From the NCBI RefSeq assembly GCF_030389965.1, contig NZ_CP128399.1, forward strand, positions 2,470,934 through 2,534,933: 64,000 nucleotides of DNA, read 5' to 3'. The translations under genes were made by a program, and so were the position numbers. Numbering within the stretch: the first letter of the stretch is position 1; each line of letters opens with the position of its first letter. Positions 1-64,000 of the stretch are shown in pieces. The notes under the pieces are model-generated. The model searched no databases, was not told the origin of the DNA, and was given only the letters and a program-made list of their open reading frames with translations. The stretch comes from Candidatus Chlorohelix allophototropha (GTDB taxonomy: Bacteria > Chloroflexota > Chloroflexia > Chloroheliales > Chloroheliaceae).

Positions 1-96
1 TATGTAGCGACCGCCCGCTCTTAGATTCAGAGCCTCCAGCGATTCACGCCACAATACCGAGAAATGAGGAGAGTTGCCTAAAGGCTGGGTCATCAT
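1..96 (-). CDS. rsmH: 16S rRNA m4C1402 methyltransferase RsmH (MraW), N-terminal fragment cut by the window edge
   Basis: About 32 residues are visible, running off the low-coordinate edge. They include SLEALNLRAGGRY, the conserved start of RsmH that precedes its SAM-binding glycine loop. The family methylates N4 of C1402 in 16S rRNA. The ATG at 96 overlaps the TAA stop of mraZ by one base (TAATG), indicating translational coupling; a second in-frame ATG follows directly. The order mraZ-rsmH is the usual start of the dcw cluster. The catalytic part is outside the window, so the call rests on this short match and on synteny. Confidence 0.85.
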   Translation of the reverse strand, partial: MMTQPLGNSPHFSVLWRESLEALNLRAGGRYI

Positions 97-539
97 TACA
101 CCAATTGTAGGTTGCCCATACGTGCCGCCATTTCGCTGCCTTTCTCTTCGACCACTTCCTGCTCATGCTCCCAGCGTTCTTTACTCCAGATTTCGATACG
201 GTTATTCACGCCTATTACCATTACCGTTACATCTTCGCCTTCAATGGCGGCATATTTGCGTAATTCCTGCGGAACAGTAATGCGCCCCTGCTTATCAAAC
301 TCGCATGGGGATGCGCCGGAAAAGAAATTGCGCTGTAAGGCGCGAGCATCTGGATCGGTGGTGGGAAGGGCTTCATATTCGGAGGCAAGTTTCTGAAACT
401 CGACATCGGTGTAAAGTGCGAGGCATTTATCTACGGAGCGAGTAATAAACATTCCGGCTTCTAGTGCATTCCGGAACTTGATAGGAACGGCAAGCCGACC
501 CTTGATATCTACATTATGTTCGTAGCTACCAAAAAACAC
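96..539 (-). CDS. mraZ: Transcriptional regulator MraZ
   Basis: The 147-residue product is a typical MraZ, a nucleoid-associated DNA-binding repressor of the dcw operon built from two SpoVT/AbrB-like halves. The start FFGSYEHNVDIKGRLAVP and the second-half motif CEFDKQGRITVPQELR are both diagnostic. The start is GTG at 539 with GGGAG about 8 bases upstream. The gene is first in the operon and is coupled to rsmH by a one-base overlap. A promoter and 10-bp-phased boxes upstream suggest autoregulation, as known for the family. The C-terminal tail (EQEVVEEKGSEMAARM) is charged and probably flexible. Confidence 0.95.
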   Translation of the reverse strand: MFFGSYEHNVDIKGRLAVPIKFRNALEAGMFITRSVDKCLALYTDVEFQKLASEYEALPTTDPDARALQRNFFSGASPCEFDKQGRITVPQELRKYAAIEGEDVTVMVIGVNNRIEIWSKERWEHEQEVVEEKGSEMAARMGNLQLV

Positions 540-611
540 AGCCTTACTCCCGAAATAGGCTCTCTTTTACACGCAAACTTACAGATTCAGAACGATTTAA
601 GTAGTAAGTGT

Positions 612-646
612 CCCCACAAATCACCACTTAATGCCTCAAATCACCA
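612..646 (-). promoter_or_regulatory. MraZ box cluster (10-bp-phased operator)
   Basis: Read on the minus strand, pentamers recur every 10 bases: TGGTG (646-642), a weak AGGCA (636-632), TGGTG (626-622) and TGGGG (616-612). MraZ is known to bind TGGGN pentamers repeated with 5-base spacers. The cluster lies just downstream of the predicted start site of the mraZ promoter, a fitting place for a repressor. Confidence 0.7.
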
Positions 647-658
647 CTTCTTGAGGTA

Positions 659-686
659 ATTATACATAATATTCTATGTATTACAA
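659..686 (-). promoter_or_regulatory. Promoter of mraZ-rsmH
   Basis: On the minus strand, TTGTAA (686-681) and TATAAT (664-659) are separated by 16 bases. Transcription would begin near 652, immediately before the MraZ boxes, leaving a leader of roughly 110 bases before the GTG start. Confidence 0.6.
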
Positions 687-1130
687 GGGTTTTTATGATT
701 TGACTCAAAAAGTTTATAAATTTGTAAGGAGGGTAGGTCAAATTAAACCCCGACGTGGTTATCAGATTAGTACATACGTGCTAATAGTTTACATGTAACC
801 GATTGTTAAAGTGCTTTTGTCCCGTGGGAATTAATTATTTCTGGGGTGCAGGTCCCATTGTTCTAGGGTAATACTTTGCAAATAAAAAGAACCCGATTTG
901 GAACCCGAAAGGTGGACCGAATTTTTGGAGAGACCGAGAGGACCGAAAATGACCGATTTAAAGCAGTATCATAGGATATTACACAAGTTATAACATAGTT
1001 GACCTTAAAGAGTCAACTGCGAATTACTGCCATTTTCCAGATATTTCCGGCTTAAACTGCCCTCTGCTCAAATCTTGGTATAATACTCCTTACATTTCCA
1101 GCCTAATACAATTTAGAGAGGAGTAACGAG
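687..1130. other. Intergenic region between mraZ promoter and SDR gene, with ACCGA repeats
   Basis: No gene is visible here. The pentamer ACCGA recurs at 916, 933, 942 and 952, preceded by two GAACCCGA copies around 889-908. The spacings of the last three (9 and 10 bases) could place them on one DNA face as a regulator site. A -10-like TATAAT at 1079-1084 probably serves the downstream dehydrogenase, but no convincing -35 was seen. Confidence 0.35.
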
Positions 1131-1907
1131 ATGAGCGATAGTGGTTTTGATTTGTCCGGTAAAGTAGCAGTAGTAACAGGCGCATCACGTGGTATCGGAG
1201 AAGCAATTGCGGTGAGATTGGCAAAAGCCGGAGCAGACTTAGTAATTGCCTCACGTAAAACAGAAGGGTTAGATGAAACTGCCGCCACTATCGAGGCATT
1301 AGGCCGAAAGGCGCTGATTGTTCCCACTAACACCAGCAATAAAGATCAGGTATATGCGCTAATAAACAAGTCTATAGAAACCTTTGGCGGTATAGATATT
1401 TTAGTAAACAACGCCGCCACTAACCCACATTATGGTCCCTTGCTCGAAAGCGAAGACAGCCATTGGGAAAAAACTATTCAGGTCAATTTGCAGGGCTATT
1501 TCTGGGCAATTAAAGCCTCCGTGCCTTCAATGCAAAAGCGTGGCGGTGGCAAAATAATTAATGTAGCTTCTATCGCCGGTCTGCATTCGCTCGCATGGCA
1601 AGGTCTGTATGGCATTACTAAAGCCGGAGTTATTCATATGACTATGACACTTGGCAATGAATTGGGTGCTTCAAATATACAGGTAAATGCAATTGCGCCC
1701 GGCTTTATCAAGACTAAGATGAGTAGTGTACTTTGGCAAAATGAAGGACTAGCCAACAAAATGATTGCTCAAACCCCTGCCGGACGTATCGGCGACACCG
1801 AAGACATAGCAGGAGTAGCCTTATTTCTGGCATCTTCCGCTTCTAATTATATTACCGGGCAAACGCTTGTTGCGGATGGCGGTATTACAAATGTCTATAC
1901 CTCTTAA
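1131..1907 (+). CDS. Short-chain dehydrogenase/reductase (SDR)
   Basis: The 258-residue protein is a classical SDR oxidoreductase with a single Rossmann domain. Visible elements are the cofactor loop TGASRGIG (16-23), NNAA (93-96), catalytic Asn118, Ser147, and YGITK (Tyr160, Lys164). The length is normal. Arg42 after the second beta strand is compatible with NADP(H). It resembles DHRS4-like and glucose-1-dehydrogenase-like SDRs, but the substrate cannot be read from sequence. The ATG start has GAGAGGAG about 8 bases upstream. It is monocistronic and faces groEL across a terminator. Confidence 0.9.
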   Translation: MSDSGFDLSGKVAVVTGASRGIGEAIAVRLAKAGADLVIASRKTEGLDETAATIEALGRKALIVPTNTSNKDQVYALINKSIETFGGIDILVNNAATNPHYGPLLESEDSHWEKTIQVNLQGYFWAIKASVPSMQKRGGGKIINVASIAGLHSLAWQGLYGITKAGVIHMTMTLGNELGASNIQVNAIAPGFIKTKMSSVLWQNEGLANKMIAQTPAGRIGDTEDIAGVALFLASSASNYITGQTLVADGGITNVYTS

Positions 1908-1919
1908 ATAGCACCGCAA

Positions 1920-1954
1920 TAAAAAAACCCTCTCCTGAGAAATTCAGGAGAGGG
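1920..1954 (-). terminator. Rho-independent terminator of groES-groEL
   Basis: A perfect 11-bp stem (CCCTCTCCTGA, 1928-1938, with TCAGGAGAGGG, 1944-1954) has a five-base loop. On the minus strand it is followed by seven T residues, so it terminates the groESL transcript. It may also slow plus-strand transcription from the SDR gene. Confidence 0.85.
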
Positions 1955-1972
1955 AGAGCGGTTAAAGCTCTT

Positions 1973-3604
1973 TTAGTAATCCATACCACCGCCCGGCATC
2001 GCGGGAGCAGCCGATTTTTCTTCCGGCAGATCAGTGATAAGAGCTTCAGTGGTGAGTATCATACCGGCAATTGAAGCGGCATTCTCAAGAGCGCTGCGAG
2101 TTACCTTTACAGCCTCGATAATACCTTTTTCAATCAAGTCCACATATTCACCGCTAATCACATCGTAGCCGAGGTGAGGGTTCTTCTGCTCGGCAGAAAG
2201 GCGCTGTACGGTCTGAAGAACTACCGAACCATCCTGACCAGCGTTTACGGCGATCTGGCGCAGTGGCTCAGTTAGAGCGCGGCGTAGAATGTTCACACCG
2301 GTCAATACATCGCCAGTTGCTACCACGTCCTCAAGGGCGCTGATAGAGTTGATCAGAGCTACACCACCACCGGGCACAAAACCTTCTTCAACCGCAGCAC
2401 GGGTTGCGCTCAAGGCATCCTCAACGCGGTGCTTCTTCTCTTTCAGTTCGGTTTCGGTGCTGGCACCTACACGGATTACAGCAACGCCACCCGCCAATTT
2501 AGCCAACCGCTCCTGCAACTTCTCACGATCGAAGTCGCTGGTGGTGGTTTCAATCTGCGCCTTAATTTGATCTACGCGAGCTTTGATATCTTTCTCGTCG
2601 CCATGACCTTCAATGATAGTGGTATCATCTTTGGTTGACACTACACGACGGGCTTTGCCTAAATCCTGGAGGCTAGCGGAGTCAAGTTTGCGACCCAATT
2701 CTTCGCTGATAACCTGTCCACCGGTCAGTATAGCAATATCGCGCAACATTTCTTTGCGGCGATCGCCGAAACCGGGAGCTTTAACCGCCAGTACGTTCAA
2801 AGTACCGCGCAGTTTGTTCACCACTAAAGTCGCCAGCGCCTCACCGTCAACATCCTCAGCAATAATCAAGAAATTCTTGGTCATGCTCAAAGCCTTTTCA
2901 AGGATGGGCAGCACTTCGGAAATAGCGGAAATCTTCTTATCGGTGATTAGAATTAACGGGTCATCCAGTACGGCTTCCATTCGCTCTGAGTTAGAAACGA
3001 AGTAAGCGCTGATATAACCACGGTCAATTTGCATACCTTCGGTATATTCTTTTTCGTATTCACGACCGCGACTCTCTTCAACGGTGATAACCCCGTCCTT
3101 GCCGACCTTCTCCATAACATCAGCAATCAAGTCGCCAATTTCGGCATCGGCAGCAGAAATAGTTGCAACCTGAGCTACTTGCTCGCGGGTGCTTACTTCG
3201 CGGCTATAGCTTTTAAGTTTTTCTACAATTGCATTGGTACCAAGGTCGATACCTTTTTTAAGCTGCATCGGGTTTGCACCGGCAGCCACGTTGCGCAGAC
3301 CTTCATGCACAATGGCTTGAGCCAACACGGTTGCAGTGGTAGTTCCGTCACCGGCAACATCATTGGTTTTGGTAGCGGCTTCCTTAAGAAGTTGCGCGCC
3401 CATATTTTCAAAAGGATCTTTGAGTTCGATTTCTTTAGCAACAGTTACACCATCATGGGTGACGGTAGGGGCACCGAACTTTTTGTCCAAGGCTACGTTA
3501 CGACCCTTAGGACCAAGGGTAGTCTTTACCGCATTCGCCAGAATGTCCACACCGCGTTTAAGCGATTGGCGCGCCTCATCTGCATTTTGCAGCTGTTTCG
3601 CCAT
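1973..3604 (-). CDS. groL: Chaperonin GroEL (Hsp60)
   Basis: The 543-residue chaperonin folds proteins in an ATP-driven double-ring complex with GroES. The start [18 protein letters not shown], the nucleotide motif [12 protein letters not shown], and the [10 protein letters not shown] stretch of the apical domain are canonical. The C-terminus has a short GGGMDY tail instead of a long GGM repeat. The start ATG at 3604 follows AAGGAG. It lies 44 bases downstream of groES in one operon, controlled by the CIRCE upstream of groES and ended by the hairpin at 1928-1954. Confidence 0.98.
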
Positions 3605-3648
3605 TATTATTTCTCCTTATTTATTTACTGATACAATTGAATAAAGGC

Positions 3649-3945
3649 TTATGCTACGATTATTGCGAGGATATCTTTCTCACCGAGAATCAGATATTCC
3701 TTACCTTCATGCTTGAACTCGGTACCGGCATACTTGGCATATAGCACCTTATCGCCAGTCTTAACGTCCAAAGCTACCCGCTCACCCTTATCGTTCAAAC
3801 GACCAGCACCAACTGCAACTATTGTGCCTTCTTGGGGTTTTTCTTTGGCGGTATCAGGTAGAACGATACCACTCTTGGTCACTTCTTCTTTAGGAGTTGG
3901 TTCGATCACAACACGGTCGCCCAACGGTTTGAGAGTGACTGCCAT
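3649..3945 (-). CDS. groS: Co-chaperonin GroES (Hsp10)
   Basis: The 98-residue co-chaperonin caps the GroEL ring. [11 protein letters not shown] at the N-terminus, [16 protein letters not shown] in the mobile loop and [11 protein letters not shown] at the end match the family. An in-frame upstream ATG at 4017 would add 24 residues. The start at 3945 is preferred because it gives the usual family N-terminus and has GGAGG about 10 bases upstream. It is first in the groESL operon, with a long leader that contains the CIRCE. Confidence 0.96.
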
Positions 3946-4035
3946 TTGAGTCTTGCCTCCTTCAAAATTTGTCTTTACTCCACTCGGCAAGTTACCGAGC
4001 TTCATCATATTAGACATTGGTATTAATATGCCTTA

Positions 4036-4062
4036 TTAGCACTCACATGTTGCGAGTGCTAA
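4036..4062. promoter_or_regulatory. CIRCE operator (HrcA binding site)
   Basis: TTAGCACTC, nine bases, GAGTGCTAA form a perfect CIRCE inverted repeat. HrcA binds this element and represses chaperone genes until heat shock. It lies downstream of the predicted groES -10, so bound HrcA would block initiation. No hrcA gene is in the window. Confidence 0.95.
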
Positions 4063-4072
4063 CTCTAGTGCT

Positions 4073-4101
4073 ATGTTATTCCACTTGACCTTACCACGCA
4101 A
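4073..4101 (-). promoter_or_regulatory. Promoter of groES-groEL
   Basis: On the minus strand TTGCGT (4101-4096) and TAACAT (4078-4073) are separated by 17 bases. The position directly upstream of the CIRCE supports the assignment. Confidence 0.6.
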
Positions 4102-4209
4102 GAATGCTTAGCAGTATTTATAAGCATTTATATAATTATTTTGAGTTTATTCTCTATTCAAATCTTAGTTTTTCTTCATTTTTTAACGATTTTAGCAATT
4201 GAGGCATTA

Positions 4210-4223
4210 GAGTGCTAACTCTA
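4210..4223. promoter_or_regulatory. Second copy of GAGTGCTAACTCTA (CIRCE half-site)
   Basis: The 14-mer GAGTGCTAACTCTA at 4054-4067, which includes the right half of the CIRCE, recurs exactly here. It sits about 20 bases upstream of the -35 of the divergent prenyltransferase gene. It is also part of the small palindrome TTAGAG-N6-CTCTAA. Whether HrcA contacts it is unknown. Confidence 0.4.
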
Positions 4224-4242
4224 ATACAACTCTTACAGAAGT

Positions 4243-4271
4243 TTGACGCACTGCCACTAATTGGGTATCAT
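4243..4271 (+). promoter_or_regulatory. Promoter of the UbiA-family gene
   Basis: TTGACG (4243-4248) and TATCAT (4266-4271) are separated by 17 bases. This places the transcription start about 65 bases before the TTG start codon at 4344. Confidence 0.55.
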
Positions 4272-4343
4272 CCTCGATAGTTTAGCAACCAACCTCCAAG
4301 AAGGTTTGAGCCAGTTTCTTTTGAAGGAAGGAATTTTCGAGAT

Positions 4344-5219
4344 TTGTCTACCATAAAATACCTGATTCTAGCTATGAGACCCAAACAATGGCCCAAGAAC
4401 GCGATTGTTTTTGCTGGTGTTGTGTTCGATAACCATTTGTTTCAATACAGTTTTCTATTAAAAGCCTTTGTTGCCTTTATTCTTTTCTGCTCCATAAGCA
4501 GCGCAGTTTATTTGCTAAACGATCTGGTGGATATTGAGAAAGATCGGCAGCATCCCAAGAAACGTTATCGCCCGTTGCCTTCTGGCAAATTAAAACCACG
4601 AGTAGCATTTCTAGCAATGATATTGCTGGTAGCTATTACCATTCCCATCAGTCTTCTGCTTTCGTGGAAATTCGGGGCAATTATCAGCACGTACTTCATT
4701 ATCCAGATTGCCTATAGCTTCTACCTGAAAAATATAGTGATTATAGATGTATTTACCATTTCCTCTGGCTTTGTGCTACGAGCAGTAGGGGGCGCATTTG
4801 TAATTGAGGTAAATGTGTCGGTGTGGTTGTTGGTTTGTACTATGCTGCTATCGCTCTTTTTGGGGCTGTCAAAACGGCGACATGAACTGGTATTACTGGC
4901 AGATGGAGCAACCGACCATCGCCGTATTCTGAAAGAGTACACTTCGGAGTTAGTACAGGAAATGATTTCGGTGGTAACAAGCTCAGTGGTAATCGCCTAC
5001 TCGCTCTATACGATAACCGCACCTAACCTGCCCAAAAATAATTTGATGCCCCTCACCATTCCCTTTGTACTTTACGCCATTTTCCGCTACCTTTATCTAG
5101 TGTACCGAAGAGATGAAGGGGGCAGCCCTGAAGAAACGCTATTGAAGGATTATCCGCTACTTATTGATATTTTCCTGTGGGGTATTACTTCAATCGTAAT
5201 TCTGTATGTTTTCAAATAA
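4344..5219 (+). CDS. UbiA-family prenyltransferase, decaprenyl-phosphate phosphoribosyltransferase type
   Basis: The 291-residue integral membrane protein has about eight hydrophobic helices. The aspartate motif NDLVDIEKD (about 59-67) binds Mg-diphosphate in UbiA enzymes. The N-terminal RPKQWPKNAIVFAG and the RYRPLPSGKL stretch match the subgroup that moves phosphoribose from PRPP to polyprenyl phosphate, rather than prenylating quinone precursors. Such products feed cell-envelope glycans, which suits the glycan clusters elsewhere in the window. The start is TTG with GAAGGAAGG about 12 bases upstream. The exact substrate is inference. Confidence 0.75.
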   Translation: MSTIKYLILAMRPKQWPKNAIVFAGVVFDNHLFQYSFLLKAFVAFILFCSISSAVYLLNDLVDIEKDRQHPKKRYRPLPSGKLKPRVAFLAMILLVAITIPISLLLSWKFGAIISTYFIIQIAYSFYLKNIVIIDVFTISSGFVLRAVGGAFVIEVNVSVWLLVCTMLLSLFLGLSKRRHELVLLADGATDHRRILKEYTSELVQEMISVVTSSVVIAYSLYTITAPNLPKNNLMPLTIPFVLYAIFRYLYLVYRRDEGGSPEETLLKDYPLLIDIFLWGITSIVILYVFK

Positions 5220-5220
5220 C

Positions 5221-5460
5221 TCAAAACCACTTCTTCCGAAGCTCACCTAAAACCTTATCGGTGAATTGGAAGCCCGCTTTCGAGCCAAGCACCGCGTCTA
5301 TCCCGCAATAAGGGCAGATCGCGGTAACGCCTCCATCAAACCAGACCTGAATTTCAGAGGGGTCAAAAACTTTGCAGCAATGGTAACAGGCTGCCCGGTC
5401 GCTTTCTTCTAATTGTTTGCGGTTATTAAACGAAAATTCAATAGCTTGTTCAGATTTCAT
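5221..5460 (-). CDS. Small zinc-ribbon cytoplasmic protein of unknown function
   Basis: The 79-residue protein contains two CxxC knuckles, CYHC (25-28) and CPYC (49-52), spaced as a compact zinc ribbon. The segment between them (FDPSEIQVWFDGGVTAICPY) recalls small uncharacterised proteins found across bacteria. There is no signal peptide or membrane segment. It lies 24 bases downstream of the ABC ATPase gene on the same strand and converges on the UbiA-type gene with one base between their stops. No function can be given. Confidence 0.6.
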   Translation of the reverse strand: MKSEQAIEFSFNNRKQLEESDRAACYHCCKVFDPSEIQVWFDGGVTAICPYCGIDAVLGSKAGFQFTDKVLGELRKKWF

Positions 5461-5484
5461 TGTTGTAGATTTCTAGCTAGATTT

Positions 5485-6330
5485 TTAGTCGAGGATAAAG
5501 GTCGAAGATTCGCCTTGCAAAGAAACAGCCCGCCCACCATAGGTACGAGCCAAGATTTCGGGTGTAAAAACCTGCCGCGAGGTGCCAAGCGCAATCAACC
5601 CACGATTGATACAGGCAATATTGTCACATTCGCGGGCAGCCGCATTTAAATCGTGGGTTGCCATCAGAATGAGTTTTCCATGCTTACGTTGGTGCTTGAT
5701 TATATTAATAATCACTTCCTGACTGGTGGTATCGACTCCGGTTAGCGGTTCATCCAGCAAAATAATCTCGCCCTGCTGTGCCAGCGCCCGCGCCACAAAT
5801 ACGCGCTGTTGCTGTCCACCGGATAGTTGGCTGATTTGGCGATGCTTCAGTGGCAACATATCCACCGACTCCAACGCTTCCTCAACCACTACGTGGTCAT
5901 CTTTTCTCGGACCACGCACCCAGCCGATACGACGATAACGCCCCATCATAACTACATCTTCCACAGTAACCGGATAATCCCAGCGTACTTCCTCTTTCTG
6001 AGGTACGTAAGCCAGTTTCAAACGCGCCTGTTTTGCCGGAAGACCATTAACCAGTACCCGTCCGCGATAGGGAGTTAAACCCAGTATGCTTTTAATCAGG
6101 GTGCTTTTGCCAGCCCCGTTAGGTCCGATTATGCCTACCAATTGTCCGCTGCCGAGCTTGAAACTAACCTCCGAAAGAACGGTGTTTTGCCCATAGGATA
6201 CCGACAAATCCTTAAGCTCAAGCAAGGGATTATGTCCCTCTTCGTGGCATTCGGGTCCGCACTCCTCACCGAGCGAAATGCTGCGCAGATCGGGAAAATT
6301 TGATAAGTTTTTAGGCAATTTATCTGACAT
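5485..6330 (-). CDS. ABC transporter ATP-binding protein, metal-ion (ZnuC/MntB) type
   Basis: The 281-residue ATPase has Walker A GPNGAGKST, Q-loop VPQKEEV, signature LSGGQQQR, Walker B IILLDEPLTGVD and H-loop ATHDLNAA. The sequence between Walker A and signature (VTVEDVVMMGRYRRIGW) is typical of manganese/zinc/iron ABC systems. The first 35 residues form an extension with a CGPECHEEGH cluster that could bind metal. The matching permease and binding protein are not adjacent, which is unusual since these genes normally form an operon. Substrate is inferred from family likeness only. Confidence 0.8.
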   Translation of the reverse strand: MSDKLPKNLSNFPDLRSISLGEECGPECHEEGHNPLLELKDLSVSYGQNTVLSEVSFKLGSGQLVGIIGPNGAGKSTLIKSILGLTPYRGRVLVNGLPAKQARLKLAYVPQKEEVRWDYPVTVEDVVMMGRYRRIGWVRGPRKDDHVVVEEALESVDMLPLKHRQISQLSGGQQQRVFVARALAQQGEIILLDEPLTGVDTTSQEVIINIIKHQRKHGKLILMATHDLNAAARECDNIACINRGLIALGTSRQVFTPEILARTYGGRAVSLQGESSTFILD

Positions 6331-6407
6331 TTTCAGCTACGCTAACAAAAGCAATACACTCAAAAACGATTTTGATATATTGTATCAAAAAGGCGCTGGA
6401 ATGCCAA

Positions 6408-6860
6408 TTAAATATTTGAATTTTGCTTGTATATATCGGGTCGGGTAATTTCCATCATTCGATCAGGCACTTTTAACGGCGTAAAACCATAGCGTTGGTA
6501 AAGGCTATGAGCATCACGGGTTGCCAACGAAAAACGGCGCAAACCTTGCAAATCCGGGTGAGAAACCACACATTCCAGCAACCATTTGCTAAGACCCTTA
6601 CCGCGATGCTCTTCCAATACATATACATCGCCGAGATAAGCATAGGTAGCACGGTCGGTGATTACTCGGGCTAATCCAACCTGAAGTTTATTATGGAACA
6701 GTCCGAAACATAGCGAGTTGAGCAACGATTTTTCCACTATTTCCAGCGGTATTCCCTCCGCCCAGTAGGAACGACTCAGATAAGCTTGTATTGCTACGGC
6801 ATCCTGTTTTGCCGGGTCGGTACTGATAATATATTCACCGTTATGATATTCTTGAAACAT
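6408..6860 (-). CDS. GNAT-family N-acetyltransferase
   Basis: The 150-residue single-domain protein has the GNAT fold. The acetyl-CoA pyrophosphate loop appears as EEHRGKGLSKWLL (about 83-95) after strand YLGDVYV, and SLYQRYGF near the end is the conserved C-terminal motif. It is close to a common small group of bacterial GNATs of unknown substrate. It lies 9 bases downstream of the Eis-like acetyltransferase gene on the same strand, so the two are probably co-transcribed. Confidence 0.8.
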   Translation of the reverse strand: MFQEYHNGEYIISTDPAKQDAVAIQAYLSRSYWAEGIPLEIVEKSLLNSLCFGLFHNKLQVGLARVITDRATYAYLGDVYVLEEHRGKGLSKWLLECVVSHPDLQGLRRFSLATRDAHSLYQRYGFTPLKVPDRMMEITRPDIYKQNSNI

Positions 6861-6869
6861 AAGCTAACC

Positions 6870-8120
6870 TCAAAGTATAAAGCGCATATTTGAACGCAGA
6901 CGTGGGAAAAGAGTGCGCAATAATTCCCAGTTATCCCCTTGAGCATATAGGTCAGGATAAATCCCTGCAAGCTGGTTCAAATCGCGATAGCCAAAGAACA
7001 GTTTTGGTAGAAGATCGGGCGGGATACTGATTTTTAACTCACCTGCGCTTGGAAGGGTATTTATCTGTATGATCTTGCCGGATTCAAATTTTAGGCAAAT
7101 GCCGAATCTATAAAAACCAAGCTCAAGGTCGCGGGTTAATTCGGCAAAAGATGAAGCGGAAATTCGTTTCTCAAATTCACCTTTTAGCTCGGTAAAGCCT
7201 CGTAGTGGGTCAATCACTTTGATATACCAACCATAGTTGTTCTGAAGTAGCGGGCTAAGTTCTAGCATCCAACGCCCCTGTGTGGTTTCAGGGTCTTGGT
7301 CTAACTTCAAAGCATCCAAACCGGGCATTTCAAGAGCGCGCGCAATCAGTGCTGCGGCAGCTTCTTCGGTTCCGTAAAAGTTCCACATCCTCAATTTGGG
7401 GAGCTTACCGCTAAGCGAGGCTATACCAAGTACCTGACCATTCTTTAACGCAACCCAATCTTCAATTCCATTGCTTATTAGGTTATAGGTACGGGCGCGC
7501 CATCGCCAAGTCTCCTCACTTAACTCGTTATAAATATCAATCCCCCGGTTGCGTGCTTGCTGCAAACGAAAGATAGCCGGAGCATCAGCCTCAACCAGCG
7601 AGCGTACCTCAATTCCGTCTTGTACCGGAATTTTACCCAAATGCGTTTCGACTTTTAGATTTCCAATACAATGCATATCCACAGCATATTCATAACCAAA
7701 AAGTCGGTAAAAATAGCCAATCCCACCGATTATACCAAAGGCATACCCTCGCGCCTGCATCCAGCTTTCGATTACTGAAAACATAGCACGTATAAGCCCA
7801 CGGTTTCGGTAATCTGGATGGGTACTTACAAATTCGGGCATCCCTACCTTTAAAACCGTGTCGCCAAAGTGTCTTTGTGTTTCCATCAAACATAGAGCAG
7901 AAACAATAGTATTCTGCAAATCGTTGACAACCAGAAAATCACTTATCGAAAAATTGGGATAGGGTAAAGCCAGCAAATATTTGATTTCTTCATACGAATC
8001 TTTGCCTAACACGTTACGTTGCAAATCAAGCAAGTTTTCGAGGTCTGCCGGATTCGCCCGACGCAAAACCAAATCTCCGGGCAAACTAAGCGATAATTCG
8101 CTCTCCTGTAAAGTATCCAT
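6870..8120 (-). CDS. Eis-like GNAT acetyltransferase with C-terminal sterol-carrier-like domain
   Basis: The protein is about 416 residues from the ATG at 8120. The N-terminal GNAT domain contains VSTHPDYRNRGLIRAMF (acetyl-CoA loop) and YFYRLFGYEYA. A second GNAT-like domain with VLGIASL follows, and the last ~110 residues (from about LELGFYRFGICLKF) resemble the SCP2-like tail of Eis-type enzymes. A TTG at 8159 is in frame, but it has no ribosome binding site and lies almost at the start site predicted from TATAAT (8173-8168). The ATG at 8120 has AAAGGA about 10 bases upstream. Substrate unknown. Confidence 0.7.
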   Translation of the reverse strand: MDTLQESELSLSLPGDLVLRRANPADLENLLDLQRNVLGKDSYEEIKYLLALPYPNFSISDFLVVNDLQNTIVSALCLMETQRHFGDTVLKVGMPEFVSTHPDYRNRGLIRAMFSVIESWMQARGYAFGIIGGIGYFYRLFGYEYAVDMHCIGNLKVETHLGKIPVQDGIEVRSLVEADAPAIFRLQQARNRGIDIYNELSEETWRWRARTYNLISNGIEDWVALKNGQVLGIASLSGKLPKLRMWNFYGTEEAAAALIARALEMPGLDALKLDQDPETTQGRWMLELSPLLQNNYGWYIKVIDPLRGFTELKGEFEKRISASSFAELTRDLELGFYRFGICLKFESGKIIQINTLPSAGELKISIPPDLLPKLFFGYRDLNQLAGIYPDLYAQGDNWELLRTLFPRLRSNMRFIL

Positions 8121-8289
8121 TAAAAAATTAGTCCTTTTATAGCTTTCAAATTTAATCAATTCTGAGAATTATACTATAATCAGCTAATAAAGCAAGATTG
8201 CCGAGTATTACGGCATAATTGATTTATGTTATAATTATTGCAATCTGCGAAAATCCCGATAATTGCTTTTGAAGGAGATTTTACCTACT

Positions 8290-9759
8290 ATGACCGCTGC
8301 CCTTGAGCCTCTAATCTACGAAATCAGCACACCCGGACGCAAAGCCTATTCGCTGCCCGAACTGGATGTACCCACCACCACTTTACCAGATAATTCATTT
8401 CTGCGTGATCCAGATAAAATCGGTTTGCCCGAAGTAGCCGAACTAGATATGGTGCGTCATTTTACCCATCTATCCCGCTTTAATTATTCCATAGATGGGG
8501 GCTTCTATCCTTTGGGTAGCTGTACCATGAAGTACAACCCCAAATTAAACGAGGATATAGCGCGTTTGCCCGGATTTTTTGATGTTCACCCCCTACAGAG
8601 CGAAGATACGGTACAGGGCGCACTTCAGGTACAATACGATTTGCAGAAAGCGCTGGCTGAGGTTTCTGGGTTTGATGCGGTTTCCCTGCAACCTGCCGCA
8701 GGGGCGCAAGGCGAGTTGGTTGGAGTGCTTTGTATCCGCGCTTACCATCTGGCACGTGGCGATAAAGCCCGTACCAAGATTCTGGTTCCAGATGCAGCAC
8801 ACGGTACTAACCCCGCAACCGCTGCCATATGCGGGTATCAGGTTATAACTATTAAATCGGATAGTCGGGGAAATGTAGATTTAGCGCATTTACGGCAAAT
8901 GGTCGGTCCTGATACAGCCGGGTTAATGCTCACCAATCCAAACACACTAGGGCTATTTGACGAAAATTTGCTGGAAGTCTGCGAAATAGTGCACCAAGCA
9001 GGCGGTTTGATGTATGGAGATGGCGCAAACTTCAATGCAATAATGGGCATTGCCAGACCGGGTGACATCGGTTTTGATGTTATGCACATTAACCTTCACA
9101 AAACCTTTAGCACTCCCCATGGTGGTGGTGGTCCCGGTAGCGGACCTGTTTGTGTGAAAACCCATCTTGCCGCTTACTTGCCCGGTCCGGTCGTGGAAAA
9201 AGAACTTGGCGAAAATGGTGATGCTCGCTATTATTTCAAGCATCTGCCTGAATCTATCGGTAAAGTTCGCTCTTTCTGGGGTAACTTCGGGATGCACGTG
9301 CGCGCCCTTACCTATATACGGGTACATGGAGCAATTGGACTGCGCCAAGTCAGCGAAAACGCAGTGCTGAATGCCAACTACTTGATGCACAAACTAAAAG
9401 GAGCGTATGATTTACCGTATGATCGCACCTGCATGCATGAATTTGTGTTGAGTGGGCGACGACAGAAGGCAAAAGGCGTTAAAACGCTGGATATAGCAAA
9501 GCGCCTGTTGGACTATGGCTATCATGCACCTACCATCTACTTCCCGCTAATTGTGGAAGAATCTATAATGATTGAGCCAACCGAAACCGAGAGCAAAACC
9601 ACCCTCGATCAGTTTGCCGTCGATATGCTTAAAATCGCGCAGGAAGTGGATGACAGCCCGGATTTGGTTAAGAATGCCCCCTATAATACGCCGGTGCTGC
9701 GCTTGGATGAAACTACCGCCGCCCGCAAACCGGTAGTGCGCTTCCGCTGCTTCGGCTAG
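8290..9759 (+). CDS. gcvPB: Glycine dehydrogenase (decarboxylating) subunit 2, P-protein beta
   Basis: The 489-residue PLP enzyme is the C-terminal half of the split P-protein of the glycine cleavage system. With subunit 1 it decarboxylates glycine and passes the aminomethyl group to the H-protein. The PLP-lysine region [18 protein letters not shown] is visible, as are [10 protein letters not shown] and [11 protein letters not shown]-like segments of the fold. ATG at 8290 has GAAGGAGA 10 bases upstream and is preferred over an in-frame TTG at 8263. gcvPA, gcvH and gcvT are not adjacent. Confidence 0.93.
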
Positions 9760-9770
9760 AATAAGTCCGC

Positions 9771-9798
9771 GTGGTGGAGGGCGCGCCTTCACCACCAC
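9771..9798 (+). terminator. Hairpin downstream of gcvPB
   Basis: GTGGTGG (9771-9777) pairs with CCACCAC (9792-9798) around a GC-rich core. The following CCTTTGT is only weakly T-rich, so termination is plausible but not strong. Confidence 0.4.
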
Positions 9799-9919
9799 CC
9801 TTTGTAGTCTTGCCTACTTCAAGCCATCTATACGGGGCTTATAATTGCACTCAAGTCGAGTGTAACGATTATCGGCTGGTTTTGGTTATGCTCTTTAATT
9901 GTGCAAAGAGAGGTAATTC

Positions 9920-10783
9920 ATGCGGTTGGGGCTGGTTCAAAAAGGAAACTATAAAACCCTCGAATTCGCCGATTTATCCGGCTATATGTTGGAAGTGAAC
10001 GGCTACGTTTACAATTTTACCAATATAATCAATACCACCCGTCGCCGTGTAAAAGAATTATGGCAATTTGACTGCCCTGCCGACCTGATTCAAAACCGCT
10101 TGCATTTTGGCGAAGAACAGTTTATGAACCGCTATATGCGTGGCGAACATTACGGCGCTTTCAACCGTAGCGTCGGGGCTTATGTTGGTCTGGGACTCTT
10201 GCCGGAAGAGGAAACCTATAACCTAGTAATCCATGAAATAGCCCACGAAATGCACTACCGGGATGGCAATTACAACCGCGCGGATGAAATATTGCGCGAG
10301 CTTATAGCGATAATGGCAGAATCTGAGTACGGAATTCGCCAATTCCCCTACGAACCACACTACACCAGCCAGCAATTATTAATACAATTGATGGAACTAC
10401 CCGGATTTGGGAAGCTGTCTTTTCTGGAGCGGTGGAAAATCGTAGGCGGAGTGGTAGATATAACCGGAATTTCATATCTTATAAATCGCTATTTGGATGA
10501 ACGCGATGGTGGGCAGTTGCGCGCATGGATAGCACGCTGTTGCCCCTCAGAAGAACATGCCCGCACTATCCTGAATGCGCTTGCCTCAACCACCGCGTAT
10601 TATGCCCTCTTTAACCGCCAATTAGTTATGAAGCGGGTTCAGCTAATACAGGGTTGGAATGTGCTAAATGGGCAGGAAGTCGCCGCTATTAGCCGCGCCC
10701 TGATGACTCTCAAAAATCTCGATCGCAATAATCCCGGAGAATCTTTAAGTAACTTAATAAACCAAGCCTTTAATAACTTCTGA
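9920..10783 (+). CDS. Putative zinc-dependent metallopeptidase (HExxH zincin), uncharacterised
   Basis: The 287-residue soluble protein carries HEIAHE (His105, Glu106, His109) at the end of a helix, followed by DEILRELIAIMAE, where Glu123, Glu126 or Glu134 could be the third ligand. This is the layout of zincin metallopeptidases. No signal peptide or membrane segment is seen. I do not recognise a named family. Its stop overlaps the start of the next methyltransferase gene (TGATG), so the two are translationally coupled. RBS AGAGAGGTAA precedes ATG 9920. Confidence 0.55.
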   Translation: MRLGLVQKGNYKTLEFADLSGYMLEVNGYVYNFTNIINTTRRRVKELWQFDCPADLIQNRLHFGEEQFMNRYMRGEHYGAFNRSVGAYVGLGLLPEEETYNLVIHEIAHEMHYRDGNYNRADEILRELIAIMAESEYGIRQFPYEPHYTSQQLLIQLMELPGFGKLSFLERWKIVGGVVDITGISYLINRYLDERDGGQLRAWIARCCPSEEHARTILNALASTTAYYALFNRQLVMKRVQLIQGWNVLNGQEVAAISRALMTLKNLDRNNPGESLSNLINQAFNNF

Positions 10784-11475
10784 TGTCGCAAGAAATATTG
10801 CAGGAACAAATTGAATATTACCGCAAACGTGCCGAGGAATATGACGAGTGGTTCTATCGAAAAGGGCGCTACGACCGTGGCGCTGAGTTAAATCAACTCT
10901 GGTTTGACGAAGCAAAACAGGTAAGACAAGAATTGCTGCAAAACCCGCCCGTTGAAACCGCCCTTGAGTTGGCTTGCGGAACAGGAATCTGGACGCAAGA
11001 GCTTGTAAAGGTAGCACGCAACATCACCGCGTTGGATGCTTCGCCCGAAGTGATAGAAATAAACAGAACGAAATTAAACAGCCCGGCAATTACCTATGAA
11101 CAGGTTGATCTTTTCGAGTGGGAACCACAACGACAATACGAACTGGTATTTTTCTCGTTCTGGCTATCCCATGTCCCACCGGAATTGCTTTCCGCTTTCC
11201 TGAACAAAATTTACCGCGCTACCAAACCGGGTGGGCATTGCTTTCTGATAGATTCTCGCTTAGAGCCAACCTCAACTGCAAAGGACGCGCCTCTCCGTGA
11301 GGATGAAACCATTTACCGCACTCGTAAATTGAATGATGGCAGTTCTTTCAAAGTAGTCAAGATTTTTTACGAGCAAGCTGAACTCAGCGAGAGCTTAAGC
11401 GCCGTCGGATTTGTGCCTGACATCAAAGTAACTCCCCATTACTTTATTTATGGTAGTGCAACCAAACCCTCTTAG
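10783..11475 (+). CDS. Class I SAM-dependent methyltransferase
   Basis: The 230-residue protein has the SAM-binding motif ALELACGTGIWTQEL (about 65-79), the acidic strand-2 end ITALDASPEVIEI, and post-motif LVFFSFWLSHVP. It is a Rossmann methyltransferase of the common 'methyltransferase domain' type; the substrate is unknown. The ATG overlaps the stop of the upstream zincin gene by one base, suggesting a joint function, for example acting on the same protein or peptide substrate. That is inference only. Confidence 0.75.
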   Translation: MSQEILQEQIEYYRKRAEEYDEWFYRKGRYDRGAELNQLWFDEAKQVRQELLQNPPVETALELACGTGIWTQELVKVARNITALDASPEVIEINRTKLNSPAITYEQVDLFEWEPQRQYELVFFSFWLSHVPPELLSAFLNKIYRATKPGGHCFLIDSRLEPTSTAKDAPLREDETIYRTRKLNDGSSFKVVKIFYEQAELSESLSAVGFVPDIKVTPHYFIYGSATKPS

Positions 11476-11578
11476 CGAGTATTCTTCGCTTGTTGCTAAC
11501 CTTTCTTGTCAAACCCTGCCACTTGATATAAACTTAACCTTCAAAACTAAAAGAATTATAGCTGATTGGTGACAACGC

Positions 11579-12820
11579 TTGAGGATTTTGATTATCACCA
11601 CAAACGGCATTACCAGAGAATTCGTAAGCTGGCCCGAACGGGTCTATGCGCGCGCGTTGGTAAAAGCCGGATATGAAGTTAGCGCCTATGTCTATCTAGG
11701 AAATCAGAGTTGGAATAAAGAGAAACGTGAAGTAATAGACGGAGTTGAAGTTAAACGCCTTCGACATCGCCAGTGGCTTTCATTTGATCTGATCAAGTGC
11801 CTGCTACGTGACCAGCGTCCAGATGTAGTGCATCTTTATCATCACAGTAATCAGTTCAACTATCTAGCTACCCTCATTTGCCGCATGCGCCGTATTCCGG
11901 TAGTGCTAAGTCCTTTGGGTATGCTCCACGACCCTTATTTAGTGGACGACCGCGATAGACCGCTGGAAACTCCTCCGAAATACGATGAGATAATTACAAC
12001 CCTACCCCAGCTATTCAAGTCGTTGCTGCATCGTTTTAAGCCAAAGCGCGCCATTAAAAATTACCTGTGGCATGCGCCTATCCTTCAAGCGAAAAAAGTA
12101 GTGGCGCTATCCGAGCATGAGCGAGAGGTACTGATAAAACTGGGTGTCAAACGCGAGCGCACCGAAGTTATTCCAATTGCGCAAGATCAGGATTGGCTGG
12201 AAGGAATTGAGCCTGCTCCCAAATCGCATGATGAACTGCGAATATTCTATTTGGGACAGCTAAAATACCGCAAAGGCTTCGACTTGCTGGCAAAAGCCAT
12301 TCCAGCAATTATTCAGCAATACCCACAGGCACGTTTCATCTTTGCCGGGCATAGTCCCATCCATCGAGACGACCTTCTGAGTATTGTGGATGAAACGGGT
12401 ATGCGTGGTTACATCCAATTGCCCACTCACTTAAGCGAAGAAGAAAAAGCTGCCCTGTTCCTTAGCAGCGATTTATATGTACTGCCTACCCGTTATGAGG
12501 GATTCGGGATTCCCTTGCTTGAGTCTATGAGCGCAGGTTGTCCGGTAATCAGCACCCGTATTCCGGTAATTGATGAGATTGTAACTCATGGGGTAAACGG
12601 GCTATTATTCGATTATGACAACGCTGCCAGTCTTGCCAGTACGATTAATCATGCTCTGGAAAATCCTTTTCTGCGTCATAAATTGTCCGAGAATGGCAAG
12701 GAAGCGGTGAAGAAATATTTCACTCCTCAGATTATGAAGCAATTCGAAAAACTTTATAGTGAGGTTTGTACTAAACCCTACAAAAATGCCACAGCTTCAG
12801 GTGCAGAAGACCCTAGATGA
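11579..12820 (+). CDS. GT4-family glycosyltransferase
   Basis: The 413-residue GT-B enzyme has an N-terminal Rossmann half with VVHLYHHSNQ and a C-terminal donor half with FYLGQLKYRKGFDLL, YVLPTRYEGFGIPLLESM (the E-x7-E nucleotide-sugar motif) and CPVISTRIPVIDEIV. It likely builds a glycan at the inner membrane face. The start is TTG at 11579 with only a weak GGTGA upstream. It opens a four-gene run of coupled glycan genes: its stop overlaps the next gene by 4 bases (ATGA). Confidence 0.85.
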   Translation: MRILIITTNGITREFVSWPERVYARALVKAGYEVSAYVYLGNQSWNKEKREVIDGVEVKRLRHRQWLSFDLIKCLLRDQRPDVVHLYHHSNQFNYLATLICRMRRIPVVLSPLGMLHDPYLVDDRDRPLETPPKYDEIITTLPQLFKSLLHRFKPKRAIKNYLWHAPILQAKKVVALSEHEREVLIKLGVKRERTEVIPIAQDQDWLEGIEPAPKSHDELRIFYLGQLKYRKGFDLLAKAIPAIIQQYPQARFIFAGHSPIHRDDLLSIVDETGMRGYIQLPTHLSEEEKAALFLSSDLYVLPTRYEGFGIPLLESMSAGCPVISTRIPVIDEIVTHGVNGLLFDYDNAASLASTINHALENPFLRHKLSENGKEAVKKYFTPQIMKQFEKLYSEVCTKPYKNATASGAEDPR

Positions 12821-15291
12821 GAATTTTATACGCCATAATGTCATACGGACCGCAGGTTATCGCCAGCGAAGTACACAGCGAAATTATCAGCCATTATCGC
12901 CAGAATGGACATAAAGTAGATGTAATTAGCCTTGCGGATTACAGTGGCAGCGGGGAAGTAGGCGCTAAAGCCTTCGCCAACGAAGCGGGCGAGGTAAAGA
13001 TACATGCAATCAGGTTTAAGCGAAACCTGTTACGACGGGGTTTGCGCTGGCTTTGTGGTAGAACTATCCGATATGCCTTCTTTCTGGAACTGCTTTGGGG
13101 ATATGTAATCTTTCTGTGGAAGCATCGCCGAGATTATGATTTTATCCATGTCGAAGCGGCTTTCCCATTAGGCGCAGTGGTAGCTATTAGCTCATTATTA
13201 ATCAAATTGCCCTTTGTGGTGCATTTGCAGGGTGCAGATGTTACACGACTGCCCGAATACGATTACGGTTACGCCCGTTATTTTATGCCGCGTATGCTGG
13301 CGCGATTTGCCTTTCGGCGGGCATTGGGTATTCGCGCTATTTCCGAGGTAAACGAAGCCTACGGCTTGCAACTGGGCGCAAACCCTGACAAGATGACCGT
13401 TATCTTGCTCAATATCAGCGACAATGTATATCCGTCCGCTGGCTTAGATTTGGCAGAAAACAAAAAACGTTACCAGCAAGAACTTCGCGAACGTTATGGT
13501 TTAAATCCGGGACCAATCCTGATCTCGTTTGGTCGTTTGCACCCGGTAAAAGGCATTGACTGGCTGATTAAAGCCATGCCCGAAATTCGGCGACGCTATG
13601 GTGATATAAACCTGTTGGTGTGCGGTCCTAGTCGTATTACGCCACGCTTTGGGGATTATCGCCGCTATCTAGAAGATTTAGCGAATAAAGTGGGGGCAAA
13701 GGAAGATGTGGTTTTCACCGGGAAAATCGACTTCAGCCGCTCGCAGGATTATCTGGCAGGAGCCGATTTGGTAATTGTGCCTTCTTTACGGGAAGCTCTC
13801 AACAAAGTGGTGATGGAAGCGGCGGCAGTTGGAACTCCTTCGGTAGTCACACGCACCAGCGGGGTGGCTTTGTATGCTTCTAAAGCAGGGGCAGCAATCA
13901 GCGTTGACCCCTTTAGCGCGGAGGCATTGGCGGAAGGCATTCTCGAAGCCTTGCCAAAGCTCAACGAAATGGGCAAGCAAGGTCCGGCTTTCGCGGTGCA
14001 ATATAACTCAACCCGCACCGGAGAACGTTTGTTGGAGTTTTATAAGGGACTCCTTGACCCGTCCAAAAAGAAAAAAACTAACTTCAGGCTTTGCTATGTA
14101 GCTTATCCCTCCAGCCTGACCTTGAAATCGGCAAACGCCATCCAGACTTATACCACTTGCCGCGAACTCAAGCACCTGAATCAAAGTACCGAAGTGTTGA
14201 TACCACGCCTGTTATCACGCCCTAGCCGCTTTGCCGACCTTGAAGTTAGAGCGAGGCACTTGCCACGATTACCTCTGAATTATTTCAGCAATTTCCCGCT
14301 TATAAAGAAATTTCCTTGGAGCTACGCCGAGCGGGCTTTCTTTGCGCTACTGGTGGGTTTCTGGCTAGTAATCAAACGGGTTTCAGGGCGGGGCTACAAG
14401 GTTATCTATTCGCGGGATGTTATCGTTACTTATTTCCTTTTACGTTATTGGCGAAAACTAATCGGCGCAAAAATAATCTACGAAGCGCACGACCTAGAAC
14501 AGCGCAACCCTAGCCGCGCTAAAAGCCTTAAAGGCTGGCTAGAAAAAGTAGATCACACTGTAATGGGCAAAGCCGATGGGGTAGTTTCACTGACACAAGC
14601 TTTTGTAGAGTATGCCACTGCACAGGGCTACCGGGCTAAAAACAAAGGCTTTACGGTTATCCCCGATGCTTTCGATGACAGCGTTTATCGCACACAATCG
14701 CAGCAGGAAAGTCGCAAAAAGCTGGATATACCGCTCGATGCCTTTATCGTTGCCTATAGCGGTCTTACTTTCGCTTACCGCAGTTTGGATAAATTGCTGG
14801 AAGCCTTCAGTATCTTTGTTAAGCAAGAAAGCGCCAATGCCTACCTTTACCTAGTAGGGGGTCGCCCTTTCGAGCAAGAAGAAATGAAAGCGATAGCGAT
14901 AAAACTGGGAATATCAGAGCGAGTAAAATGTGTGGGGCAAATCGCGCCGGATAGGGTAAATCTGTATCTGAATGCTGCATCGTTGCTGGCAATTCCCGAC
15001 ACCGTAACCGATATTACCGCATCGCCGCTCAAAATGTTCGAATATGCGGCAGTAGGGCGACCTGTAATGCTACCTGAGCTACCCGCTTTGCAGGAAATTC
15101 TGGGGCAAAACGAGGCGTTTTATTTCAAGCGGGGCGAGGTGACCGCTATGAAAGAAGCATTATGCCGGGCTTATTGTAATCTGGCAGACGCAAACAAGTT
15201 GGGAGAAAAGGGCAGGTTGAAGGTGCTGACGCATACCTATGCCAACCGCGCCCGCGCTATATTGGATTTTGCAGCAGAAATTCAGGGTTGA
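12817..15291 (+). CDS. Tandem GT4-GT4 bifunctional glycosyltransferase
   Basis: The 824-residue protein is two complete GT-B glycosyltransferases in one chain. Unit 1 (about 1-410) has FVVHLQGADVTRLPEY, SFGRLHPVKGIDWLIKAMP and VVPSLREALNKVVMEAA. Unit 2 (about 425-824) has IYEAHDLEQRN, AYSGLTFAYRSLDKLLEAF and LAIPDTVTDITASPLKMFE. A Lys-rich linker SKKKKTN near 417-423 joins them. Fusion suggests two consecutive sugar additions. It overlaps the preceding GT4 gene by 4 bases and the next methyltransferase by 1 base. Confidence 0.85.
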   Translation: MRILYAIMSYGPQVIASEVHSEIISHYRQNGHKVDVISLADYSGSGEVGAKAFANEAGEVKIHAIRFKRNLLRRGLRWLCGRTIRYAFFLELLWGYVIFLWKHRRDYDFIHVEAAFPLGAVVAISSLLIKLPFVVHLQGADVTRLPEYDYGYARYFMPRMLARFAFRRALGIRAISEVNEAYGLQLGANPDKMTVILLNISDNVYPSAGLDLAENKKRYQQELRERYGLNPGPILISFGRLHPVKGIDWLIKAMPEIRRRYGDINLLVCGPSRITPRFGDYRRYLEDLANKVGAKEDVVFTGKIDFSRSQDYLAGADLVIVPSLREALNKVVMEAAAVGTPSVVTRTSGVALYASKAGAAISVDPFSAEALAEGILEALPKLNEMGKQGPAFAVQYNSTRTGERLLEFYKGLLDPSKKKKTNFRLCYVAYPSSLTLKSANAIQTYTTCRELKHLNQSTEVLIPRLLSRPSRFADLEVRARHLPRLPLNYFSNFPLIKKFPWSYAERAFFALLVGFWLVIKRVSGRGYKVIYSRDVIVTYFLLRYWRKLIGAKIIYEAHDLEQRNPSRAKSLKGWLEKVDHTVMGKADGVVSLTQAFVEYATAQGYRAKNKGFTVIPDAFDDSVYRTQSQQESRKKLDIPLDAFIVAYSGLTFAYRSLDKLLEAFSIFVKQESANAYLYLVGGRPFEQEEMKAIAIKLGISERVKCVGQIAPDRVNLYLNAASLLAIPDTVTDITASPLKMFEYAAVGRPVMLPELPALQEILGQNEAFYFKRGEVTAMKEALCRAYCNLADANKLGEKGRLKVLTHTYANRARAILDFAAEIQG

Positions 15292-15974
15292 TGTTGGAAA
15301 CGCGATATAACGAAGAGTATTTTTCAGGGCAAATCAGCAAGTCAGAGGAAAAAGCCGAAGTCCAATATGGGCGTTTGCTACATTACGCCGGAATCGGCGC
15401 AAGTACGCATCCTCGTTTTCTGGATGCTGGATGTGGCGCAGGTCCGGCGTTGGGTTATCTACAGCGTTTGGGCTTTAGCGTAACCGGTAGCGATTTGGTG
15501 CTATATCCGCTGTTGGAAGCTCGTAAGCGCGCCCCGCAAGCTAAGTTGGTGGCAGCAAATCTTGAGAATGGTTTGCCTTTCGCCCCCAATTCTTTCAATG
15601 TTGTGCTTGCCAGCGAGGTAGTTGAACATCTACACAATCCCGCCAAATTAGTAGAAGATTGTTATCGTGCGTTAATGCCGGGTGGTTGCCTGATTGTCAC
15701 CACCCCAAGCCTTTGGGATATGCGCCGATTTTGGGCTAAAGCGCGTGGGAAAGTTTGGATTGGATACCAAGATTCCACTCACATTAATCTGATGACCCCA
15801 CCCCAAGTAGTGCGCCTCTTCAAAGAAGCCGGATTCGGCAAGGTGAAGTGGCGTAGCGGCATGAAACCGATGTGGTCACGTAGTATCCGCAAGTTGGGCT
15901 GGTCGCTCAATATACCCTACCCGCCCATTGTAGGTGGGGGCATTGCAGCGGTGGCATATAAAGGAAACCAGTAA
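15291..15974 (+). CDS. SAM-dependent methyltransferase of the glycan cluster
   Basis: The 227-residue class I methyltransferase has FLDAGCGAGPALGYLQ (motif I), the acidic loop TGSDLVLYPL, and LASEVVEHLHNP, typical of UbiG/methyltransferase-11-like proteins. ATG at 15291 overlaps the preceding stop by one base (TGATG); a TTG at 15288 is in frame but less likely. Position inside the glycan operon suggests methylation of a sugar or lipid-linked glycan. Confidence 0.8.
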   Translation: MLETRYNEEYFSGQISKSEEKAEVQYGRLLHYAGIGASTHPRFLDAGCGAGPALGYLQRLGFSVTGSDLVLYPLLEARKRAPQAKLVAANLENGLPFAPNSFNVVLASEVVEHLHNPAKLVEDCYRALMPGGCLIVTTPSLWDMRRFWAKARGKVWIGYQDSTHINLMTPPQVVRLFKEAGFGKVKWRSGMKPMWSRSIRKLGWSLNIPYPPIVGGGIAAVAYKGNQ

Positions 15975-15979
15975 CACTG

Positions 15980-17473
15980 ATGAACGATGCCGAAATTAAG
16001 CCACAGCCTGCCGCTTCCAAAAGCGTCTCAAGGATAAGAAAGCTCTATAACCGGGCGGACAAAGGGATATTGGCTTTATGCCTCGTCTTTATACTCACCA
16101 TTCCCTTGTTTACTGCCCGCATCTACGCCAGCGATGAAATCCAGTATTTCTCATACTTGCATTCTATAGTCTTCGATTTCAATCTGGATTTTACCAATGA
16201 ATACGAATATTTCATCAGCATAAATCCCCCCAAATATGAGAGCTTCAAGAAAGACCTGCTGGACAAGAAAAACGAGAATAACCTGCCGATAAATGTTGCC
16301 CCAATCGGTTCAGCTTTACTGTGGTCACCCTTTTACCTTACAGCACATGGGATTAGCTCGTTGGGAAACGCTGTCGGCATCAAAGCCTTTAACCCTAACG
16401 GGTATTCACCTTTCTATATTTTCTCTGTAACTTTCGCCTCGCTGCTGTATGGTTTTGCCGGAATCATAATGTGTTATCTACTGGCTCGCGAGTTTTTATC
16501 GCGCTTTTGGGCAGCCTTCGGTTGTATTGTCATTTGGCTCGCTTCGCCCTTGATTTTTTACATGTCAATAACCCCGCCGATGTCGCATGCCAATTCCCTC
16601 TTTGCAATCTCACTTTGGGTTTTTGTATGGTATCGGACACGGGGCTGGAAAATAGAAGAAGCCGGACGGTTTGTACCGGGAAAGCGCAGTTTAAAAGCAT
16701 GGTTCGCGCTGGGCGTGCTTGGCGCACTAATGACAATGGTGCGTGAGCAAGACGGTACGGTTATGGTAATAGTGGCGATTGAGGCGCTATTCAGTTATCG
16801 TTTCTGGTTACGAGAACGTAACTGGAGCGAAATACGCCGCTTTTTCGGCAGCAATCTGCTATTGGTAGTCGGACTAATAATTGGTTTTATCCCTCAAATA
16901 ATTACTTACCAATTCCTCAATGGGCATCCTAGCCCTAGCACTATAGTAGGCAACAAACTTCGATTTCTGAACCCTCAATTGCTGGGCTTGATGATTGACC
17001 CTGATCATGGGATGTTTCTATGGGCGCCGGTGCTGATTCCCGCTATAGTAGGCATAATAATGATGTGGTTCAACCGCAAGTTGCGCTTCATTGGTATAGT
17101 GCTGTTTGCCGCCTATTTTGCCGAACTCTATATTTCTGCTTCCTTCCTGACTTGGACGATGGCAGGCTCTTACGGAGCACGCCGAATGGTAGGAGTAAGC
17201 CTAGTATATATCGTAGGAATAGGCTATCTGGGTTGGTGGTTGGCTGAACATCGCCGCTGGATGTCTCGTTGGGTAGTAATCGGGTTAGGTGTTCTCTTTG
17301 TAATCTGGAATTTTGGGGTAATAGTGCAGTTCAGCGCAATACGAAACGAGCAATCTCGCCAAAATCTAGACCCGGCAAGGGTTGTACGTGACCAATTTAC
17401 GGTAGTCCCCGGTAAGATAATAGATACAGCCACTAAGTTTTTCACCAAACGAGAAGATTTCTTCAAAAAGTAA
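15980..17473 (+). CDS. GT-C-type membrane glycosyltransferase-like protein
   Basis: The 497-residue protein has about ten hydrophobic helices beginning near residue 32. The first periplasmic loop holds ASDEIQY (around 50-56), placed like the catalytic acidic residue of GT39/PMT-type GT-C enzymes that use polyprenyl-phosphate sugars. The segment FNPNGYSPFYIF and the following TM hairpins are consistent with that group, but the exact family is uncertain. It begins 5 bases after the methyltransferase and ends the cluster. Confidence 0.6.
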   Translation: MNDAEIKPQPAASKSVSRIRKLYNRADKGILALCLVFILTIPLFTARIYASDEIQYFSYLHSIVFDFNLDFTNEYEYFISINPPKYESFKKDLLDKKNENNLPINVAPIGSALLWSPFYLTAHGISSLGNAVGIKAFNPNGYSPFYIFSVTFASLLYGFAGIIMCYLLAREFLSRFWAAFGCIVIWLASPLIFYMSITPPMSHANSLFAISLWVFVWYRTRGWKIEEAGRFVPGKRSLKAWFALGVLGALMTMVREQDGTVMVIVAIEALFSYRFWLRERNWSEIRRFFGSNLLLVVGLIIGFIPQIITYQFLNGHPSPSTIVGNKLRFLNPQLLGLMIDPDHGMFLWAPVLIPAIVGIIMMWFNRKLRFIGIVLFAAYFAELYISASFLTWTMAGSYGARRMVGVSLVYIVGIGYLGWWLAEHRRWMSRWVVIGLGVLFVIWNFGVIVQFSAIRNEQSRQNLDPARVVRDQFTVVPGKIIDTATKFFTKREDFFKK

Positions 17474-17487
17474 CCTCCACTATTTAA

Positions 17488-17521
17488 TAAAAAATCCTCC
17501 CTGCACTAGTTGCAGAGAGGA
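17488..17521 (-). terminator. Terminator between convergent genes (minus-strand polarity)
   Basis: TCCTC-CCTGCA (17495-17505) pairs with TGCAG-AGAGGA (17510-17521). On the minus strand this is followed by a T-rich tract, so it ends the transcript of the CopC-like gene at 17552-18559. Confidence 0.7.
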
Positions 17522-17551
17522 TATAAGAATCAGCTAATTGCTAGGTTCTAA

Positions 17552-18559
17552 TTATTTCTTCTTAGCGCGACGTTTTTCCCCGCGTTTGGAAAGGCCGCGT
17601 GGCTTTTCACTACCATCGGCAGCTTTATCCTCGCCTTCCGAGGAATTGCTGCTACCAGCATCTGCGCTCGCATTCGAAGTAGCTACAACTGGGGTTGCTA
17701 CCTTCTTGGGCTTATTCTTCAACTGCAAAGCTTCCCATTCAGCACGTACCTTGGGGAATTTTCGCGACATATAAATAGCCCCGCGAACTATCAGGAAAAG
17801 GAAGTAAATCGCAATCGCATACAAGAACACACGCGCGTTGAAGGGCTGTAATACCGCAATACGGCACAAGAAAAATACAAAGGCGAGGCTAGTTATTATC
17901 GCCAGATTTTTGCTTGCCTGCGATACAACGGTAAAAACCAGGCGGTTTTTACTAAAAAATTGGTAACGACCATAGAAATAAAAGAAGTTAGCTACAATTG
18001 TACCCAGCAAAGCAATAAAGAAGTAAATGGTACCCAGTGGTGGGTAATTATACCCCTTCCAATCGCTGGTAAAAGCAGAACTTGGGGTGGTAAAGAGGTA
18101 GCCTAAATCAAAAACGCTTTTTCCCTGTGGGAGAATAAAGAATTGGGAAGAACCTGCCCCAACCGAACTATCTGCCTCGGAAACAACCGTATAAGTAACC
18201 GTATAGCGGTCAGAGCCGAGTTCTTGCCGTGTGGGCAAATCCGCAAACATCTCAGTAGGGTTATCAGGGTTAACTTTAGGGTTGATTATTACATCTTTAT
18301 CAACGCCATCTTCGCGTTTAATACTAAAAGTGCTGGTATCCGCCTTCAACTTCTCATTAAAAGTAAGCGTTACCCTTACCGGTAAATTATTATACTCAAG
18401 GTAAGTATTAGCTTCAGGCGAGGTCTTGATTAGTTTTGGTTCCGCCCTGGCAGCAGGCATCATAACAAAAACAAAAAAACATACTCCCAGCAGCGCCGCC
18501 ACCAGAAGTATTAGCTTGGGTTGTTTCTTTACAGAATCTGCCAAAAGTCTAGTAGCCAT
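17552..18559 (-). CDS. CopC-like Ig-fold domain membrane protein
   Basis: The 335-residue protein has an N-terminal membrane segment (about 15-38). A CopC-like beta-sandwich follows (about 40-160, PKLIKTSPEANTYLEYNN to TVVSEADSSVGAGSSQFFI). Next come roughly three transmembrane helices (175-275) and a polar, low-complexity tail ending in KRGEKRRAKKK. Copper-binding CopC proteins begin the mature chain with a His ligand; here that position is AEPK, so copper binding is doubtful. ATG at 18559 has AGGAGA upstream and is preferred over the in-frame start at 18616. Confidence 0.65.
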   Translation of the reverse strand: MATRLLADSVKKQPKLILLVAALLGVCFFVFVMMPAARAEPKLIKTSPEANTYLEYNNLPVRVTLTFNEKLKADTSTFSIKREDGVDKDVIINPKVNPDNPTEMFADLPTRQELGSDRYTVTYTVVSEADSSVGAGSSQFFILPQGKSVFDLGYLFTTPSSAFTSDWKGYNYPPLGTIYFFIALLGTIVANFFYFYGRYQFFSKNRLVFTVVSQASKNLAIITSLAFVFFLCRIAVLQPFNARVFLYAIAIYFLFLIVRGAIYMSRKFPKVRAEWEALQLKNKPKKVATPVVATSNASADAGSSNSSEGEDKAADGSEKPRGLSKRGEKRRAKKK

Positions 18560-18646
18560 TAATTTCTCCTGAAAAATTATCCACCGGATTATAGCAGCTT
18601 TCCCCTGCCCATGCAACCGGATTTTAAGCCTGCGGGTTCAAAGGGT

Positions 18647-18674
18647 AAAAAAAACCCGGTAGTTAGCCGGGGTT
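18647..18674 (-). terminator. Rho-independent terminator of the TPR gene
   Basis: CCCGG (18655-18659) pairs with CCGGG (18667-18671), extended by flanking A:T pairs. On the minus strand eight T residues follow. Confidence 0.75.
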
Positions 18675-18701
18675 TCCATTAAATATTTTTAGAAACCATG
18701 C

Positions 18702-19253
18702 CTAATCCATAAAACGATTATTATACTCCGTATTTAAATGGTCAAGGGCTTGTTTTAGTTGCTTTTTGTCAATATAGCCAAAAGAAACCAAAATATCTCC
18801 CAATCTCTCCTTGTGACCATGCTCTCGGAGGTAGTTTTGATAGTGCAATGCTGCCTTAAGCTGGACTTCAGACAACCAATTTTTCTCTAAACAATATTGA
18901 CCCAAACGCGGGATTGTGGAATTTGGATCCGGCTCATTGCGCCATTGGCGAACCAAGCGTGAACCGCTTAACAAGTTATCCAACTCATCACACCGCTTTT
19001 GAGCCATTTCGTAATAAGTTCGAGCAACCTCATGGTGTGGATTGTTCTGTAAAACAGCCAAAAGATAATTCCGAGCGTCAAATGGGTCGTTCGTTAGAGT
19101 AGCACACCACAATAAGGCTGTTTCATTAAATTCATCCAAAACAAGAGCTTGCTTGAAATAAGAAAAAGCTACCTGTTTATTGCCGTTTCGAGCCTCGTTG
19201 ACTCCCGCTACTAATAATTCGCGAATTTTTGTAGAATTTGCCATAGCATGCAT
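18702..19253 (-). CDS. TPR protein with GspE/MshE N-terminal-like domain
   Basis: The 183-residue protein starts with helical TPR-like repeats (about 8-90, with NGNKQVAFSYFKQALVLDE). It ends with RLGDILVSFGYIDKKQLKQAL (split motif near 150-171), typical of the small domain at the N-terminus of type II secretion/type IV pilus ATPases, which also occurs in c-di-GMP-linked proteins. A half copy, RLGQYCLEKNWLSEVQLKAAL, precedes it, so this domain may be duplicated. There is no ATPase part. The ATG at 19253 has GAGGGGGA 10 bases upstream; ATG 19244 is an alternative. Confidence 0.65.
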   Translation of the reverse strand: MHAMANSTKIRELLVAGVNEARNGNKQVAFSYFKQALVLDEFNETALLWCATLTNDPFDARNYLLAVLQNNPHHEVARTYYEMAQKRCDELDNLLSGSRLVRQWRNEPDPNSTIPRLGQYCLEKNWLSEVQLKAALHYQNYLREHGHKERLGDILVSFGYIDKKQLKQALDHLNTEYNNRFMD

Positions 19254-19390
19254 AACACCCTTTTCCCCCTCTATGTCACAATAAATTGCTATCTGGTTAT
19301 ACCTTTTAATTAAGTCATTATTAAATAAAGAGGGTTACTTAACGCTAAAAAATACATGAAATGACGATTAAGATGTATTAATCCGATTAA

Positions 19391-20812
19391 TTAGTCTATA
19401 CCGAAACTAGCCCATTTTTCGTCAATTAATTTAACCAGTTTATGAGGTAACTCAGAAGCAGATAAATACTGGTTTGGTTCAACTTCCCCCGGTAATTTGT
19501 TCGTACTATCGATACCAATTTTACTACCCATTCCGGGTAAACGCGAGAGTCTATCCGTTGTTGGCAAAAGCCCGTTTACTAGAATAAGGTCTCTAGAAAG
19601 ATCAACACGGTTGCAAACACGCCACGCCACAGTCGCATAATCGTGCAAATTACAATCTGTATCAACAACAATAATGTATTTTAATTCGCGTAAGCGAGTC
19701 ATCCCCCACAGTGCATACATAACCTTTTGCGCTTGCCCCGGATAACTTTTTTGGATCGAAACCAACGCTATACCGTTTCGAGCATTACCCGGCGCTAGGT
19801 TAAGATCTACGATTTCGGGTGCAACTACCTTTACAAAGGGCAATAACATTCTTTCAGTCACCCGAATCAGTTGGGCTTCTTCTTGCGGAGGTTGCCCCGA
19901 TATTATATCTACCCACAAAGGATTACGCCGATGTGAAATAGCCGAAAGTTGAAAGCCTATCGCCCCTTTAAGCTGATGATAATAACCGCTTGAAAGCGCC
20001 ACAGTCTCTGTCTGATTTGCTGAATGAGGTTCAAGAATCCCTTCCAGTACAAACTCTGCGCCTGAAGGTATATCTAATCCAACCTTTAAACCTTTAACAG
20101 TTTCGTAGCGAACGCGCCGCATAAAACCCGCCAATGCCAAGCCATCGACTTCAAGGGGTAAAGCCGCGTGCGCAACCGCCAATAACGAAGGGTCTTCTCC
20201 GATAATAATTGCCGCTTCGGTTGGTTTTGTAATCGCCAAATCGCCCGTAGGCTCAACCAGCAAGGCTTGCCGATTAGCTTGAATTAGCAACCCCGTAGAT
20301 GCCATTTTTTGCTTGCCAGAGGTGGGGTCGATGTAAAGCAAACTAGCACGTCGGAGCGATACACCGGAGTCCGAGGCATTCCAGCGTAAAAACGGCAACT
20401 GGCTAAAGGAGGGGTTATGAACCTCGCTGACTTCTTGGCAAACAGCCGACTTGATTTGTCGGGGACTATATTTATCAAGCTCTGCACTTTCTCCAAAGAG
20501 AAACTGACGTATTCCCAAGCCCTGCGACAAACTGGGTTTAAATAACTCGACGACTCGCTCTGTTAGCTGACTTAACTTACCGACACTAAAAGCCCAAGTG
20601 AGGCGCTCAGCCGAACCGTAAGAGTTAAGCATTATCGGAAATTCACTTCCGCTGATTTTCTCAAATAAAAGTGCGGGACCACCTTCAGGCAAACGGCAAG
20701 CCCTTTGAGCGATTGCGGCAATCTCCAGTTCACCGCTAACCGATACACCTATCCTACGCAACAAACCGCGTTTTTCTAAAAAAGTTGCATATTCTTGGAA
20801 ACCGTTGTACAA
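19391..20812 (-). CDS. UbiD-family (prenylated-FMN) decarboxylase
   Basis: The 473-residue protein matches the UbiD family of reversible decarboxylases that use prenylated FMN. Visible elements are the N-terminal EYATFLEKRGLLRRI, the central WVDIISGQPPQEEAQLIRV, and the C-terminal VDTDCNLHDYATVAWRVCNR, which holds the acidic residues of the active site. The start is TTG at 20812, one base after the stop of the P1 peptidase gene, with GAGGAG inside the end of that gene. The likely substrate could be an aromatic acid or a menaquinone intermediate; this is not decidable. No UbiX-like prenyltransferase is adjacent. Confidence 0.8.
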   Translation of the reverse strand: MYNGFQEYATFLEKRGLLRRIGVSVSGELEIAAIAQRACRLPEGGPALLFEKISGSEFPIMLNSYGSAERLTWAFSVGKLSQLTERVVELFKPSLSQGLGIRQFLFGESAELDKYSPRQIKSAVCQEVSEVHNPSFSQLPFLRWNASDSGVSLRRASLLYIDPTSGKQKMASTGLLIQANRQALLVEPTGDLAITKPTEAAIIIGEDPSLLAVAHAALPLEVDGLALAGFMRRVRYETVKGLKVGLDIPSGAEFVLEGILEPHSANQTETVALSSGYYHQLKGAIGFQLSAISHRRNPLWVDIISGQPPQEEAQLIRVTERMLLPFVKVVAPEIVDLNLAPGNARNGIALVSIQKSYPGQAQKVMYALWGMTRLRELKYIIVVDTDCNLHDYATVAWRVCNRVDLSRDLILVNGLLPTTDRLSRLPGMGSKIGIDSTNKLPGEVEPNQYLSASELPHKLVKLIDEKWASFGID

Positions 20813-20813
20813 G

Positions 20814-21812
20814 CTATTCTCCTCGGTTAGGCTTAGTAGCAGCGGGTAAACCACCAGCCGGGTGTGCTTCCAATACGCTCCGCTCTATGGCTTCCACCAA
20901 CACTTCGGTAGCAATTGCCCCCAGACAACTCAGCCCAAAGGGGTCAATAACCTTTTCACTTTCAGGAGCAATTGAGAGGGCAAACACGGCATCGCCATCG
21001 AACATAGTATGAGCAGGTCGTATAGCTCGGCTTATGGCATCCTGAGCCATCTGTGCCAGTTTACGGGCGGCTGCCTTGTTCAAAGGTGCATCTGTTGCAA
21101 CAACCGCCAGCGTGGTATTGACACCCGCTTCAGGTTGCAGCGAAAAAGAGGTTTCTAGCCTGAGTTGCCGCATTGTATCCAACAATTCTCCACTGCTATG
21201 GTCGCACAAACCGCCAATCATTTTATTCTGGCTGTAAACATCACCGAAAGCGTTTGTAACTACCAACGCGCCTACAGTATAAACGCGCAATTCTGGTTGT
21301 TTTAGCCATACTTTGGAAGAAGCTGTGCCAACCCCGCTTTTCATCGAATGTGCTACACCCATTAATTTACCGACTGACGCCCCGGTTCCAACCCCATGAT
21401 TCCCTTCCAGCACTTCAGTTCCTGCTAGGGTACAAGCAATATAACCCATTTGTTCATCGGGATAATGCTCGGCAGAGCCTAGCCCCTTGTCATAAATTAC
21501 CGCTGCCGGGACTATCGGCACAATGCCATGCGAGGTTTTGAAACCGTAGCTATGCTCACTTAACCACGACATCACTCCAGAAACCGCCGCCAAGCCAAAA
21601 GCGCTACCCCCACACAAAGCGATAGCATGTACCGCTTGTACCAAATTTGAAGGGTCTAGCAATTCGGTCTCGCGAGTACCGGGTGCACTACCTCTTACAT
21701 CCACACCACCCACCGCCCCCTGTGGGCATAAAATTATTGTACAACCCGTAAGCGCTACTAAATCCTGTGTCTGCCCTACTTTGATACCGGGCACATCAGT
21801 TATTGAACCCAT
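20814..21812 (-). CDS. P1 family peptidase (DmpA/NylC-like N-terminal nucleophile hydrolase)
   Basis: The 332-residue protein belongs to the self-cleaving P1/S58 group (DmpA, BapA, NylC). The autocleavage site is the Asn232-Thr233 bond in GVNTTLAVVATDA; the new N-terminal Thr would be the nucleophile. GVDVRGSAPGTRETELL, HAIALCGGSAFGL and GTGASVGKLMG are the other family hallmarks. Known members release N-terminal amino acids or open amide rings. It is third in a four-gene operon and its end carries the ribosome binding site for ubiD. Confidence 0.85.
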   Translation of the reverse strand: MGSITDVPGIKVGQTQDLVALTGCTIILCPQGAVGGVDVRGSAPGTRETELLDPSNLVQAVHAIALCGGSAFGLAAVSGVMSWLSEHSYGFKTSHGIVPIVPAAVIYDKGLGSAEHYPDEQMGYIACTLAGTEVLEGNHGVGTGASVGKLMGVAHSMKSGVGTASSKVWLKQPELRVYTVGALVVTNAFGDVYSQNKMIGGLCDHSSGELLDTMRQLRLETSFSLQPEAGVNTTLAVVATDAPLNKAAARKLAQMAQDAISRAIRPAHTMFDGDAVFALSIAPESEKVIDPFGLSCLGAIATEVLVEAIERSVLEAHPAGGLPAATKPNRGE

Positions 21813-21842
21813 TAATTGATTCTTTCCAATGTAATTATAAAT

Positions 21843-22718
21843 CTATACTAGCCCTAGATTTGTAATAATTGCCAAAACTACCAGTACAGCAACAAGCAAA
21901 GATACTGAAACGATTATCACTGAAATCCCGAATATCTCAGTTAAAAAGAAAAATACCAAAGGTATCAACACCAGCATACCCACCAGCGCCAGACCAGTCC
22001 AGCGTTTGTGCCTACGCCACTTGCGCGCGTTTGGTGAAATGCTTTTCTGAAGATTCTGTTTGGCATGCCAGTAAAGTTTTACCCCTTTTTCACGCTCTTT
22101 TTCGCTTGGAGCGAGGTGCTTCAGAAATATTGAACGCGCTTGTTCGATTTGGTTTTTCTCAATCGTATACTGGGGGTTAAAGAAAATTTCTAGAGCTTCA
22201 ACCGCTTCTTGCCAATTTCCTTGCTTTGCCATTTTCACGCCATACCAGTAACGCGCCGTATAATTAGCGATTATTTCTTTCATAGCGATATGCTGGTCTG
22301 CCTGACAAGCGGTGCAAAAATATTCCAGCACGTACAAAGGGCGTTGACAATTCAAACAGGGTTGGGTCAAGGCTTTGCCACAGAATCGACAAGCCAGAGA
22401 CTCAACGCCATAAGCCCGATTAATAGTCTCACAATATGGACAATAAAGGTTCGGATAGGATAAGGGTTCGAGCAATTCCGTAAAAATTCGAGTGCCGTTT
22501 ACCCCTTTACCCCACTCAAAGTCAGTTGGTTTACTTTCTCCAGGAGGGTATAAAGCGGAATTATTCGCAGTAGTTCTTCTTACCAACCGTAAAAGACTCT
22601 TGCAGGAGTTGCAACGCGCTATCTGAAGTTCCGCAAGGTATTGCTCAGCTTCAAGCATAGTGCCGCAGGAAGTGCATACCGGAACTGTTTTATCATTTTC
22701 ACGGATAAGCTGGGTCAT
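21843..22718 (-). CDS. Zinc-ribbon membrane protein of unknown function
   Basis: The 291-residue protein has paired CxxC knuckles: CTSC/CNSC near 15-43, then CPYC, CRFC, CLNC and CTAC between about 93 and 140, as in double zinc ribbons. A helical middle region has NWQEAVEALEIFFNPQY, TPR-like. Two C-terminal transmembrane helices close the chain. ATG 22718 follows GGAGGGG and is preferred over an in-frame start at 22793. It lies 34 bases after the nuclease-like gene and 30 bases before the P1 peptidase gene, so it is co-transcribed. Function unknown. Confidence 0.55.
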   Translation of the reverse strand: MTQLIRENDKTVPVCTSCGTMLEAEQYLAELQIARCNSCKSLLRLVRRTTANNSALYPPGESKPTDFEWGKGVNGTRIFTELLEPLSYPNLYCPYCETINRAYGVESLACRFCGKALTQPCLNCQRPLYVLEYFCTACQADQHIAMKEIIANYTARYWYGVKMAKQGNWQEAVEALEIFFNPQYTIEKNQIEQARSIFLKHLAPSEKEREKGVKLYWHAKQNLQKSISPNARKWRRHKRWTGLALVGMLVLIPLVFFFLTEIFGISVIIVSVSLLVAVLVVLAIITNLGLV

Positions 22719-22752
22719 AAGCCTTAGCCCCTCCCACACAAAATTACCTGAG

Positions 22753-24234
22753 CTAGAGTAACTGCAGTAGTGAGCCGCGCAAGCTTTCTGCAAAGCTAAG
22801 TGGGTCGTCCTTTATAGGAGGGCGCAGCGGTAATTCCAGAAAGTGCTGGACATTTCCATCCGCAATTAATCTAGCTTCCCCTTTGCCCGGATATATTATA
22901 CCCCCTGCAGCCACCGCAAAATCATTCATATATGCCAGCATCTTATATACGTCTTCAGGGCTAGCAAACGTTTCACCTTTGCGGGTTTCTTGTAAGGCAT
23001 ATTTCATATCCAGTAATACACGCTTACCTGTTTTAATAACTTCAAGCTGCAAATCGGGACGCGCCGTGCCACTTCTTTTTGCCGAGTACCAACCCCCTTG
23101 AATCCCCCGATTGTACAATAAGCGATATTCTGCATTGGCAAAATGATATCCTCCTTTATTGCCATCTTCCCAGTATTCCAACCCCAATGCCAGCGCCACC
23201 TCGCAAGCACACCACAATTCATAAACCTTGCTGGTAGGCTGCAAACCACAGCGCGCCAGTTCTGACTCATCTTCGGGGAGTCGCACGTAATTTGAACAAT
23301 AACGTTGCCATAATTCTAGCAAAGCTAAATAAGCCGGATTCCGCGCATTGCGGCACATTTCCGCCAATAATGGCGCAAAATCATCCGAGGCTGGTTCAAA
23401 ACCGGGCAAATAATGGGGTAGCATTCCAAGATAGGGATTATCAGGAAATAAGCGGTGGTGGTTAGCGCTTTCTATTAAAGCGGGTAAGACCCTTTTTAGC
23501 CCGATAGAGGCATACGTGCCCAATTCCACTAGCCTTGAAAGGTTTTGGATTTGCGTAGCAAGCTCAAAATGAAAATAAATCAGCAGCATGTTCGGTAAAG
23601 TGGCAAAGGATTTGGGGGCGTTCGACCACTCGTGGCGCAAACCCACCGATTCAGGGCGATTGAGCCATTGCTGCAAGGTTGCTCCCCAACGTACCGCTCC
23701 TTTTATCATCCCATAACCTGAATCGTGCCGTTCGGGAGTCATATAATCCAGTTTTTCCAACAAGAGCGGGCTAAGCGCTTGCAAACGTTCGCTGAAGTAG
23801 CGCAATTTCTCGGCGGTGTAATCTGCGCTGAAAAAATCAAAGGGAGGAGTATTTTGCTCGGCATATTCCAACCTAAATCCATTAGGAGCATCTAACCTTG
23901 CTAACAGTTGGGGCAATCTTTCAGTTTTTATGTAAAGTAACTCATCAACGCTGAGTTTTTCTGGTTGAACGGTTATTTTAAGGCGCGTTTCCGGTTCGGT
24001 GGAGAAAACACAAAATTCCAGTTCTCCGGCATAATCCTCCACGCCCCACTCGAAAGCGAAAGTCGCACCCGGCGCAAGCCTAATATTGTCACGCAAAACA
24101 CGCCGAGCAAGTAGCACCGACAGGTTTTCTACAGGGGCAGCGCCGGAGTTATGAAGGCGCAATTCTAACCTTGCATATTCCGGGACAACCAGTGCAATCT
24201 TTTTTTGATAGTAAGCTTCTAGTAAAATTGTCAT
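22753..24234 (-). CDS. DUF2357-like PD-(D/E)XK nuclease, McrC-related
   Basis: The 493-residue protein has an N-terminal beta-rich region (1-95), a helical centre, and a C-terminal nuclease-like core. The putative site is Glu339 (helix KVYELWC), Asp394 in ARPDL, and Asp409-x-Lys411 in VLLDMKY, followed by VYKMLAYM (428-436), the order expected for PD-(D/E)XK enzymes. The arrangement resembles DUF2357 proteins linked to McrBC/LlaJI-type restriction. The usual AAA+ GTPase partner is absent on both sides. It heads an operon with a zinc-ribbon protein, P1 peptidase and UbiD. Confidence 0.6.
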   Translation of the reverse strand: MTILLEAYYQKKIALVVPEYARLELRLHNSGAAPVENLSVLLARRVLRDNIRLAPGATFAFEWGVEDYAGELEFCVFSTEPETRLKITVQPEKLSVDELLYIKTERLPQLLARLDAPNGFRLEYAEQNTPPFDFFSADYTAEKLRYFSERLQALSPLLLEKLDYMTPERHDSGYGMIKGAVRWGATLQQWLNRPESVGLRHEWSNAPKSFATLPNMLLIYFHFELATQIQNLSRLVELGTYASIGLKRVLPALIESANHHRLFPDNPYLGMLPHYLPGFEPASDDFAPLLAEMCRNARNPAYLALLELWQRYCSNYVRLPEDESELARCGLQPTSKVYELWCACEVALALGLEYWEDGNKGGYHFANAEYRLLYNRGIQGGWYSAKRSGTARPDLQLEVIKTGKRVLLDMKYALQETRKGETFASPEDVYKMLAYMNDFAVAAGGIIYPGKGEARLIADGNVQHFLELPLRPPIKDDPLSFAESLRGSLLQLL

Positions 24235-24356
24235 TAGCGGTTCTTTTCAGGCTATTAACAAAGCAGACCCTTCACGTTATGGCGCGAAAGGTCTGGAGTT
24301 CACTTGATGGTATAGCCGGACACTATATTCCAGCAAACAGTACCTAGCATTATCTT

Positions 24357-25436
24357 CTATTTATTGCGGGTGGGAGTTACTTCTATCGCATCTGGCTGCA
24401 AAAGGTCTTGGTGAGCAAAGTGTTTTTTCTCATCTTCAAGCAATTTACGCTCTCTTTCGGCTTCTTTCAGGGAAAGATGCTCTTTCAGCCAATAGTATAG
24501 ACCTAGCAGAGTCACGGGGAAATAGAGCGCCGCGTGCAATAAAATTACGTAGCTGGCTGCCAGATTGGCAGGAATTAAGAAAATACCAACTAAAACCTGT
24601 TTCGCAGCAAAATCAAAAGGTCCAAAATAGCCGGGGGTGGAAGGAACTAGCGTAAACAGATTTGCCACTGCCAGCGTTAGAATTATAGCCGTAAAACTGA
24701 GGCTCAGTTCTGAGAAAGTCAGCGCCACAAACCAGTACATCGCCCCTTCACAAGCCCAAGCCAAGATTGACAGAGCAAAAACCGCCAGTAAATCGCGCCA
24801 TTGCCGCAAAACCTGCAAACCATCGATAAAACGGTCGGCTAGACCTTCAAGTTTGGGGCGGATTTTGCCGGGCAGTAATTTCAAAACGAATCGCTCCACT
24901 GCCAGAAGCAAGCGGCGATTACTGGCTAAAAACAGAAACACCACGATGCCGAGCAGAAAAACTGCTCCAGCGACTCGTTCGATCCCGGCAATATCGCCAG
25001 TCAAGTTCACTGAGAACGAAGCAATCGCGATAAACAGCAACATGGTGATTCCATCCATGATACGCTCTACCACGATTGTCGCCAACGAGCGTGTTTTACT
25101 CAGATGCTCACGGCGATCCAGTATATAGGCGCGTACCACTTCGCCCATCCGCACCGGTAAGACGTTGTTAGCCATATAGCCAACCACTACCACCGGATAT
25201 AAGCGACTGACCGGAATACTTTGCAGCGGTTTTAGCAGATAATGCCACCGGATTGCGCGTACGAACACGCCAAGAAAATACACTAAAAGAGCCGGTATAA
25301 GCCACCAATAATTGGCTTTGCCTAACGCATCGCCTATCTTATCTAATTCCTGTCCCCGAAAAGTGAGATACAAGAATCCTACGCCGACCAGTAGACCAAA
25401 CCAGAACTTCAGCTTATCTTTTTGAAACAAACCCAT
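24357..25436 (-). CDS. Flippase-like/lysylphosphatidylglycerol synthase TM domain protein (UPF0104 family)
   Basis: The 359-residue protein has about eight transmembrane helices. Motifs RAIRWHYLLKPL, NNVLPVRMGEVVRAYIL and LVPSTPGYFGPFDF are diagnostic of the YbhN/AglD/MprF-TM family (lysylphosphatidylglycerol synthase TM region). Family members are proposed to move or modify lipid-linked substrates. It lies downstream of the GT39 gene in a lipid/glycan cluster, with 193 bases between them. A charged tail (KEHLSLKEAERERKLLEDEKKH) is cytoplasmic and may be a coiled coil. Confidence 0.8.
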   Translation of the reverse strand: MGLFQKDKLKFWFGLLVGVGFLYLTFRGQELDKIGDALGKANYWWLIPALLVYFLGVFVRAIRWHYLLKPLQSIPVSRLYPVVVVGYMANNVLPVRMGEVVRAYILDRREHLSKTRSLATIVVERIMDGITMLLFIAIASFSVNLTGDIAGIERVAGAVFLLGIVVFLFLASNRRLLLAVERFVLKLLPGKIRPKLEGLADRFIDGLQVLRQWRDLLAVFALSILAWACEGAMYWFVALTFSELSLSFTAIILTLAVANLFTLVPSTPGYFGPFDFAAKQVLVGIFLIPANLAASYVILLHAALYFPVTLLGLYYWLKEHLSLKEAERERKLLEDEKKHFAHQDLLQPDAIEVTPTRNK

Positions 25437-25629
25437 CCTGAAACTCTACATCCTTTTTGCGCCAGTGCCGCAGTGATTTTTTATGACCGCTAAAACTATA
25501 AACACCACAAAGGGAGTTTTGGTTGCGCCGGGTAACTGTATTTCGGTAAATTTCTGGAGTAAGCAGTTCTCCCTTGCGCGCATTATACCTTAACATCTGA
25601 AATTTCTCACGTCACACTATTTGCGCCTT

Positions 25630-27702
25630 TTACTGGCGTAACACTACCGTAACCGGCAATGACAATAGCACCTTATTTGCATTTGTCAGGAGATTTTGCC
25701 CTTCTCTACCAGAGACCAGCACTTTTTGTTCCGGTTTCCCTACCGGATTGAGTGAAACTTCGAGTCGATATTCCCCTGTCGGAACTTTAATGTAAATCTC
25801 ACGGTAGTCGCGCACTCCTCGATAGGGCTGCCATATACTGGTAGGATAATAGCCACTCAAGGCGCGAGTAGTATAATTAGTAGCCGTATCTTCTCCATTG
25901 GAAGTTACCAACCGTACCGAAATCTCATAATCGGTAGTATCCGGCAGCAATTTTCGAAAATAAAGCGTAAGATGCAGATTATCGCCCTGTTGTACCGTAC
26001 CTGTCGGCAGAATTCTACCCGCCCCATTGGACAGATAATCATAACCTTCTAGCAAAATTGTGTTGCCAAATTTATAATCGGTTAGGCTAGAACGAGGGTA
26101 AAAATCCACGTTTGTACCGGGAATCTGGGCAAAACTATATTTAAGAATTTCCACTCCTACAAATTCCAGCGGGTCTCCAATGGTATAGGTGTTATTATCA
26201 AACCAGACTTTGCGCAAAAACTCTTGTGGGTCTTCACGTTGGTAGCGTTCAGGAGAGATTACCAACCACGCGCGTTCGTATGAACGAATAGAACGTTGCA
26301 CATAATCGTTCAGCGCAATGTCGTCCGTATCACCAACAGCTTTAGGCGCGAGTATCGATTCTGGAATCGTCTGAATTGCCACATCGGAACCGGGCTTGAG
26401 GTAATAACGAACTGCCGTTTCGAGATAACCCGGCACCACAAATACAATATCACCGGGGCGCAATTGGGCGGTTAGCTGTTTCATCGCCTCGCGCCAGTCT
26501 TCTTTTTGCGCTTCTTTGGAATAATTAACGTTTACCAACGCCACCAACGCCATCACCAGCACGAAAGCCAGTCCCAACAGTGCAAATACCATAGTCATGC
26601 GGCGTGTTGCCAACCATACCAATCCCATAGCCGCCAGAATGTAATAAGCAGGCGAAGCAATCAGCAAGTAACGCTCTGCAAAAAGAGGTATGCGAGTGGT
26701 GAGAAGGTAAAACGACAATATCGGCAATACCAGATAAAGAGTTAGGAAAATTGCAGGAGAAAAGAAAGCATTATTTTCTGTTCTTGAAGGCTTGCGCCAT
26801 ACTTTAAACAAACCGAGAATTGCCAAAACCAAAAATACCAGCGCCCCGATTGTTTCCCACGGTTCAACGCTGCGATTTAAGGCAAACCGGCGTAAAAGGC
26901 TATTAAGCATTTCTGGCAGACTAACCGGAACGAACCAAGTTGCGCCCACCGTCCCATCCCAAAGCGCGATAAGTTGCCAGAGTGCCAGCGGTAAATAAGG
27001 CAGAGTCAGCAAGCCAAACGAAATCAGAATGCGCTTCCCGTTATAAAGATTTGGCGATTTCTTATACCAACGCAAACCGAAATAATAGGCTATTTCTACT
27101 CCCACAATCATTGCCGCCATTACATGGATGTAAAAACCAAGCGTGGTGATAATGATATAGGCAACCCACCAACGCCAGCGGCGATCTTCCAGCGCCTTCA
27201 GAAAAAGCCAAACCGAAGCAAGAGTCAGGCAAAGCGCCAAGGGGTACATCTTGGCATCTTGCGAATACCACACGTTATAGGGCGAGAGCGTAAGCAGTAA
27301 AGCCGCAAGAAGCGCCACCTTTGTCCCACCCAATTTTCGAGCCGCCAAATAAAGCAACGGAACGGCGGTTGTACCTGCCAATAACGAAGGAGTACGCACT
27401 GCCAACTCGCTATTCCCGAAAATTTGAATCCAGAAATGCATCAGCAGCGTATAGAGCGGGCCGTTTTCACCGGCTTTGAAGAAATTTTCGAGGATTTTCC
27501 CAAGATTATCGGAAGCGCGCGCCACTAGGTCAGCTTCATCAAACCAAAGGGATTGGTTGCCAAGGCTATTGCGACGTACCAAAAAAGCCAGCCCGGTTAG
27601 TAACCCAACCGCTAACCATTCCAATTGATATGAGCGGTGGGAAAGTGCTTCCCAACCTTTTTTAAAGGCATTGGCGGATACAAGACTGGAACGATTTAAC
27701 AA
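25630..27702 (-). CDS. GT39-family (ArnT/PMT-like) membrane glycosyltransferase
   Basis: The 690-residue protein has about eleven transmembrane helices followed by a soluble C-terminal domain of ~170 residues (beta-rich, from about GDPLEFVGVEIL). The first external loop contains SLWFDEADLV, the catalytic acidic motif of PMT/ArnT enzymes. SPYNVWYSQDAKMYPL is a further family signature. It would transfer a sugar from a polyprenyl-phosphate donor. Start is TTG at 27702 with GGAGG 10 bases upstream, overlapping the end of the GT2-GT4 gene by 7 bases. Confidence 0.85.
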   Translation of the reverse strand: MLNRSSLVSANAFKKGWEALSHRSYQLEWLAVGLLTGLAFLVRRNSLGNQSLWFDEADLVARASDNLGKILENFFKAGENGPLYTLLMHFWIQIFGNSELAVRTPSLLAGTTAVPLLYLAARKLGGTKVALLAALLLTLSPYNVWYSQDAKMYPLALCLTLASVWLFLKALEDRRWRWWVAYIIITTLGFYIHVMAAMIVGVEIAYYFGLRWYKKSPNLYNGKRILISFGLLTLPYLPLALWQLIALWDGTVGATWFVPVSLPEMLNSLLRRFALNRSVEPWETIGALVFLVLAILGLFKVWRKPSRTENNAFFSPAIFLTLYLVLPILSFYLLTTRIPLFAERYLLIASPAYYILAAMGLVWLATRRMTMVFALLGLAFVLVMALVALVNVNYSKEAQKEDWREAMKQLTAQLRPGDIVFVVPGYLETAVRYYLKPGSDVAIQTIPESILAPKAVGDTDDIALNDYVQRSIRSYERAWLVISPERYQREDPQEFLRKVWFDNNTYTIGDPLEFVGVEILKYSFAQIPGTNVDFYPRSSLTDYKFGNTILLEGYDYLSNGAGRILPTGTVQQGDNLHLTLYFRKLLPDTTDYEISVRLVTSNGEDTATNYTTRALSGYYPTSIWQPYRGVRDYREIYIKVPTGEYRLEVSLNPVGKPEQKVLVSGREGQNLLTNANKVLLSLPVTVVLRQ

Positions 27703-29873
27703 GCGGAAAAGACCTCCAGAAAGGATTTAGCGATGGTTTGCCAATCGAAATGGCGGCTAAAAGCCAAAGCATGGCTGGAAAGAGAAGCGCGTAAATCCGG
27801 CTCAGTCCGCAGCTTTCTCAAAGCTTCTGCCAGTGCAGTGGGATTCTCGAGTGCAACGCTTAAAACGCTATTATCCAACAAACTCAGAGCTTCGCGTATG
27901 TTATCGTAAGCTAATGAGTTTGTCAGCCACGCCTCAGAAGCGGAATTGCGGTTAGTAGTTAAAACCGGAATACCATGCGCTAAAGCCGCCATCAAGCTAC
28001 CCCTTCGCAAGCTAACTCCATCCCGGAAAGGAAAGGCGACAGCATCGAGGGCGTATAGAGCGCGGGAAGTTTCGGAAGACGAAAGGTATCCCGTCCAATG
28101 AATGTATTCAGCCAAACCAAGCCGCTCGATTTGCGCGAAAAGCTGAAGGGCATAGGGGTGATTGGTGACATCCGTTTCGCCGGTGCTACCTCCAATAATA
28201 ACTAGCTTCCAGCCCTTTTCGTTCTTCAATAACGAAAGCGCGTCCAGCAAATTATCAACACCTTTGCTATGGTTCAACAACCCGAAATAACCGACCAGAA
28301 AATCATCCTCACCCGCGCCCCATTTCCCGCGCTCTGCCTTTTTCTCAGCCTCGATTAGCGGTTCAAGTGGGGTAATATTGCTGCCAATCGGGATTAATTT
28401 CAGATGGGACGCAGTAACGCCACCCTCAAGCGCGTTATGATAATCTTCCTCATTGGTTACCACTGCCACATCACTATCTTTCATTAGCCTGAGATTTACC
28501 CAACTTCTTACTTTACCCGCTTTCGGAAAGAGATAAGGTTCGCGCAAGTCGTGGAAAGTAGTTACAATAAGAGGGCAATTTCTGCCTAATTTGCGCTTGA
28601 GGTAAAGCGGTAAAAAATTAACGGCGGGGTGTAGCTCATACGCGCCGGATTGGTACTGGATATTCAGCACATCGGCGGGGTACTGCTCCAAATAGGAGGC
28701 AACCTGACGTAAACTACCCCAATTCCACACCTTAATAGGACGTACTACCCGATAAGTTTGTGCTACCAGTTGCTCTTCTTTACCCCGTACTCCGGTTAGC
28801 ACCCGTACCGACGCAACCTGAGCCAGTTCACTTGCCAAGCAAGCGGTATAATCACCAACGCCACCCGGTTGAGGCGGAAATTCTGCGCTCAACAGGCAAA
28901 GCCCTTTGCTAAAAGATGGACGCGGGAATTTGCTTGGTAGTAATCGGGTTGCCAGCACTGCTCGAATTAGGGATAAACGTTCGCGGCGCAATTGCGGTTT
29001 GTGTCGCACCAGTAATTTCGCACCCTCTTCAAGAAATTGGTAACGATAGGTCATTAATAGATATTGCCGTAACGCCCAACCTATCACCATCCCATGATGT
29101 TTGCGAAAATAGCTTGCCTTGCTGGTGTTAAAGTTGATATGCCTACGAGGCACATCCTGAGCGCTGCTGCGCCCTTCTAGATGAGTTACAGCGGCACGTG
29201 GCTCAAACCAGACTTCCCAACCTGCCGATTTAACGCGACGGCACAAATCCATTTCTTCGCTATACATAAAGAAACGTTCGTCAAAGCCGCCGAGTTGCTC
29301 CAGTATTGCACGTCTAACTATAAAGGCGGCGCCAACTAGCCAGTCCACCTCCTGCGGACGGGCAAAATTAAGCGGCACATCCTCAAAATAATAACGTTTG
29401 AGCAAAGACAAGTTCTTGAAAGGCTTATAACGTTGTAAAACAGTGCTTTCTATCAGTGCCAGTTTAAATGAGGGAAAACGTCGTCGGTTAGACTGGAGGC
29501 TACCATCACCATAGCGCAGCAATGGACCACAGATTCCGGCGCGAGGGTGCTGTTCCATGAAAGTTAGGAGTGTAGATATTGCGCCCGGTTCAAGGCGGGC
29601 ATCGGGGTTTAGAAAAAAAACATAGTTGCCGTTTGTACGTTGCCAACCCTGATTACAAGCTACCGGGAAACCGTAATTTTCAGAATTGGGGATTACAAAA
29701 ACCTGTGGGAATTTCTGCTTGACCAGTTCTACGCTGCCATCGTGGCTGGCGTTATCCACCACCACTACTTCGAGGCTGATGCCTTCAGGCACATCTGTAT
29801 ACAGGCTGTTCAGGCAATCTTCAAGCAGGGTAGCAACATTATAGCTGACAATTACAACGGAAAGATCAATCAT
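27696..29873 (-). CDS. Fused GT2-GT4 glycosyltransferase
   Basis: The 725-residue protein joins a GT2 domain (1 to ~260) with a GT4 domain (about 320-725). The first has SVVIVSYN, VVVDNASHDGSVE, FFLNPDARLEPGA and the rhamnosyltransferase-like EEMDLCRRVKSAGWE. The second has LCLLSAEFPPQPGGVGDYTA, YFGLLNHSKGVDNLLDAL and FPFRDGVSLRRGSLMAAL. The GT2 half resembles rhamnosyl/galactofuranosyl transferases. It overlaps the upstream GT2 gene by 4 bases (ATGA) and the GT39 gene by 7, a tightly coupled operon. Confidence 0.85.
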   Translation of the reverse strand: MIDLSVVIVSYNVATLLEDCLNSLYTDVPEGISLEVVVVDNASHDGSVELVKQKFPQVFVIPNSENYGFPVACNQGWQRTNGNYVFFLNPDARLEPGAISTLLTFMEQHPRAGICGPLLRYGDGSLQSNRRRFPSFKLALIESTVLQRYKPFKNLSLLKRYYFEDVPLNFARPQEVDWLVGAAFIVRRAILEQLGGFDERFFMYSEEMDLCRRVKSAGWEVWFEPRAAVTHLEGRSSAQDVPRRHINFNTSKASYFRKHHGMVIGWALRQYLLMTYRYQFLEEGAKLLVRHKPQLRRERLSLIRAVLATRLLPSKFPRPSFSKGLCLLSAEFPPQPGGVGDYTACLASELAQVASVRVLTGVRGKEEQLVAQTYRVVRPIKVWNWGSLRQVASYLEQYPADVLNIQYQSGAYELHPAVNFLPLYLKRKLGRNCPLIVTTFHDLREPYLFPKAGKVRSWVNLRLMKDSDVAVVTNEEDYHNALEGGVTASHLKLIPIGSNITPLEPLIEAEKKAERGKWGAGEDDFLVGYFGLLNHSKGVDNLLDALSLLKNEKGWKLVIIGGSTGETDVTNHPYALQLFAQIERLGLAEYIHWTGYLSSSETSRALYALDAVAFPFRDGVSLRRGSLMAALAHGIPVLTTNRNSASEAWLTNSLAYDNIREALSLLDNSVLSVALENPTALAEALRKLRTEPDLRASLSSHALAFSRHFDWQTIAKSFLEVFSAC

Positions 29874-30775
29874 CTGGAATGGTCGCGGTGCAATATAGTT
29901 CGCCAGAACATGCCAGTTAATATGCCGAAGCTATATACTTGTTCAAAAATTATATAGAAAGGCTCTTTTTCCTCAATGGCGCGGGCTATACCCCTTTTCA
30001 AAGCGCCCGGCGGTGAGCGTCTGAGCCATTCTTTAGTAGAATTAGGCTGTTTATCACTCTTGCCAATCCATTGGGCGCTGGCAAAAACCTCTGCGGCTGA
30101 ACCCGGATTATAATGATAGCAAAGCGCTCCCGGTACGCGACTGGCTGTTTTCCCCAACTTTTTGGCTACAGTATGGTCATCATGATAACCGGTACTATCG
30201 AAACCACCTACAGACCAGAAATCCGTGCGGCTTATTGCCCTGAAAACAGTGCTTTCTTCCTCTTTCAAGTCGAACGGTACACGGCAGTTTATCGGGAGAT
30301 AATAACAAACACTCCAAGAACGTGACCACAGGTTATCAGAATTGGCAACGAACTCATCTAGCGTAAAAGTACCGACCACTTCCCCCTTCTCAATAGGAGT
30401 GATAAGCTTTTCTAGGAAATCTGAGGCAAACTTCATATCGGCATCTAAAAAACTTAACAAGTTGCCGCGCGCATGAGTTGAACCCCAGTTTCGAGCCAAC
30501 GCAGGCCCACCATGTTTTTGCTTCAGGAATTTGACTCGTTCAGGCAACCGATCAGCATATTCTTGCAAAATGCGGGGGGTTTTATCCTTTGAACCATCAT
30601 CCACCAATATCAATTCGTAATCTTCAAGTGGCAAGGTTTGATTTAAAAGACTGTCTAGGCACTCTGCAATGTGCAATTGCTCATTATATGTAGGAATGAT
30701 TACCGAGAGCCTTTTAGCGGCTTTACCTTCGGCAAGTGACAATGGATTATTCGGCTGCATCGTGCTATCACCCAT
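29870..30775 (-). CDS. GT2-family glycosyltransferase
   Basis: The 301-residue GT-A enzyme shows SVIIPTYNEQLHIAECLDSL, ILVDDGSKDKTP and the metal-binding FLDADMKF (DxD). A hydrophobic stretch near the end (PFYIIFEQVYSFGILTGMF) may sit at the membrane. It is the first glycan gene of this operon, lying one base after the prmC start-to-stop chain (prmC stop at 30777 is downstream of prmC itself), so prfA, prmC and the glycan genes may share one transcript. Confidence 0.85.
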   Translation of the reverse strand: MGDSTMQPNNPLSLAEGKAAKRLSVIIPTYNEQLHIAECLDSLLNQTLPLEDYELILVDDGSKDKTPRILQEYADRLPERVKFLKQKHGGPALARNWGSTHARGNLLSFLDADMKFASDFLEKLITPIEKGEVVGTFTLDEFVANSDNLWSRSWSVCYYLPINCRVPFDLKEEESTVFRAISRTDFWSVGGFDSTGYHDDHTVAKKLGKTASRVPGALCYHYNPGSAAEVFASAQWIGKSDKQPNSTKEWLRRSPPGALKRGIARAIEEKEPFYIIFEQVYSFGILTGMFWRTILHRDHSR

Positions 30776-30776
30776 C

Positions 30777-31673
30777 TTATATGCTTGTCTGAGTTTCAGT
30801 AATTGCCGGCGTAATTTCTTGTTCTACCTCAATAATTACCACACGATCGAGTCCTGCATAATCCTTATGAATTTCAACATGCGAGCCGGGGAAAAAATGC
30901 TTGCTAAGATTCTGAACATCATTAGCTTGATCTGCACCGATTTCAAGAGCAATAAAACCGGGGCGAGTAAGCCCGGATTTTGCCTGTGTGAACAATTCTC
31001 TGAAAATCGCCAATCCTTTAGGTCCGCCATCAAGCGCAATATTAGGCTCAAAACGCGCTACATTCGGCTCAACTTGCGCTATTACAGTGTAAGGGGGGTT
31101 TGAGATAATAATGTTGGGTTTGGTATCCAAAGGTTCTATCAGATTGCCATGTAGAAGTTTTATGCGTTCTGCTACCCCATGACGGCGGGCATTGATTGCC
31201 GCTACTTCAAGAGCTTCATCACTAATATCGGTGGCATAAACATGCAGATGGGGGAAACGAACTGCAAGATATACGGCAATTATACCGCTTCCGGTTCCCA
31301 CATCTACCAGCACAATCTCCTGATCCATCCACCCTTTTTCCTGAAGCTTGTTGATAGAAAACTCAACCAGCAATTCGGTTTCGGGACGTGGTACCAACAC
31401 CCGCTTATCCACATAAAAGTCCAACGCCATAAACTCGCGGGTATTAGTAATATAGGCTACGGGTTCACCTTGGGCGCGTCTCTCCACCAGCAGGTAATAT
31501 TCCTGCGAAGTGTGGTCATCCACCTCATCATTAAGCCGGGCATATAATTCCGCGCGACTCAAATCCAATTTATGTCTGAGAATTACCTCAGCATCTAATT
31601 GGGCGGTACTATCTCGCACCTCTACCAGTCGCTGTACTGCTCTGGCAAGTAAATCCTTTACCCTCTGGGTCAT
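30777..31673 (-). CDS. prmC: Release factor glutamine methyltransferase PrmC (HemK)
   Basis: The 298-residue enzyme methylates the GGQ glutamine of release factors 1 and 2. The N-terminal helical domain with RAQGEPVAYITNTREFM, motif I VDVGTGSGIIAVYLA, and the catalytic NPPY (in IIISNPPYTV) are canonical. It follows prfA by 15 bases, the usual prfA-prmC pairing. Confidence 0.95.
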   Translation of the reverse strand: MTQRVKDLLARAVQRLVEVRDSTAQLDAEVILRHKLDLSRAELYARLNDEVDDHTSQEYYLLVERRAQGEPVAYITNTREFMALDFYVDKRVLVPRPETELLVEFSINKLQEKGWMDQEIVLVDVGTGSGIIAVYLAVRFPHLHVYATDISDEALEVAAINARRHGVAERIKLLHGNLIEPLDTKPNIIISNPPYTVIAQVEPNVARFEPNIALDGGPKGLAIFRELFTQAKSGLTRPGFIALEIGADQANDVQNLSKHFFPGSHVEIHKDYAGLDRVVIIEVEQEITPAITETQTSI

Positions 31674-31688
31674 GACAAAAGCCTGAGA

Positions 31689-32753
31689 TTAGCCCACTCC
31701 GGCAAAACGCAACCGCTCCGCCTGGTCGGTGGTTTGTAAGGTATTGATAAGATCATCGATTTTGCCTTCTAGAATACCCGGCAAGTTACTCAAACTCAAG
31801 TTTATCCGGTGATCAGTAACCCGATCCTGCGGGAAATTGTAGGTGCGTATCTTCTCGCTACGGTCACCCGTACCGACTTGGCTAAGTCGTTGCTCCTGCA
31901 AATCACTCTGGCGTTTGCTCATTTCTGCTTCGTAAAGGCGGGCACGCAACACTTGCATAGCCTTAGCCTTGTTTTTTAACTGGCTTTTCTCATCTTGGCA
32001 AGTTACTACCAGTCCGCTGGGTAGGTGAGTGATACGCACCGCACTATCGGTAGTATTTACACTCTGCCCGCCATGCCCGGTACTACGATACACATCTATA
32101 CGTATCTCATCGTCACGTACTTGAATATCCACCTCGTCCGGTTCAGGCAAAACGATTACTTTGGCAGTTGAAGTGTGAATGCGCCCGTTCGCTTCGGTAG
32201 CAGGGACACGCTGTACCCGGTGAACCCCACTTTCATACTTGAAGTGGCTGTATGCGCCTTTACCCTTTACTTCAAAAACAACTTCCTTAATATTACCTAG
32301 ACTGGAAATATTGCCATCCATTACTTCAATTTTCCAGCCCTTCTTTTCAGCATAGCGTTGGTACATACGAAACAGATCGGCAGCAAATAGCCCAGCTTCA
32401 TCTCCACCAGCGCCCGCTTGAATCTCCACGATTATATCGCGTTCATCATTGGGGTCTTTGGGCAGCAGTAAAACCATGATTTCCTGCATTAATTTTTCGC
32501 TTATCTGCTTTTGCTGCTCCACCTCTTCACGGGCGAGTTCCGCCATTTCCTTGTCGCTGGTAAGCTGTTCGGCTTCTTTAAGAGCGGCAATTGCAATCTT
32601 GTATTCTCGAAATTTTTCTACAATCGATTCAAGATCGGAATATTCTCTGCCGTAGGTTCGCATCTTTTCGTTGTCCCCAATATTATCGGGGTCAGACATA
32701 AGTTGCCCTAATTGCTCGTATCTCTGTTGTATTTGTTCTAACTTATCGTACAC
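31689..32753 (-). CDS. prfA: Peptide chain release factor 1
   Basis: The 354-residue factor ends translation at UAA and UAG. The catalytic loop STGHGGQSVNTTDSAVR with GGQ is present. In the anticodon-like region the codon-recognition tripeptide is within the RF1-type sequence HRVQRVPATEANGRIHTS, which precedes VLPE. Length and C-terminal NLPGILEGKIDDLI are typical. It is the first gene of the prfA-prmC run; the ~370 bases upstream hold its promoter. Confidence 0.96.
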   Translation of the reverse strand: MYDKLEQIQQRYEQLGQLMSDPDNIGDNEKMRTYGREYSDLESIVEKFREYKIAIAALKEAEQLTSDKEMAELAREEVEQQKQISEKLMQEIMVLLLPKDPNDERDIIVEIQAGAGGDEAGLFAADLFRMYQRYAEKKGWKIEVMDGNISSLGNIKEVVFEVKGKGAYSHFKYESGVHRVQRVPATEANGRIHTSTAKVIVLPEPDEVDIQVRDDEIRIDVYRSTGHGGQSVNTTDSAVRITHLPSGLVVTCQDEKSQLKNKAKAMQVLRARLYEAEMSKRQSDLQEQRLSQVGTGDRSEKIRTYNFPQDRVTDHRINLSLSNLPGILEGKIDDLINTLQTTDQAERLRFAGVG

Positions 32754-33121
32754 CTTACGGTATCCTCCATTTCGGTTAATTATTATAGCATAACATATTT
32801 CCGCGCACTAAAGCCGGTTATCTTCATTTGATAAAAAGGGAAGTAGAAAACCCGTCATAAAGGGTGTGCTAAAAACCCCTATCGGGGTGAGGTAGAACCG
32901 CTAGTGCCAGGAAAGAGAAGCAATAATCGCATTGCATCGCAAGGCAGCCCGTAAGGAGGTATTTTCTATAAGATTTGTATGAATGTTGCGCCAGTTACCG
33001 CACATTTTATAACACCTCTGCTTAAATTATAGCATAAAGCGCAACGGCGTAAACTTTATGTGTGATAAAATTATCATATCAGCGTTAATTGTTCTAAGCC
33101 CAAACAAAAGCGAGTCAGAAT
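32754..33121. other. Intergenic region with hairpin-rich, GC-richer island (about 32,850-32,980)
   Basis: No gene is supported. Plus-strand hairpins include ACCCC-tatc-GGGGT near 32,876-32,888, ACCC/GGGT just before it, and TTGC-atc-GCAA near 32,932-32,942. The stretch ends in CCCGTAAGGAGGTATTTT. It differs in base composition from its AT-rich flanks. It could be a leader RNA of the divergent genes or a decayed insertion-sequence end; I cannot decide. Confidence 0.25.
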
Positions 33122-33976
33122 ATGTCATTTGAACCTGAACTGGATTTCGGATTTTTAACTCAGAACCAGAAACCCAAACCCATTTTCTCTTACAGTACCA
33201 GCTTGAAGTTAACAGAGGACGATCCGACCACCCTTTTTGAATCCCTGAAAAAACACGGCATTACCGGAATTGACCTTGCCGGTGCATGGGGTAAGGAGCT
33301 TTACGAACTTACCAACGAAGACCTGAAGCGATTGGAAAAAATTCTCAAAGAGACCGAGTTGGCAATCAGTCGGGTTAATTCTCAGATTGGTGCAATTGGA
33401 ATCGAAGACGCTTTCGAACCGGAAAAACTCAAATTTGAACGGATGCTTGAAGTTGCAGACTGGTTTGGAGCAAGCTACATTAAAGTTAGTTCCTTTAAGG
33501 GTGATGGCACGAACCCTGAACAACTAGCAGAAGCAATCAAGCGCCTCAGCGAGTTGGCGGAACTGGCGCAACCGTGGGGAATAATTATGCTCCACGAGAA
33601 CGCTCCGGGGTATATCGGGGATAAAGCCGAGCGATGTAAGGAAATAATCTACGAGGTTGCCAGTAGCAATCTGCGCACCTCTTTTAATCCGGCGCAATTC
33701 GTGGAAGTAGGTGAAAAGCCGTTGAGCGAAGCGTATGAGCCAATGTTAGCCCAATATACCTACGTACAACTGGAAAGTAGCCTGTTTCAAAGTCCTGAAA
33801 CCCTTGAACAAAGCGAGTTGAAGGAACTGCTTGGAACAATGTGGGAAAAGGGCTACCAAGGTTATTTAAACCTTGATACAAGAAAAAGCGGAGCGTCCCA
33901 GTTAAATAGCTTCGAATCTCAACTTCATACCCTGAGAGAGCTTGTAAAGGCAGTTTCAAGCACTGAAACGGTCTGA
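33122..33976 (+). CDS. Sugar phosphate isomerase/epimerase-like TIM-barrel protein
   Basis: The 284-residue protein resembles the xylose-isomerase-like TIM barrel group (AP endonuclease 2 fold). HGITGIDLAGAWGKELY begins the barrel; GASYIKVSSFKGDG, GIIMLHENAPGYIGD (metal-site His-Glu region) and LRTSFNPAQF follow in the expected order. Substrate is unknown. The ATG has no clear ribosome binding site. It is monocistronic and ends at a strong bidirectional hairpin. Confidence 0.7.
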   Translation: MSFEPELDFGFLTQNQKPKPIFSYSTSLKLTEDDPTTLFESLKKHGITGIDLAGAWGKELYELTNEDLKRLEKILKETELAISRVNSQIGAIGIEDAFEPEKLKFERMLEVADWFGASYIKVSSFKGDGTNPEQLAEAIKRLSELAELAQPWGIIMLHENAPGYIGDKAERCKEIIYEVASSNLRTSFNPAQFVEVGEKPLSEAYEPMLAQYTYVQLESSLFQSPETLEQSELKELLGTMWEKGYQGYLNLDTRKSGASQLNSFESQLHTLRELVKAVSSTETV

Positions 33977-33984
33977 TAATAACT

Positions 33985-34017
33985 AAAGGGCAGTAACATT
34001 CGCTACTGCCCTTTTTA
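33985..34017 (+). terminator. Bidirectional Rho-independent terminator
   Basis: AAAGGGCAGTA (33985-33995) pairs perfectly with TACTGCCCTTT, followed by Ts on the plus strand and preceded by A-rich sequence that gives Ts on the minus strand. It separates the TIM-barrel gene from the convergent aspartate kinase gene. Confidence 0.9.
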
Positions 34018-34060
34018 AACCCAGAATAAAGGGCTTTCCAGCTACCAAAAATCGGATTAA

Positions 34061-35503
34061 TTACTTTGCCGGTTGGTATCGCATGCTCTTACCCAAGCCT
34101 GTCAGGGAAATAAATTCATCATGAATTGCATGAACCGCTGCTTTTTCATCTGAGACAGAAGTAATCAGACTGATATTCAATTCGCTGCTGCCCTGTGCAA
34201 TGGCAATAATGTTGATATTCTTGCGACCAAGCGTACTAAACAAGCGTCCTGCCACACCCGGCGTACCGCGCATGCCTGCCCCTACCACCGCAACAATTAC
34301 AATATTATCGTCAAGACCAATTGGGTCAATTTCCTTACGGTGAATTTCACGATCAAACTCACGATTTAGGCTGGCAACTACGGATGGGGCAACCTGCTTT
34401 TCTACTACAAAACAAAGGTCGTGACCGCTGCTGGCATGGCTAATCATCAGTACGTTGGCATTATGGTCATGGACACGCGCAAAAGTACGAGCCGCGATAC
34501 CGGGTACGGTAAGTACGCCACCACCCGCTACTGTAATCAAAGCCAAATTGCGAGCGCTGGTAACAGCTTTGACCACTCCTTCGGCTGATTCTTTTGGATT
34601 ATCAATACGTGTTCCGGGAAATTCCGGATTCATCGTATTTTTGATATAAAGCGGAATATTCTTTTCAACCGCAGGCATCACCGTCAAGGGATGGATTACC
34701 TTTGCGCCAAAATAGCTAAGTTCGCCTGCTTCGGCATAACTGATTCGCCGCAAAGAGCGGGCGTTGGATACAAGACGCGGGTCGGCAGACATTACCCCAT
34801 CAACATCAGTCCAAATCCAGATTTCTTCACTATCCAAAGCTGCACCAATTATACTGGCGCTATAATCACTACCACCACGCCCTAACGTAGTAGTAATACC
34901 ATCGGCGGTTGAACCGATAAAGCCCGTAACTACCGGGATAGCGCCTTGTTCTACCAAAGGAATCAGTTTCTCACGACACTTAAAAGTGGTCTGCTCCATC
35001 TGTGGTACGGCGCTGGTAAAAGTACGGTCAGTTTCGATCAAGGTTGTGGCGCTAACCGCTTCGGATTTATAACCGATATCCCTAAGAGCCGCCGCGAGTA
35101 TGGTACTAGATAATTTTTCACCGAAAGCTGCTACTGCATCCAAAGAACGCGGGCTAACCTCCCCCAATAATTCGATACCGGTGAAGAGCCTTAAGAGTTG
35201 GTGTAAGAGCGTAGCAATCTCGCTGCGTAGAGACGAGCGTATATCCGAATTATCTATCGTTTCATCCACAACCTGATGATAGCGGTTATGGAATTCGGCG
35301 ATTAATTTATCGGCGCTAGTTCCAGAACTAGGATTGGACTCGGCAAGTTGGCGAGCAGTATTTAATAACCAATCGGTTGTACCCGCCATTGCCGAAACTA
35401 CTACTACCGGCTTTAATTCCAGATAACCCCCGACCAACTTTGCTACATGGCGGAGCCGCTCTGAGTTTCCTACAGAAGTTCCACCAAATTTCATAACTAT
35501 CAT
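34061..35503 (-). CDS. lysC: Aspartate kinase
   Basis: The 480-residue enzyme phosphorylates L-aspartate, the first step to Lys, Thr and Met. VMKFGGTSVG starts the amino-acid kinase domain; GFIGSTADGITTTLGRGGSDYSA is split across the active site; two ACT domains follow (from about LALITVAGGGVL and IVIVAVVGAGMRG), indicating allosteric control. ATG at 35503 with upstream TGAGGA is preferred over a GTG at 35521. The gene symbol is by activity; paralogue identity (lysC versus thrA-type) is not resolved. It is monocistronic. Confidence 0.92.
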   Translation of the reverse strand: MIVMKFGGTSVGNSERLRHVAKLVGGYLELKPVVVVSAMAGTTDWLLNTARQLAESNPSSGTSADKLIAEFHNRYHQVVDETIDNSDIRSSLRSEIATLLHQLLRLFTGIELLGEVSPRSLDAVAAFGEKLSSTILAAALRDIGYKSEAVSATTLIETDRTFTSAVPQMEQTTFKCREKLIPLVEQGAIPVVTGFIGSTADGITTTLGRGGSDYSASIIGAALDSEEIWIWTDVDGVMSADPRLVSNARSLRRISYAEAGELSYFGAKVIHPLTVMPAVEKNIPLYIKNTMNPEFPGTRIDNPKESAEGVVKAVTSARNLALITVAGGGVLTVPGIAARTFARVHDHNANVLMISHASSGHDLCFVVEKQVAPSVVASLNREFDREIHRKEIDPIGLDDNIVIVAVVGAGMRGTPGVAGRLFSTLGRKNINIIAIAQGSSELNISLITSVSDEKAAVHAIHDEFISLTGLGKSMRYQPAK

Positions 35504-35868
35504 TTTCGAGCCAATCCTCACTTTCAGGACGCATTGTTAAGTTATACGGTTAATCTGCCAAACAATGAGATATTTTACTACAACCGAGACGAATAAACCA
35601 TCTAACGACAGTAGTTATACAGGGCAGATACAAGTTCGGCATAGAAGAAGATGGGGTGGGCTTACTTAATAGTCCACCTCCAGGAAACAGGCGCCATTCC
35701 CACTGTGAGGTACACTAAACCTACTTTGCAATTTTACCCCAAATAGTTGATAATATAACCATTGTTATGACCCCTGAATACCATTTTTCACGGGTCTAAA
35801 CACTTACATTTGCTTTGCGGTAAGAGGTAATAGCCGCACTCATAATCTGAACTCGAGGTAGAGCAGAG
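35504..35868. other. Divergent intergenic region between aspartate kinase and biotin carboxylase genes
   Basis: About 365 bases without a gene. A 7-bp hairpin GTGGGCT/AGTCCAC occurs near 35,655-35,676. On the plus strand TTGCAA (35726-35731) and GATAAT (35749-35754), 17 bases apart, are the likely promoter of the carboxylase operon. I saw no lysine riboswitch signature upstream of the kinase. Confidence 0.4.
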
Positions 35869-37395
35869 ATGTTGAAAAAAGTGCTGATCGCCAACCGTGG
35901 CGAAATTGCTATTAGAGTTATCCGAGCCTGCCGTGACCTCGGTATAGCCACCGTAGCAGTTTTCAGCGAAGCTGACCGCAAAAGCCTTCACGTCCGTTAC
36001 GCTGATGAGGCTTATCTAATAGGACCTGCCCCAGCTAGAGATAGCTACCTGCGAATTGACCGAATAATTAACGCAGCGAAAAAATCGGGAGCAGATGCTG
36101 TCCATCCCGGTTATGGTTTTTTATCTGAACGAGCAGAATTTGCCGAAGCTTGTGTAGAAGCTGGCTTGGTATTTATCGGTCCCCCTGCCGCCGCAATCCG
36201 AAATATGGGTGACAAGGTAATGGCAAAACAACTGGCACGTGCTGCTGGTGTGCCACTTGTTCCCGGTACAGATGCAGAAGCGAAAACCGCGGCAGAAGCG
36301 AAAAGCATTTCAGACGAAATCGGTTATCCTGTATTAATTAAAGCCGCCGCCGGTGGTGGTGGCAAAGGTATGCGCGTAGTGCGTAGCTCGGATGAAATCG
36401 AGTCGGCGTTCGGTGCCGCCACCCGTGAAGCGGCTAATTCCTTTGGCTACGGTGGCGTTTACATCGAGAAATTGTTAGAAAACGTCAAGCACGTCGAAAT
36501 CCAGATAATTGCAGATTCCTTTGGTAATGCTATCCATCTTGGAGAACGTGAATGTAGTATGCAACGCCGTCATCAAAAAATGCTGGAAGAAGCGCCCTCT
36601 ATGGCACTTGATGATGATTTGCGCAGACGTATGGGCGAAGTGGCAGTAGCCGCTGCAAAAAAAGCGAACTATGTCAACGCCGGCACTATTGAATTCCTTG
36701 TCACCAACGACAAGAAATTCTATTTTATGGAAATGAACACTCGTCTCCAAGTTGAGCATCCTGTTACCGAACTCATCACTGGAGTCGATATTGTTACCGA
36801 ACAATTAAAAATAGCCTCAGGCTTACCCCTCAGCTACAAACAGGAAGACATTGTTCTTAAAGGTTGGGCTATCGAATGCCGGATCACAGCGGAAGACCCT
36901 TTTAATAACTTCCTGCCTTCGATTGGTATAATTGAGCGCAATGTATCCCCCAATGGACCGGGCATAAGACTTGATAGTGCGGTTTTCGATGGGTATGAAG
37001 TATCGCTTTATTACGACCCAATGATCTCGAAATTAATTACCTATGGCAATGATCGTTTGCAAGCAATTGAACGTATGCAACGGGCGTTGCGCGAATATCG
37101 TCTGTATGGTATCAAAACCACCATACCTTTCCATCAACAATTGCTGGCTTCCGAAGCTTTCCAAAGTGGCGAATTTTATACCACTTCACTGGAAACCAAC
37201 GCGACCCTAAAGCCTAACCAGCAATATCGTCCAATTGAACCTGTGCTAGCAGCAATTGCCGGAGCCTTGATAGAAGAAACCGTCCAAAACGAAGAGCGTC
37301 AAGGTAAAGGTGTAGCACATTCTATTGTAAACGGAAATGTTGAAAAGTCTGGATGGAAAGAAGTAGCGCGACGTGAAGTGCTGCGACGCGGTTAA
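35869..37395 (+). CDS. Acetyl/propionyl-CoA carboxylase, biotin carboxylase subunit
   Basis: The 508-residue ATP-grasp enzyme carboxylates biotin on a carrier protein. LIANRGEIAIRVIRACRDLGI, the glycine-rich loop KAAAGGGGKGMR, ECSMQRRHQK and FMEMNTRLQVEHPVTE are canonical. The last ~55 residues (from about NQQYRPIEPV) extend beyond typical AccC, as in PCC alpha-like proteins. ATG 35869 follows GAGGTAGAG. It leads a run with a biotin carrier and methylmalonyl-CoA mutase, so propionyl-CoA is the likely substrate. The beta (carboxyltransferase) subunit is not here. Confidence 0.9.
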   Translation: MLKKVLIANRGEIAIRVIRACRDLGIATVAVFSEADRKSLHVRYADEAYLIGPAPARDSYLRIDRIINAAKKSGADAVHPGYGFLSERAEFAEACVEAGLVFIGPPAAAIRNMGDKVMAKQLARAAGVPLVPGTDAEAKTAAEAKSISDEIGYPVLIKAAAGGGGKGMRVVRSSDEIESAFGAATREAANSFGYGGVYIEKLLENVKHVEIQIIADSFGNAIHLGERECSMQRRHQKMLEEAPSMALDDDLRRRMGEVAVAAAKKANYVNAGTIEFLVTNDKKFYFMEMNTRLQVEHPVTELITGVDIVTEQLKIASGLPLSYKQEDIVLKGWAIECRITAEDPFNNFLPSIGIIERNVSPNGPGIRLDSAVFDGYEVSLYYDPMISKLITYGNDRLQAIERMQRALREYRLYGIKTTIPFHQQLLASEAFQSGEFYTTSLETNATLKPNQQYRPIEPVLAAIAGALIEETVQNEERQGKGVAHSIVNGNVEKSGWKEVARREVLRRG

Positions 37396-37434
37396 CTAAA
37401 AGCGGTATTTGAACTTCTAGTCAGGGAAAAGCAT

Positions 37435-37950
37435 ATGATATATTATTGCAAAGCAGGCGATCAAGAATTCAAGCTTGAACTAATTACCGACTCCACCGGG
37501 AATACTACTGTAAAATTACCAGATGGAAGAGAGTGGGCGGTCGACTTTACCCGTGTAATCGGAAACAAACACTATTCGATGCTGGTGGATAATAAATCAC
37601 ACGTAGTTTATATGAATACTCGCGAAGGTGCCGATTATCAAGTTTCAATAGATGGGCAGCCTTATTCTATAAGCGTTGAAACCGAGCGTCAGCATCGTTT
37701 CGCAGGCTTGACACAGGCTTCAGCAATAGACTCAGGTGAAATCAAAATTAAAGCGCCAATGCCCGGGCTGGTTACTATTATTGGGGTAAAACCGGGAGAT
37801 CAGGTGGAGCAAGGACAACGAATAATAGTGCTTGAAGCCATGAAAATGGAAAATGAATTGAAAGCGCCTCGTCAAGGCGTTATCAAAGAAATTATGGTTA
37901 GCGCAGGGCAGACTGTCGAACAAAACAAAGTTCTGCTTATCCTAGAATAA
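37435..37950 (+). CDS. Biotin carboxyl carrier protein (biotinyl domain)
   Basis: The 171-residue protein ends in a biotinyl domain with EAMKMEN, Lys137 being the biotinylation site, inside IKAPMPGLVTIIGVKPGD and TVEQNKVLLILE. Its first ~95 residues are beta-rich and resemble the BT-like linker region of PCC alpha chains. Here the carrier is separate from the carboxylase, 39 bases downstream of it. GGGAAAAG precedes the ATG. Confidence 0.88.
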   Translation: MIYYCKAGDQEFKLELITDSTGNTTVKLPDGREWAVDFTRVIGNKHYSMLVDNKSHVVYMNTREGADYQVSIDGQPYSISVETERQHRFAGLTQASAIDSGEIKIKAPMPGLVTIIGVKPGDQVEQGQRIIVLEAMKMENELKAPRQGVIKEIMVSAGQTVEQNKVLLILE

Positions 37951-38053
37951 CTATTTTTAAGGAACTTATTGACTCCGCAGGTTTAATGCCTGCATAATTT
38001 CCACAATATGGCAATAAAGCAAGGTCAAAATTAAACTTGGTAGGAGCATAAAG

Positions 38054-39715
38054 ATGTCCACCTCTGGCGAAATTACCAGTAAAAGAGAACAGTGGGAAGA
38101 ACAGTCGGTAAAACCGGTCTTGAAGAAATCTCCCGAACGCAAGGCAAATTTCCAGACTAATAGTGGCTTAGCATTAAAACGACTATACACGCCCGAAGAC
38201 CTGCAAAATCAAGATTACGAGAAAGAACTGGGTTACCCCGGACAATATCCCTTCACCCGTGGGGTTCAATCAACCATGTATCGCGGCAGGTTCTGGACAA
38301 TGCGCCAGTACGCCGGATTCGGTAGCGCCGAAGAGTCCAATAACCGTTATCATTACCTATTAGGTCAGGGACAAACCGGTCTCTCGGTAGCGTTCGATTT
38401 GCCTACCCAAATGGGCTACGATGCAGATCATTCGATGTCGGATGGCGAAGTGGGTAAAGTTGGGGTGAGTATCTGCTCATTGGATGATATGGAAGTTTTG
38501 CTAAAGGGCTTGCCACTCGACAAGATTACTACCTCGATGACCATTAACTCCACCGCCTCGGTGTTGTTAGCGCTCTATATCGCCGTAGCCAAAAAGAACG
38601 GCGTACCGCTTAGTAAAATTGGTGGCACAGTCCAAAACGACATCCTCAAAGAGTACGTAGCACGCGGCACTTATATCTATCCATCTCGCCCAAGTATGCG
38701 CCTGATTACCGATATGATTGCCTTCTGCACTAACGAAGTGCCGAACTGGAATACTATCAGTATCAGCGGTTATCATATCCGCGAAGCCGGAAGCACTGCC
38801 GTACAGGAAGTAGCTTTTACCCTTGCTAACGGCATTGCCTATGTGGAAGCGGCAATTGCCAGTGGACAAGACGTTGATAAATTCGCTTCACGCCTTAGCT
38901 TCTTCTTCAATGCCCATAACGAATTTCTGGAAGAAGTAGCTAAATTCCGCGCCGCCCGCCGACTGTGGGCGAAAATTATGCGCAATCGTTTCAAAGCCCA
39001 GAACCCCCAGAGTTGGATGTTGCGTTTCCACACCCAAACCGCCGGTTCTATGCTAACCGCGCAACAGCCTGAAAATAATATTGTGCGGGTTACGCTCCAA
39101 GCGCTAGCATCTGTCCTCGGTGGAACTCAATCTCTGCATACCAACAGTATGGATGAGGCATTGGCGCTACCTACGGAAAAGGCAGTGCGTATAGCCCTAC
39201 GTACTCAGCAAATCCTAGCTTACGAAAGTGGAGTTGCAGATACAATTGACCCGTTGGCAGGCAGCTACATGGTAGAAGCGCTCACTGACGAAATAGAGCA
39301 AAAAGCCCAAGAATATCTCGATAAAATCGATGAGATGGGCGGCACGCTCAAAGCGTTGGATCGAGGCTTTTTCCACAATGAAATAGAGGACGCAGCCTAT
39401 CGCTGGCAGGAAGAAGTAGAAACCGGACAGCGTATAATCGTGGGCGTTAACAAATTTGCAACGGATGAAACCGCCACGGTTGATCGTCTAAAGTTGAATC
39501 CTGCGCTACGTGCTGAACAGATTGTACGCCTGAATGCACTGAAAGCCCGCCGAAATAGTGAGGTCGCTACAGCGAAACTAGAAGCCCTGAAAACTGCGGC
39601 TGAAGGTACTGATAACCTGATGCCCTATATAATTGATTGCGTTGAAAACCTTATAACACTGGGCGAGATTTGCAACACCCTACGCGGAGTATTCGGGGTG
39701 TACCGTCCTTCCTAA
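38054..39715 (+). CDS. Methylmalonyl-CoA mutase large subunit (catalytic barrel only)
   Basis: The 553-residue protein is the acyl-CoA-binding TIM barrel of methylmalonyl-CoA mutase, which converts methylmalonyl-CoA to succinyl-CoA. [31 protein letters not shown] and [18 protein letters not shown] are diagnostic. The C-terminal cobalamin-binding domain is missing, as in two-gene mutases, so a separate B12 subunit should exist elsewhere. RBS: GGTAGGAG before ATG 38054. The gene follows the carboxylase and carrier, making a propionyl-CoA to succinyl-CoA route. Confidence 0.93.
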
Positions 39716-39760
39716 GTCTTATACGACTCTAACACAACGATTAGCCCGGTTAAATTCAGC

Positions 39761-39772
39761 CTATGCTATAAT
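39761..39772 (+). promoter_or_regulatory. Extended -10 promoter of the Trypco2-like gene
   Basis: CTATGCTATAAT contains TGn-TATAAT (39767-39772). The same TATGCTATAAT string occurs before the ECF sigma gene at 43716-43726, and ATGCTATATT before the gene at 40412. No good -35 is seen, as is allowed for extended -10 promoters. Confidence 0.6.
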
Positions 39773-39831
39773 GGCGAACACCGGGCTTTAATATAGCGCG
39801 AATTATAGTTAAAAAGGAGCGATAAATTACG

Positions 39832-40146
39832 ATGGGCATTCAAATTGCAGTTTTAACCGGCAAGCCGGAAGAAAAGAAAAAGGGCGGCGTCGGTATAATG
39901 CGACAAGCCGAGACTGAAAAGGAAGAAAAGCATCCTGAAGTTAGCCTGGCTGAGCTTGTCAGCAGTGTACTGGCACAGGTTGGAGCAGGAGTAAGCGTCG
40001 AAACCGAAGTAGAAATTGAAATTACCGGAGTAGTGGAATTCGCCGACAAAGATGGCAAAATTGGCGCTACCTTTGATATTGGCAATGAAACTCCCGGTAG
40101 CCGCGCAATGAAGCTGAAGCTGAAAAGCAAGGTAACCCCTAAGTAA
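39832..40146 (+). CDS. Small protein with Trypco2-like domain
   Basis: The 104-residue acidic/basic protein has a charged N-terminus (KPEEKKKGG, ETEKEEKHPE) followed by SLAELVSSVLAQVGAG, then alternating strand sequence (VETEVEIEITGVVEFADKD, IGATFDIGNE, AMKLKLKSKV). This helix-plus-strands order resembles the trypsin-co-occurring domain 2 reported in predicted conflict systems, though no trypsin-like gene is nearby. RBS AAGGAGC lies 12 bases before the ATG. It has its own promoter and terminator. Family assignment is by eye and uncertain. Confidence 0.5.
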   Translation: MGIQIAVLTGKPEEKKKGGVGIMRQAETEKEEKHPEVSLAELVSSVLAQVGAGVSVETEVEIEITGVVEFADKDGKIGATFDIGNETPGSRAMKLKLKSKVTPK

Positions 40147-40159
40147 TATAAATCGATGG

Positions 40160-40187
40160 CGGCAGGCTCGTTCCTGCCGTTTTTTTT
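40160..40187 (+). terminator. Rho-independent terminator
   Basis: CGGCAGG (40160-40166) pairs with CCTGCCG (40173-40179), followed by eight T residues. It isolates the Trypco2-like gene. Confidence 0.92.
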
Positions 40188-40236
40188 GTCCGCTTTCCCT
40201 ACGAGAAATAGGTCTAAAGTCCAATAAATTTCATGG

Positions 40237-40264
40237 TTGACAGTTTCTAATATCATGCTATATT
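40237..40264 (+). promoter_or_regulatory. Strong promoter upstream of the 109-residue protein gene
   Basis: TTGACA (40237-40242), 16 bases, TATATT (40259-40264), with an extended TGC before the -10. This is the best consensus match in the window. It would give a leader of about 140 bases that begins with the small hairpin GGTAGT-gta-ACTGCC (40277-40291). Confidence 0.8.
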
Positions 40265-40411
40265 TAATCGTGCAGAGGTAGTGTAACTGCCACTCAAAAG
40301 CATCACAATAGCAATTCCTGAAGGGTTGTTAACTCAAATTAAATAATTTGGGCACTCTTCAAAAACTATTTATCAATGGATTTTTTATGGCAAGACAGAA
40401 AGGAGCAGAAG

Positions 40412-40741
40412 ATGTCGAATTTAATACATTCAAATAGCATCTTCGCGACCCAACTGAATAGCCTGAACGGCAGCCGAATACGGCTCGGCAACGCAGGATT
40501 TGCGTACGCCGAAGTACGCGGCATTGCCATGCCTTCCATTGATAGTGGCACGCCATGCATCACCGCTGCGTTCAATGGCAAAGTAGGTGGGGGGACTCCG
40601 TCCTTCACACGGAAGCCGGGTAGCGATGGATTGCTAGGTAATAACGGATTAATTAACAAAAGCATATTCGATCATAACCCTTATCCAGTGGGGTTGTACC
40701 ATTCGCCGCAAACAGCATCAGGAGGAGGTACAACCAGCTAA
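40412..40741 (+). CDS. Uncharacterised Gly/Ser/Asn-rich small protein
   Basis: The 109-residue protein is rich in Gly, Ser and Asn and ends in TASGGGTTS. I recognise no family. Notable stretches are NGSRIRLGNAGFAYAEVRG, GKVGGGTPSFTRKPGSDG and a single Cys49. No signal peptide or membrane helix is seen. ATG 40412 follows AAGGAG and is preferred over an upstream in-frame ATG at 40376. Tandem TAA stops end it. A consensus promoter implies high expression. It precedes a multi-hairpin RNA region. A structural or peptide-precursor role is conceivable but unsupported. Confidence 0.65.
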   Translation: MSNLIHSNSIFATQLNSLNGSRIRLGNAGFAYAEVRGIAMPSIDSGTPCITAAFNGKVGGGTPSFTRKPGSDGLLGNNGLINKSIFDHNPYPVGLYHSPQTASGGGTTS

Positions 40742-40868
40742 TAAGCCGTAAGGCTGCTACCGGGAAATCCGGTAAAGCCAAAACACAGCTTAATAGATTT
40801 GTACTAACCTACAAATCTAAACACTGGTCGAGGGTGTAAGTTCCGAAAGGGAATTACACCTTTTTTGT
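40742..40868 (+). ncRNA. Putative structured RNA of four consecutive hairpins
   Basis: Between two small genes the plus strand folds locally four times: AGCC-gtaa-GGCT (40744-40755), ACCGG-gaaat-CCGGT (40759-40773), TAGATTTGT/ACAAATCTA (40794-40819) and the terminator stem (40833-40860). The first loop, GUAA, is a GNRA tetraloop. The density of perfect stems in 125 bases exceeds what a simple spacer shows. It could be a 3' UTR-derived small RNA or a regulatory leader. It matches no RNA family I know. Confidence 0.45.
40833..40866 (+). terminator. Terminator/attenuator between the 109- and 89-residue protein genes
   Basis: GGTGTAA (40833-40839) pairs with TTACACC (40854-40860) and TTCC with GGAA inside, followed by six T residues. 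With no clear promoter between it and the next gene, partial read-through may set the level of the downstream protein. Confidence 0.85.
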
Positions 40869-40904
40869 TTGCCAAAGATATCAAACACAGGAGAACATAT
40901 AACC

Positions 40905-41174
40905 ATGTTTGACAACGAGATAAATGAGTTAATGACTCAAACGATCATTGCCGACCGCACCTTCAATAACAAACGTGCGCTCAACCGTTTCTTGAAAACC
41001 CTTACTCCTGCGCAAATCGTCGAAACCCAGATAATGGTCGATGATGAGATGTTCGTGGTTTTCTTCCCGGTAAGCGCCACTTCTTCCGAGCGACACTTCG
41101 ATACCAACGAGGTAGCGGGTGCCGCTTCGGCAAAAACGCCAATGGTTCGCGCAAGGGTTGAAGTACCTATCTAG
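40905..41174 (+). CDS. Uncharacterised small protein
   Basis: The 89-residue soluble protein begins with an acidic helix region (DNEINELMTQTIIADRTF). An NKRALNRFLKTLTPAQIVE segment follows that could be helical, then a short strand-rich part (DDEMFVVFFPVSA), ending in RARVEVPI. No family is recognised. ATG at 40905 follows AGGAGAA; an earlier in-frame TTG at 40869 lies in the terminator T-tract and is rejected. It sits in the middle of the small-gene locus. Confidence 0.6.
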   Translation: MFDNEINELMTQTIIADRTFNNKRALNRFLKTLTPAQIVETQIMVDDEMFVVFFPVSATSSERHFDTNEVAGAASAKTPMVRARVEVPI

Positions 41175-41270
41175 GTCTTGTCACCCGATAGTTTGTAAGA
41201 AATAAGCAGTATTAGTGAAACAATAGGTAGTGTAGCAGTGTCAGATAAGAGCAGAGGAGATAAAAAACAT

Positions 41271-41384
41271 ATGGATAAGACAATGATCAGACTCAAAATT
41301 ATGGGAATATGCGTGGCAACATCAATTTTTATTGTGGTGATGTTGCTAATGCTGGTAGTTCTCGCCTGGCCTCACACATTTTAA
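41271..41384 (+). CDS. Single-transmembrane microprotein (37 residues)
   Basis: The 37-residue open frame has a basic start (MDKTMIRLK) and one hydrophobic helix of about 23 residues (from IMGICVATS to LMLVVLAW), then PHTF. The ribosome binding site AGAGGAG is 12 bases upstream. The Lys/Arg N-terminus predicts an N-in membrane protein. Its size and position in a run of small genes make it a real candidate despite the length. Small membrane peptides include toxins and regulators of membrane proteins; no choice can be made. Confidence 0.5.
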   Translation: MDKTMIRLKIMGICVATSIFIVVMLLMLVVLAWPHTF

Positions 41385-41400
41385 CTTCTGGAGGGCAAGC

Positions 41401-41499
41401 ATGAGAATTAACTGGATTTTGGAGAGCCATGTTGTTGGAACATACTGTCGTGGCTCTCTCTCCAACATCTACTCCCGCATAAATAGCGCAATCCTCTAA
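41401..41499 (+). other. Hairpin element overlapping a possible 32-codon frame
   Basis: After GGAGGGCAAGC an ATG opens a 32-codon frame starting MRINWILESH. The same DNA is strongly self-complementary: GAGAGCCA (41422-41429) pairs with TGGCTCTC (41451-41458), with an inner ATGTT/AACAT pair and a competing TTGGA/TCCAA pairing with downstream TCCAACAT. Alternative pairings are typical of attenuators or translated leaders. I treat it as an RNA element and keep the peptide as a possibility because its ribosome binding site is good. Confidence 0.4.
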
Positions 41500-41523
41500 A
41501 ATTATTCCAATTTCAAATAAGTG

Positions 41524-42633
41524 TTATGTAAAGTTGTAAGTGCCTGCTAAATGACGCTTCAAGGTTTCCTCGTTCACTTCATAGCCAATACCAGGATTAT
41601 CGGTAGGAACGGTGATACGCCCATTGGGAGCTAATACCCTCGGCTGAGTCAGGTCTTCTTCAAAATATTTATCGCTACCGGAAACATCACCGGGCATAGA
41701 AAAGTTCGGCAAGCTACACAAAGCAACATTATGCGCGCGCCCGATTCCGTATTCATGCATACCGCCGCACCACACCGGCACGTCGTATTGCTGGCATACA
41801 TCATGGATTTTACGCGCCTCAAGCAACCCACCCACTCTACCGGGTTTGATATTTATGACCCGGCAGCTACCCAATTCGAGAGCGTGACGAGCATTCTCCA
41901 CCGAATGGATACTCTCATCAAGGCAAACCGGAGTCTCAAGTTCTCGTTGGAGAAGCGCGTGATCTACTATATCATCATACGCTAAGGGTTGTTCTATCAT
42001 CGCCAAGTTAAAACGATCAAACTGCTTGAGATGTGCTATATCTTTTAGCGTATAGGCTGAATTGGCATCGGCGGTAAGCGGCACATCTGGATAATGCCGT
42101 CGCACCTCCGCCAACACTGTAAGGTCACGACCGGGCTTTATCTTGAGTTTGATACGTTTATAGCCTTCCGCCAGATATTTTTCAATCTTTGAGAGAAGCG
42201 TATTGATATCCGGTTCGATGCCGAGGCTTACCCCGCTTTCAATGTAAGGGCGAGTGCCGCCTAACATTTTTGAAAGCGAAATCCCTCGACTTTTTGCCAG
42301 CAAATCCCACACCGCCATTTCCAATCCGGCTTTGGCAAAATTATTGCCGCGCACCCACTCATAAAAGCCCGTGAATTCTTCGACCGTATCGAAAGATTTG
42401 CCGAGAATGGCAGGAATAAGAAAATCGCGTTGCATGTGAAGGCAGGTTTCGAGGGTTTCGGGGCAATAGTCCGGTTTACTAGGGCTGGCAGTTTCGCCCC
42501 AACCGATTGCCCCGCTTTCATCGTAAAGCTTGATGATTAGGTGATTTAATTCGGATTTGCGACCAAAGCTGGTTTCAAAAGCATCTTTCAAATTCATTCG
42601 GACGTGATAGAGTTCTATTCGAACCAGCTTCAT
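41524..42633 (-). CDS. menC: o-Succinylbenzoate synthase / N-acylamino acid racemase family (enolase superfamily)
   Basis: The 369-residue protein has the enolase-superfamily layout: a capping domain and a barrel with KLKIKP (the KxK general base), TADANSAY, IEQPL, CLDESI and NIKPGRVGGLLEA as metal and acid/base positions. WCGGMHEYGIGRAHN is typical of the MenC-2/NSAR subgroup. The enzyme makes o-succinylbenzoate in menaquinone synthesis; some relatives are N-succinylamino acid racemases, and the sequence alone does not separate them. No other men genes are adjacent. It follows the PIG-L gene by 26 bases. Confidence 0.8.
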   Translation of the reverse strand: MKLVRIELYHVRMNLKDAFETSFGRKSELNHLIIKLYDESGAIGWGETASPSKPDYCPETLETCLHMQRDFLIPAILGKSFDTVEEFTGFYEWVRGNNFAKAGLEMAVWDLLAKSRGISLSKMLGGTRPYIESGVSLGIEPDINTLLSKIEKYLAEGYKRIKLKIKPGRDLTVLAEVRRHYPDVPLTADANSAYTLKDIAHLKQFDRFNLAMIEQPLAYDDIVDHALLQRELETPVCLDESIHSVENARHALELGSCRVINIKPGRVGGLLEARKIHDVCQQYDVPVWCGGMHEYGIGRAHNVALCSLPNFSMPGDVSGSDKYFEEDLTQPRVLAPNGRITVPTDNPGIGYEVNEETLKRHLAGTYNFT

Positions 42634-42659
42634 TTCGCGTATCCTTCCCTTTTGTATTT

Positions 42660-43550
42660 CTAGCGAATCCCGGCAAAAAGGTCGTCTTCCATTCCCATAT
42701 TCTCAGGATCGGTAACGCCCGATTTGCCTTGCGCTAAATGATAATACTCGTAGCCCATGCCTTCTTTAAGCATTTCAGGAGGCATTTTGTACCACATACT
42801 ATCCGGCGAAATTTGGGTTTTGTGGACGCTAAAAGCTTTGAGCTTCTGGTCGAAATATTCGCGCGCATCATAGCGGGTGGTAACGGTGGCATCAGGGTCA
42901 CCCATCGACTCAAAATCCATTTCCGGGTTACTCCACGGACCGTCGATTCCCATAGAACGCGCCTTTTCCGCTGCCATCTTGAACATAGAAATAGGTAATG
43001 CGGTGTAATAGAGCTTGGAAGGTTGCCACGGTTCAAGACCAAGATCGGGATAAAAGCGTTTGTCTCCGGCAGCATTAAAAGCTATAAGAGCAACCCGATG
43101 TGCTTGCACATGATCTGGATGCCCATAACCGCCCCATTGGTTATAGGTAGCTATAACTTGGGGGCGAAACTCGCGGATATACTTTACCAGACGTTTAACC
43201 GCATCATCAAAATTTGCCTGATAGAAACTTTCGGGATTTGTATTAGGCTCGGTGCCAACCATCCCGCTATCTCTAAAATCGAGGAAGCGCAACTCGCTTA
43301 TGCCCAAAATCGCTACCGCCTCGCGCAATTCGCCTTCCCGCACTTTCCCCAAGTTTGCCGCTACCTCTTGGCGGGCTGCTTCATCCAACGTAGGATCAAC
43401 AATATCGCCTGCTTCGCCTCTGGTTGCTGTCACCAATATGGTACGCACCCCTTCGGCAGAAAGACGCGCCATTGTGCCGCCTGTACCAAAAACTTCATCA
43501 TCCGGGTGGGCATGTACCGCCATAAAAGTCAACGGGATATTATCAGCCAT
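42660..43550 (-). CDS. PIG-L/LmbE family zinc deacetylase, Mca/MshB-like
   Basis: The 296-residue protein carries the zinc motif AHPDDEVFGTGGTMARL near residue 14 and the second His motif GHPDHVQAHRVA. VTATRGEAGDIVDP is typical of the mycothiol-conjugate-amidase/MshB-like subgroup. Members remove acetyl groups from GlcNAc-linked compounds. The substrate is not known here; low-molecular-weight thiol metabolism is one option. It is first in a pair with the menC-type gene. Confidence 0.8.
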   Translation of the reverse strand: MADNIPLTFMAVHAHPDDEVFGTGGTMARLSAEGVRTILVTATRGEAGDIVDPTLDEAARQEVAANLGKVREGELREAVAILGISELRFLDFRDSGMVGTEPNTNPESFYQANFDDAVKRLVKYIREFRPQVIATYNQWGGYGHPDHVQAHRVALIAFNAAGDKRFYPDLGLEPWQPSKLYYTALPISMFKMAAEKARSMGIDGPWSNPEMDFESMGDPDATVTTRYDAREYFDQKLKAFSVHKTQISPDSMWYKMPPEMLKEGMGYEYYHLAQGKSGVTDPENMGMEDDLFAGIR

Positions 43551-43715
43551 TTATGAATATTTCCTCTCAAAATATGTGTCCAATATAATGAACTTTGCGC
43601 CCCTTCTTTTTACAAATCTGGCGCAAGTAATAGTATATCCTTTTTTTAAAGAAACGGAGGGTGTATTAACCGACTCTTTAGAAAAAGATAAATATAACCG
43701 ATTAACGAAACCTTT

Positions 43716-43726
43716 TATGCTATAAT
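43716..43726 (+). promoter_or_regulatory. Extended -10 promoter of the ECF sigma gene
   Basis: TATGCTATAAT (43716-43726) is the same extended -10 string found before the Trypco2-like gene. Transcription would start near 43733, giving a 35-base leader. Confidence 0.6.
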
Positions 43727-43767
43727 TTCGTAAAAATTATAGCTGACTAAGCAAAAGGATAATTTCA

Positions 43768-44691
43768 ATGGAGCGCCGCGAAGGCGATGCGGATAAAAAG
43801 AAAGAACCCGATGCATTATCGCTTAGTAAGCCTGATCCGAATGAGTTGTTCGGTTCAGAGGTGAATTACTCGGCAGATATTCCACCAGAACCAAACCGTT
43901 CGGGGGAGAATGATGAGGGTGCAGTGACCAGTGCAACGTTTGCGGCAAAGCCGTTTACCAGCACATTTCCGTTTGCCAGAACTAACAATATAAATAGAGT
44001 AGAACAAACCGCCACGGCGAATCCGGTTTCGGAAGCGAATCGCAAAGATGAGAATCTGGTGCAGCAGGTGCTAGGTGGTAATCAGGATGCTTTCGCGCAA
44101 CTGATTGAACGCTATAAAGTAGCAGTTTTTAACCTCTGTGCCAGAATGTTGAACGATCAGAATGAGGCGGAAGATGCCTCGCAGGAAGTTTTCCTACGCG
44201 CCTATAACCAGCTTCATACCTATCAAGCGGGAAGGCGTTTCTCAACATGGATTCTATCCATCGCTTCACACTATTGCATTGATATGTTGAGGCGACGGCG
44301 ACCTGTAACCGATTTGGATAGTATTGCTTTTTGGAAACCGAGCGACCTTCCGGAACCTGAAGAATCTGCTGTCATCAGCGAAAACCGGGACGAGGTGCGC
44401 GAATTACTACGCAAGTTGCCGGAAAAGTATCGAAGCGTGACGATTCTGCGCTATTGGCAGGATTTGAGCTACGAGGAAATCGCTGAAACTACCGGGCTTA
44501 CAATAGCTACCGTTAAAACGCGCCTGTTTCGCGCCCGCGAATTGCTGGCTAAAGAATTGGATAAGCAACACCGCAATGGTGGAGATGCCGGAAGTCGTAG
44601 CAAGGATGAAAAGAAGTTTCTGAGAGGTAGGTTTGGGCTGAATAGCGCCAAAACCAAAACCACAAAGGGGGATAGCAATGTTCTGCCGTGA
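43768..44691 (+). CDS. ECF-type RNA polymerase sigma factor
   Basis: The 307-residue sigma factor has a disordered, charged N-terminal extension of about 95 residues. Region 2 follows (NEAEDASQEVFLRAYNQL, FSTWILSIASHYCIDMLRRRR), then region 4 (YRSVTILRYWQDLSYEEIAETTG, TIATVKTRLFRARELL), and a basic tail. The tail overlaps the downstream anti-sigma gene by 14 bases. Target genes are unknown. The long N-terminus is unusual for ECF factors, which are normally near 190 residues. Confidence 0.9.
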   Translation: MERREGDADKKKEPDALSLSKPDPNELFGSEVNYSADIPPEPNRSGENDEGAVTSATFAAKPFTSTFPFARTNNINRVEQTATANPVSEANRKDENLVQQVLGGNQDAFAQLIERYKVAVFNLCARMLNDQNEAEDASQEVFLRAYNQLHTYQAGRRFSTWILSIASHYCIDMLRRRRPVTDLDSIAFWKPSDLPEPEESAVISENRDEVRELLRKLPEKYRSVTILRYWQDLSYEEIAETTGLTIATVKTRLFRARELLAKELDKQHRNGGDAGSRSKDEKKFLRGRFGLNSAKTKTTKGDSNVLP

Positions 44692-45268
44692 GATGAACCA
44701 ACATATCTCGCCATACCTCGATGGTGTACTCAACACCGCACAGACCCAGAAAGTCGAGGCACACGTAGAGATTTGCCCCAAATGTCGCCATAGCCTCTCA
44801 TTGATGCAAGAAATTCCGAAAGCCCTGCACACTGACCGAATGCTAGCTCCTAAAGAAGATTTTACTGCCGCCATAATGCAGCAGATTATTATCAATCACC
44901 ATTTAAGTTCCAGCTTAGGAACAACTGCCCAACCTGAAACTGTAAGAAAGGTGGCGGAAGTCGTGCCGTTTGATGCGGCGCGACATAAAAGAGCCGCCCG
45001 CGCTTCCACAACGAATTATGTATTACGTTTTGCGGCTATGGCGGCGGTTTTGATGGTTATGGTTGGGGTAGGGGCTTATCTCAATGTGCTAACCGGAAAT
45101 GGTACAGGCGGAACGCAGGCAGCTTTTGGCGCAGCTATTGGGAATTTTGCCGGATTGCTGGCGGATTCGGTGCAAAGCCCCTTGATTCTTTTGCTAGGGG
45201 TAGCGCTAACAGCCGGGATTATCATAGCAACATGGTGGTTTATACATCGCACTCAAACGCGGCACTAA
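44678..45268 (+). CDS. Zinc-finger (zf-HC2) anti-sigma factor, membrane-anchored
   Basis: The 196-residue protein starts with the HxxxCxxC zinc motif (HVEICPKC near 27-34, after NQHISPYLDG) that binds ECF sigma factors. A transmembrane helix follows at about 112-130 and a second near 165-185. The overlap with the sigma gene indicates coupled synthesis. Signal-induced release or proteolysis would free the sigma factor, as known for the family. A terminator follows. Confidence 0.88.
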   Translation: MFCREMNQHISPYLDGVLNTAQTQKVEAHVEICPKCRHSLSLMQEIPKALHTDRMLAPKEDFTAAIMQQIIINHHLSSSLGTTAQPETVRKVAEVVPFDAARHKRAARASTTNYVLRFAAMAAVLMVMVGVGAYLNVLTGNGTGGTQAAFGAAIGNFAGLLADSVQSPLILLLGVALTAGIIIATWWFIHRTQTRH

Positions 45269-45276
45269 CAATTCGC

Positions 45277-45305
45277 AAGGGTTGGTTTTAACGCCAGCCC
45301 TTTTT
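45277..45305 (+). terminator. Rho-independent terminator after the sigma/anti-sigma pair
   Basis: AAGGGTTGG (45277-45285) pairs with CCAGCCCTT (45294-45302) with one G-U pair, continuing into T residues (45301-45305). It lies only 8 bases before the next start codon. Confidence 0.75.
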
Positions 45306-45312
45306 GGTTCTT

Positions 45313-46017
45313 ATGAACTCTCCTCTGATTATCCTTTCCGGAGTCGAAAAATCTTATCCGATGGGTCGGCGACGTTTTCAAGCGTTGCGGGGTATCGACT
45401 TGCAAATAACCGCGGGCGAATTTGTAGCTATAGTAGGACCTAGCGGTAGCGGTAAATCCACTATTCTCAATATGATAACGGGAATTGATCGCCCCACTGC
45501 CGGAACGGTGACAATAGCGGGGAAAGAGCTAAACCGTTTGAGCGAAAATGCGCTTGCCCGTTGGCGTGGGGAAAACGTAGGTATTATCTTCCAGTTTTTT
45601 CAGCTATTGCCCACCCTAACCGCCTTAGAAAATGTAACAATGCCAATGTACCTACGCGGTAATGCTTCAAAATGGCGTGGACAGCAAAGGCATGTGCGGG
45701 GTAAAGAAAGCCTCGCGCTGGTCGGGCTTGCCGATCATGGCGACCATCTGCCTTCTGAGCTTTCGGGGGGAGAGCAACAACGAGTGGCGATGGCGCGGGC
45801 GCTGGCAAATGACCCGCCGATATTGGTAGCAGATGAGCCGACCGGCAACCTCGACACTGAAACCGGGCAAATGGTTTTCGACATTTTTCGCCAACTTGCC
45901 GAAGAAGGCAAAACCATTATCTTTGTAACTCACGATCCTATGCTCGCCACTAAAGCACACCGCATCATCCACGTTCGCGATGGTCTAATCATAAAGGACG
46001 AGGCGCAGTTCAATTAA
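45313..46017 (+). CDS. ABC transporter ATP-binding protein, LolD/MacB type
   Basis: The ATPase, about 234 residues, shows Walker [11 protein letters not shown]-loop [17 protein letters not shown], signature LSGGEQQR, Walker [13 protein letters not shown] and VTHD. The phrasing [13 protein letters not shown] is typical of LolD/MacB/FtsE-like exporters of lipoproteins or peptides. No permease gene follows; the next gene converges 3 bases away. ATG 45313 is chosen; TTG 45304 lies in the terminator tail and no clear ribosome binding site is seen. Confidence 0.8.
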
Positions 46018-46019
46018 GC

Positions 46020-49000
46020 TCACACAGATGGTTTCGGCACCTCAACCGGAAGATTTGTTACAGTTTTAGCAGTATCCCCAGATTTTTCGGTATCGGAAAC
46101 AGGCAGGTAAAAATAAATGGTAGTGCCTTTTCCAAGTTCCGATTCTACCCCCAAATAGCCATTGTGTCGGTTGATTATCGAAAAGGCAACCGTCAAACCC
46201 AAACCGGAGCTTTTTTCTTTAGTGGTAAAATATGGCTCGAAAATACGCCCTAGAATATTAGACGGGATGCCGATTCCCTCATCTGCCATACTCACCTTCA
46301 CATAGTTACCATCGGGTAGGGGTATCTCTGAATTCAAACTTATATGCACAATGTTTTCGGCTTTAACCGTCAGAGTGCCACCGCTGGGCATTGCTTGTAC
46401 CGCGTTCAATACCAAGTTTTGTATGACTTGATTGATTTGTCCTTCATCAATATGAACCTGCCACAAATCTTCGACGCAGCTTAGCTTATAAGCTATAGTT
46501 GTACCGCGCAACATGATATAGAGCCATTCCTCCAGCAGAGGCGGGAGTAGCTCAGCATTTTTAATCGGCGCGCCACCACTCGCAAAGGTTAAAAGTTTTG
46601 CAGTTAGTTCCCTAGAACGATATGCTGCCATTTCGGTTTCGTTAAGCAATTCTCTTAAAGACGCGATATTCGCGATATTCGCATTGTCGTCCAAATCCAT
46701 TCTTGCCAACCCCAGATTACCCACAACCACTTCCAGCATATTATTGAAGTCGTGCGCAATACCGCCTGCTAGCAATCCCAAGCTTTCCAGTTTCTGTTGT
46801 TCCTGTAACTTTCGCCGAGTAATATCCCCAAAATAGAGGGTAAACCCGCCATCCTCTGCCGGGTACATATTAATTTCATACCACTTCTCGGTCGAAGCTG
46901 CAAAAGCTTCAAAATCAACCGCTTTGCGCTCCTTTTGAGCTTTATTAAATACTTCATGCACCGTACTTGACTCGCGCAGTACCGGAAATTCTTCCAAGAT
47001 ATTTTTACCAAGTAAGTCTTCCTGATTTTTTCCCAAAATTTCTTCCGCTTGCAAGTTGGCATAGGTAATGAGACCATTTGAATCCACCGCAAAAAAGGCA
47101 TCGCTGATGCTCTCCAGAATGCCGATAACTTTCTGGTTCGACTTTAATAAAGCCAACTCGGCTTCTTTGCGCTCGGTAATATCACGAATGACCACTACGC
47201 CCGATATAAATTTATTTTTAGAGTCCAGTACCGGCTGCCCAACCGCTTCATACCAGCGAAACGCTCCATCCTTTAAGCGGGCGGTAAAGATAGTTTTAAA
47301 TTTCTCTCCCCGTGCGGCACGGGCTTGAGGGATAGTGGTTGCGGTCAGCTTCGTTTTTCTATCCTGATTGAAAAGTGTTGCATTAGAATTCACAAATTGT
47401 TCCCGATATGCCTCATTGGTCACCAGCATTGTACCTTCCGGTCTTACTACCACTACCGCATCATTCATACTGGCGAGAATCATAGAGAGTTGAGTACGTT
47501 CCTGCTCGCTTAGTTGTTTTTGCGTTTCCAGCGTTTTGGTCATCTTTTGTAGTTCGGTAGTGCGGATCGAAAGATCGGAATTGGCAGTATTTAGCTCCTC
47601 AATCGTAGCTTGCAACTCCTCATTAAGAGTCTCCAATTCCTCGTTGGTAGCTTGCAATTCCTCGTTCAAAGTCTCCGCTTCTTCGGTAGCCGCCTGTGCT
47701 TCTTCATTTCTCAGAAGAAATTCCTCATTCAGCCGTCGCATTTCTACAACGGCATTATTCAGACGCTCATTTTCCACTAACAAAGAGGTGTTGGTTGCTA
47801 CAAGAATTTCCATTTGTTTAGTATGGCGCAACATTGTTTCTTCTGCCTGCTTTTTCGCCTCTTCTAGCGCCTTATTAGTCTCCTCATAGCGAGAATTAGT
47901 ATATTCGAGTTCTTTATTGCTAACCTTTAAAGCTTCCAAGGATTGTTTCAATTGGATAGCGAGGTTACGCTGCTCGTTATTTGCCTGTTCCAGTTCAAGC
48001 CGATAGCGATACGAATCGGTAATATCGGTTATAAGAATTAATGCCTGCGAGTTCGGGAAATTCTTTGATTCTTCTGATACCAACTGAGGATAGCACTTGA
48101 TTTGCAAATAAGTCGGCTCACCCGTGGTTATATGGGGTATTTCCACATCCGTTAATTCGGTTACCGTTCTATCACGTAAAGCGGTAGTAATAAGCTTGGC
48201 TAGTTCTCGCTCCGGCAAGCTTTGCGCCAGATGTATCAAATCCTCACCGACTGCGGCAGAATGAACCCCTAGCAAACGACGGGCAGCAGAGTTGATTTCC
48301 TGAATATCAAAATGTCGATCAACCACGATTACCCCTATCGGTAGATTCAACAGCAGAGTTTCTTTAGAGGAACGATTGTGCAAGACTTCCAAATGAGCGC
48401 GATCGAGTTCAAGGTTGGGTATGCGCACGCGACGCAGATCAGGGCGTGGCAGCGCTTGAGTAGGGATTGTGGCGGGAAAACGCAGCGGTTGGAGTATCCG
48501 CCGTTGCCCAAATCTCCTGAAAATCTTATGAGTAGGATGTTCCGGTAAAAACAAGTCAGAAAGAGGGTTAGCCGTTTCGGTTTTGCCGAGCGCAAGGAAA
48601 CCGCCATCCCGCAACGAAAAGGCAAACAATTGCAGCGCATATTGTTGCAAATCTCGCGAAAAATAAATCAGGACATTGCGACATACTACTAGGTCAATGC
48701 GGGGGAAAGGTGAACGTTGACCCAAATCGTGTTCGCCGAAAACTACCAAGCTACGTACCTGCTTTTTTATCTCGAAACTATTATCTAATTCATTGAAATA
48801 TGCTCTTATAAGTTCAGGCGGGAATTTTTGCAAACTTTGCTTGGGATACACCCCCTGTCGCGCGAAGGCGATAGCGGCGCTATCCAAATCGGTAGCAAAA
48901 ATCTTGACGGTGAACTCGTTAAGTTCCTCTCCCAAAACCTCGGCAACCAGAATCGCCAGCGAATAAGCCTCCTCACCGGTGGCGCAACCTGCCGACCAGA

Positions 49001-49901
49001 TACGCAACTCTTTGCTATGGGCGCGGCTATATTCCACTAATTCCGGTAAAATCTGCTCGCCCAAATAGTCGAAAAATTCCGGGTCTCGCCTAAATTCGGT
49101 TACTTTAATTAGGAAGTTGTTAACCAAAAGCCCGTATTCTGAGGGGTTATCTTTGAGGTATGTAATGTAGCCCTTCAAATCTATAGAGTTAGTGGCAGCA
49201 ATTCGCCGTTGAATACGCCGCAGGATTGTTGCCGGTTTGTACGAGCGGAAATCCAAACCGCTGTGCTCTCTTACTAACTGGAGAAAGGATTGTAACTCCC
49301 CTTCGCGGGCAGAATGGGAAGTTACTTGGATTCCGGCAACTAGATCGGAAATGATTGAACCGATTCGGTTGAGATCGGCAATTATATCAACCGATTGAGG
49401 GGAAACTGCCATGGGCATGCCCGGAAAAGCCGCAGTAATCGGGTCTTGAATTATTACTGTACCGCCCAAGCGGCTAACCTCAAATGCACCCAAACTACCG
49501 TCCGAACCTGTGCCGGTCAAAATAACCGCGATAAGCTTCTCACCATAGATTTGCGCCGCGCTAGTGAGTAGTAGATCAATTGAAGGTTGGGAATGCCCGT
49601 TGGAAACATTCAGCACCTCCACTTCATCCTCATTAATCTGCACATGGCGGTTGGAGGGCACTACATAAACTGTGCCGGGGAGCAACTTCACACGGTCGGT
49701 AACGGTAACAACCGCTAATTGAGTGTGGCGAGCAAGTATTTCTTCAAGGTGGCTGGGGCGTTTTGGGTCAAGATGTTGCGCAATTACCAAAGGGAGGGGA
49801 AATTCTTTGGAAAGTGAGGCAACTAGGCTTGTCAAAGCTTCAATCCCACCCGCAGATGCCCCGACTACAACTAGCTGAAAAAGCTGTTCAGAATCAGGCA
49901 T
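46020..49901 (-). CDS. CheB-CheR-PAS hybrid sensor histidine kinase
   Basis: The 1293-residue signalling protein begins with a CheB methylesterase domain (VVVGASAGGIEAL, Ser16; His43 in AQHLDP). A CheR methyltransferase follows (to ~480, IWSAGCATGEEAYSLA and VVCRNVLIYFS), then a PAS domain, a long coiled coil (about 645-815, with repeated ETLNEELQATNEELET-like heptads) and two PAS domains. It closes with an HDFNN histidine box (GGIAHDFNN) and a HATPase (NLVLNAVQAMP, GIGIP, FTTKEKSSGLGL). No receiver domain or chemoreceptor is adjacent, so its role is probably global signalling. Length matches known CheB/CheR-PAS kinases. Confidence 0.92.
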   Translation of the reverse strand: MPDSEQLFQLVVVGASAGGIEALTSLVASLSKEFPLPLVIAQHLDPKRPSHLEEILARHTQLAVVTVTDRVKLLPGTVYVVPSNRHVQINEDEVEVLNVSNGHSQPSIDLLLTSAAQIYGEKLIAVILTGTGSDGSLGAFEVSRLGGTVIIQDPITAAFPGMPMAVSPQSVDIIADLNRIGSIISDLVAGIQVTSHSAREGELQSFLQLVREHSGLDFRSYKPATILRRIQRRIAATNSIDLKGYITYLKDNPSEYGLLVNNFLIKVTEFRRDPEFFDYLGEQILPELVEYSRAHSKELRIWSAGCATGEEAYSLAILVAEVLGEELNEFTVKIFATDLDSAAIAFARQGVYPKQSLQKFPPELIRAYFNELDNSFEIKKQVRSLVVFGEHDLGQRSPFPRIDLVVCRNVLIYFSRDLQQYALQLFAFSLRDGGFLALGKTETANPLSDLFLPEHPTHKIFRRFGQRRILQPLRFPATIPTQALPRPDLRRVRIPNLELDRAHLEVLHNRSSKETLLLNLPIGVIVVDRHFDIQEINSAARRLLGVHSAAVGEDLIHLAQSLPERELAKLITTALRDRTVTELTDVEIPHITTGEPTYLQIKCYPQLVSEESKNFPNSQALILITDITDSYRYRLELEQANNEQRNLAIQLKQSLEALKVSNKELEYTNSRYEETNKALEEAKKQAEETMLRHTKQMEILVATNTSLLVENERLNNAVVEMRRLNEEFLLRNEEAQAATEEAETLNEELQATNEELETLNEELQATIEELNTANSDLSIRTTELQKMTKTLETQKQLSEQERTQLSMILASMNDAVVVVRPEGTMLVTNEAYREQFVNSNATLFNQDRKTKLTATTIPQARAARGEKFKTIFTARLKDGAFRWYEAVGQPVLDSKNKFISGVVVIRDITERKEAELALLKSNQKVIGILESISDAFFAVDSNGLITYANLQAEEILGKNQEDLLGKNILEEFPVLRESSTVHEVFNKAQKERKAVDFEAFAASTEKWYEINMYPAEDGGFTLYFGDITRRKLQEQQKLESLGLLAGGIAHDFNNMLEVVVGNLGLARMDLDDNANIANIASLRELLNETEMAAYRSRELTAKLLTFASGGAPIKNAELLPPLLEEWLYIMLRGTTIAYKLSCVEDLWQVHIDEGQINQVIQNLVLNAVQAMPSGGTLTVKAENIVHISLNSEIPLPDGNYVKVSMADEGIGIPSNILGRIFEPYFTTKEKSSGLGLTVAFSIINRHNGYLGVESELGKGTTIYFYLPVSDTEKSGDTAKTVTNLPVEVPKPSV

Positions 49902-50134
49902 AAGCCGCCTCTTTCATTAATGTAGGTGCATTTATATGGGAATATTTTGCAGGAGAAAGTAAACCCTAAAATTAATGCCTTCTATAATCCATAGTTTAAT
50001 TATTAAAGGTATGTATCTACCTATAATTATATGCCCAACTTAACAAAATTAAAAGGGGGGGGGGGTAGAAATTTTGAAAAATTTTGCGCATAATTCGCCA
50101 GAAAAGAAACTACCGTTCAGCGGTGGAACTGACA
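49902..50134. other. Intergenic region with a G10 homopolymer
   Basis: About 230 AT-rich bases between the lycopene cyclase and the large kinase gene, both on the minus strand. A run of ten G (50055-50064) lies about 155 bases upstream of the kinase start. No gene was seen. Confidence 0.5.
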
Positions 50135-51328
50135 TTAAGCTTTCTCAGCCGCCTTGCTTTCCTTCTTCTCATCCGTCAAAACGACCCATAAGAAAAGATG
50201 CTTGGAAGGGATAGATACTACCATTTTGGTGACTTCCCAGAAAGAGGCGCGTTCATCCAAAAAGCGAAACACGCTGCGAGCTTGATTATACTTGAACATC
50301 CCGGTAAAGACTCCCTTCATCTTTCCGGTAAAGCGGTTCATTGCTTCCAGCATCAACGAATCCAGCACATAGTAGAAGGGCTTAGGACGAGGCACTTTAA
50401 ATGGATGGTTGTATTTCAAGAGCGAGGCGACAATTGCCTCCGTATCATTTTGAATCCGGGTAAAAGCATAGCCGGAGGAAGGTTTGACCATCCCCCCTGC
50501 CGTACCGATAGACATCACAAAACGCCCACGCCGCCGCTTGAAATGGCGATCAGACAGCACAAGGGCGCCGCCCTCCAACGTTTCCACCTTGTAATCCGGT
50601 ATTTTCAGAACATCTTTCACATAGGAATGCATTATCCCATCATACTCGGTATGCCTTAAACCTACATATTCAATCAAGGCGCTTCGTGGCGAAAAGGGTA
50701 ATAGATAGAAAAAACGCATATCGCCCGATTGAGGGATTCGGAAATCAAAGAGCGTGGCGCTATCGGGATTGAAAGTGTCAGTGGAAGTCTCAATGATCCA
50801 GCCTTTGAAATATTGCCTTAGAACTTGGTTGCCAAATTCCGGTTTATGTTTCAAGTCCGCCGGTCTAAAGCGACTATCGAAAACCCATTGCCCGTAGAAT
50901 CTTTGCCCTTCAATATATACATATGCGCCGTATATGCCGCTTTCAACCCGCTCAACCCTACCCTGCGCCAAATGCACATTGGGTAAACCGGAGAGCTTAT
51001 CCCACATGAAGCGGTAAAAATCTATACCCCTGATAGTCTTGTAGGTCAAATCACCCAAATCAATATCTTTCTCAAAATCCTCGCTGGCAAATCTTATTTT
51101 TTTCCAAGAGTGATACACAATCTCATCAAAAGGGGTGGGGCGGTCAGTCCAAAAACTTAAAGTGCGATCGTTCCGGTTTTTCAGGCGCTGCTCAACTACC
51201 AACACTGAGCGATCAGAAAGGGGGCTGTTTGCCAAGCGATATAGCAGGGATAATCCGGCTATACCACCGCCAATAATAATATAGTCATACTTTTTCGTAC
51301 TATCTGCTTCAAAATACCCTTCAGCCAT
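50135..51328 (-). CDS. crtY: Lycopene cyclase (CrtY type)
   Basis: The 397-residue flavoprotein starts with the FAD-binding motif YDYIIIGGGIAGLSLLYRL and ERLKNRNDRTLSFW-like region of CrtY cyclases (VEQRLKNRNDRTLSFWTD). YYLLPFSPRSALIEYVG-type sequence and GTAGGMVKPSSGYAFTRIQ are the other conserved blocks. It would cyclise lycopene ends to beta-rings at the membrane. ATG 51328 with GGAG upstream is preferred over GTG 51343. No other crt gene is nearby. Confidence 0.85.
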   Translation of the reverse strand: MAEGYFEADSTKKYDYIIIGGGIAGLSLLYRLANSPLSDRSVLVVEQRLKNRNDRTLSFWTDRPTPFDEIVYHSWKKIRFASEDFEKDIDLGDLTYKTIRGIDFYRFMWDKLSGLPNVHLAQGRVERVESGIYGAYVYIEGQRFYGQWVFDSRFRPADLKHKPEFGNQVLRQYFKGWIIETSTDTFNPDSATLFDFRIPQSGDMRFFYLLPFSPRSALIEYVGLRHTEYDGIMHSYVKDVLKIPDYKVETLEGGALVLSDRHFKRRRGRFVMSIGTAGGMVKPSSGYAFTRIQNDTEAIVASLLKYNHPFKVPRPKPFYYVLDSLMLEAMNRFTGKMKGVFTGMFKYNQARSVFRFLDERASFWEVTKMVVSIPSKHLFLWVVLTDEKKESKAAEKA

Positions 51329-51454
51329 TTTTTTCTCCGCCACTATGGATTGCCTCGCTGAAATTTAGACAACTAGGTAAGCAGTTGAGTTTCGTGCAGC
51401 GCTGATAAGATTATACGAAAAAATAAGTCGGTTTTGAACCGATATAAACTAAAG

Positions 51455-51480
51455 AAACTCCTGATTGCGCAGGAGCTTTT
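51455..51480 (-). terminator. Terminator downstream of the DUF4395 gene
   Basis: CTCCTG (51458-51463) pairs with CAGGAG (51470-51475); on the minus strand TTTC TTT follows. On the plus strand CTTTT follows, so it may act both ways. Confidence 0.55.
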
Positions 51481-51560
51481 GGTCTATCAAGGTTCTATCA
51501 GTGGTTAACACACTCGCCATTGAGCATGTTAGATATTTTCAAAGAAACAAGGCGAAGTGT

Positions 51561-52013
51561 CTAGCGTCCGAAAAGCTTATACCTGTTTATCTTAAACTGG
51601 AAATACAGGAAGCAGCCGACACAAAAGCCCAACAAGGCTACCGTTGCTGCTACCGCTACCATTAATGCAAAAACCCATCCTACAATTGTATTGCCCGTTA
51701 GAAAGGCGACCTGTGCCGACCCTAATAGAATAACCGCGATGCTATTGTTAAAGCGCATCAAACGACGGTCTTCTCTGGGAGCATCGGGAATTTGCTTGGC
51801 GAACACTCTTATCCCAACTTGATAAATCACGCTGGTAGAAGGGCCGAATAGCACGGCAAAAAGCAGGATTAAAAACAAAGCAGTGGTGAACAAGGGCTGC
51901 TGAAACGCCACACCCACTACAATGCCGGTTACAATAGTGGCGCGATTAAGCGTAACAACGGGCTGTGGAATATCTCTTATATCATTTGTGATGCTTTTGC
52001 TAGTATATGCCAT
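51561..52013 (-). CDS. DUF4395 family membrane protein
   Basis: The 150-residue protein has about four transmembrane helices. RFNNSIAVILLGSAQVAF and the terminal GFCVGCFLYF, with a CxxC pair in the last helix, match DUF4395. Proteins of this family often occur beside thioredoxin-like genes, hinting at redox or disulfide transport, but none is adjacent. The function is unknown. RBS for ATG 52013 is AGGAG, 9-10 bases upstream. Confidence 0.75.
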   Translation of the reverse strand: MAYTSKSITNDIRDIPQPVVTLNRATIVTGIVVGVAFQQPLFTTALFLILLFAVLFGPSTSVIYQVGIRVFAKQIPDAPREDRRLMRFNNSIAVILLGSAQVAFLTGNTIVGWVFALMVAVAATVALLGFCVGCFLYFQFKINRYKLFGR

Positions 52014-52145
52014 AATCTCGCTACTCCTGAAGATTTGTTGAGTTACTTTGTCAGTATTGTATGGTATATAATAACAAGATATATCAAGTAAGTCAAGATT
52101 AAATTCGGATTTAATAAAGCAATTTCTCTAGCTAGACGGAAAATA

Positions 52146-52173
52146 AAGACCCGACCATAGTTGGTCAGGTCTT
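52146..52173 (-). terminator. Rho-independent terminator of the DUF1059 gene
   Basis: AAGACCCGACCA (52146-52157) pairs with TGGTCAGGTCTT (to 52172). On the minus strand TATTTT follows. Confidence 0.75.
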
Positions 52174-52218
52174 AAATCTCTACTGTTCAGAATTGAGCTA
52201 AAGCTTCAAAAGCTAATA

Positions 52219-52425
52219 CTAGAGAACTTTTTCCACATCTCGGATTTTGCTGATAACCAAGTCTTGCATACCCGCCATTTGTTCTGGAGGAATACTAGCC
52301 AGCACATCGGGATGAACGGCTGCAGCATGTGCGAACGCGCCAGCACTCACCTCCTCGTTAGTTTCGCCCTTCATCACAAAATCGCAATCCATATCCATAT
52401 CACGGCAGTGAAATTCTTTGCTCAT
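52219..52425 (-). CDS. DUF1059 family small protein
   Basis: The 68-residue soluble protein has FHCRDMDMDCDFVMKGETNEEV and AAVHP, matching DUF1059, a small family with conserved Cys-Arg-Asp and Asp-Cys motifs. The conserved cysteines (7 and 14) suggest metal or redox function, but none is established. It is monocistronic with its own terminator. Confidence 0.8.
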   Translation of the reverse strand: MSKEFHCRDMDMDCDFVMKGETNEEVSAGAFAHAAAVHPDVLASIPPEQMAGMQDLVISKIRDVEKVL

Positions 52426-52916
52426 CTATTTTGTCCTCTATCAATTCTAGCTAAAGTACCAAATAACAAACTGGGTAACCGCTGTAATGGTACACAGTAT
52501 AGAAGCTCCTGTAAATTACAATCGTTGTACCGGGTTTTGCTATCTAAATGATAGAGGCAAGCCGCACGGCAAGAAAGTTAATAAGAGCAAACCGGATTAA
52601 TCAAGACAAATCAGATTAAATTGGTTAGAATAGACAATATAAATCTGGAGAATCGGTTATCATAACTGAATTTGAAAAATCAAGGCTTTTGTCCAATTAT
52701 CCGAAAAGTTTTGCCAGTAGAAATAGGCTTTTATATTCTTTCAGCCTATTCATAAATACATCCACGTTTTTAAAGATAAGCTACAGGTAGAACGAAGCCT
52801 GTCACCTCATAGAAACCTTTCATAATTAAATTCGGTATTTATCAAGCGATTAATTAAATACGGGGATTCTATCCCTATCTAAAGGTAATAAAAGTCAGAA
52901 GTAGCAGGTAAAAACA
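52426..52916. other. Intergenic region upstream of the Ser/Thr kinase gene
   Basis: About 490 bases, AT-rich, with no gene seen. A small hairpin GGGAT-tct-ATCCC (52863-52875) lies 40 bases before the GTG start of the kinase gene. I see no convincing promoter consensus. Confidence 0.3.
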
Positions 52917-55097
52917 GTGTCAACCGGCGATTTAAAGCAATTAGGGCAATATGAAATCAGAGGATTGCTAGGACGTGGCAGTGTCGCTAAAGTTTATCGA
53001 GGCTTCCAGCAAAGCCTAAACCGAGAAGTAGCTATAAAAGTTATTTCCAGCCAATTTGTAAAAGACCAAAACACTTTGGAACGTTTCAAGCGAGAGACTC
53101 AAGCCATCAAGAACCTTCGCCATCCCAATATCCTAACGATTTATGAGTTTGGTCAGGAAGGAAATAGTCCTTACCTTGTCACCGAGTTAATCAACGGGCG
53201 AACTCTTAGGGAGTATCTGGGAGAACCGCAAGATTTGCGTTTTACTTCGAAAGTGCTAAACCAATTAGCCAGCGCGCTTGATTTTGCTCATAGCAGCGGA
53301 ATTATTCATCGGGATGTAAAGCCCACAAATGTATTAATGGATGCTCGCGACCGGGTAGTTTTGAGCGATTTTGGAATTACCAGAATCTTGCAGCCGGAAG
53401 GAGCAGTAATTACAGCCGCCGGGAAGGGGCTTGGTACGCCCGAATATATGTGCCCTGAACAGGGCATAAATGAACCGCTAGACGGGCGCTCTGACCAATA
53501 TTCGCTAGGTATTATCATTTACGAAATGCTGACCGGCACAACCCCTTTCCACAGCGATACACCGCTGGCAGTATTGATGAGTCATGCCTACAAACCCTTG
53601 ACCGATCCGCTTTTAATCAATCCCAAACTGCCGCCGCAAGTCGCAGAAGTAGTCAAAAAAGCCTTAGCTAAAATACCCGCCGAACGATTTCGCACCTGTA
53701 GCGATTTCGCCAAAGCGTTTGAGCAGGCAATCAGTCCACTGTTCCCGCCCGAAAAGACTTTGCCGAATACCCAACCGTTGATACCTAGTCAGATGGGTAT
53801 TGAAACGATTGCTATTTCACCGTTGGAGCGTCCACCTACTATACCGCCAACCACAAGCGGTAATAACAGAGGAGTCACGCCCCAACCGCCTGTCAAGGCT
53901 TCCACGCCGATTCCAAAGCCTAACACGCCGATTCCACCCGGCAATTTCCCGCTAATACCACCGCCGCCTGCCACAATAGCAGCAAATTACCAACCCCCGA
54001 AGGATAAGAAGAGTCGCACCGGACTAATTATCGCAGGTGTAGTGGCGATTGTGCTAATAGCCGCAGTAATAATCGGAATCATTGTACTCACAGGTGGTAG
54101 CAATTCCGGCGCAACCACTCAAAGTGTAATTACAAACACGGTCACTGCTACCACGCCAGTCACTACTGCCAAAGCCACTACTACAAGTGCCGCTACCGCT
54201 ACAACTACGGTAGTTAATACCCTACCACCCACTACCACGCTACCACCAACCACCACCACTGTAGCCACAACCGCTACAACTACAGCAGCGCCTACCCCTA
54301 CTCTTTCCGATGCCGATGTGCAACTATCCGACACTTTGAAAAAGGTAATAGGTGGGTTACCCCCTACTGCCGCTGTTATTGTTATTCCTACCGCTACCCT
54401 GAAAATAGAGCAGAACGCCACTAAGCAAACTCCGGCGGGTAGCATAATTATGCTATGGATAGCCGCTACCCTCTTTGATGAAGAAGCTGCCGGGAGAATT
54501 AATCTAGCTGAGACTTTTACAATTAAAGCCTCTGATCAAATAGAGGGAACGGGAATACTAAAACAAGCGCAAAATGTAGGGAAAACACTGCCTTACTCGG
54601 AAATTCTGGATGATATGTTGATTTACAGCGATAATACCGCTGCCAACATAATCCTGAATCACTTGGGGGGTTTTCAGAAAATTACAGATTACCTTAAAAG
54701 TAATAACTACACCCAGACTAATATTAAAGCTAAACCCGGAACAGCCGCAGAAAAAGATAATGTAACCAGCGCGATTGATTTAGCGCTCTTTCTAGATAAC
54801 CTACTAAAAAAGAAAGTGGTTAATAGCACTAGCTCCGATAAAATGCTGGCTTCACTTAAGAGCCGCCGCGCTTTTGAGGGGAACGATACCAATTTCTTCG
54901 GACGCTTATTGCCCGATAACCTTGAATATGGTCATATCAGCGGTATTCTGCCAAATGTCAGGAATGATATAGGTTTTTATACTGGCAAAAACAGGTCGGT
55001 TATTGTGATAATTTTGTTATCAGATATTATCAATGAAGCTGACAGCGAAACAGCCATAGGTAATGTATTGGATCAGATTTTCAAAGCAGTACCTTAA
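52917..55097 (+). CDS. Transmembrane Ser/Thr protein kinase with degenerate class A beta-lactamase-like ectodomain
   Basis: The 726-residue protein has a PknB-type kinase domain (10-270: GRGSVAKVYRG, Lys41, HRDVKPTN with Asp133, DFG 151-153). A Pro-rich linker, a transmembrane helix (about 368-392) and a Thr-rich stalk (400-462) follow. The external domain (470-726) matches the beta-lactamase2 fold. Ser509 aligns with the nucleophile, SDN (571-573) with the S-D-N loop 62 residues on, and HISG (673-676) with KTG, 164 residues on, as in class A numbering. The SxxK lysine is Met512 and the KTG lysine is His673, so catalysis is unlikely. GTG start with GCAGGT upstream. Confidence 0.85.
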   Translation: MSTGDLKQLGQYEIRGLLGRGSVAKVYRGFQQSLNREVAIKVISSQFVKDQNTLERFKRETQAIKNLRHPNILTIYEFGQEGNSPYLVTELINGRTLREYLGEPQDLRFTSKVLNQLASALDFAHSSGIIHRDVKPTNVLMDARDRVVLSDFGITRILQPEGAVITAAGKGLGTPEYMCPEQGINEPLDGRSDQYSLGIIIYEMLTGTTPFHSDTPLAVLMSHAYKPLTDPLLINPKLPPQVAEVVKKALAKIPAERFRTCSDFAKAFEQAISPLFPPEKTLPNTQPLIPSQMGIETIAISPLERPPTIPPTTSGNNRGVTPQPPVKASTPIPKPNTPIPPGNFPLIPPPPATIAANYQPPKDKKSRTGLIIAGVVAIVLIAAVIIGIIVLTGGSNSGATTQSVITNTVTATTPVTTAKATTTSAATATTTVVNTLPPTTTLPPTTTTVATTATTTAAPTPTLSDADVQLSDTLKKVIGGLPPTAAVIVIPTATLKIEQNATKQTPAGSIIMLWIAATLFDEEAAGRINLAETFTIKASDQIEGTGILKQAQNVGKTLPYSEILDDMLIYSDNTAANIILNHLGGFQKITDYLKSNNYTQTNIKAKPGTAAEKDNVTSAIDLALFLDNLLKKKVVNSTSSDKMLASLKSRRAFEGNDTNFFGRLLPDNLEYGHISGILPNVRNDIGFYTGKNRSVIVIILLSDIINEADSETAIGNVLDQIFKAVP

Positions 55098-55199
55098 TCT
55101 ACGGAAATAGGCAAATTAAGGTAAAAGCGTTACAGTACTTTTTGGCGCTTGAGATTCGGTAATGTGGTTGCTTTAATTAATAGGATTAAAGGAAGTCGC

Positions 55200-55409
55200 A
55201 TGCCGAGTAACAAGCGTCGAAAATCAAGATTGCTTTGGCTAGTTATACCAGTCGGAATTGTACTACTGACAGGCATAATGTTCTTAAACCGGATTAGTAA
55301 TGTACAGGGAAGCACGCCCCAATTAGGAGGTTGCGCGATGTTCCCTGCCGATAACATATGCAACACGCCTATCATTATGGAATATAACGAAATTGACAGG
55401 GTTGGTTGA
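55200..55409 (+). pseudogene. Truncated secreted protein (FPADNxWN-type N-terminus)
   Basis: The 69-residue frame has a basic start (PSNKRRKSR), a signal/anchor helix and CAMFPADNICNTPI. Larger secreted proteins carry a similar 'CxxFPADNxWNTPxxxLPVH' start after the signal peptide; here Trp is Cys and the frame ends after 15 unrelated residues (MEYNEIDRVG). I infer an N-terminal remnant cut off near 55,370. RBS AAAGGAAG precedes ATG 55200. A real small membrane-anchored protein cannot be excluded. Confidence 0.4.
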
Positions 55410-55449
55410 ACGATAAATAATTGACACATCCCTACCTATTGTGTTAAAT

Positions 55450-55670
55450 TATTTTAATCCGCTCTTGCGATAAAGGTCTGAACACCTGCATTGCAGGGAT
55501 GTAGGGCTACGCCGCGTTTGCCGGAACGTAAAACCGGATTTGATGCGATGGTGTAGGCTGAAACGACCACCAACGGCGCTTTATCACTGGTAAAGCTGAC
55601 ACGTTGCCGATGCCAACCTAGCATGGCAAATGAGCAAATTTTCATGCTCCCTATACTGGTAATAGGTTAA
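55450..55670. mobile_element. Possible decayed IS200/IS605-type end (uncertain)
   Basis: A GC-richer block without a sound gene follows directly on the truncated secreted protein. The plus strand reads like the decayed tail of a tnpB gene with several stops, and ends near a GAGCA/TGCTC hairpin (around 55,629-55,646). This is a weak visual impression. The block is clearly foreign in composition to its flanks. Confidence 0.22.
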
Positions 55671-55687
55671 ATCCAGCAAATGTCAAG

Positions 55688-55720
55688 AAAGCTACTGGCG
55701 TTAGTCAGGGCTTTTTTGTT
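55688..55720 (+). terminator. Rho-independent terminator
   Basis: AAAGC-ta-CTG (55688-55697) pairs with CAG-g-GCTTT (55706-55714), followed by TTTGTTTT. Confidence 0.6.
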
Positions 55721-55799
55721 TTAAAGGAATCTGGTTATTAAAGTAAATTAATGTTAGTATGCACAAAGTCATAAATCACTACATGCCATAGGAATAGTC

Positions 55800-56054
55800 A
55801 TGCTAACGTTAATACAACATCTCGATGCGGTACTAGCCAAGATTCACAAAGACACAATGGGTGAGGTTTTGGAAATATATATGTGTAAAGAAATGAGTAC
55901 GCGCCTATTGTCTGAAATGGGGTCAAGATTAGCAGTTCTCAAATATAAGGGGCATCAAGTCTACATAGACAATTCACTTGAGAATGGTAAATTTATAGTC
56001 AGAGCGCCAATGTTATACAGACATTGGAAAGTAACTGTGCGATTAAGCCAGTAG
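55800..56054 (+). CDS. Small hypothetical protein
   Basis: The 84-residue protein is helical at the N-terminus (LIQHLDAVLAKIHKDTMGEVLEIY) and probably strand-rich after (VLKYKGHQVYIDNS, KFIVRAPMLYRHWKVTVRL). No family is recognised. ATG 55800 has AGGAATAG 5-12 bases upstream and a strong terminator follows the stop, which supports a real gene in otherwise decayed DNA. Confidence 0.5.
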   Translation: MLTLIQHLDAVLAKIHKDTMGEVLEIYMCKEMSTRLLSEMGSRLAVLKYKGHQVYIDNSLENGKFIVRAPMLYRHWKVTVRLSQ

Positions 56055-56068
56055 TTCCACAGCGCTAC

Positions 56069-56102
56069 CGTAAGCCGAGTACACACGTGGCTTACGTTTT
56101 GT
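56069..56102 (+). terminator. Rho-independent terminator
   Basis: CGTAAGCC (56069-56076) pairs perfectly with GGCTTACG (56089-56096), followed by TTTTG. It ends the 84-residue protein gene. Confidence 0.85.
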
Positions 56103-56173
56103 GCTGGATAAGAAAAATTGAAACTGAACAAAATGTCTAAGCAAACCAACTCTCCGGCGCTATAATTAGCAAT

Positions 56174-56486
56174 ATGCTGTATTTCTTCGTCACTTACCTT
56201 TACAATACGACACAATTACATCCTTCGCTAAAGGATACTAACATAAATGAATTCTACCGAACAATTCTAGATAACCTTTTTGACGGGGTTTACCTAGTTG
56301 AGAAGAATCGAACTATAAGCTTTTAGAACAATGGAACAGAACATATCAGTGGTTACACCAGCGCAAGCCATTCGCAAAAGCGATTATGTAGGACGGTGTG
56401 GTAGAGGAGAATTCCTAATCATACTACAGAATATTAAGCCGGAGACACTCGAAAAGTTGGCAGAAAAAATATGTACTATTGGGTAA
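56174..56486 (+). pseudogene. Decayed PAS-GGDEF diguanylate cyclase
   Basis: A frame from ATG 56174 reads ILDNLFDGVYLVEKNRTISF and then TAG (56324-56326). Read past that stop it continues NNGTEHISGYTSAS, the standard PAS continuation, so TAG has replaced a Trp codon. From 56370 in the +1 frame comes IRKSDYVGRCGRGEFLIILQ and then LEKLAEKICTIG before TAA. This is the GGDEF end, with GGEEF decayed to GRGEF. The middle, roughly from PAS to GGDEF start, is deleted. Confidence 0.75.
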
Positions 56487-56713
56487 TAATGCCAAGAGAA
56501 CTTATCGTAAGAGCCGAGACTGTACGCAACCCTTTCTTTTCACTGATACAAAAATTAGTATGAATGGATTTACTAGTAGTTATATATCTATTCTATACCA
56601 AAATACACCAAGTTTATAACCCAACTCTGGTAGATTCAAAATATAATGTACATAATATCAATAGTATCGTCCTAGAACTACAAGCAGGACAAGTATGTCC
56701 GAGGAGGTAATCT

Positions 56714-56941
56714 ATGATAACTGAAACATATCTAAAGCAGAATACAAAGAACAAAGCCAGTTTCGGTCAAGATTATCTCGCGGGTGTATTACCCCCAGAT
56801 GGCGGAGAACAGTTAGGACTGGATGATTGCGAATTTGCAGCCCTGCTTCGTTGCCCACTACCAAACAATCGTGAAGGATGGAAGCAAATAGCGAACTCAT
56901 TCGGAGTGAAAGTTGAGAAGCTATTGAAGTTGGCATGCTAA
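56714..56941 (+). CDS. Small hypothetical protein
   Basis: The 75-residue protein ends in EGWKQIANSFGVKVEKLLKLA, which reads like a helix-turn-helix. The middle part has PPDGGEQLGLDDCEFAALLRC. No family is recognised. The ribosome binding site GAGGAGG is strong, 10 bases before ATG 56714, and TATAAT occurs at 56642-56647. It may be a small DNA-binding regulator, unproven. Confidence 0.5.
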   Translation: MITETYLKQNTKNKASFGQDYLAGVLPPDGGEQLGLDDCEFAALLRCPLPNNREGWKQIANSFGVKVEKLLKLAC

Positions 56942-57205
56942 TATTTATTTAGGTCATAACTTTGGGAGAGTAAGCGGTTTTTGGAGAGAGTCGGAGAGTA
57001 GCCAGACTTTTTTCTTTTACTGCCTCGTCCTGCTCTCTTTATACAGTTCTAGATTCAGGCTGGTACAAAGTAGGTGCAAGCAATCCGAATCTGATATAGA
57101 ATAAATCTGGATCATGGTTATATCACCACAGCTGAGCAGTGGTAAGAGGTTCTTTTAAAAATCAGTGGAAGGGAAGAATGAGAAGGTGATTGCAAAGGGG
57201 TAAAG

Positions 57206-57278
57206 TGACCGCGCCGGGACTCGAACCCGGGACCCACTGATTAAAAGTCAGTTGCTCTACCAACTGAGCTACGCGGTC
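57206..57278 (-). tRNA. tRNA-Lys (anticodon TTT)
   Basis: On the minus strand the acceptor stem GACCGCG/CGCGGTC, D arm (TAGCTCAGTTGGTAGAGCA), anticodon loop CTTTTAA with TTT, and T arm (GGTTCGAGTC) fold into a standard 73-base cloverleaf with discriminator A. CCA is not encoded. It stands alone. Confidence 0.97.
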
Positions 57279-57445
57279 AAAAGTAGCCCTGATTATACTT
57301 CTAGATAGAACAGATGTCAAACGTATAAGCTGCGGGTAATTGGTCACCCACATTGATTAGGGCGAATAATACAGGCAAAAGCAGCAGCAGGAGGATGAAT
57401 ACCAGCCCGCATTTGGAAATCTCAAGAGCTAACGCGGTATTTGCC

Positions 57446-59329
57446 CTAGCTCAGCCAACCTTTTTCTCGCAACAGCGCATTGCCGAGCAAGCCAAGTAAT
57501 ACCCCAAAGCGAGCATCATAGTTTTCGGGATGCCATTCCAACCGCGCACGCTCGAAATATTGCACTACGTAGGTTTTGCCGTCATCTGGGTTCACCTCAT
57601 AAAATTCCTCACTGATGGGATAGCCGTAGATCGAAAGACCGCCTTTAGCATCCCAATACACCTTAAAAGTATTACGTAGGTTGTGTCCGGTTTCGGGGAA
57701 ATAACTCGCATGCGGATAGTTCTGATTCTCGAAGCGATTGAATGCGCCATGCCCAACCGCTCGTTTATCTGCGCTCATCTGCACACCTAGCAAGCCCAAT
57801 TGAACCTCGTAAGGCGTGCCTTTGTTTTCAGGATGGTATTCAAAGCGGTTGCGCTCGAAATATTGGACGATGTAAATCTGCCCATCGCTAGGGTTCACCT
57901 CGGGGAACGGCTCAGTTTTGGGAAAGCCGAATTGGGCAATCCCTCCGTTTGCATAGAAATATTTCTGGAACATACCGCTCAGGTTGTGCTGTGTCTCTAC
58001 GAAGAAATCGCCACCCGGCGCGTTGTTTACCGATACCGGAAGCACCTGCGTCTTGTCAGCAATGGACAAATCCATCGTATAAACCCGATTGTCCTTGATT
58101 GCCACCAATTTGTGTGGCGAGTAGGGTGTAATAAGAATCAGCGGCATATTTGCGCCTAGCTTCTCCCAATTTTTGCCGCCATCCTGCGTACGCCACAAAT
58201 CGCCTGAGCCATCATTGTTGCTGAGCAGCAAATTGAAGGGCGCATCGGGGATAGTACGCAAAAACGGTTGGGTATATTTCCCATTATTCAGCCATTCCCA
58301 GCTATAGGGTAGGGTGAGGGACTGCCAGCTATTACCGCGATCCTGCGAAAGCGCAAGTTTGGCGCGATCTTTATTCTCTTTTTGGTATTGCATAGTCAGG
58401 CGCACCAGCCCAGAGTTTGTCAACACGGCATCTTGGCGCTGGATTTCTGAGATATTCCCGTAAGGAGTAAAGTTACGACCACCATCGGTTGAGATGGAAA
58501 AATAGGTAGCGCTGCCCGAACCGCCACACATATTGCTGTAACCGAAGCCTATAGTGTTTACAGACATGTCATGACTCTTAAAATCGGTGAGCCAGCCATG
58601 CCCGGTCAGTCTATCAGTATAGCAACCACCGCCGCTGAGGTTGCCGCGCTTCTCCCAATTCAAACCAGCGTCCGGTGAGAAATAAAGATTATAGATGGAA
58701 CCGCCATTTGCCATTGTATCCAACACCAGCGCATATATTGCTCTCCCATCGGTGGGGGACACCACCAGATCGACGATTTTCGAGCCGAGCGGTTGCCCGC
58801 GCTGTTCCCAGCTTAAACCACCATCGGGGCTGGCGAAAATCTTAGTGGAAAATTGTGCCACATTATAGGCAGGCACACGCAGTTCAACATATTCGAGGGA
58901 GTAACTTTGGAGCGTACCGTCCACCGCAAAATGGGTGACGGGATGTGCAAGCGAACGACCCGTTCCTCCGTTTTTATCGAAAAGAGTAGCAGTAGAGGGA
59001 TTAGAGCCTTGAAGGGTATAGAATAAGCCGTTAGATTGGTTACAGAGGTTATAGGTGGTCATTGTCCCGGTAAGCTGACCTGTATTCAGGTCAAGCAGGG
59101 TTGTGCCGATTTCGCCCTTACGCGCTTCGTTGTTACTCGACCAGATCAAGCCAGGGCGATTGCCATCGAAACAGATCAGACCATTAGCGAAACGTGCCGG
59201 TAAAACTATGCCGGTATCGCGCCAACCCGCCGGGACTTCCGCCGCTTGCACCGGGATACCCACCCACCAGAACAAGGAAAACCATGTCGCCGCCAGCATC
59301 CCTACATAAATACTCTTGCTTTTTGCCAT
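57446..59329 (-). CDS. Secreted BNR/sortilin-like repeat protein with Chloroflexota-type C-terminal repeats
   Basis: The 627-residue protein has a signal peptide (cleavage near VQA-AEV, residue 29-30). A propeller of BNR-type repeats follows (SPDGGLSWEQRG, DAGLNWEKRG, STDGGRNFTPYG, DRGNSWQSL, TQDGGKNWEKLG). Two C-terminal repeats close it (FQKYFYANGGIAQFGFPKTE..., FKVYWDAKGGLSIYGYPISEE..., each followed by VQYFERxRxExHPEN). The last repeat type is widespread in Chloroflexota secreted proteins. No glycosidase residues can be assigned; a binding or structural role is possible. Export by Sec is expected. Confidence 0.8.
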   Translation of the reverse strand: MAKSKSIYVGMLAATWFSLFWWVGIPVQAAEVPAGWRDTGIVLPARFANGLICFDGNRPGLIWSSNNEARKGEIGTTLLDLNTGQLTGTMTTYNLCNQSNGLFYTLQGSNPSTATLFDKNGGTGRSLAHPVTHFAVDGTLQSYSLEYVELRVPAYNVAQFSTKIFASPDGGLSWEQRGQPLGSKIVDLVVSPTDGRAIYALVLDTMANGGSIYNLYFSPDAGLNWEKRGNLSGGGCYTDRLTGHGWLTDFKSHDMSVNTIGFGYSNMCGGSGSATYFSISTDGGRNFTPYGNISEIQRQDAVLTNSGLVRLTMQYQKENKDRAKLALSQDRGNSWQSLTLPYSWEWLNNGKYTQPFLRTIPDAPFNLLLSNNDGSGDLWRTQDGGKNWEKLGANMPLILITPYSPHKLVAIKDNRVYTMDLSIADKTQVLPVSVNNAPGGDFFVETQHNLSGMFQKYFYANGGIAQFGFPKTEPFPEVNPSDGQIYIVQYFERNRFEYHPENKGTPYEVQLGLLGVQMSADKRAVGHGAFNRFENQNYPHASYFPETGHNLRNTFKVYWDAKGGLSIYGYPISEEFYEVNPDDGKTYVVQYFERARLEWHPENYDARFGVLLGLLGNALLREKGWLS

Positions 59330-59442
59330 AACCTGAATCTGCCTTTCGCATTTAACAGCCCTTTTCAGCTATTAAACTAAACGCGCAAATTTCAGATTAG
59401 TTACGAATTAGCGGCGCACGATTGTAAAGTTATCTTGGAATA

Positions 59443-59700
59443 CTAATCGAATTTTCTCACTTTTTCGTAGTTGGTGCTTGAGATAGTCAAAAATTGGTTT
59501 TCGTTAAACCCTAACTTTTCAAGTAACGTTGGGTTCAAGCCAGCATATGCCTGTACTTTGACGCTTCCATCTTCGGAATCAGATTTCCAAACCATTCCAA
59601 TTCGGATGGTTCTACCTTTAAATTTGAAGGCTACCAGCGAATAGCGCGGAATTGGTTCTGAATTTTTTGAATCACTTGAAACACGGATTAAATATTTCAC
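59443..59700 (-). CDS. Small hypothetical protein
   Basis: The 85-residue protein has a beta-strand-rich first half (KYLIRVSSD, RYSLVAFKFKGRTIRIGMVWKS) and a short helical end. No family is recognised. The GTG start has GAGGTAA upstream with good spacing, which supports translation. No operon partner is evident. Confidence 0.45.
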   Translation of the reverse strand: MKYLIRVSSDSKNSEPIPRYSLVAFKFKGRTIRIGMVWKSDSEDGSVKVQAYAGLNPTLLEKLGFNENQFLTISSTNYEKVRKFD

Positions 59701-60054
59701 GTTGTTACCTCAATCAGGTACTTTAAAATCATCATTCGGCAATTCTATTGCCCTTTGTGAAAGAACAGGCTAACTGCAAAATAACTACTAGAACCGTTTG
59801 TTTAACGTATGACCGTTGATAACTTGAAGAATACTGATTACTTAAAACTGGAAGCAATTAAGTCAAAGCCAGAAAGGTTCTAAGGTGAATTTTGCAATTC
59901 TGAAACAAATATTTATTTTTTCCCTGACAGAATAAAGTATATCACCTTCTGCAAACTAGAACAAACCTCCTGACTTTTTAGTTCAAAAGGTTACTGGAAG
60001 GTTGAGTTTAGGCAAGGAGGTTGCTGCTACTCCTTGCCCTGAATCGGATAGTAA
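59701..60054. other. Intergenic region with hairpin downstream of DUF3501
   Basis: No gene is seen. A perfect 9-bp hairpin GGCAAGGAG/CTCCTTGCC (60011-60019 and 60030-60038) lies 17 bases beyond the DUF3501 stop. It lacks a T-tract on either strand and may be a processing or pausing site. Confidence 0.35.
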
Positions 60055-60630
60055 CTACTCGGGGTCTTTGGCTAACTCAAGCCGCATCGGTATGGGGATT
60101 ACCGCCCGCTCACGGTAGTTCGGGTGGTCAAACTCCAGTGCCACTTCTACGATCGGGTCTTTAAGTTGCGCCACCTGTGGGAGCGTAAGTTGGAACCGCA
60201 CGTAATGTACGGTGCTAAGTCTCTCGGCGGTACTGCGCCCTTCCTCAAAGCGAGCAGGTACTCGATTCTCACCGATTACCAGCGCTAGATGCTCCTCTAT
60301 GCCTAACAGCGTGCTAAGACGACGGCGCAACTCTTGCGGATTGTCAATTTCGATGAATAGCGTGGCGCTCAACTCCAATTGACCGGGCAACAACGGATTA
60401 TAGGTGTCCAGTTCTTCCTGTATCTGGTGATCGTGTACGATTCGCTCAGCCCGCATCATCTCCTGTACCTGAAATAGCAGAGTATCGCGATTTTCAAAGA
60501 CCAGCGTGATAATATCGCCTACGCCAATTCGGCGCAGCTTCTTTAGCTCGATGATACGGCGGCGGAACTCGTCGCGCACCTTTTCGTAGGCGGCAATATC
60601 TTTCACATCCGTTAATTCCAGCGCCCTCAT
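60055..60630 (-). CDS. DUF3501 family protein
   Basis: The 191-residue protein has ELTDVKDIAAYEKVRDEFR, RVGDIITLVFENRDTLLFQVQEM-type sequence and FEEGRSTAERLSTVHYVRF, matching DUF3501. Members typically lie beside a rubrerythrin and a GlpC/HdrB-like Fe-S oxidoreductase, as here. The function is unknown; the context suggests an oxidative-stress or electron-transfer role. AGAGGAAG precedes ATG 60630. Confidence 0.8.
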   Translation of the reverse strand: MRALELTDVKDIAAYEKVRDEFRRRIIELKKLRRIGVGDIITLVFENRDTLLFQVQEMMRAERIVHDHQIQEELDTYNPLLPGQLELSATLFIEIDNPQELRRRLSTLLGIEEHLALVIGENRVPARFEEGRSTAERLSTVHYVRFQLTLPQVAQLKDPIVEVALEFDHPNYRERAVIPIPMRLELAKDPE

Positions 60631-60689
60631 ATTATTGGCACTTCCTCTCTGGTTATGGTTCAGGCAGGGGTTTTAGCCCTTTACCGCCC

Positions 60690-62030
60690 TTACTTCTTTT
60701 CTTTCAGACCGTAGGCTTCCGCTACAATTTCAATCGGGTGCGAGGCAGGTCTGCCGGTGCCTTGCTGGATTTGTAAACCGGCTAACTGGCAATCGGTCAC
60801 TACCCGTGCCTCTTCACGTTTTTTAACTTCCTCAAATAACCCGCTGCCGACCTTCATTCCTGCCTCATAATATTCTTTGCGCATGCCCCAACTTCCGCTA
60901 TGCCCGCTACAGCCCTTATCTATGAAGGTGATGTCGGTGCCAGGAATGCTCTTGAGCAAGTCGAAAGAACGCTTCCCGATTGCCTGATACTTGAGATGGC
61001 AGGGCATATGGTACACTAACTTGCCCGGCGCGTTTTTGAAGTCGGTATTGAGCTTACCGGCGCGTTTCATCTTGAACAGGTATTCCAGTGCATCGAAAGT
61101 ATGCGAGGCTACGTTGTCGGTTTTCGCACCCGGTATCTGATCTTTGTATTCCTTGCGCAACATCATGCCGCAGGTTGGCTCAGGTACAAGTACATCGTAA
61201 CCTTGCTCTACGTATTTATCCAGTAGGTTAACGTTATGCTGCATCATCCGGCGCGCCTCATCCACGTCTCCGGCATCAAGCGAAGGCATGCCACAGCACC
61301 GTTGTCCTTCGGGCACTACTACCTCGACATTGTTTTTCTCCAGCACTGCCACCAAATCCTTACCTATTTCTGGCGTTTGGTAATTAACCATACAGGTGTG
61401 AAACAATGCAACTTTACCGTTGGTAGCAGTTTGCCCGGATGTTTTCTTCTGAGCCAATCGCTTCTTCCACCATTTCATAAAAGTCTCGCGTTGGAATGCT
61501 GGCAGAATGGCACGATGATCTATACCGGCAGTAGCTTCAACCACAATACGCCCTAACATGTTAGTATTGGCAAAATTGGCAACCGGGGCAATCAATGAGC
61601 TTACCTTACCCAATAACTCAGGGTTGCTCAGTATTTTTTCGGTTAGCGTTAATTTCTTCTTTTTAGCCCGCTGCGCACGGTCGCGCTGCACCAGTTTTGG
61701 CAGATCAATCATAAATTCATGAGGTGGGGTGTAGGGGCATTTTACAAAGCACAGCTTGCAGTTAAAGCACAAGTCCACTACCCGGTCTGTTTCCTGCCGT
61801 GTCATTTGGTGTGCGTCACCATCATATTTATCAATAAATTTAAAGAGCGTGGGGAAGCTAGGACAGTAGTTGACACACATGCGGCAGCCGTGACAAATGT
61901 CAAACTGACGAATCAATTCTCGCCGGAGATTCTTGCGATCCCAGAATTTCGGATCTTTGTAATTGACAACGCTTGAGTTTAATGCCCCTAACGCTTGCTC
62001 AGATTCGCCTGTGCTTTCAAAGCCTTCCAT
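60690..62030 (-). CDS. Heterodisulfide reductase/GlpC-like Fe-S oxidoreductase
   Basis: The 446-residue protein has two 4Fe-4S motifs at the N-terminus (CHGCRMCVNYCPSF and CFNCKLCFVKCPYTP). Two cysteine-rich CCG-type domains follow, the first clear (RCCGMPSLDAGD), the second altered (KGCSGHSGSWGM). It resembles the GlpC/HdrB group without the flavin subunit, which passes electrons from reduced donors to another enzyme. It lies between rubrerythrin and DUF3501, a recurring trio. A hairpin precedes it. Confidence 0.85.
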   Translation of the reverse strand: MEGFESTGESEQALGALNSSVVNYKDPKFWDRKNLRRELIRQFDICHGCRMCVNYCPSFPTLFKFIDKYDGDAHQMTRQETDRVVDLCFNCKLCFVKCPYTPPHEFMIDLPKLVQRDRAQRAKKKKLTLTEKILSNPELLGKVSSLIAPVANFANTNMLGRIVVEATAGIDHRAILPAFQRETFMKWWKKRLAQKKTSGQTATNGKVALFHTCMVNYQTPEIGKDLVAVLEKNNVEVVVPEGQRCCGMPSLDAGDVDEARRMMQHNVNLLDKYVEQGYDVLVPEPTCGMMLRKEYKDQIPGAKTDNVASHTFDALEYLFKMKRAGKLNTDFKNAPGKLVYHMPCHLKYQAIGKRSFDLLKSIPGTDITFIDKGCSGHSGSWGMRKEYYEAGMKVGSGLFEEVKKREEARVVTDCQLAGLQIQQGTGRPASHPIEIVAEAYGLKEKK

Positions 62031-62066
62031 ATACCCATCCTAAAATAGATTAGAGATTTTGGCAGT

Positions 62067-62092
62067 AAAAGGGACACGGTAAGCCGTGCCCC
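62067..62092 (-). terminator. Hairpin between rubrerythrin and the Fe-S gene (partial terminator)
   Basis: On the minus strand GGGGCACGG (62092-62084) pairs with CCGTGTCCC (62079-62071), with TTTTAC following. The short T run suggests partial termination that would favour rubrerythrin over downstream genes. Confidence 0.65.
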
Positions 62093-62115
62093 AACCTTGA
62101 TAAGTTCTAGGATTA

Positions 62116-62541
62116 TTAATCGACACCGAGGTTTGCAAGACCTTTAGTGAAGCGACCAGCGTGGGATTTTTCGGCTTTGGCGAGGGTTTCAAGCCACTCG
62201 GCGACTTCGGCAAAGCCTTCTTCGCGGGCAGTTTTGGCAAAACCGGGATACATTTCGCTGTATTCGTAGGTTTCTCCAGCGATTGCCGATTTCAGGTTGG
62301 CAGCGCTATCGCCTACAGGCTCACCTGTAACCGGGTCGCCCACTTCCTTCAAGAAGTCGAAGTGACCAAAAGCGTGTCCGGTTTCGCCTTCGGCTACTGA
62401 GCGGAACAGCGCGGCAATTTCCGGCTCGCCTTCAACATCGGCAGCACGAGCGAAATACAAATAGCGGCGGTTTGCCTGCGACTCGCCTGCAAAGGCTTCT
62501 TTTAAGTTTTCGTGGGTTTTGGTTCCTTGCAAATTAGCCAT
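62116..62541 (-). CDS. Rubrerythrin (diiron domain only)
   Basis: The 141-residue ferritin-like protein has [27 protein letters not shown] and [18 protein letters not shown], with Glu/His diiron ligands in two ExxH pairs. The usual C-terminal rubredoxin-like domain is missing, so electrons must come from another donor, possibly the Fe-S protein next to it. Rubrerythrins reduce peroxide. AAGGAGA precedes ATG 62541. Confidence 0.92.
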
Positions 62542-62649
62542 TACCAGTAATCTCCTTCTTTCGATTATTATCTATTGAGATTCCTTCAATCGATAAGAGG
62601 CTACCATGAAGCATCGGCATCCTCGTAAATATTTCACAGGGTTAACTAT

Positions 62650-62666
62650 TTAAGAATGGTTCTTAA
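62650..62666. promoter_or_regulatory. Palindromic operator upstream of rubrerythrin
   Basis: TTAAGAA-tgg-TTCTTAA is a perfect 7-3-7 palindrome just downstream of the predicted -10. A redox or metal repressor site (PerR- or Rrf2-like by role) is plausible; the protein is not identified. Confidence 0.55.
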
Positions 62667-62671
62667 TTAGG

Positions 62672-62700
62672 AAGATATACTAAAAAGGTTGGGTTGTCAA
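62672..62700 (-). promoter_or_regulatory. Promoter of the rubrerythrin operon
   Basis: On the minus strand TTGACA (62700-62695) and TATCTT (62677-62672) are 17 bases apart. The -35 is a perfect consensus. Confidence 0.7.
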
Positions 62701-62795
62701 GTAGGGAAAAGGGAAGAATTTGTTATGTTTTTTTAATTTATTTTGAGCCTTTGCAATAGAGGGGTTTAAGCCCCTCATTTCATACAACTTGTACA

Positions 62796-63758
62796 CTATT
62801 GCCAATTAATCAACGCTTTTAGGCAATAAGGATTATGCAAGGCGGAGGCATAGGCTTCCTGATATTCAGTTACCGGGTAGCGATGTGTAAACAAATAACC
62901 CGTCTGGATTTTATTAAGATGCATCGCGTTCATCACTGCGGGAACATCTTCCACCGCCCATTCGCGGCTGGTGTGGAACGATAATTCTTTGAGGAAGGGC
63001 CAAGCGAAATCAAGGTCGATACGACGGTAAAAACCTAACAACAAGACCCTGCCGCGATCACGCATTGCAGTGACATTTGTGCCGATAACTTCCATTTTGC
63101 CGGTAGCGTCAATCATCACGTCCACCTTAGCAGGGAGTTGGGATTTCAGGGAGGTGGTAGTAATATTGACTTTAATATCACCTACTATAGCCTTATCCAG
63201 CCGATCTTGAACTGTGTCGCACACAATCAGTTCCGCCCCTTTGAGTTTGGCAGCTTGAGCAGCCAATTGCCCGATTGGACCTTGACCCATTACCAGCACT
63301 AGTTCGCCCGGTTTGATGTCAATCAACTCCACGCCATGCCAAGCGGTAGCCGCCGGTGCAATTGCCACCGCCGCAACCGGGTCAAGTCCGTTGAGCAGAT
63401 ATGCCTTGCTGTAGTGGGTAGTAATATAACTGGCTTGACCACCCCATGCGGGTGTTACCCCTTCATAGCCGTAACTGCCACCTACAAATGCCAACTCGCC
63501 GACATAATTAGGCGAAACTGCTGCTCCAACTTCCACGATTTCGCCTACTGTTTCATAGCCGGGTATGCAGGGAAATGGCAAATTAGCCATCTCTACCAAT
63601 TGTCCCGCCATCAAAAGTCGTTCAGTGCCAGCCGAAATTGAGGTGTAGAGAGTACGTATCAGCACCTCCTCTGGCGCTAATTCGCGTAAACGAACGTCAG
63701 AGAAGGTCATTCGGTTTGGAGAGGATACTACAATAGCTTGCGCTGTGCGAATTATCAT
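62796..63758 (-). CDS. BchC-like MDR dehydrogenase
   Basis: The 320-residue protein is a medium-chain dehydrogenase without the structural zinc lobe. SISAGTERLLMAG and IPGYETVGEIVEVGA match BchC, 3-hydroxyethyl bacteriochlorophyllide a dehydrogenase, and VLLLGFYRRIDLDFAWPFLKE with a REWAVED block fits its C-terminal half. Related oxidoreductases in non-phototrophs share the SxISxGTER phrase, so the call is tentative. It follows the ArsA-type gene by 15 bases on the same strand. Confidence 0.55.
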   Translation of the reverse strand: MIIRTAQAIVVSSPNRMTFSDVRLRELAPEEVLIRTLYTSISAGTERLLMAGQLVEMANLPFPCIPGYETVGEIVEVGAAVSPNYVGELAFVGGSYGYEGVTPAWGGQASYITTHYSKAYLLNGLDPVAAVAIAPAATAWHGVELIDIKPGELVLVMGQGPIGQLAAQAAKLKGAELIVCDTVQDRLDKAIVGDIKVNITTTSLKSQLPAKVDVMIDATGKMEVIGTNVTAMRDRGRVLLLGFYRRIDLDFAWPFLKELSFHTSREWAVEDVPAVMNAMHLNKIQTGYLFTHRYPVTEYQEAYASALHNPYCLKALINWQ

Positions 63759-63773
63759 AGCAATTTCTTCTAT

Positions 63774-64000
63774 CTATTTACGAACGTTACCAGCAGGTTG
63801 CGCTTTGGATGTATCAAATACGGGCTTGGGTGCGGCAAATATAACATCCAAAGTATCGCCGTTAAAAGTAGCGTCTACCGCCGTGCAACGTGCCAGTGCC
63901 GTTGGCAACACAATAGTGCGCCTATACCAGCCCACCTCAATTACAAGGTCATCGCCGGTCTGCATCAACTTAACATCATCCTCAGTAGCAAAAGGCAGTT
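63774..64000 (-). CDS. ArsA-family ATPase, C-terminal fragment cut by the window edge
   Basis: The visible C-terminus, about 75 residues, reads LPFATEDDVKLMQTGDDLVIE and ends WYRRTIVLP...VIFA plus a polar tail. This is the HSP20-like C-terminal domain found in bacterial ArsA ATPases. The frame is open to the edge. The nucleotide-binding part is outside the window, so the call is inferred. ArsA-type genes occur beside pigment genes in green phototrophs. Confidence 0.6.
   Translation of the reverse strand, partial: LPFATEDDVKLMQTGDDLVIEVGWYRRTIVLPTALARCTAVDATFNGDTLDVIFAAPKPVFDTSKAQPAGNVRK

Follow-up and report, generated by a model that had tools for sequence, protein, structure and literature searches.

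A candidate transcription attenuator, built partly from the end of a long open reading frame, precedes an orphan gene of the Chloroheliales

In transcriptional ON riboswitches, including the glycine and adenine types, the 3' strand of the closing helix is common to the terminator, and in type III toxin-antitoxin operons an RNA element and a terminator precede a small protein gene. Features of both layouts were recognized at a locus within a 64,000-nucleotide stretch of the Candidatus Chlorohelix allophototropha genome (the window; contig NZ_CP128399.1), where a promoter is followed by an open reading frame (ORF1), a structured RNA domain, an intrinsic terminator and a second small gene (ORF2). 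As in ON riboswitches, the 3' strand of the helix that closes this domain (P1) is common to the terminator; unlike in those riboswitches, a conserved core is absent, Rfam contains no match, and roughly one third of the domain lies in coding sequence. The order of RNA element, terminator and small protein gene is likewise that of type III toxin-antitoxin operons; unlike in those operons, tandem RNA repeats were not found in 40200-41200, nor did ORF2 of the window match a ToxN/AbiQ-type endoribonuclease in Pfam, NCBIfam, PHROG or PADLOC, as judged by sequence only.

A further comparison is with the uORF attenuator of Corynebacterium ilvB-II, which is reported to be a ribosome-mediated (leader-peptide) transcription attenuator (PMC10272879). 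The present locus resembles it in the succession of an upstream ORF, competing helices and an intrinsic terminator before the controlled gene, translation of ORF1 being predicted. It differs from leader-peptide attenuators such as ilvB-II in that ORF1 has 109-168 codons and lacks a consistent run of a single amino acid, and in that the antiterminator strand, which lies within the last part of the ORF, closes a domain of three arms, with an orphan as the controlled gene. An analysis of premature terminators has also revealed uncharacterised 5' attenuators (PMC2965389), which share with the present element a terminator and an alternative structure before one gene family and fast evolution; unlike them, the element described here overlaps an ORF of fixed position, and neither its lineage nor its gene family is named in that abstract or outline. 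The principle (transcription attenuation) is known, and what on our best reading would be new is a lineage-limited three-arm antiterminator whose 5' part consists of the final segment of an ORF that is long and tolerant of sequence change. The folding and comparative results that follow are best explained if the element attenuates transcription into ORF2 and, probably, responds to ribosomes as they cross ORF1; to attenuation we assign a probability of roughly 55%.

The layout of promoter, ORF1, RNA domain, terminator and ORF2 was present in 5/5 Chloroheliales genomes, namely the window and four relatives (RYN_336 isolate, G001; L227-5C, G002; 54-19, G003; isolate 14, G004), and was not found in the other genomes searched. 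Three genera are represented, the window belonging to one, L227-5C to another and the remaining three relatives to a single genus. In each relative a copy of ORF2 was preceded by an ORF with the Shine-Dalgarno sequence GAAAGGAGC, by a structured stretch containing GTCGAGGGTGT and by a hairpin with a T run. Coordinates of the features in the window are given in Table 1; start codons of ORF1 and ORF2 were picked from the position of the Shine-Dalgarno sequence.

Table 1. Positions of the features of the ORF1-ORF2 locus in the window.
Feature	Coordinates	Strand	Description	Basis
Promoter, extended -10 sigma-70-type	40237-40264	+	TTGACA, 16 nt, TATATT; 11/12 matches	
ORF1 Shine-Dalgarno region GAAAGGAGC	40398-40406	+	Second-longest invariant block in the five genomes	
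ORF1	40412-40741	+	109 codons in the window	
GAATAGC	40456-40462	+	Identical across the five genomes with --genafpair, the only one of three alignment modes to show this	
P1 5' strand	40677-40690	+	Inside ORF1; antiterminator part is 40677-40682	Inverted repeat, folding
Arm P2	40692-40735	+	Outer pairs 40692-40700/40727-40735; lies at the end of ORF1	Inverted repeat, folding, pair counts
Arm P3	40742-40792	+	Pairs 40742-40746/40788-40792, 40752-40755/40776-40779, 40758-40763/40769-40774; holds hairpin 2	Folding, pair counts
Hairpin 1	40744-40755		AGCC-GTAA-GGCT; 4 bp	
Hairpin 2	40759-40773		ACCGG-GAAAT-CCGGT	
Arm P4	40794-40819	+	Hairpin 3, 10 bp	Inverted repeat, folding, pair counts
Hairpin 3	40794-40819		TAGATTTGTA-CTAACC-TACAAATCTA; arm P4	Inverted repeat list
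P1 3' strand	40822-40835	+	Pairs with 40677-40690; 40830-40835 doubles as terminator 5' arm	Folding
Shared strand GTCGAGGGTGT	40827-40837	+	P1 and terminator; 11 nt, longest invariant block in the five transcripts	
Intrinsic terminator	40830-40866	+	Hairpin 4, core 40833-40860, T6	Sequence, folding, pair counts
Hairpin 4	40833-40860		GGTGTAAGTTCC-GAAA-GGGAATTACACC, then T6 at 40861-40866; terminator core	Inverted repeat list
ORF2	40905-41174	+	89 codons; Chloroheliales orphan protein	

The initial annotation of this DNA described four consecutive hairpins between the two small genes, ending in T6, and regarded them as more structure than a plain terminator needs. All four stems and the T run were indeed read from the sequence, hairpins 3 and 4 as inverted repeats with 100% and 83% complementarity, and the loop of hairpin 4 is GNRA-like, as is that of hairpin 1. 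The predicted fold of 40736-40870 had an energy of -46 kcal/mol compared with a shuffle mean of -28.2 (z -5.0, 0/200 shuffles as low), so that structure in this interval exceeds chance, and the conserved domain proved to be even larger than the interval first described. The inventory itself had to be revised. Thus, the conserved RNA is a closed domain of about 190 nt (40677-40866) in which helix P1 encloses arms P2, P3 and P4 and abuts the terminator, an anatomy obtained for each of the five elements folded alone (5/5). Helices P1 and P2, which reach into ORF1, had been overlooked, and hairpin 1 lies outside the minimum-energy fold because its GGCT pairs with AGCC at 40776-40779 in arm P3; hairpin 1 was therefore rejected as a functional fold and is regarded as a local alternative that competes with P3. 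The P1 5' strand and P2 are within ORF1 in 5/5 genomes. A large RNA spanning the whole of ORF1 was also considered and rejected, the middle of ORF1 being free of unusual structure.

Conservation of the domain across genera was evident from searches with a covariance model (R1) trained only on the three genomes of one genus, that is, without the window and without L227-5C. On 124 kb of sequence this model matched over its full length both the window element (32.5 bits, E 4.4e-7) and that of L227-5C, from the third genus (33.5 bits, E 2.3e-7); three weaker R1 matches were left out of the five-sequence alignment by a stricter cut-off. Compensatory change in the stems, which the initial annotation had proposed as a check, came out in favor of structure. 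Thus, in the alignment of the five elements, 92.9% of 322 cells were paired and 25/74 pairs showed two-sided compensatory changes, counts that rest on an alignment fitted to the structure and on five sequences from three genera; neither value was reached in 500 shuffles, and sliding the partners gave 2-6 two-sided pairs. In an unfitted MAFFT alignment 17/59 pairs were two-sided, but the total covariation term was unfavourable (+3.16 kcal/mol), which we read as the result of misaligned arms; here the structural case is at its weakest. Among the individual helices, the terminator had 11 pairs with 100% of cells paired and 5 pairs with two-sided changes in the five sequences, and P1 had only 1/7 pairs two-sided and contains a 2x2 mismatch in the window. 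The sequences of the arms diverge freely between genera with pairing retained, and the junctions are poorly conserved. A strict 37-letter pattern of the terminator matched in only 1/5 genomes because the loops vary, and the short pattern TCGAGGGYGT was rejected as a marker on its own, since it matches mostly background. In all three alignment modes the longest invariant block was GTCGAGGGTGT (11 nt), followed by the Shine-Dalgarno block (9 nt); invariance of the former is expected, as it is held by two partners.

The competition between these partners was examined by folding. When the 3' arm of the terminator was omitted, P1 extended with high probability into the foot of the terminator in 5/5 elements, and the extended P1 and the complete terminator are predicted to be mutually exclusive through their common strand (40830-40835). 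The predicted energies of these states lay within 2.7 kcal/mol in 5/5, the differences (extended P1 minus full terminator) being -0.8 (window), 0.7 (G001), 2.7 (G002), 2.3 (G003) and 2.3 (G004) kcal/mol. After randomisation of the initial 5 bases (7 for the window), 0, 19, 12, 15 and 10 of 300 sequences, in the same order, matched the observed balance. The four-pair extension (columns 1-4) was paired in 19/20 cells by manual count, and pairing is retained in the window with ACCC for ACTC. The antiterminator strand is identical in both other genera (ACTCTCGAC), and the five lineages are therefore not independent with regard to the antiterminator.

Both the terminator and the domain would also be conserved if the terminator were partial and unregulated, with ORF1 and ORF2 forming an ordinary operon of constant ratio and the domain protecting the 3' end of the message, a role that structured 3' ends often have. 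This explanation, which is unlikely although it deserves some weight, does not account for the fact that no invariant block is longer than the strand shared with P1, for the extension of P1 into the terminator foot in 5/5 elements or for the use of coding sequence. The near equality of the two states in predicted energy is likewise what a metabolite or ion riboswitch might display, since riboswitches are commonly laid out with a junction whose closing helix has one strand in common with the terminator, and P1 with P2, P3 and P4 could be an aptamer with a ligand-bound closing helix that breaks the terminator (ON switch). However, the Rfam covariance search suggested at the outset returned no family at the gathering score, nor any match at E<=5 for 40350-41000, the junctions are poorly kept, P2 is coding sequence, and ORF2 offers no hint of a ligand, so that a riboswitch appears very improbable.

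For transcription of ORF2, the position of promoters is of importance. On the + strand from 39600 to ORF2, nothing promoter-like was found apart from the strong extended -10 promoter before ORF1, and a similar one with 10-11/12 matches is located in the same place before ORF1 in the four relatives. The T run is 27-38 nt from the start of ORF2. Between P1 and ORF2, no promoter-like site was found on the + strand in the window or L227-5C and none was common to all five genomes; a weak 9/12 site lies within P4 of G003 and G004, and in G001 one site overlaps the start of ORF2. Since there is no shared promoter between the terminator and ORF2, expression of ORF2 most likely depends on read-through. 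An intrinsic terminator between promoter and controlled gene was present in the same order in 5/5 genomes, as seen from sequence alone. A small hairpin was also observed close to where the transcript is expected to begin (40271-40310 and the corresponding stretch in the relatives); it reads GGTAGT-GTA-ACTGCC in the window and, by eye, has other sequence with similar pairing in the relatives. Upstream of the promoter, the window encodes a 104-aa protein (39832-40187) that matched nothing in Pfam or PADLOC, followed by a strong terminator (40158-40181) close to the ORF1 promoter.

An open ORF1 occupies the same position in each of the five genomes, with 109, 168, 125, 168 and 168 codons (window, G001 to G004). 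When its middle was shuffled, 319, 53, 92, 42 and 33 of 2000 sequences were free of stop codons, compared with no stop in the five real sequences, and openness is therefore probably kept; in simulated random drift to 34-45% divergence, 121-320 of 2000 frames stayed open, which makes openness weak evidence for any single genome pair. Constraint on the middle of ORF1 was low, with dN/dS of 0.54-0.70 compared with 0.19-0.29 for ORF2 and 0.09-0.15 for the neighbouring gene fmt in three genomes of one genus, and in the same three genomes dS was 0.15-0.30 in the last 35 codons compared with 0.61-1.10 in the middle. An ordinary folded protein was rejected on the basis of low constraint and of an AlphaFold2 model of the G004 ORF1 with mean pLDDT 38, the latter being weak evidence since the alignment was shallow (five rows). 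ORF1 may instead encode a functional protein that is disordered or diversifying; we read it as a probably translated frame with an end held as RNA and a middle weakly held as protein. In 5/5 genomes the frame overlaps the switching helices and is kept open, its translation being predicted. No consistent enrichment in codons for one sensed amino acid was found in ORF1, glycine accounting for 14-16% in four genomes and 6% in the fifth. The invariant GAATAGC near the start of ORF1 showed no synonymous change across the five, and no pairing partner was found for it by eye.

The constrained synonymous sites at the end of ORF1, together with a compact, stable fold that ends in a terminator, would suit a 3'-derived small RNA, which had been offered in the initial annotation beside an attenuator: the domain of about 190 nt and the terminator would be cut from the ORF1 message and act in trans. 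Against this, the arms diverge freely between genera while their pairing persists, and the one extended invariant segment within the domain is already engaged by two helices, leaving no conserved free seed; we regard such an RNA as improbable. The other proposal, an attenuator that sets ORF2 relative to ORF1, stands as the best reading in view of the compensatory changes, the presence of terminator and antiterminator helix on one invariant strand, and the location of ORF2 a short distance after the element, where no promoter common to the five genomes was found.

On the attenuator reading, RNA polymerase would start at the promoter (40237-40264) and transcribe ORF1 and then the domain. Once made, GTCGAGGGTGT would pair with ORF1 bases 40677-40690 and so close P1 around P2, P3 and P4; with P1 closed, the foot of the terminator stem would be occupied and the terminator incomplete. 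The 3' arm of the terminator, when made in turn, could recapture 4-6 pairs and stop transcription. Extended P1 would thus correspond to read-through into ORF2 and the complete terminator to a stop. With less certainty, ribosomes finishing ORF1 may cover the P1 5' strand and arm P2 and tip the balance toward termination, and ORF2 would therefore be made when translation of ORF1 is low. The P1 5' strand ends 48-83 nt upstream of the ORF1 stop codon, and a lone ribosome at the stop codon therefore would not cover it; such a ribosome could exert an effect only by way of P2 or of the ribosomes behind it. An open, weakly constrained ORF1 would suit a frame with a translation that matters more than its product. 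A stronger version, which is possible but distinctly tentative, is that ORF1 is a leader of 110-170 codons with a product that hardly matters, open only so that arriving ribosomes melt the antiterminator domain, the element serving as a sensor of ribosome transit.

Residues ~12-57 of ORF2 gave a high-confidence model with the order beta-alpha-alpha-beta-beta. The window ORF2 matched no family in Pfam, NCBIfam, PHROG or PADLOC, a sequence search for solved relatives returned none, and a fold search gave no PDB match at Z >= 5 and none at E<=0.001, its matches being unspecific. That all five elements precede ORF2, modelled as a small beta-alpha-beta protein, could be accommodated by control through a protein, with ORF2 or another protein binding the domain and feeding back on its own read-through. 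Such control is highly improbable in view of the lack of a family match for the window ORF2, the unspecific fold comparison and a second ORF2 copy in L227-5C that is without the element. This second copy (L064:5995-6303; also L007, L027:10701-11009) retains ~30 nt upstream of its start and is without ORF1, RNA domain and terminator, the breakpoint lying at the T run.

The ORF1-ORF2 unit appears confined to this lineage. Thus, a single-sequence search with ORF2 (89 aa) was positive in 5/61 genomes, namely the window and four others of its family, and negative in the 56 further genomes; a profile search of 400 genomes of the phylum was positive in 1/400, the window's own, and no relatives were found in viral contigs. 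Single-sequence searches with ORF1 found no relatives in genome contigs, plasmids or 60 related genomes, and ORF1 was recovered in all five genomes only with a profile built from those five. The transcript had no DNA match in phages. RNA model R2 matched in 6/39 relatives at E<=1, the sixth (E 0.52) being read as chance, and under strict filters in 1/400 genomes of the phylum sample at E<=0.01. RNA model R1, applied to whole genomes under strict filters, missed the elements of the window and G002 and gave weak matches in three other genomes plus a second in G004 (E 0.1-0.8), which were read as chance. A dispersed repeat or mobile element was rejected, as this DNA occurs only once in its own genome save for a 25-nt chance match and the RNA model gives one element per Chloroheliales genome; an extra match (G002:C277) was a lone hairpin located between other genes and not a second element. 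Genes flanking the unit vary between genera (L062, L063, L065 and L066 compared with the window), with methylmalonyl-CoA mutase in the window and dehydrogenase, acetyltransferase and fmt-like genes in the relatives, as named by sequence resemblance; the unit therefore stays together while its neighbours change. In the open-access papers searched, the element was not described in titles or the beginnings of abstracts.

The finding places a structured RNA with no Rfam match in 5/5 genomes of the order that holds the Chloroflexota with a type I reaction centre, and its two-state anatomy leads to clear, testable predictions. If the element does respond to ribosomes, its leader ORF would be unusually long and sequence-tolerant for an attenuator, and the element would offer a first way to approach the two orphan genes that the lineage has kept throughout. 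Should the more tentative reading of ORF1 as a sensor of ribosome transit be true, general translation capacity rather than one amino acid would be read, and the orphan gene would be turned on when long translation fails.

Follow-up and report, generated by a model that had tools for sequence, protein, structure and literature searches.

The window, by which we mean the whole analysed stretch of 64,000 nucleotides, belongs to Candidatus Chlorohelix allophototropha L227-S17, whose genome consists of five circular replicons with 46.8% GC and includes chromosomes of 2.96 and 2.45 Mb (PMC10972752). It contains an open reading frame in which a Hanks-type Ser/Thr kinase domain is followed by a single transmembrane (TM) helix, a Thr-rich stalk and a C-terminal domain resembling class A β-lactamases and the penicillin-binding protein PBP-A (Table 1). 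The kinase domain scores 166.3 bits against a PF00069 cut-off of 31.7, and its catalytic residues K41, HRD (131-133) and DFG (151-153) are all intact; judged by its sequence, the kinase is active. The C-terminal domain matches PF13354 (Beta-lactamase2) over residues 497-700 (E-value 1.2e-37) with 129.8 bits, 108 above the cut-off of 22. Since the only TM helix directly follows the basic segment KDKKSR, which marks the cytosolic side, and is itself followed by the Thr-rich stretch, the kinase should be cytosolic and the PF13354 domain should lie outside the cell. A Pfam scan found no PASTA domain in the protein, which also stayed below the NCBIfam cut-offs for PASTA kinases (NF033483, 303 versus 450 bits) and for class A β-lactamases (bla_class_A, 76.5 versus 200 bits).

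Table 1. Coordinates of the kinase gene and its features in the window, and of the Bacillota gene pairs described in the text
Feature	Position	Strand	Evidence
Whole gene, 726 aa, GTG start, stop included	52917..55097	+	ORF
Hanks-type Ser/Thr kinase domain, residues 12-259	52950..53693	+	Pfam PF00069, 1.2e-48
Single TM helix, residues about 371-393	54027..54095	+	Hydropathy scan, peak 3.3
Thr-rich stalk, residues 396-470, 31 Thr in 75	54102..54326	+	Composition
Class A β-lactamase/PBP-A-like ectodomain, residues 470-726	54324..55094	+	PF13354, AlphaFold2, Foldseek
SxxK remnant S509-I-I-M512 (Ser70 kept, Lys73 replaced by Met, ATG)	54441..54452	+	Alignment
SDN, S571-D572-N573 = Ser130-Asp131-Asn132, intact	54627..54635	+	Motif, alignment
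HISG 673-676: His673 = 233, Ile674 = Lys234, Ser675 = Thr235, Gly676 = Gly236	54933..54944	+	HMM alignments
Paired genes with disabled and intact PF13354 domains (Bacillota)	L040:4456-7675; L039:358-3568; L082:2425-5068

No cell-wall gene was found near the kinase gene, the neighbours within the window encoding a lycopene cyclase, a DUF4395 protein and a BNR-repeat protein. The lycopene cyclase gene (50135-51343, minus strand; PF05834, 2.4e-40) lies two genes off and suits a phototrophic host. Further along the minus strand, positions 46020-49901 encode a 1293-residue fusion of CheB, CheR, PAS and histidine kinase domains.

An AlphaFold2 model of the ectodomain, built on a 51-sequence alignment, reached a mean pLDDT of 95.1 and a pTM of 0.92. 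Its top Foldseek match in the PDB was the PF13354 protein of Sphaerobacter thermophilus (4ewf; E-value 1.8e-16, TM-score 0.82-0.83), together with PBP-A of Thermosynechococcus (2j7v; E-value 3.8e-16, TM-score 0.83), and class A β-lactamases ranked after these two. In class A numbering, Ser509 corresponds to Ser70, Met512 to Lys73 and the SDN triad to positions 130-132. In HMM alignments Ile674 falls on Lys/Arg234 of 4ewf (SKTG), PBP-A (HKTG), GNCA4 (DKTG) and PSE-4 (R234). The alternative that His673 occupies the site of the KTG lysine, within an HTG motif of the R61 type, was rejected, as every alignment places Ile674 on Lys234. A histidine at position 233 is also present in 28 of 118 homologues outside the sensor groups, and the occurrence of HKTG in many active homologues indicates that His673 is no stand-in for the lysine.

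An equivalent of Glu166 is likewise absent from the omega loop of the window protein, where the segment KAKPGTAAEKDN lacks ExxLN. Since the stand-alone Chloroflexota homologues also lack Glu166, the domain seems to derive from a PBP-A-type peptidase and not from a β-lactamase. Among the class A β-lactamase motifs the protein thus retains SDN but not Lys73, Lys/Arg234 or Glu166, and of the three motifs of PBP-A-type DD-peptidases two are broken (SxxK and KTG). The best reading of these replacements, Met for the SxxK lysine and Ile for the KTG lysine, with Glu166 missing, is that the ectodomain is catalytically disabled.

The original prediction, made from the letters of the window without database searches, had described a kinase with a TM helix, a stalk and a class A-like ectodomain. 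Its observations are partly confirmed. The architecture is borne out by the Pfam matches, the intact kinase motifs, the one strong TM helix and the stalk, and the fold by the superposition of the model on 4ewf and PBP-A; the positions given for Ser509, Met512 and SDN were also correct. Both catalytic lysines are indeed lost from this protein, but the KTG lysine had been assigned to His673 instead of Ile674. The claim that the motifs are spaced as in class A enzymes needs a similar correction: HISG is present, but the distance from Ser509 to SDN is 62 residues versus 60 in standard class A numbering, similar rather than identical, and the 164-residue match to His673 arises from indels.

Relatives were sought in 61 related genomes and, at class level, in 158 genomes. 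A search of contigs with the window domain alone gave no match; the alignment-based search did. Proteins of the kinase-TM-stalk-PF13354 type were found in six other genomes, namely G001-G004, which are all other genomes searched in the family of the window, and G030 and G034 of another family, with both domains confirmed by Pfam in G001, G002, G003, G030 and G034. The ectodomains form a clade with 100/100 support. This clade is present in all five genomes of the window's family and, outside it, in three genomes of one genus (G030, G034 and, as a fragment, G547), and was absent from the remaining 150 of the 158 class genomes searched. Two of these 150, G381 and G502, exceeded the threshold solely through distant homologues that keep SxxK and the KTG lysine. 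In these genomes, from another family of the class, an intact PF13354 domain appears by eye to be fused to an M23-peptidase-like domain (G381) or to WD40-like repeats (G502; loci L117 and L216).

Position 234 is I, L or M in all nine full ectodomains of the clade and V in the G547 fragment. The Ser70-Lys73 pair, by comparison, is kept in five of the seven kinase fusions (G001-G004 and G030). Only three proteins of the Chloroflexota clade have lost Lys73: the window protein (S..M), G034 (G..S), which lacks Ser70 as well, and the G547 fragment (S..S). On the tree these losses amount to two or more events. No member of the clade departs from SDN. The 130-row alignment contains 118 homologues from outside the sensor groups. 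Without exception these have Ser70 and Lys73, and the residue at position 234, present in 115 of them, is always Lys or Arg, although these absolute counts lean towards conservation because some rows were gathered by SxxK/SDN-based patterns; the rows from genome searches are free of this bias. As read from the alignment, the loss is graded, with K234 missing throughout the clade and K73 in a few members. That loss of both lysines characterises the architecture is therefore not supported, as K73 is missing from no more than three members. Of the two motifs whose retention in homologues had been named as counter-evidence, SxxK persists in the majority of the fused homologues but KTG in none. With Ser70-Lys73 so widely retained among the fusions, the family is perhaps not entirely dead.

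The window genome also encodes two kinase-less paralogues of the ectodomain clade, which have a TPR-like segment and a zinc ribbon, respectively, at the N-terminus; both keep Ser70-Lys73. Their existence implies that control of a kinase cannot be the only use of the ectodomain. The gene of the zinc-ribbon paralogue, which has a TM helix (L159:3639-4784; G000:C2, about 100.6-101.8 kb), adjoins an FtsK/EccC-type ATPase gene; it stops abruptly at its C-terminus by a transposase ORF and was apparently truncated by an insertion.

While the ectodomains are monophyletic, the seven kinases attached to them are not: a single clade was rejected (p-AU 1.7e-4, delta lnL 234). The kinase tree requires four changes, at least three of them forced by supported branches, and hence at least three to four origins. 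A single ancestral kinase-ectodomain fusion passed on vertically is accordingly ruled out by the AU test. The closest relatives of the window kinase are two other kinases from this genome (support 100/98, best identity 61%), which carry, as judged by eye, TPR and WD40 ectodomains behind the same TM helix and Thr-rich stalk. These findings suggest that the ectodomain is a transferable input module, and its repeated joining to unrelated kinases that it is probably a sensor and not an enzyme, in line with what the original prediction had proposed. For the G003/G004 pair, dN/dS was 0.13 in the ectodomain, 0.23 in the linker and 0.04 in the kinase, rough values given the high synonymous divergence; the ectodomain value points to purifying selection.

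At least 33 Hanks-type kinases are encoded in the window genome, as is a genuine PASTA kinase, so that a role of the window protein as a stand-in for a missing PASTA kinase was discarded. The same fact means that peptidoglycan sensing may already be covered. A tandem kinase cluster, several members of which contain WD40 repeats, is located at 360-375 kb of chromid C3.

A comparable arrangement was found in Bacillota. In Desulfosporosinus acididurans (L040) and a related metagenome-assembled genome (MAG; L039), a zinc-ribbon-like N-terminus is followed by a kinase, then a TM helix and finally a PF13354 domain, in which G..Y replaces SxxK and HQTG replaces HKTG while SDN is retained. In both cases the adjoining downstream gene is that of a membrane-anchored PF13354 protein in which no motif is broken, and in L040 FHA, VWA and PP2C genes lie upstream. 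An Eubacteriales MAG (L082) encodes a kinase-less TM protein with G..F and HQVG, followed by an intact sister gene, in a neighbourhood with a PP2C gene (Pfam) and ORFs judged from their sequence to be VWA-like and kinase-like. The disabled Bacillota domains form a group with 98/95 support, whereas their union with the Chloroflexota clade has 62/77, which leaves one or two origins of these sensor domains both possible. No further match above 150 bits was obtained in the sample of 398 Bacillota genomes, and no further fusion was seen among the top-ranked matches examined from these and 396 Actinomycetota genomes; the Actinomycetota proteins among them keep SxxK.

The reading that we favour, with moderate confidence, is that the window protein is a single-pass receptor kinase whose sensor is a pseudo-DD-peptidase, probably for peptidoglycan peptides. 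The ectodomain would serve as an input module on a flexible Thr-rich stalk and would bind its ligand non-covalently and without turnover, within or close to the former active-site groove; the signal would pass through the stalk and the TM helix and alter dimerisation or activity of the kinase. The ligand would most plausibly be a peptidoglycan stem peptide or a muropeptide. This suggestion draws on the relationship to PBP-A and the analogy with PASTA kinases; with a DD-peptidase among the nearest characterised relatives, peptidoglycan peptides are likelier ligands than β-lactams. The Bacillota case, where a kinase again carries a disabled domain and has FHA, VWA and PP2C genes as well as an intact homologue for neighbours, supports the receptor reading, while the lack of cell-wall genes around the window gene counts against it. 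More tentatively, disabled PBP-A-like domains may form a recurrent class of envelope receptors that read the state of stem peptides non-covalently and that different Hanks kinases acquired on several occasions in Chloroflexota and, perhaps separately, in Bacillota.

A rival view is that the ectodomain is a structural part, relying on the fold and not on the groove, which anchors the protein in the cell wall or mediates dimerisation or protein-protein contacts. In the nearest kinases the same place is held by TPR and WD40 domains, which are typical protein-binding folds, and active-site residues differ among the members of the clade. However, SDN and, at 234, an aliphatic residue with Ser-Gly behind it are kept selectively, which suggests that the groove has been remodelled rather than neglected, and we regard a purely structural role as unlikely, if worth keeping in mind.

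The pattern of residue loss bears on a further explanation, according to which Ser70 and Ser130/Asn132 still act in a residual or altered enzyme, such as a slow esterase or peptidase, that the kinase regulates or localises. The Ser70-Lys73 pair of the five fusions and both same-genome paralogues would fit such activity, as would the invariant SDN, but K234 is lost clade-wide, E166 is absent too, the window protein has no Lys73, nor has the G547 fragment, and G034 has neither Ser70 nor Lys73. We therefore give residual catalysis only a small chance.

BlaR1 couples a class D-like domain, whose acylation pair is intact, to a metalloprotease output, and sensing of this type needs the Ser/Lys pair. 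The original prediction had invoked BlaR-like logic, and the class A/PBP fold and the retained Ser70 of the window protein would suit a receptor that binds a β-lactam without hydrolysis and signals the presence of the drug through the kinase. Such sensing, however, relies on lysine-assisted acylation of the serine, and the window protein lacks both lysines, has Met512 in place of the lysine of the acylation pair, and combines a kinase with one TM helix instead of an integral-membrane metalloprotease; nor does the window contain a second PF13354 β-lactamase-like gene. A drug receptor is thus quite improbable, and a covalent BlaR-like mechanism appears unlikely for the window protein because its acylation lysine is gone, less so for the relatives that keep SxxK. 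Gene decay or a base-calling error is hardly credible as the source of Met512 (ATG at 54450-54452) and the other changes, since, even if AAG to ATG is a single base and the ectodomain branch is long (0.88), the ORF is open, the kinase intact and the genome closed, Lys73 was lost separately in G034 and G547, and the loss of K234 is common to all members. Taken together, the interpretation in the original prediction is partly supported, its sensor but not its BlaR-like component agreeing with our results.

The pseudo-DD-peptidase receptor proposed here resembles several known systems in part. It shares with PBP-A of Thermosynechococcus elongatus (2j7v, 2j8y) the fold (TM-score about 0.82), the HxxG context of the third motif and the lack of Glu166; PBP-A, in contrast, keeps SxxK and HKTG, is an active DD-peptidase and has no kinase fusion. 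It acts as a DD-carboxy/endopeptidase, with specificity for muropeptides that are amidated (PMC11189452). The S. thermophilus protein 4ewf, also from Chloroflexota, is the best match in both sequence and fold among solved structures, but it is a stand-alone protein with SxxK and KTG kept. With BlaR1/MecR1 the window protein has in common the use of a penicillin-binding-type fold as an extracellular sensor, and differs in its class A/PBP-A-like type, the missing lysines and the kinase output. PASTA kinases (PrkC, PknB, Stk1) have the same order of N-terminal kinase, single TM helix and extracellular C-terminal part; the window protein differs in having no PASTA domain. PASTA domains recognise muropeptides (PMC6448482), and the PASTA-like logic that the original prediction had also invoked would be plausible. 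Our search of open-access literature gave no description of a kinase-PF13354 receptor architecture, and this absence is not proof.

Bacterial kinases of the receptor type are mostly known through their PASTA domains. If our reading is correct, the proteins described here would represent another route to cell-wall sensing, in which an enzyme that reads D-Ala-D-Ala was turned into a receptor for such peptides. The members that keep SxxK (G001-G004 and G030) and those that have lost it (the window protein and G034) provide a natural set for testing the role of acylation. Ca. Chlorohelix is a phototroph of the Chloroflexota that has a type I reaction centre, and the ectodomain would give it a likely envelope-sensing part.
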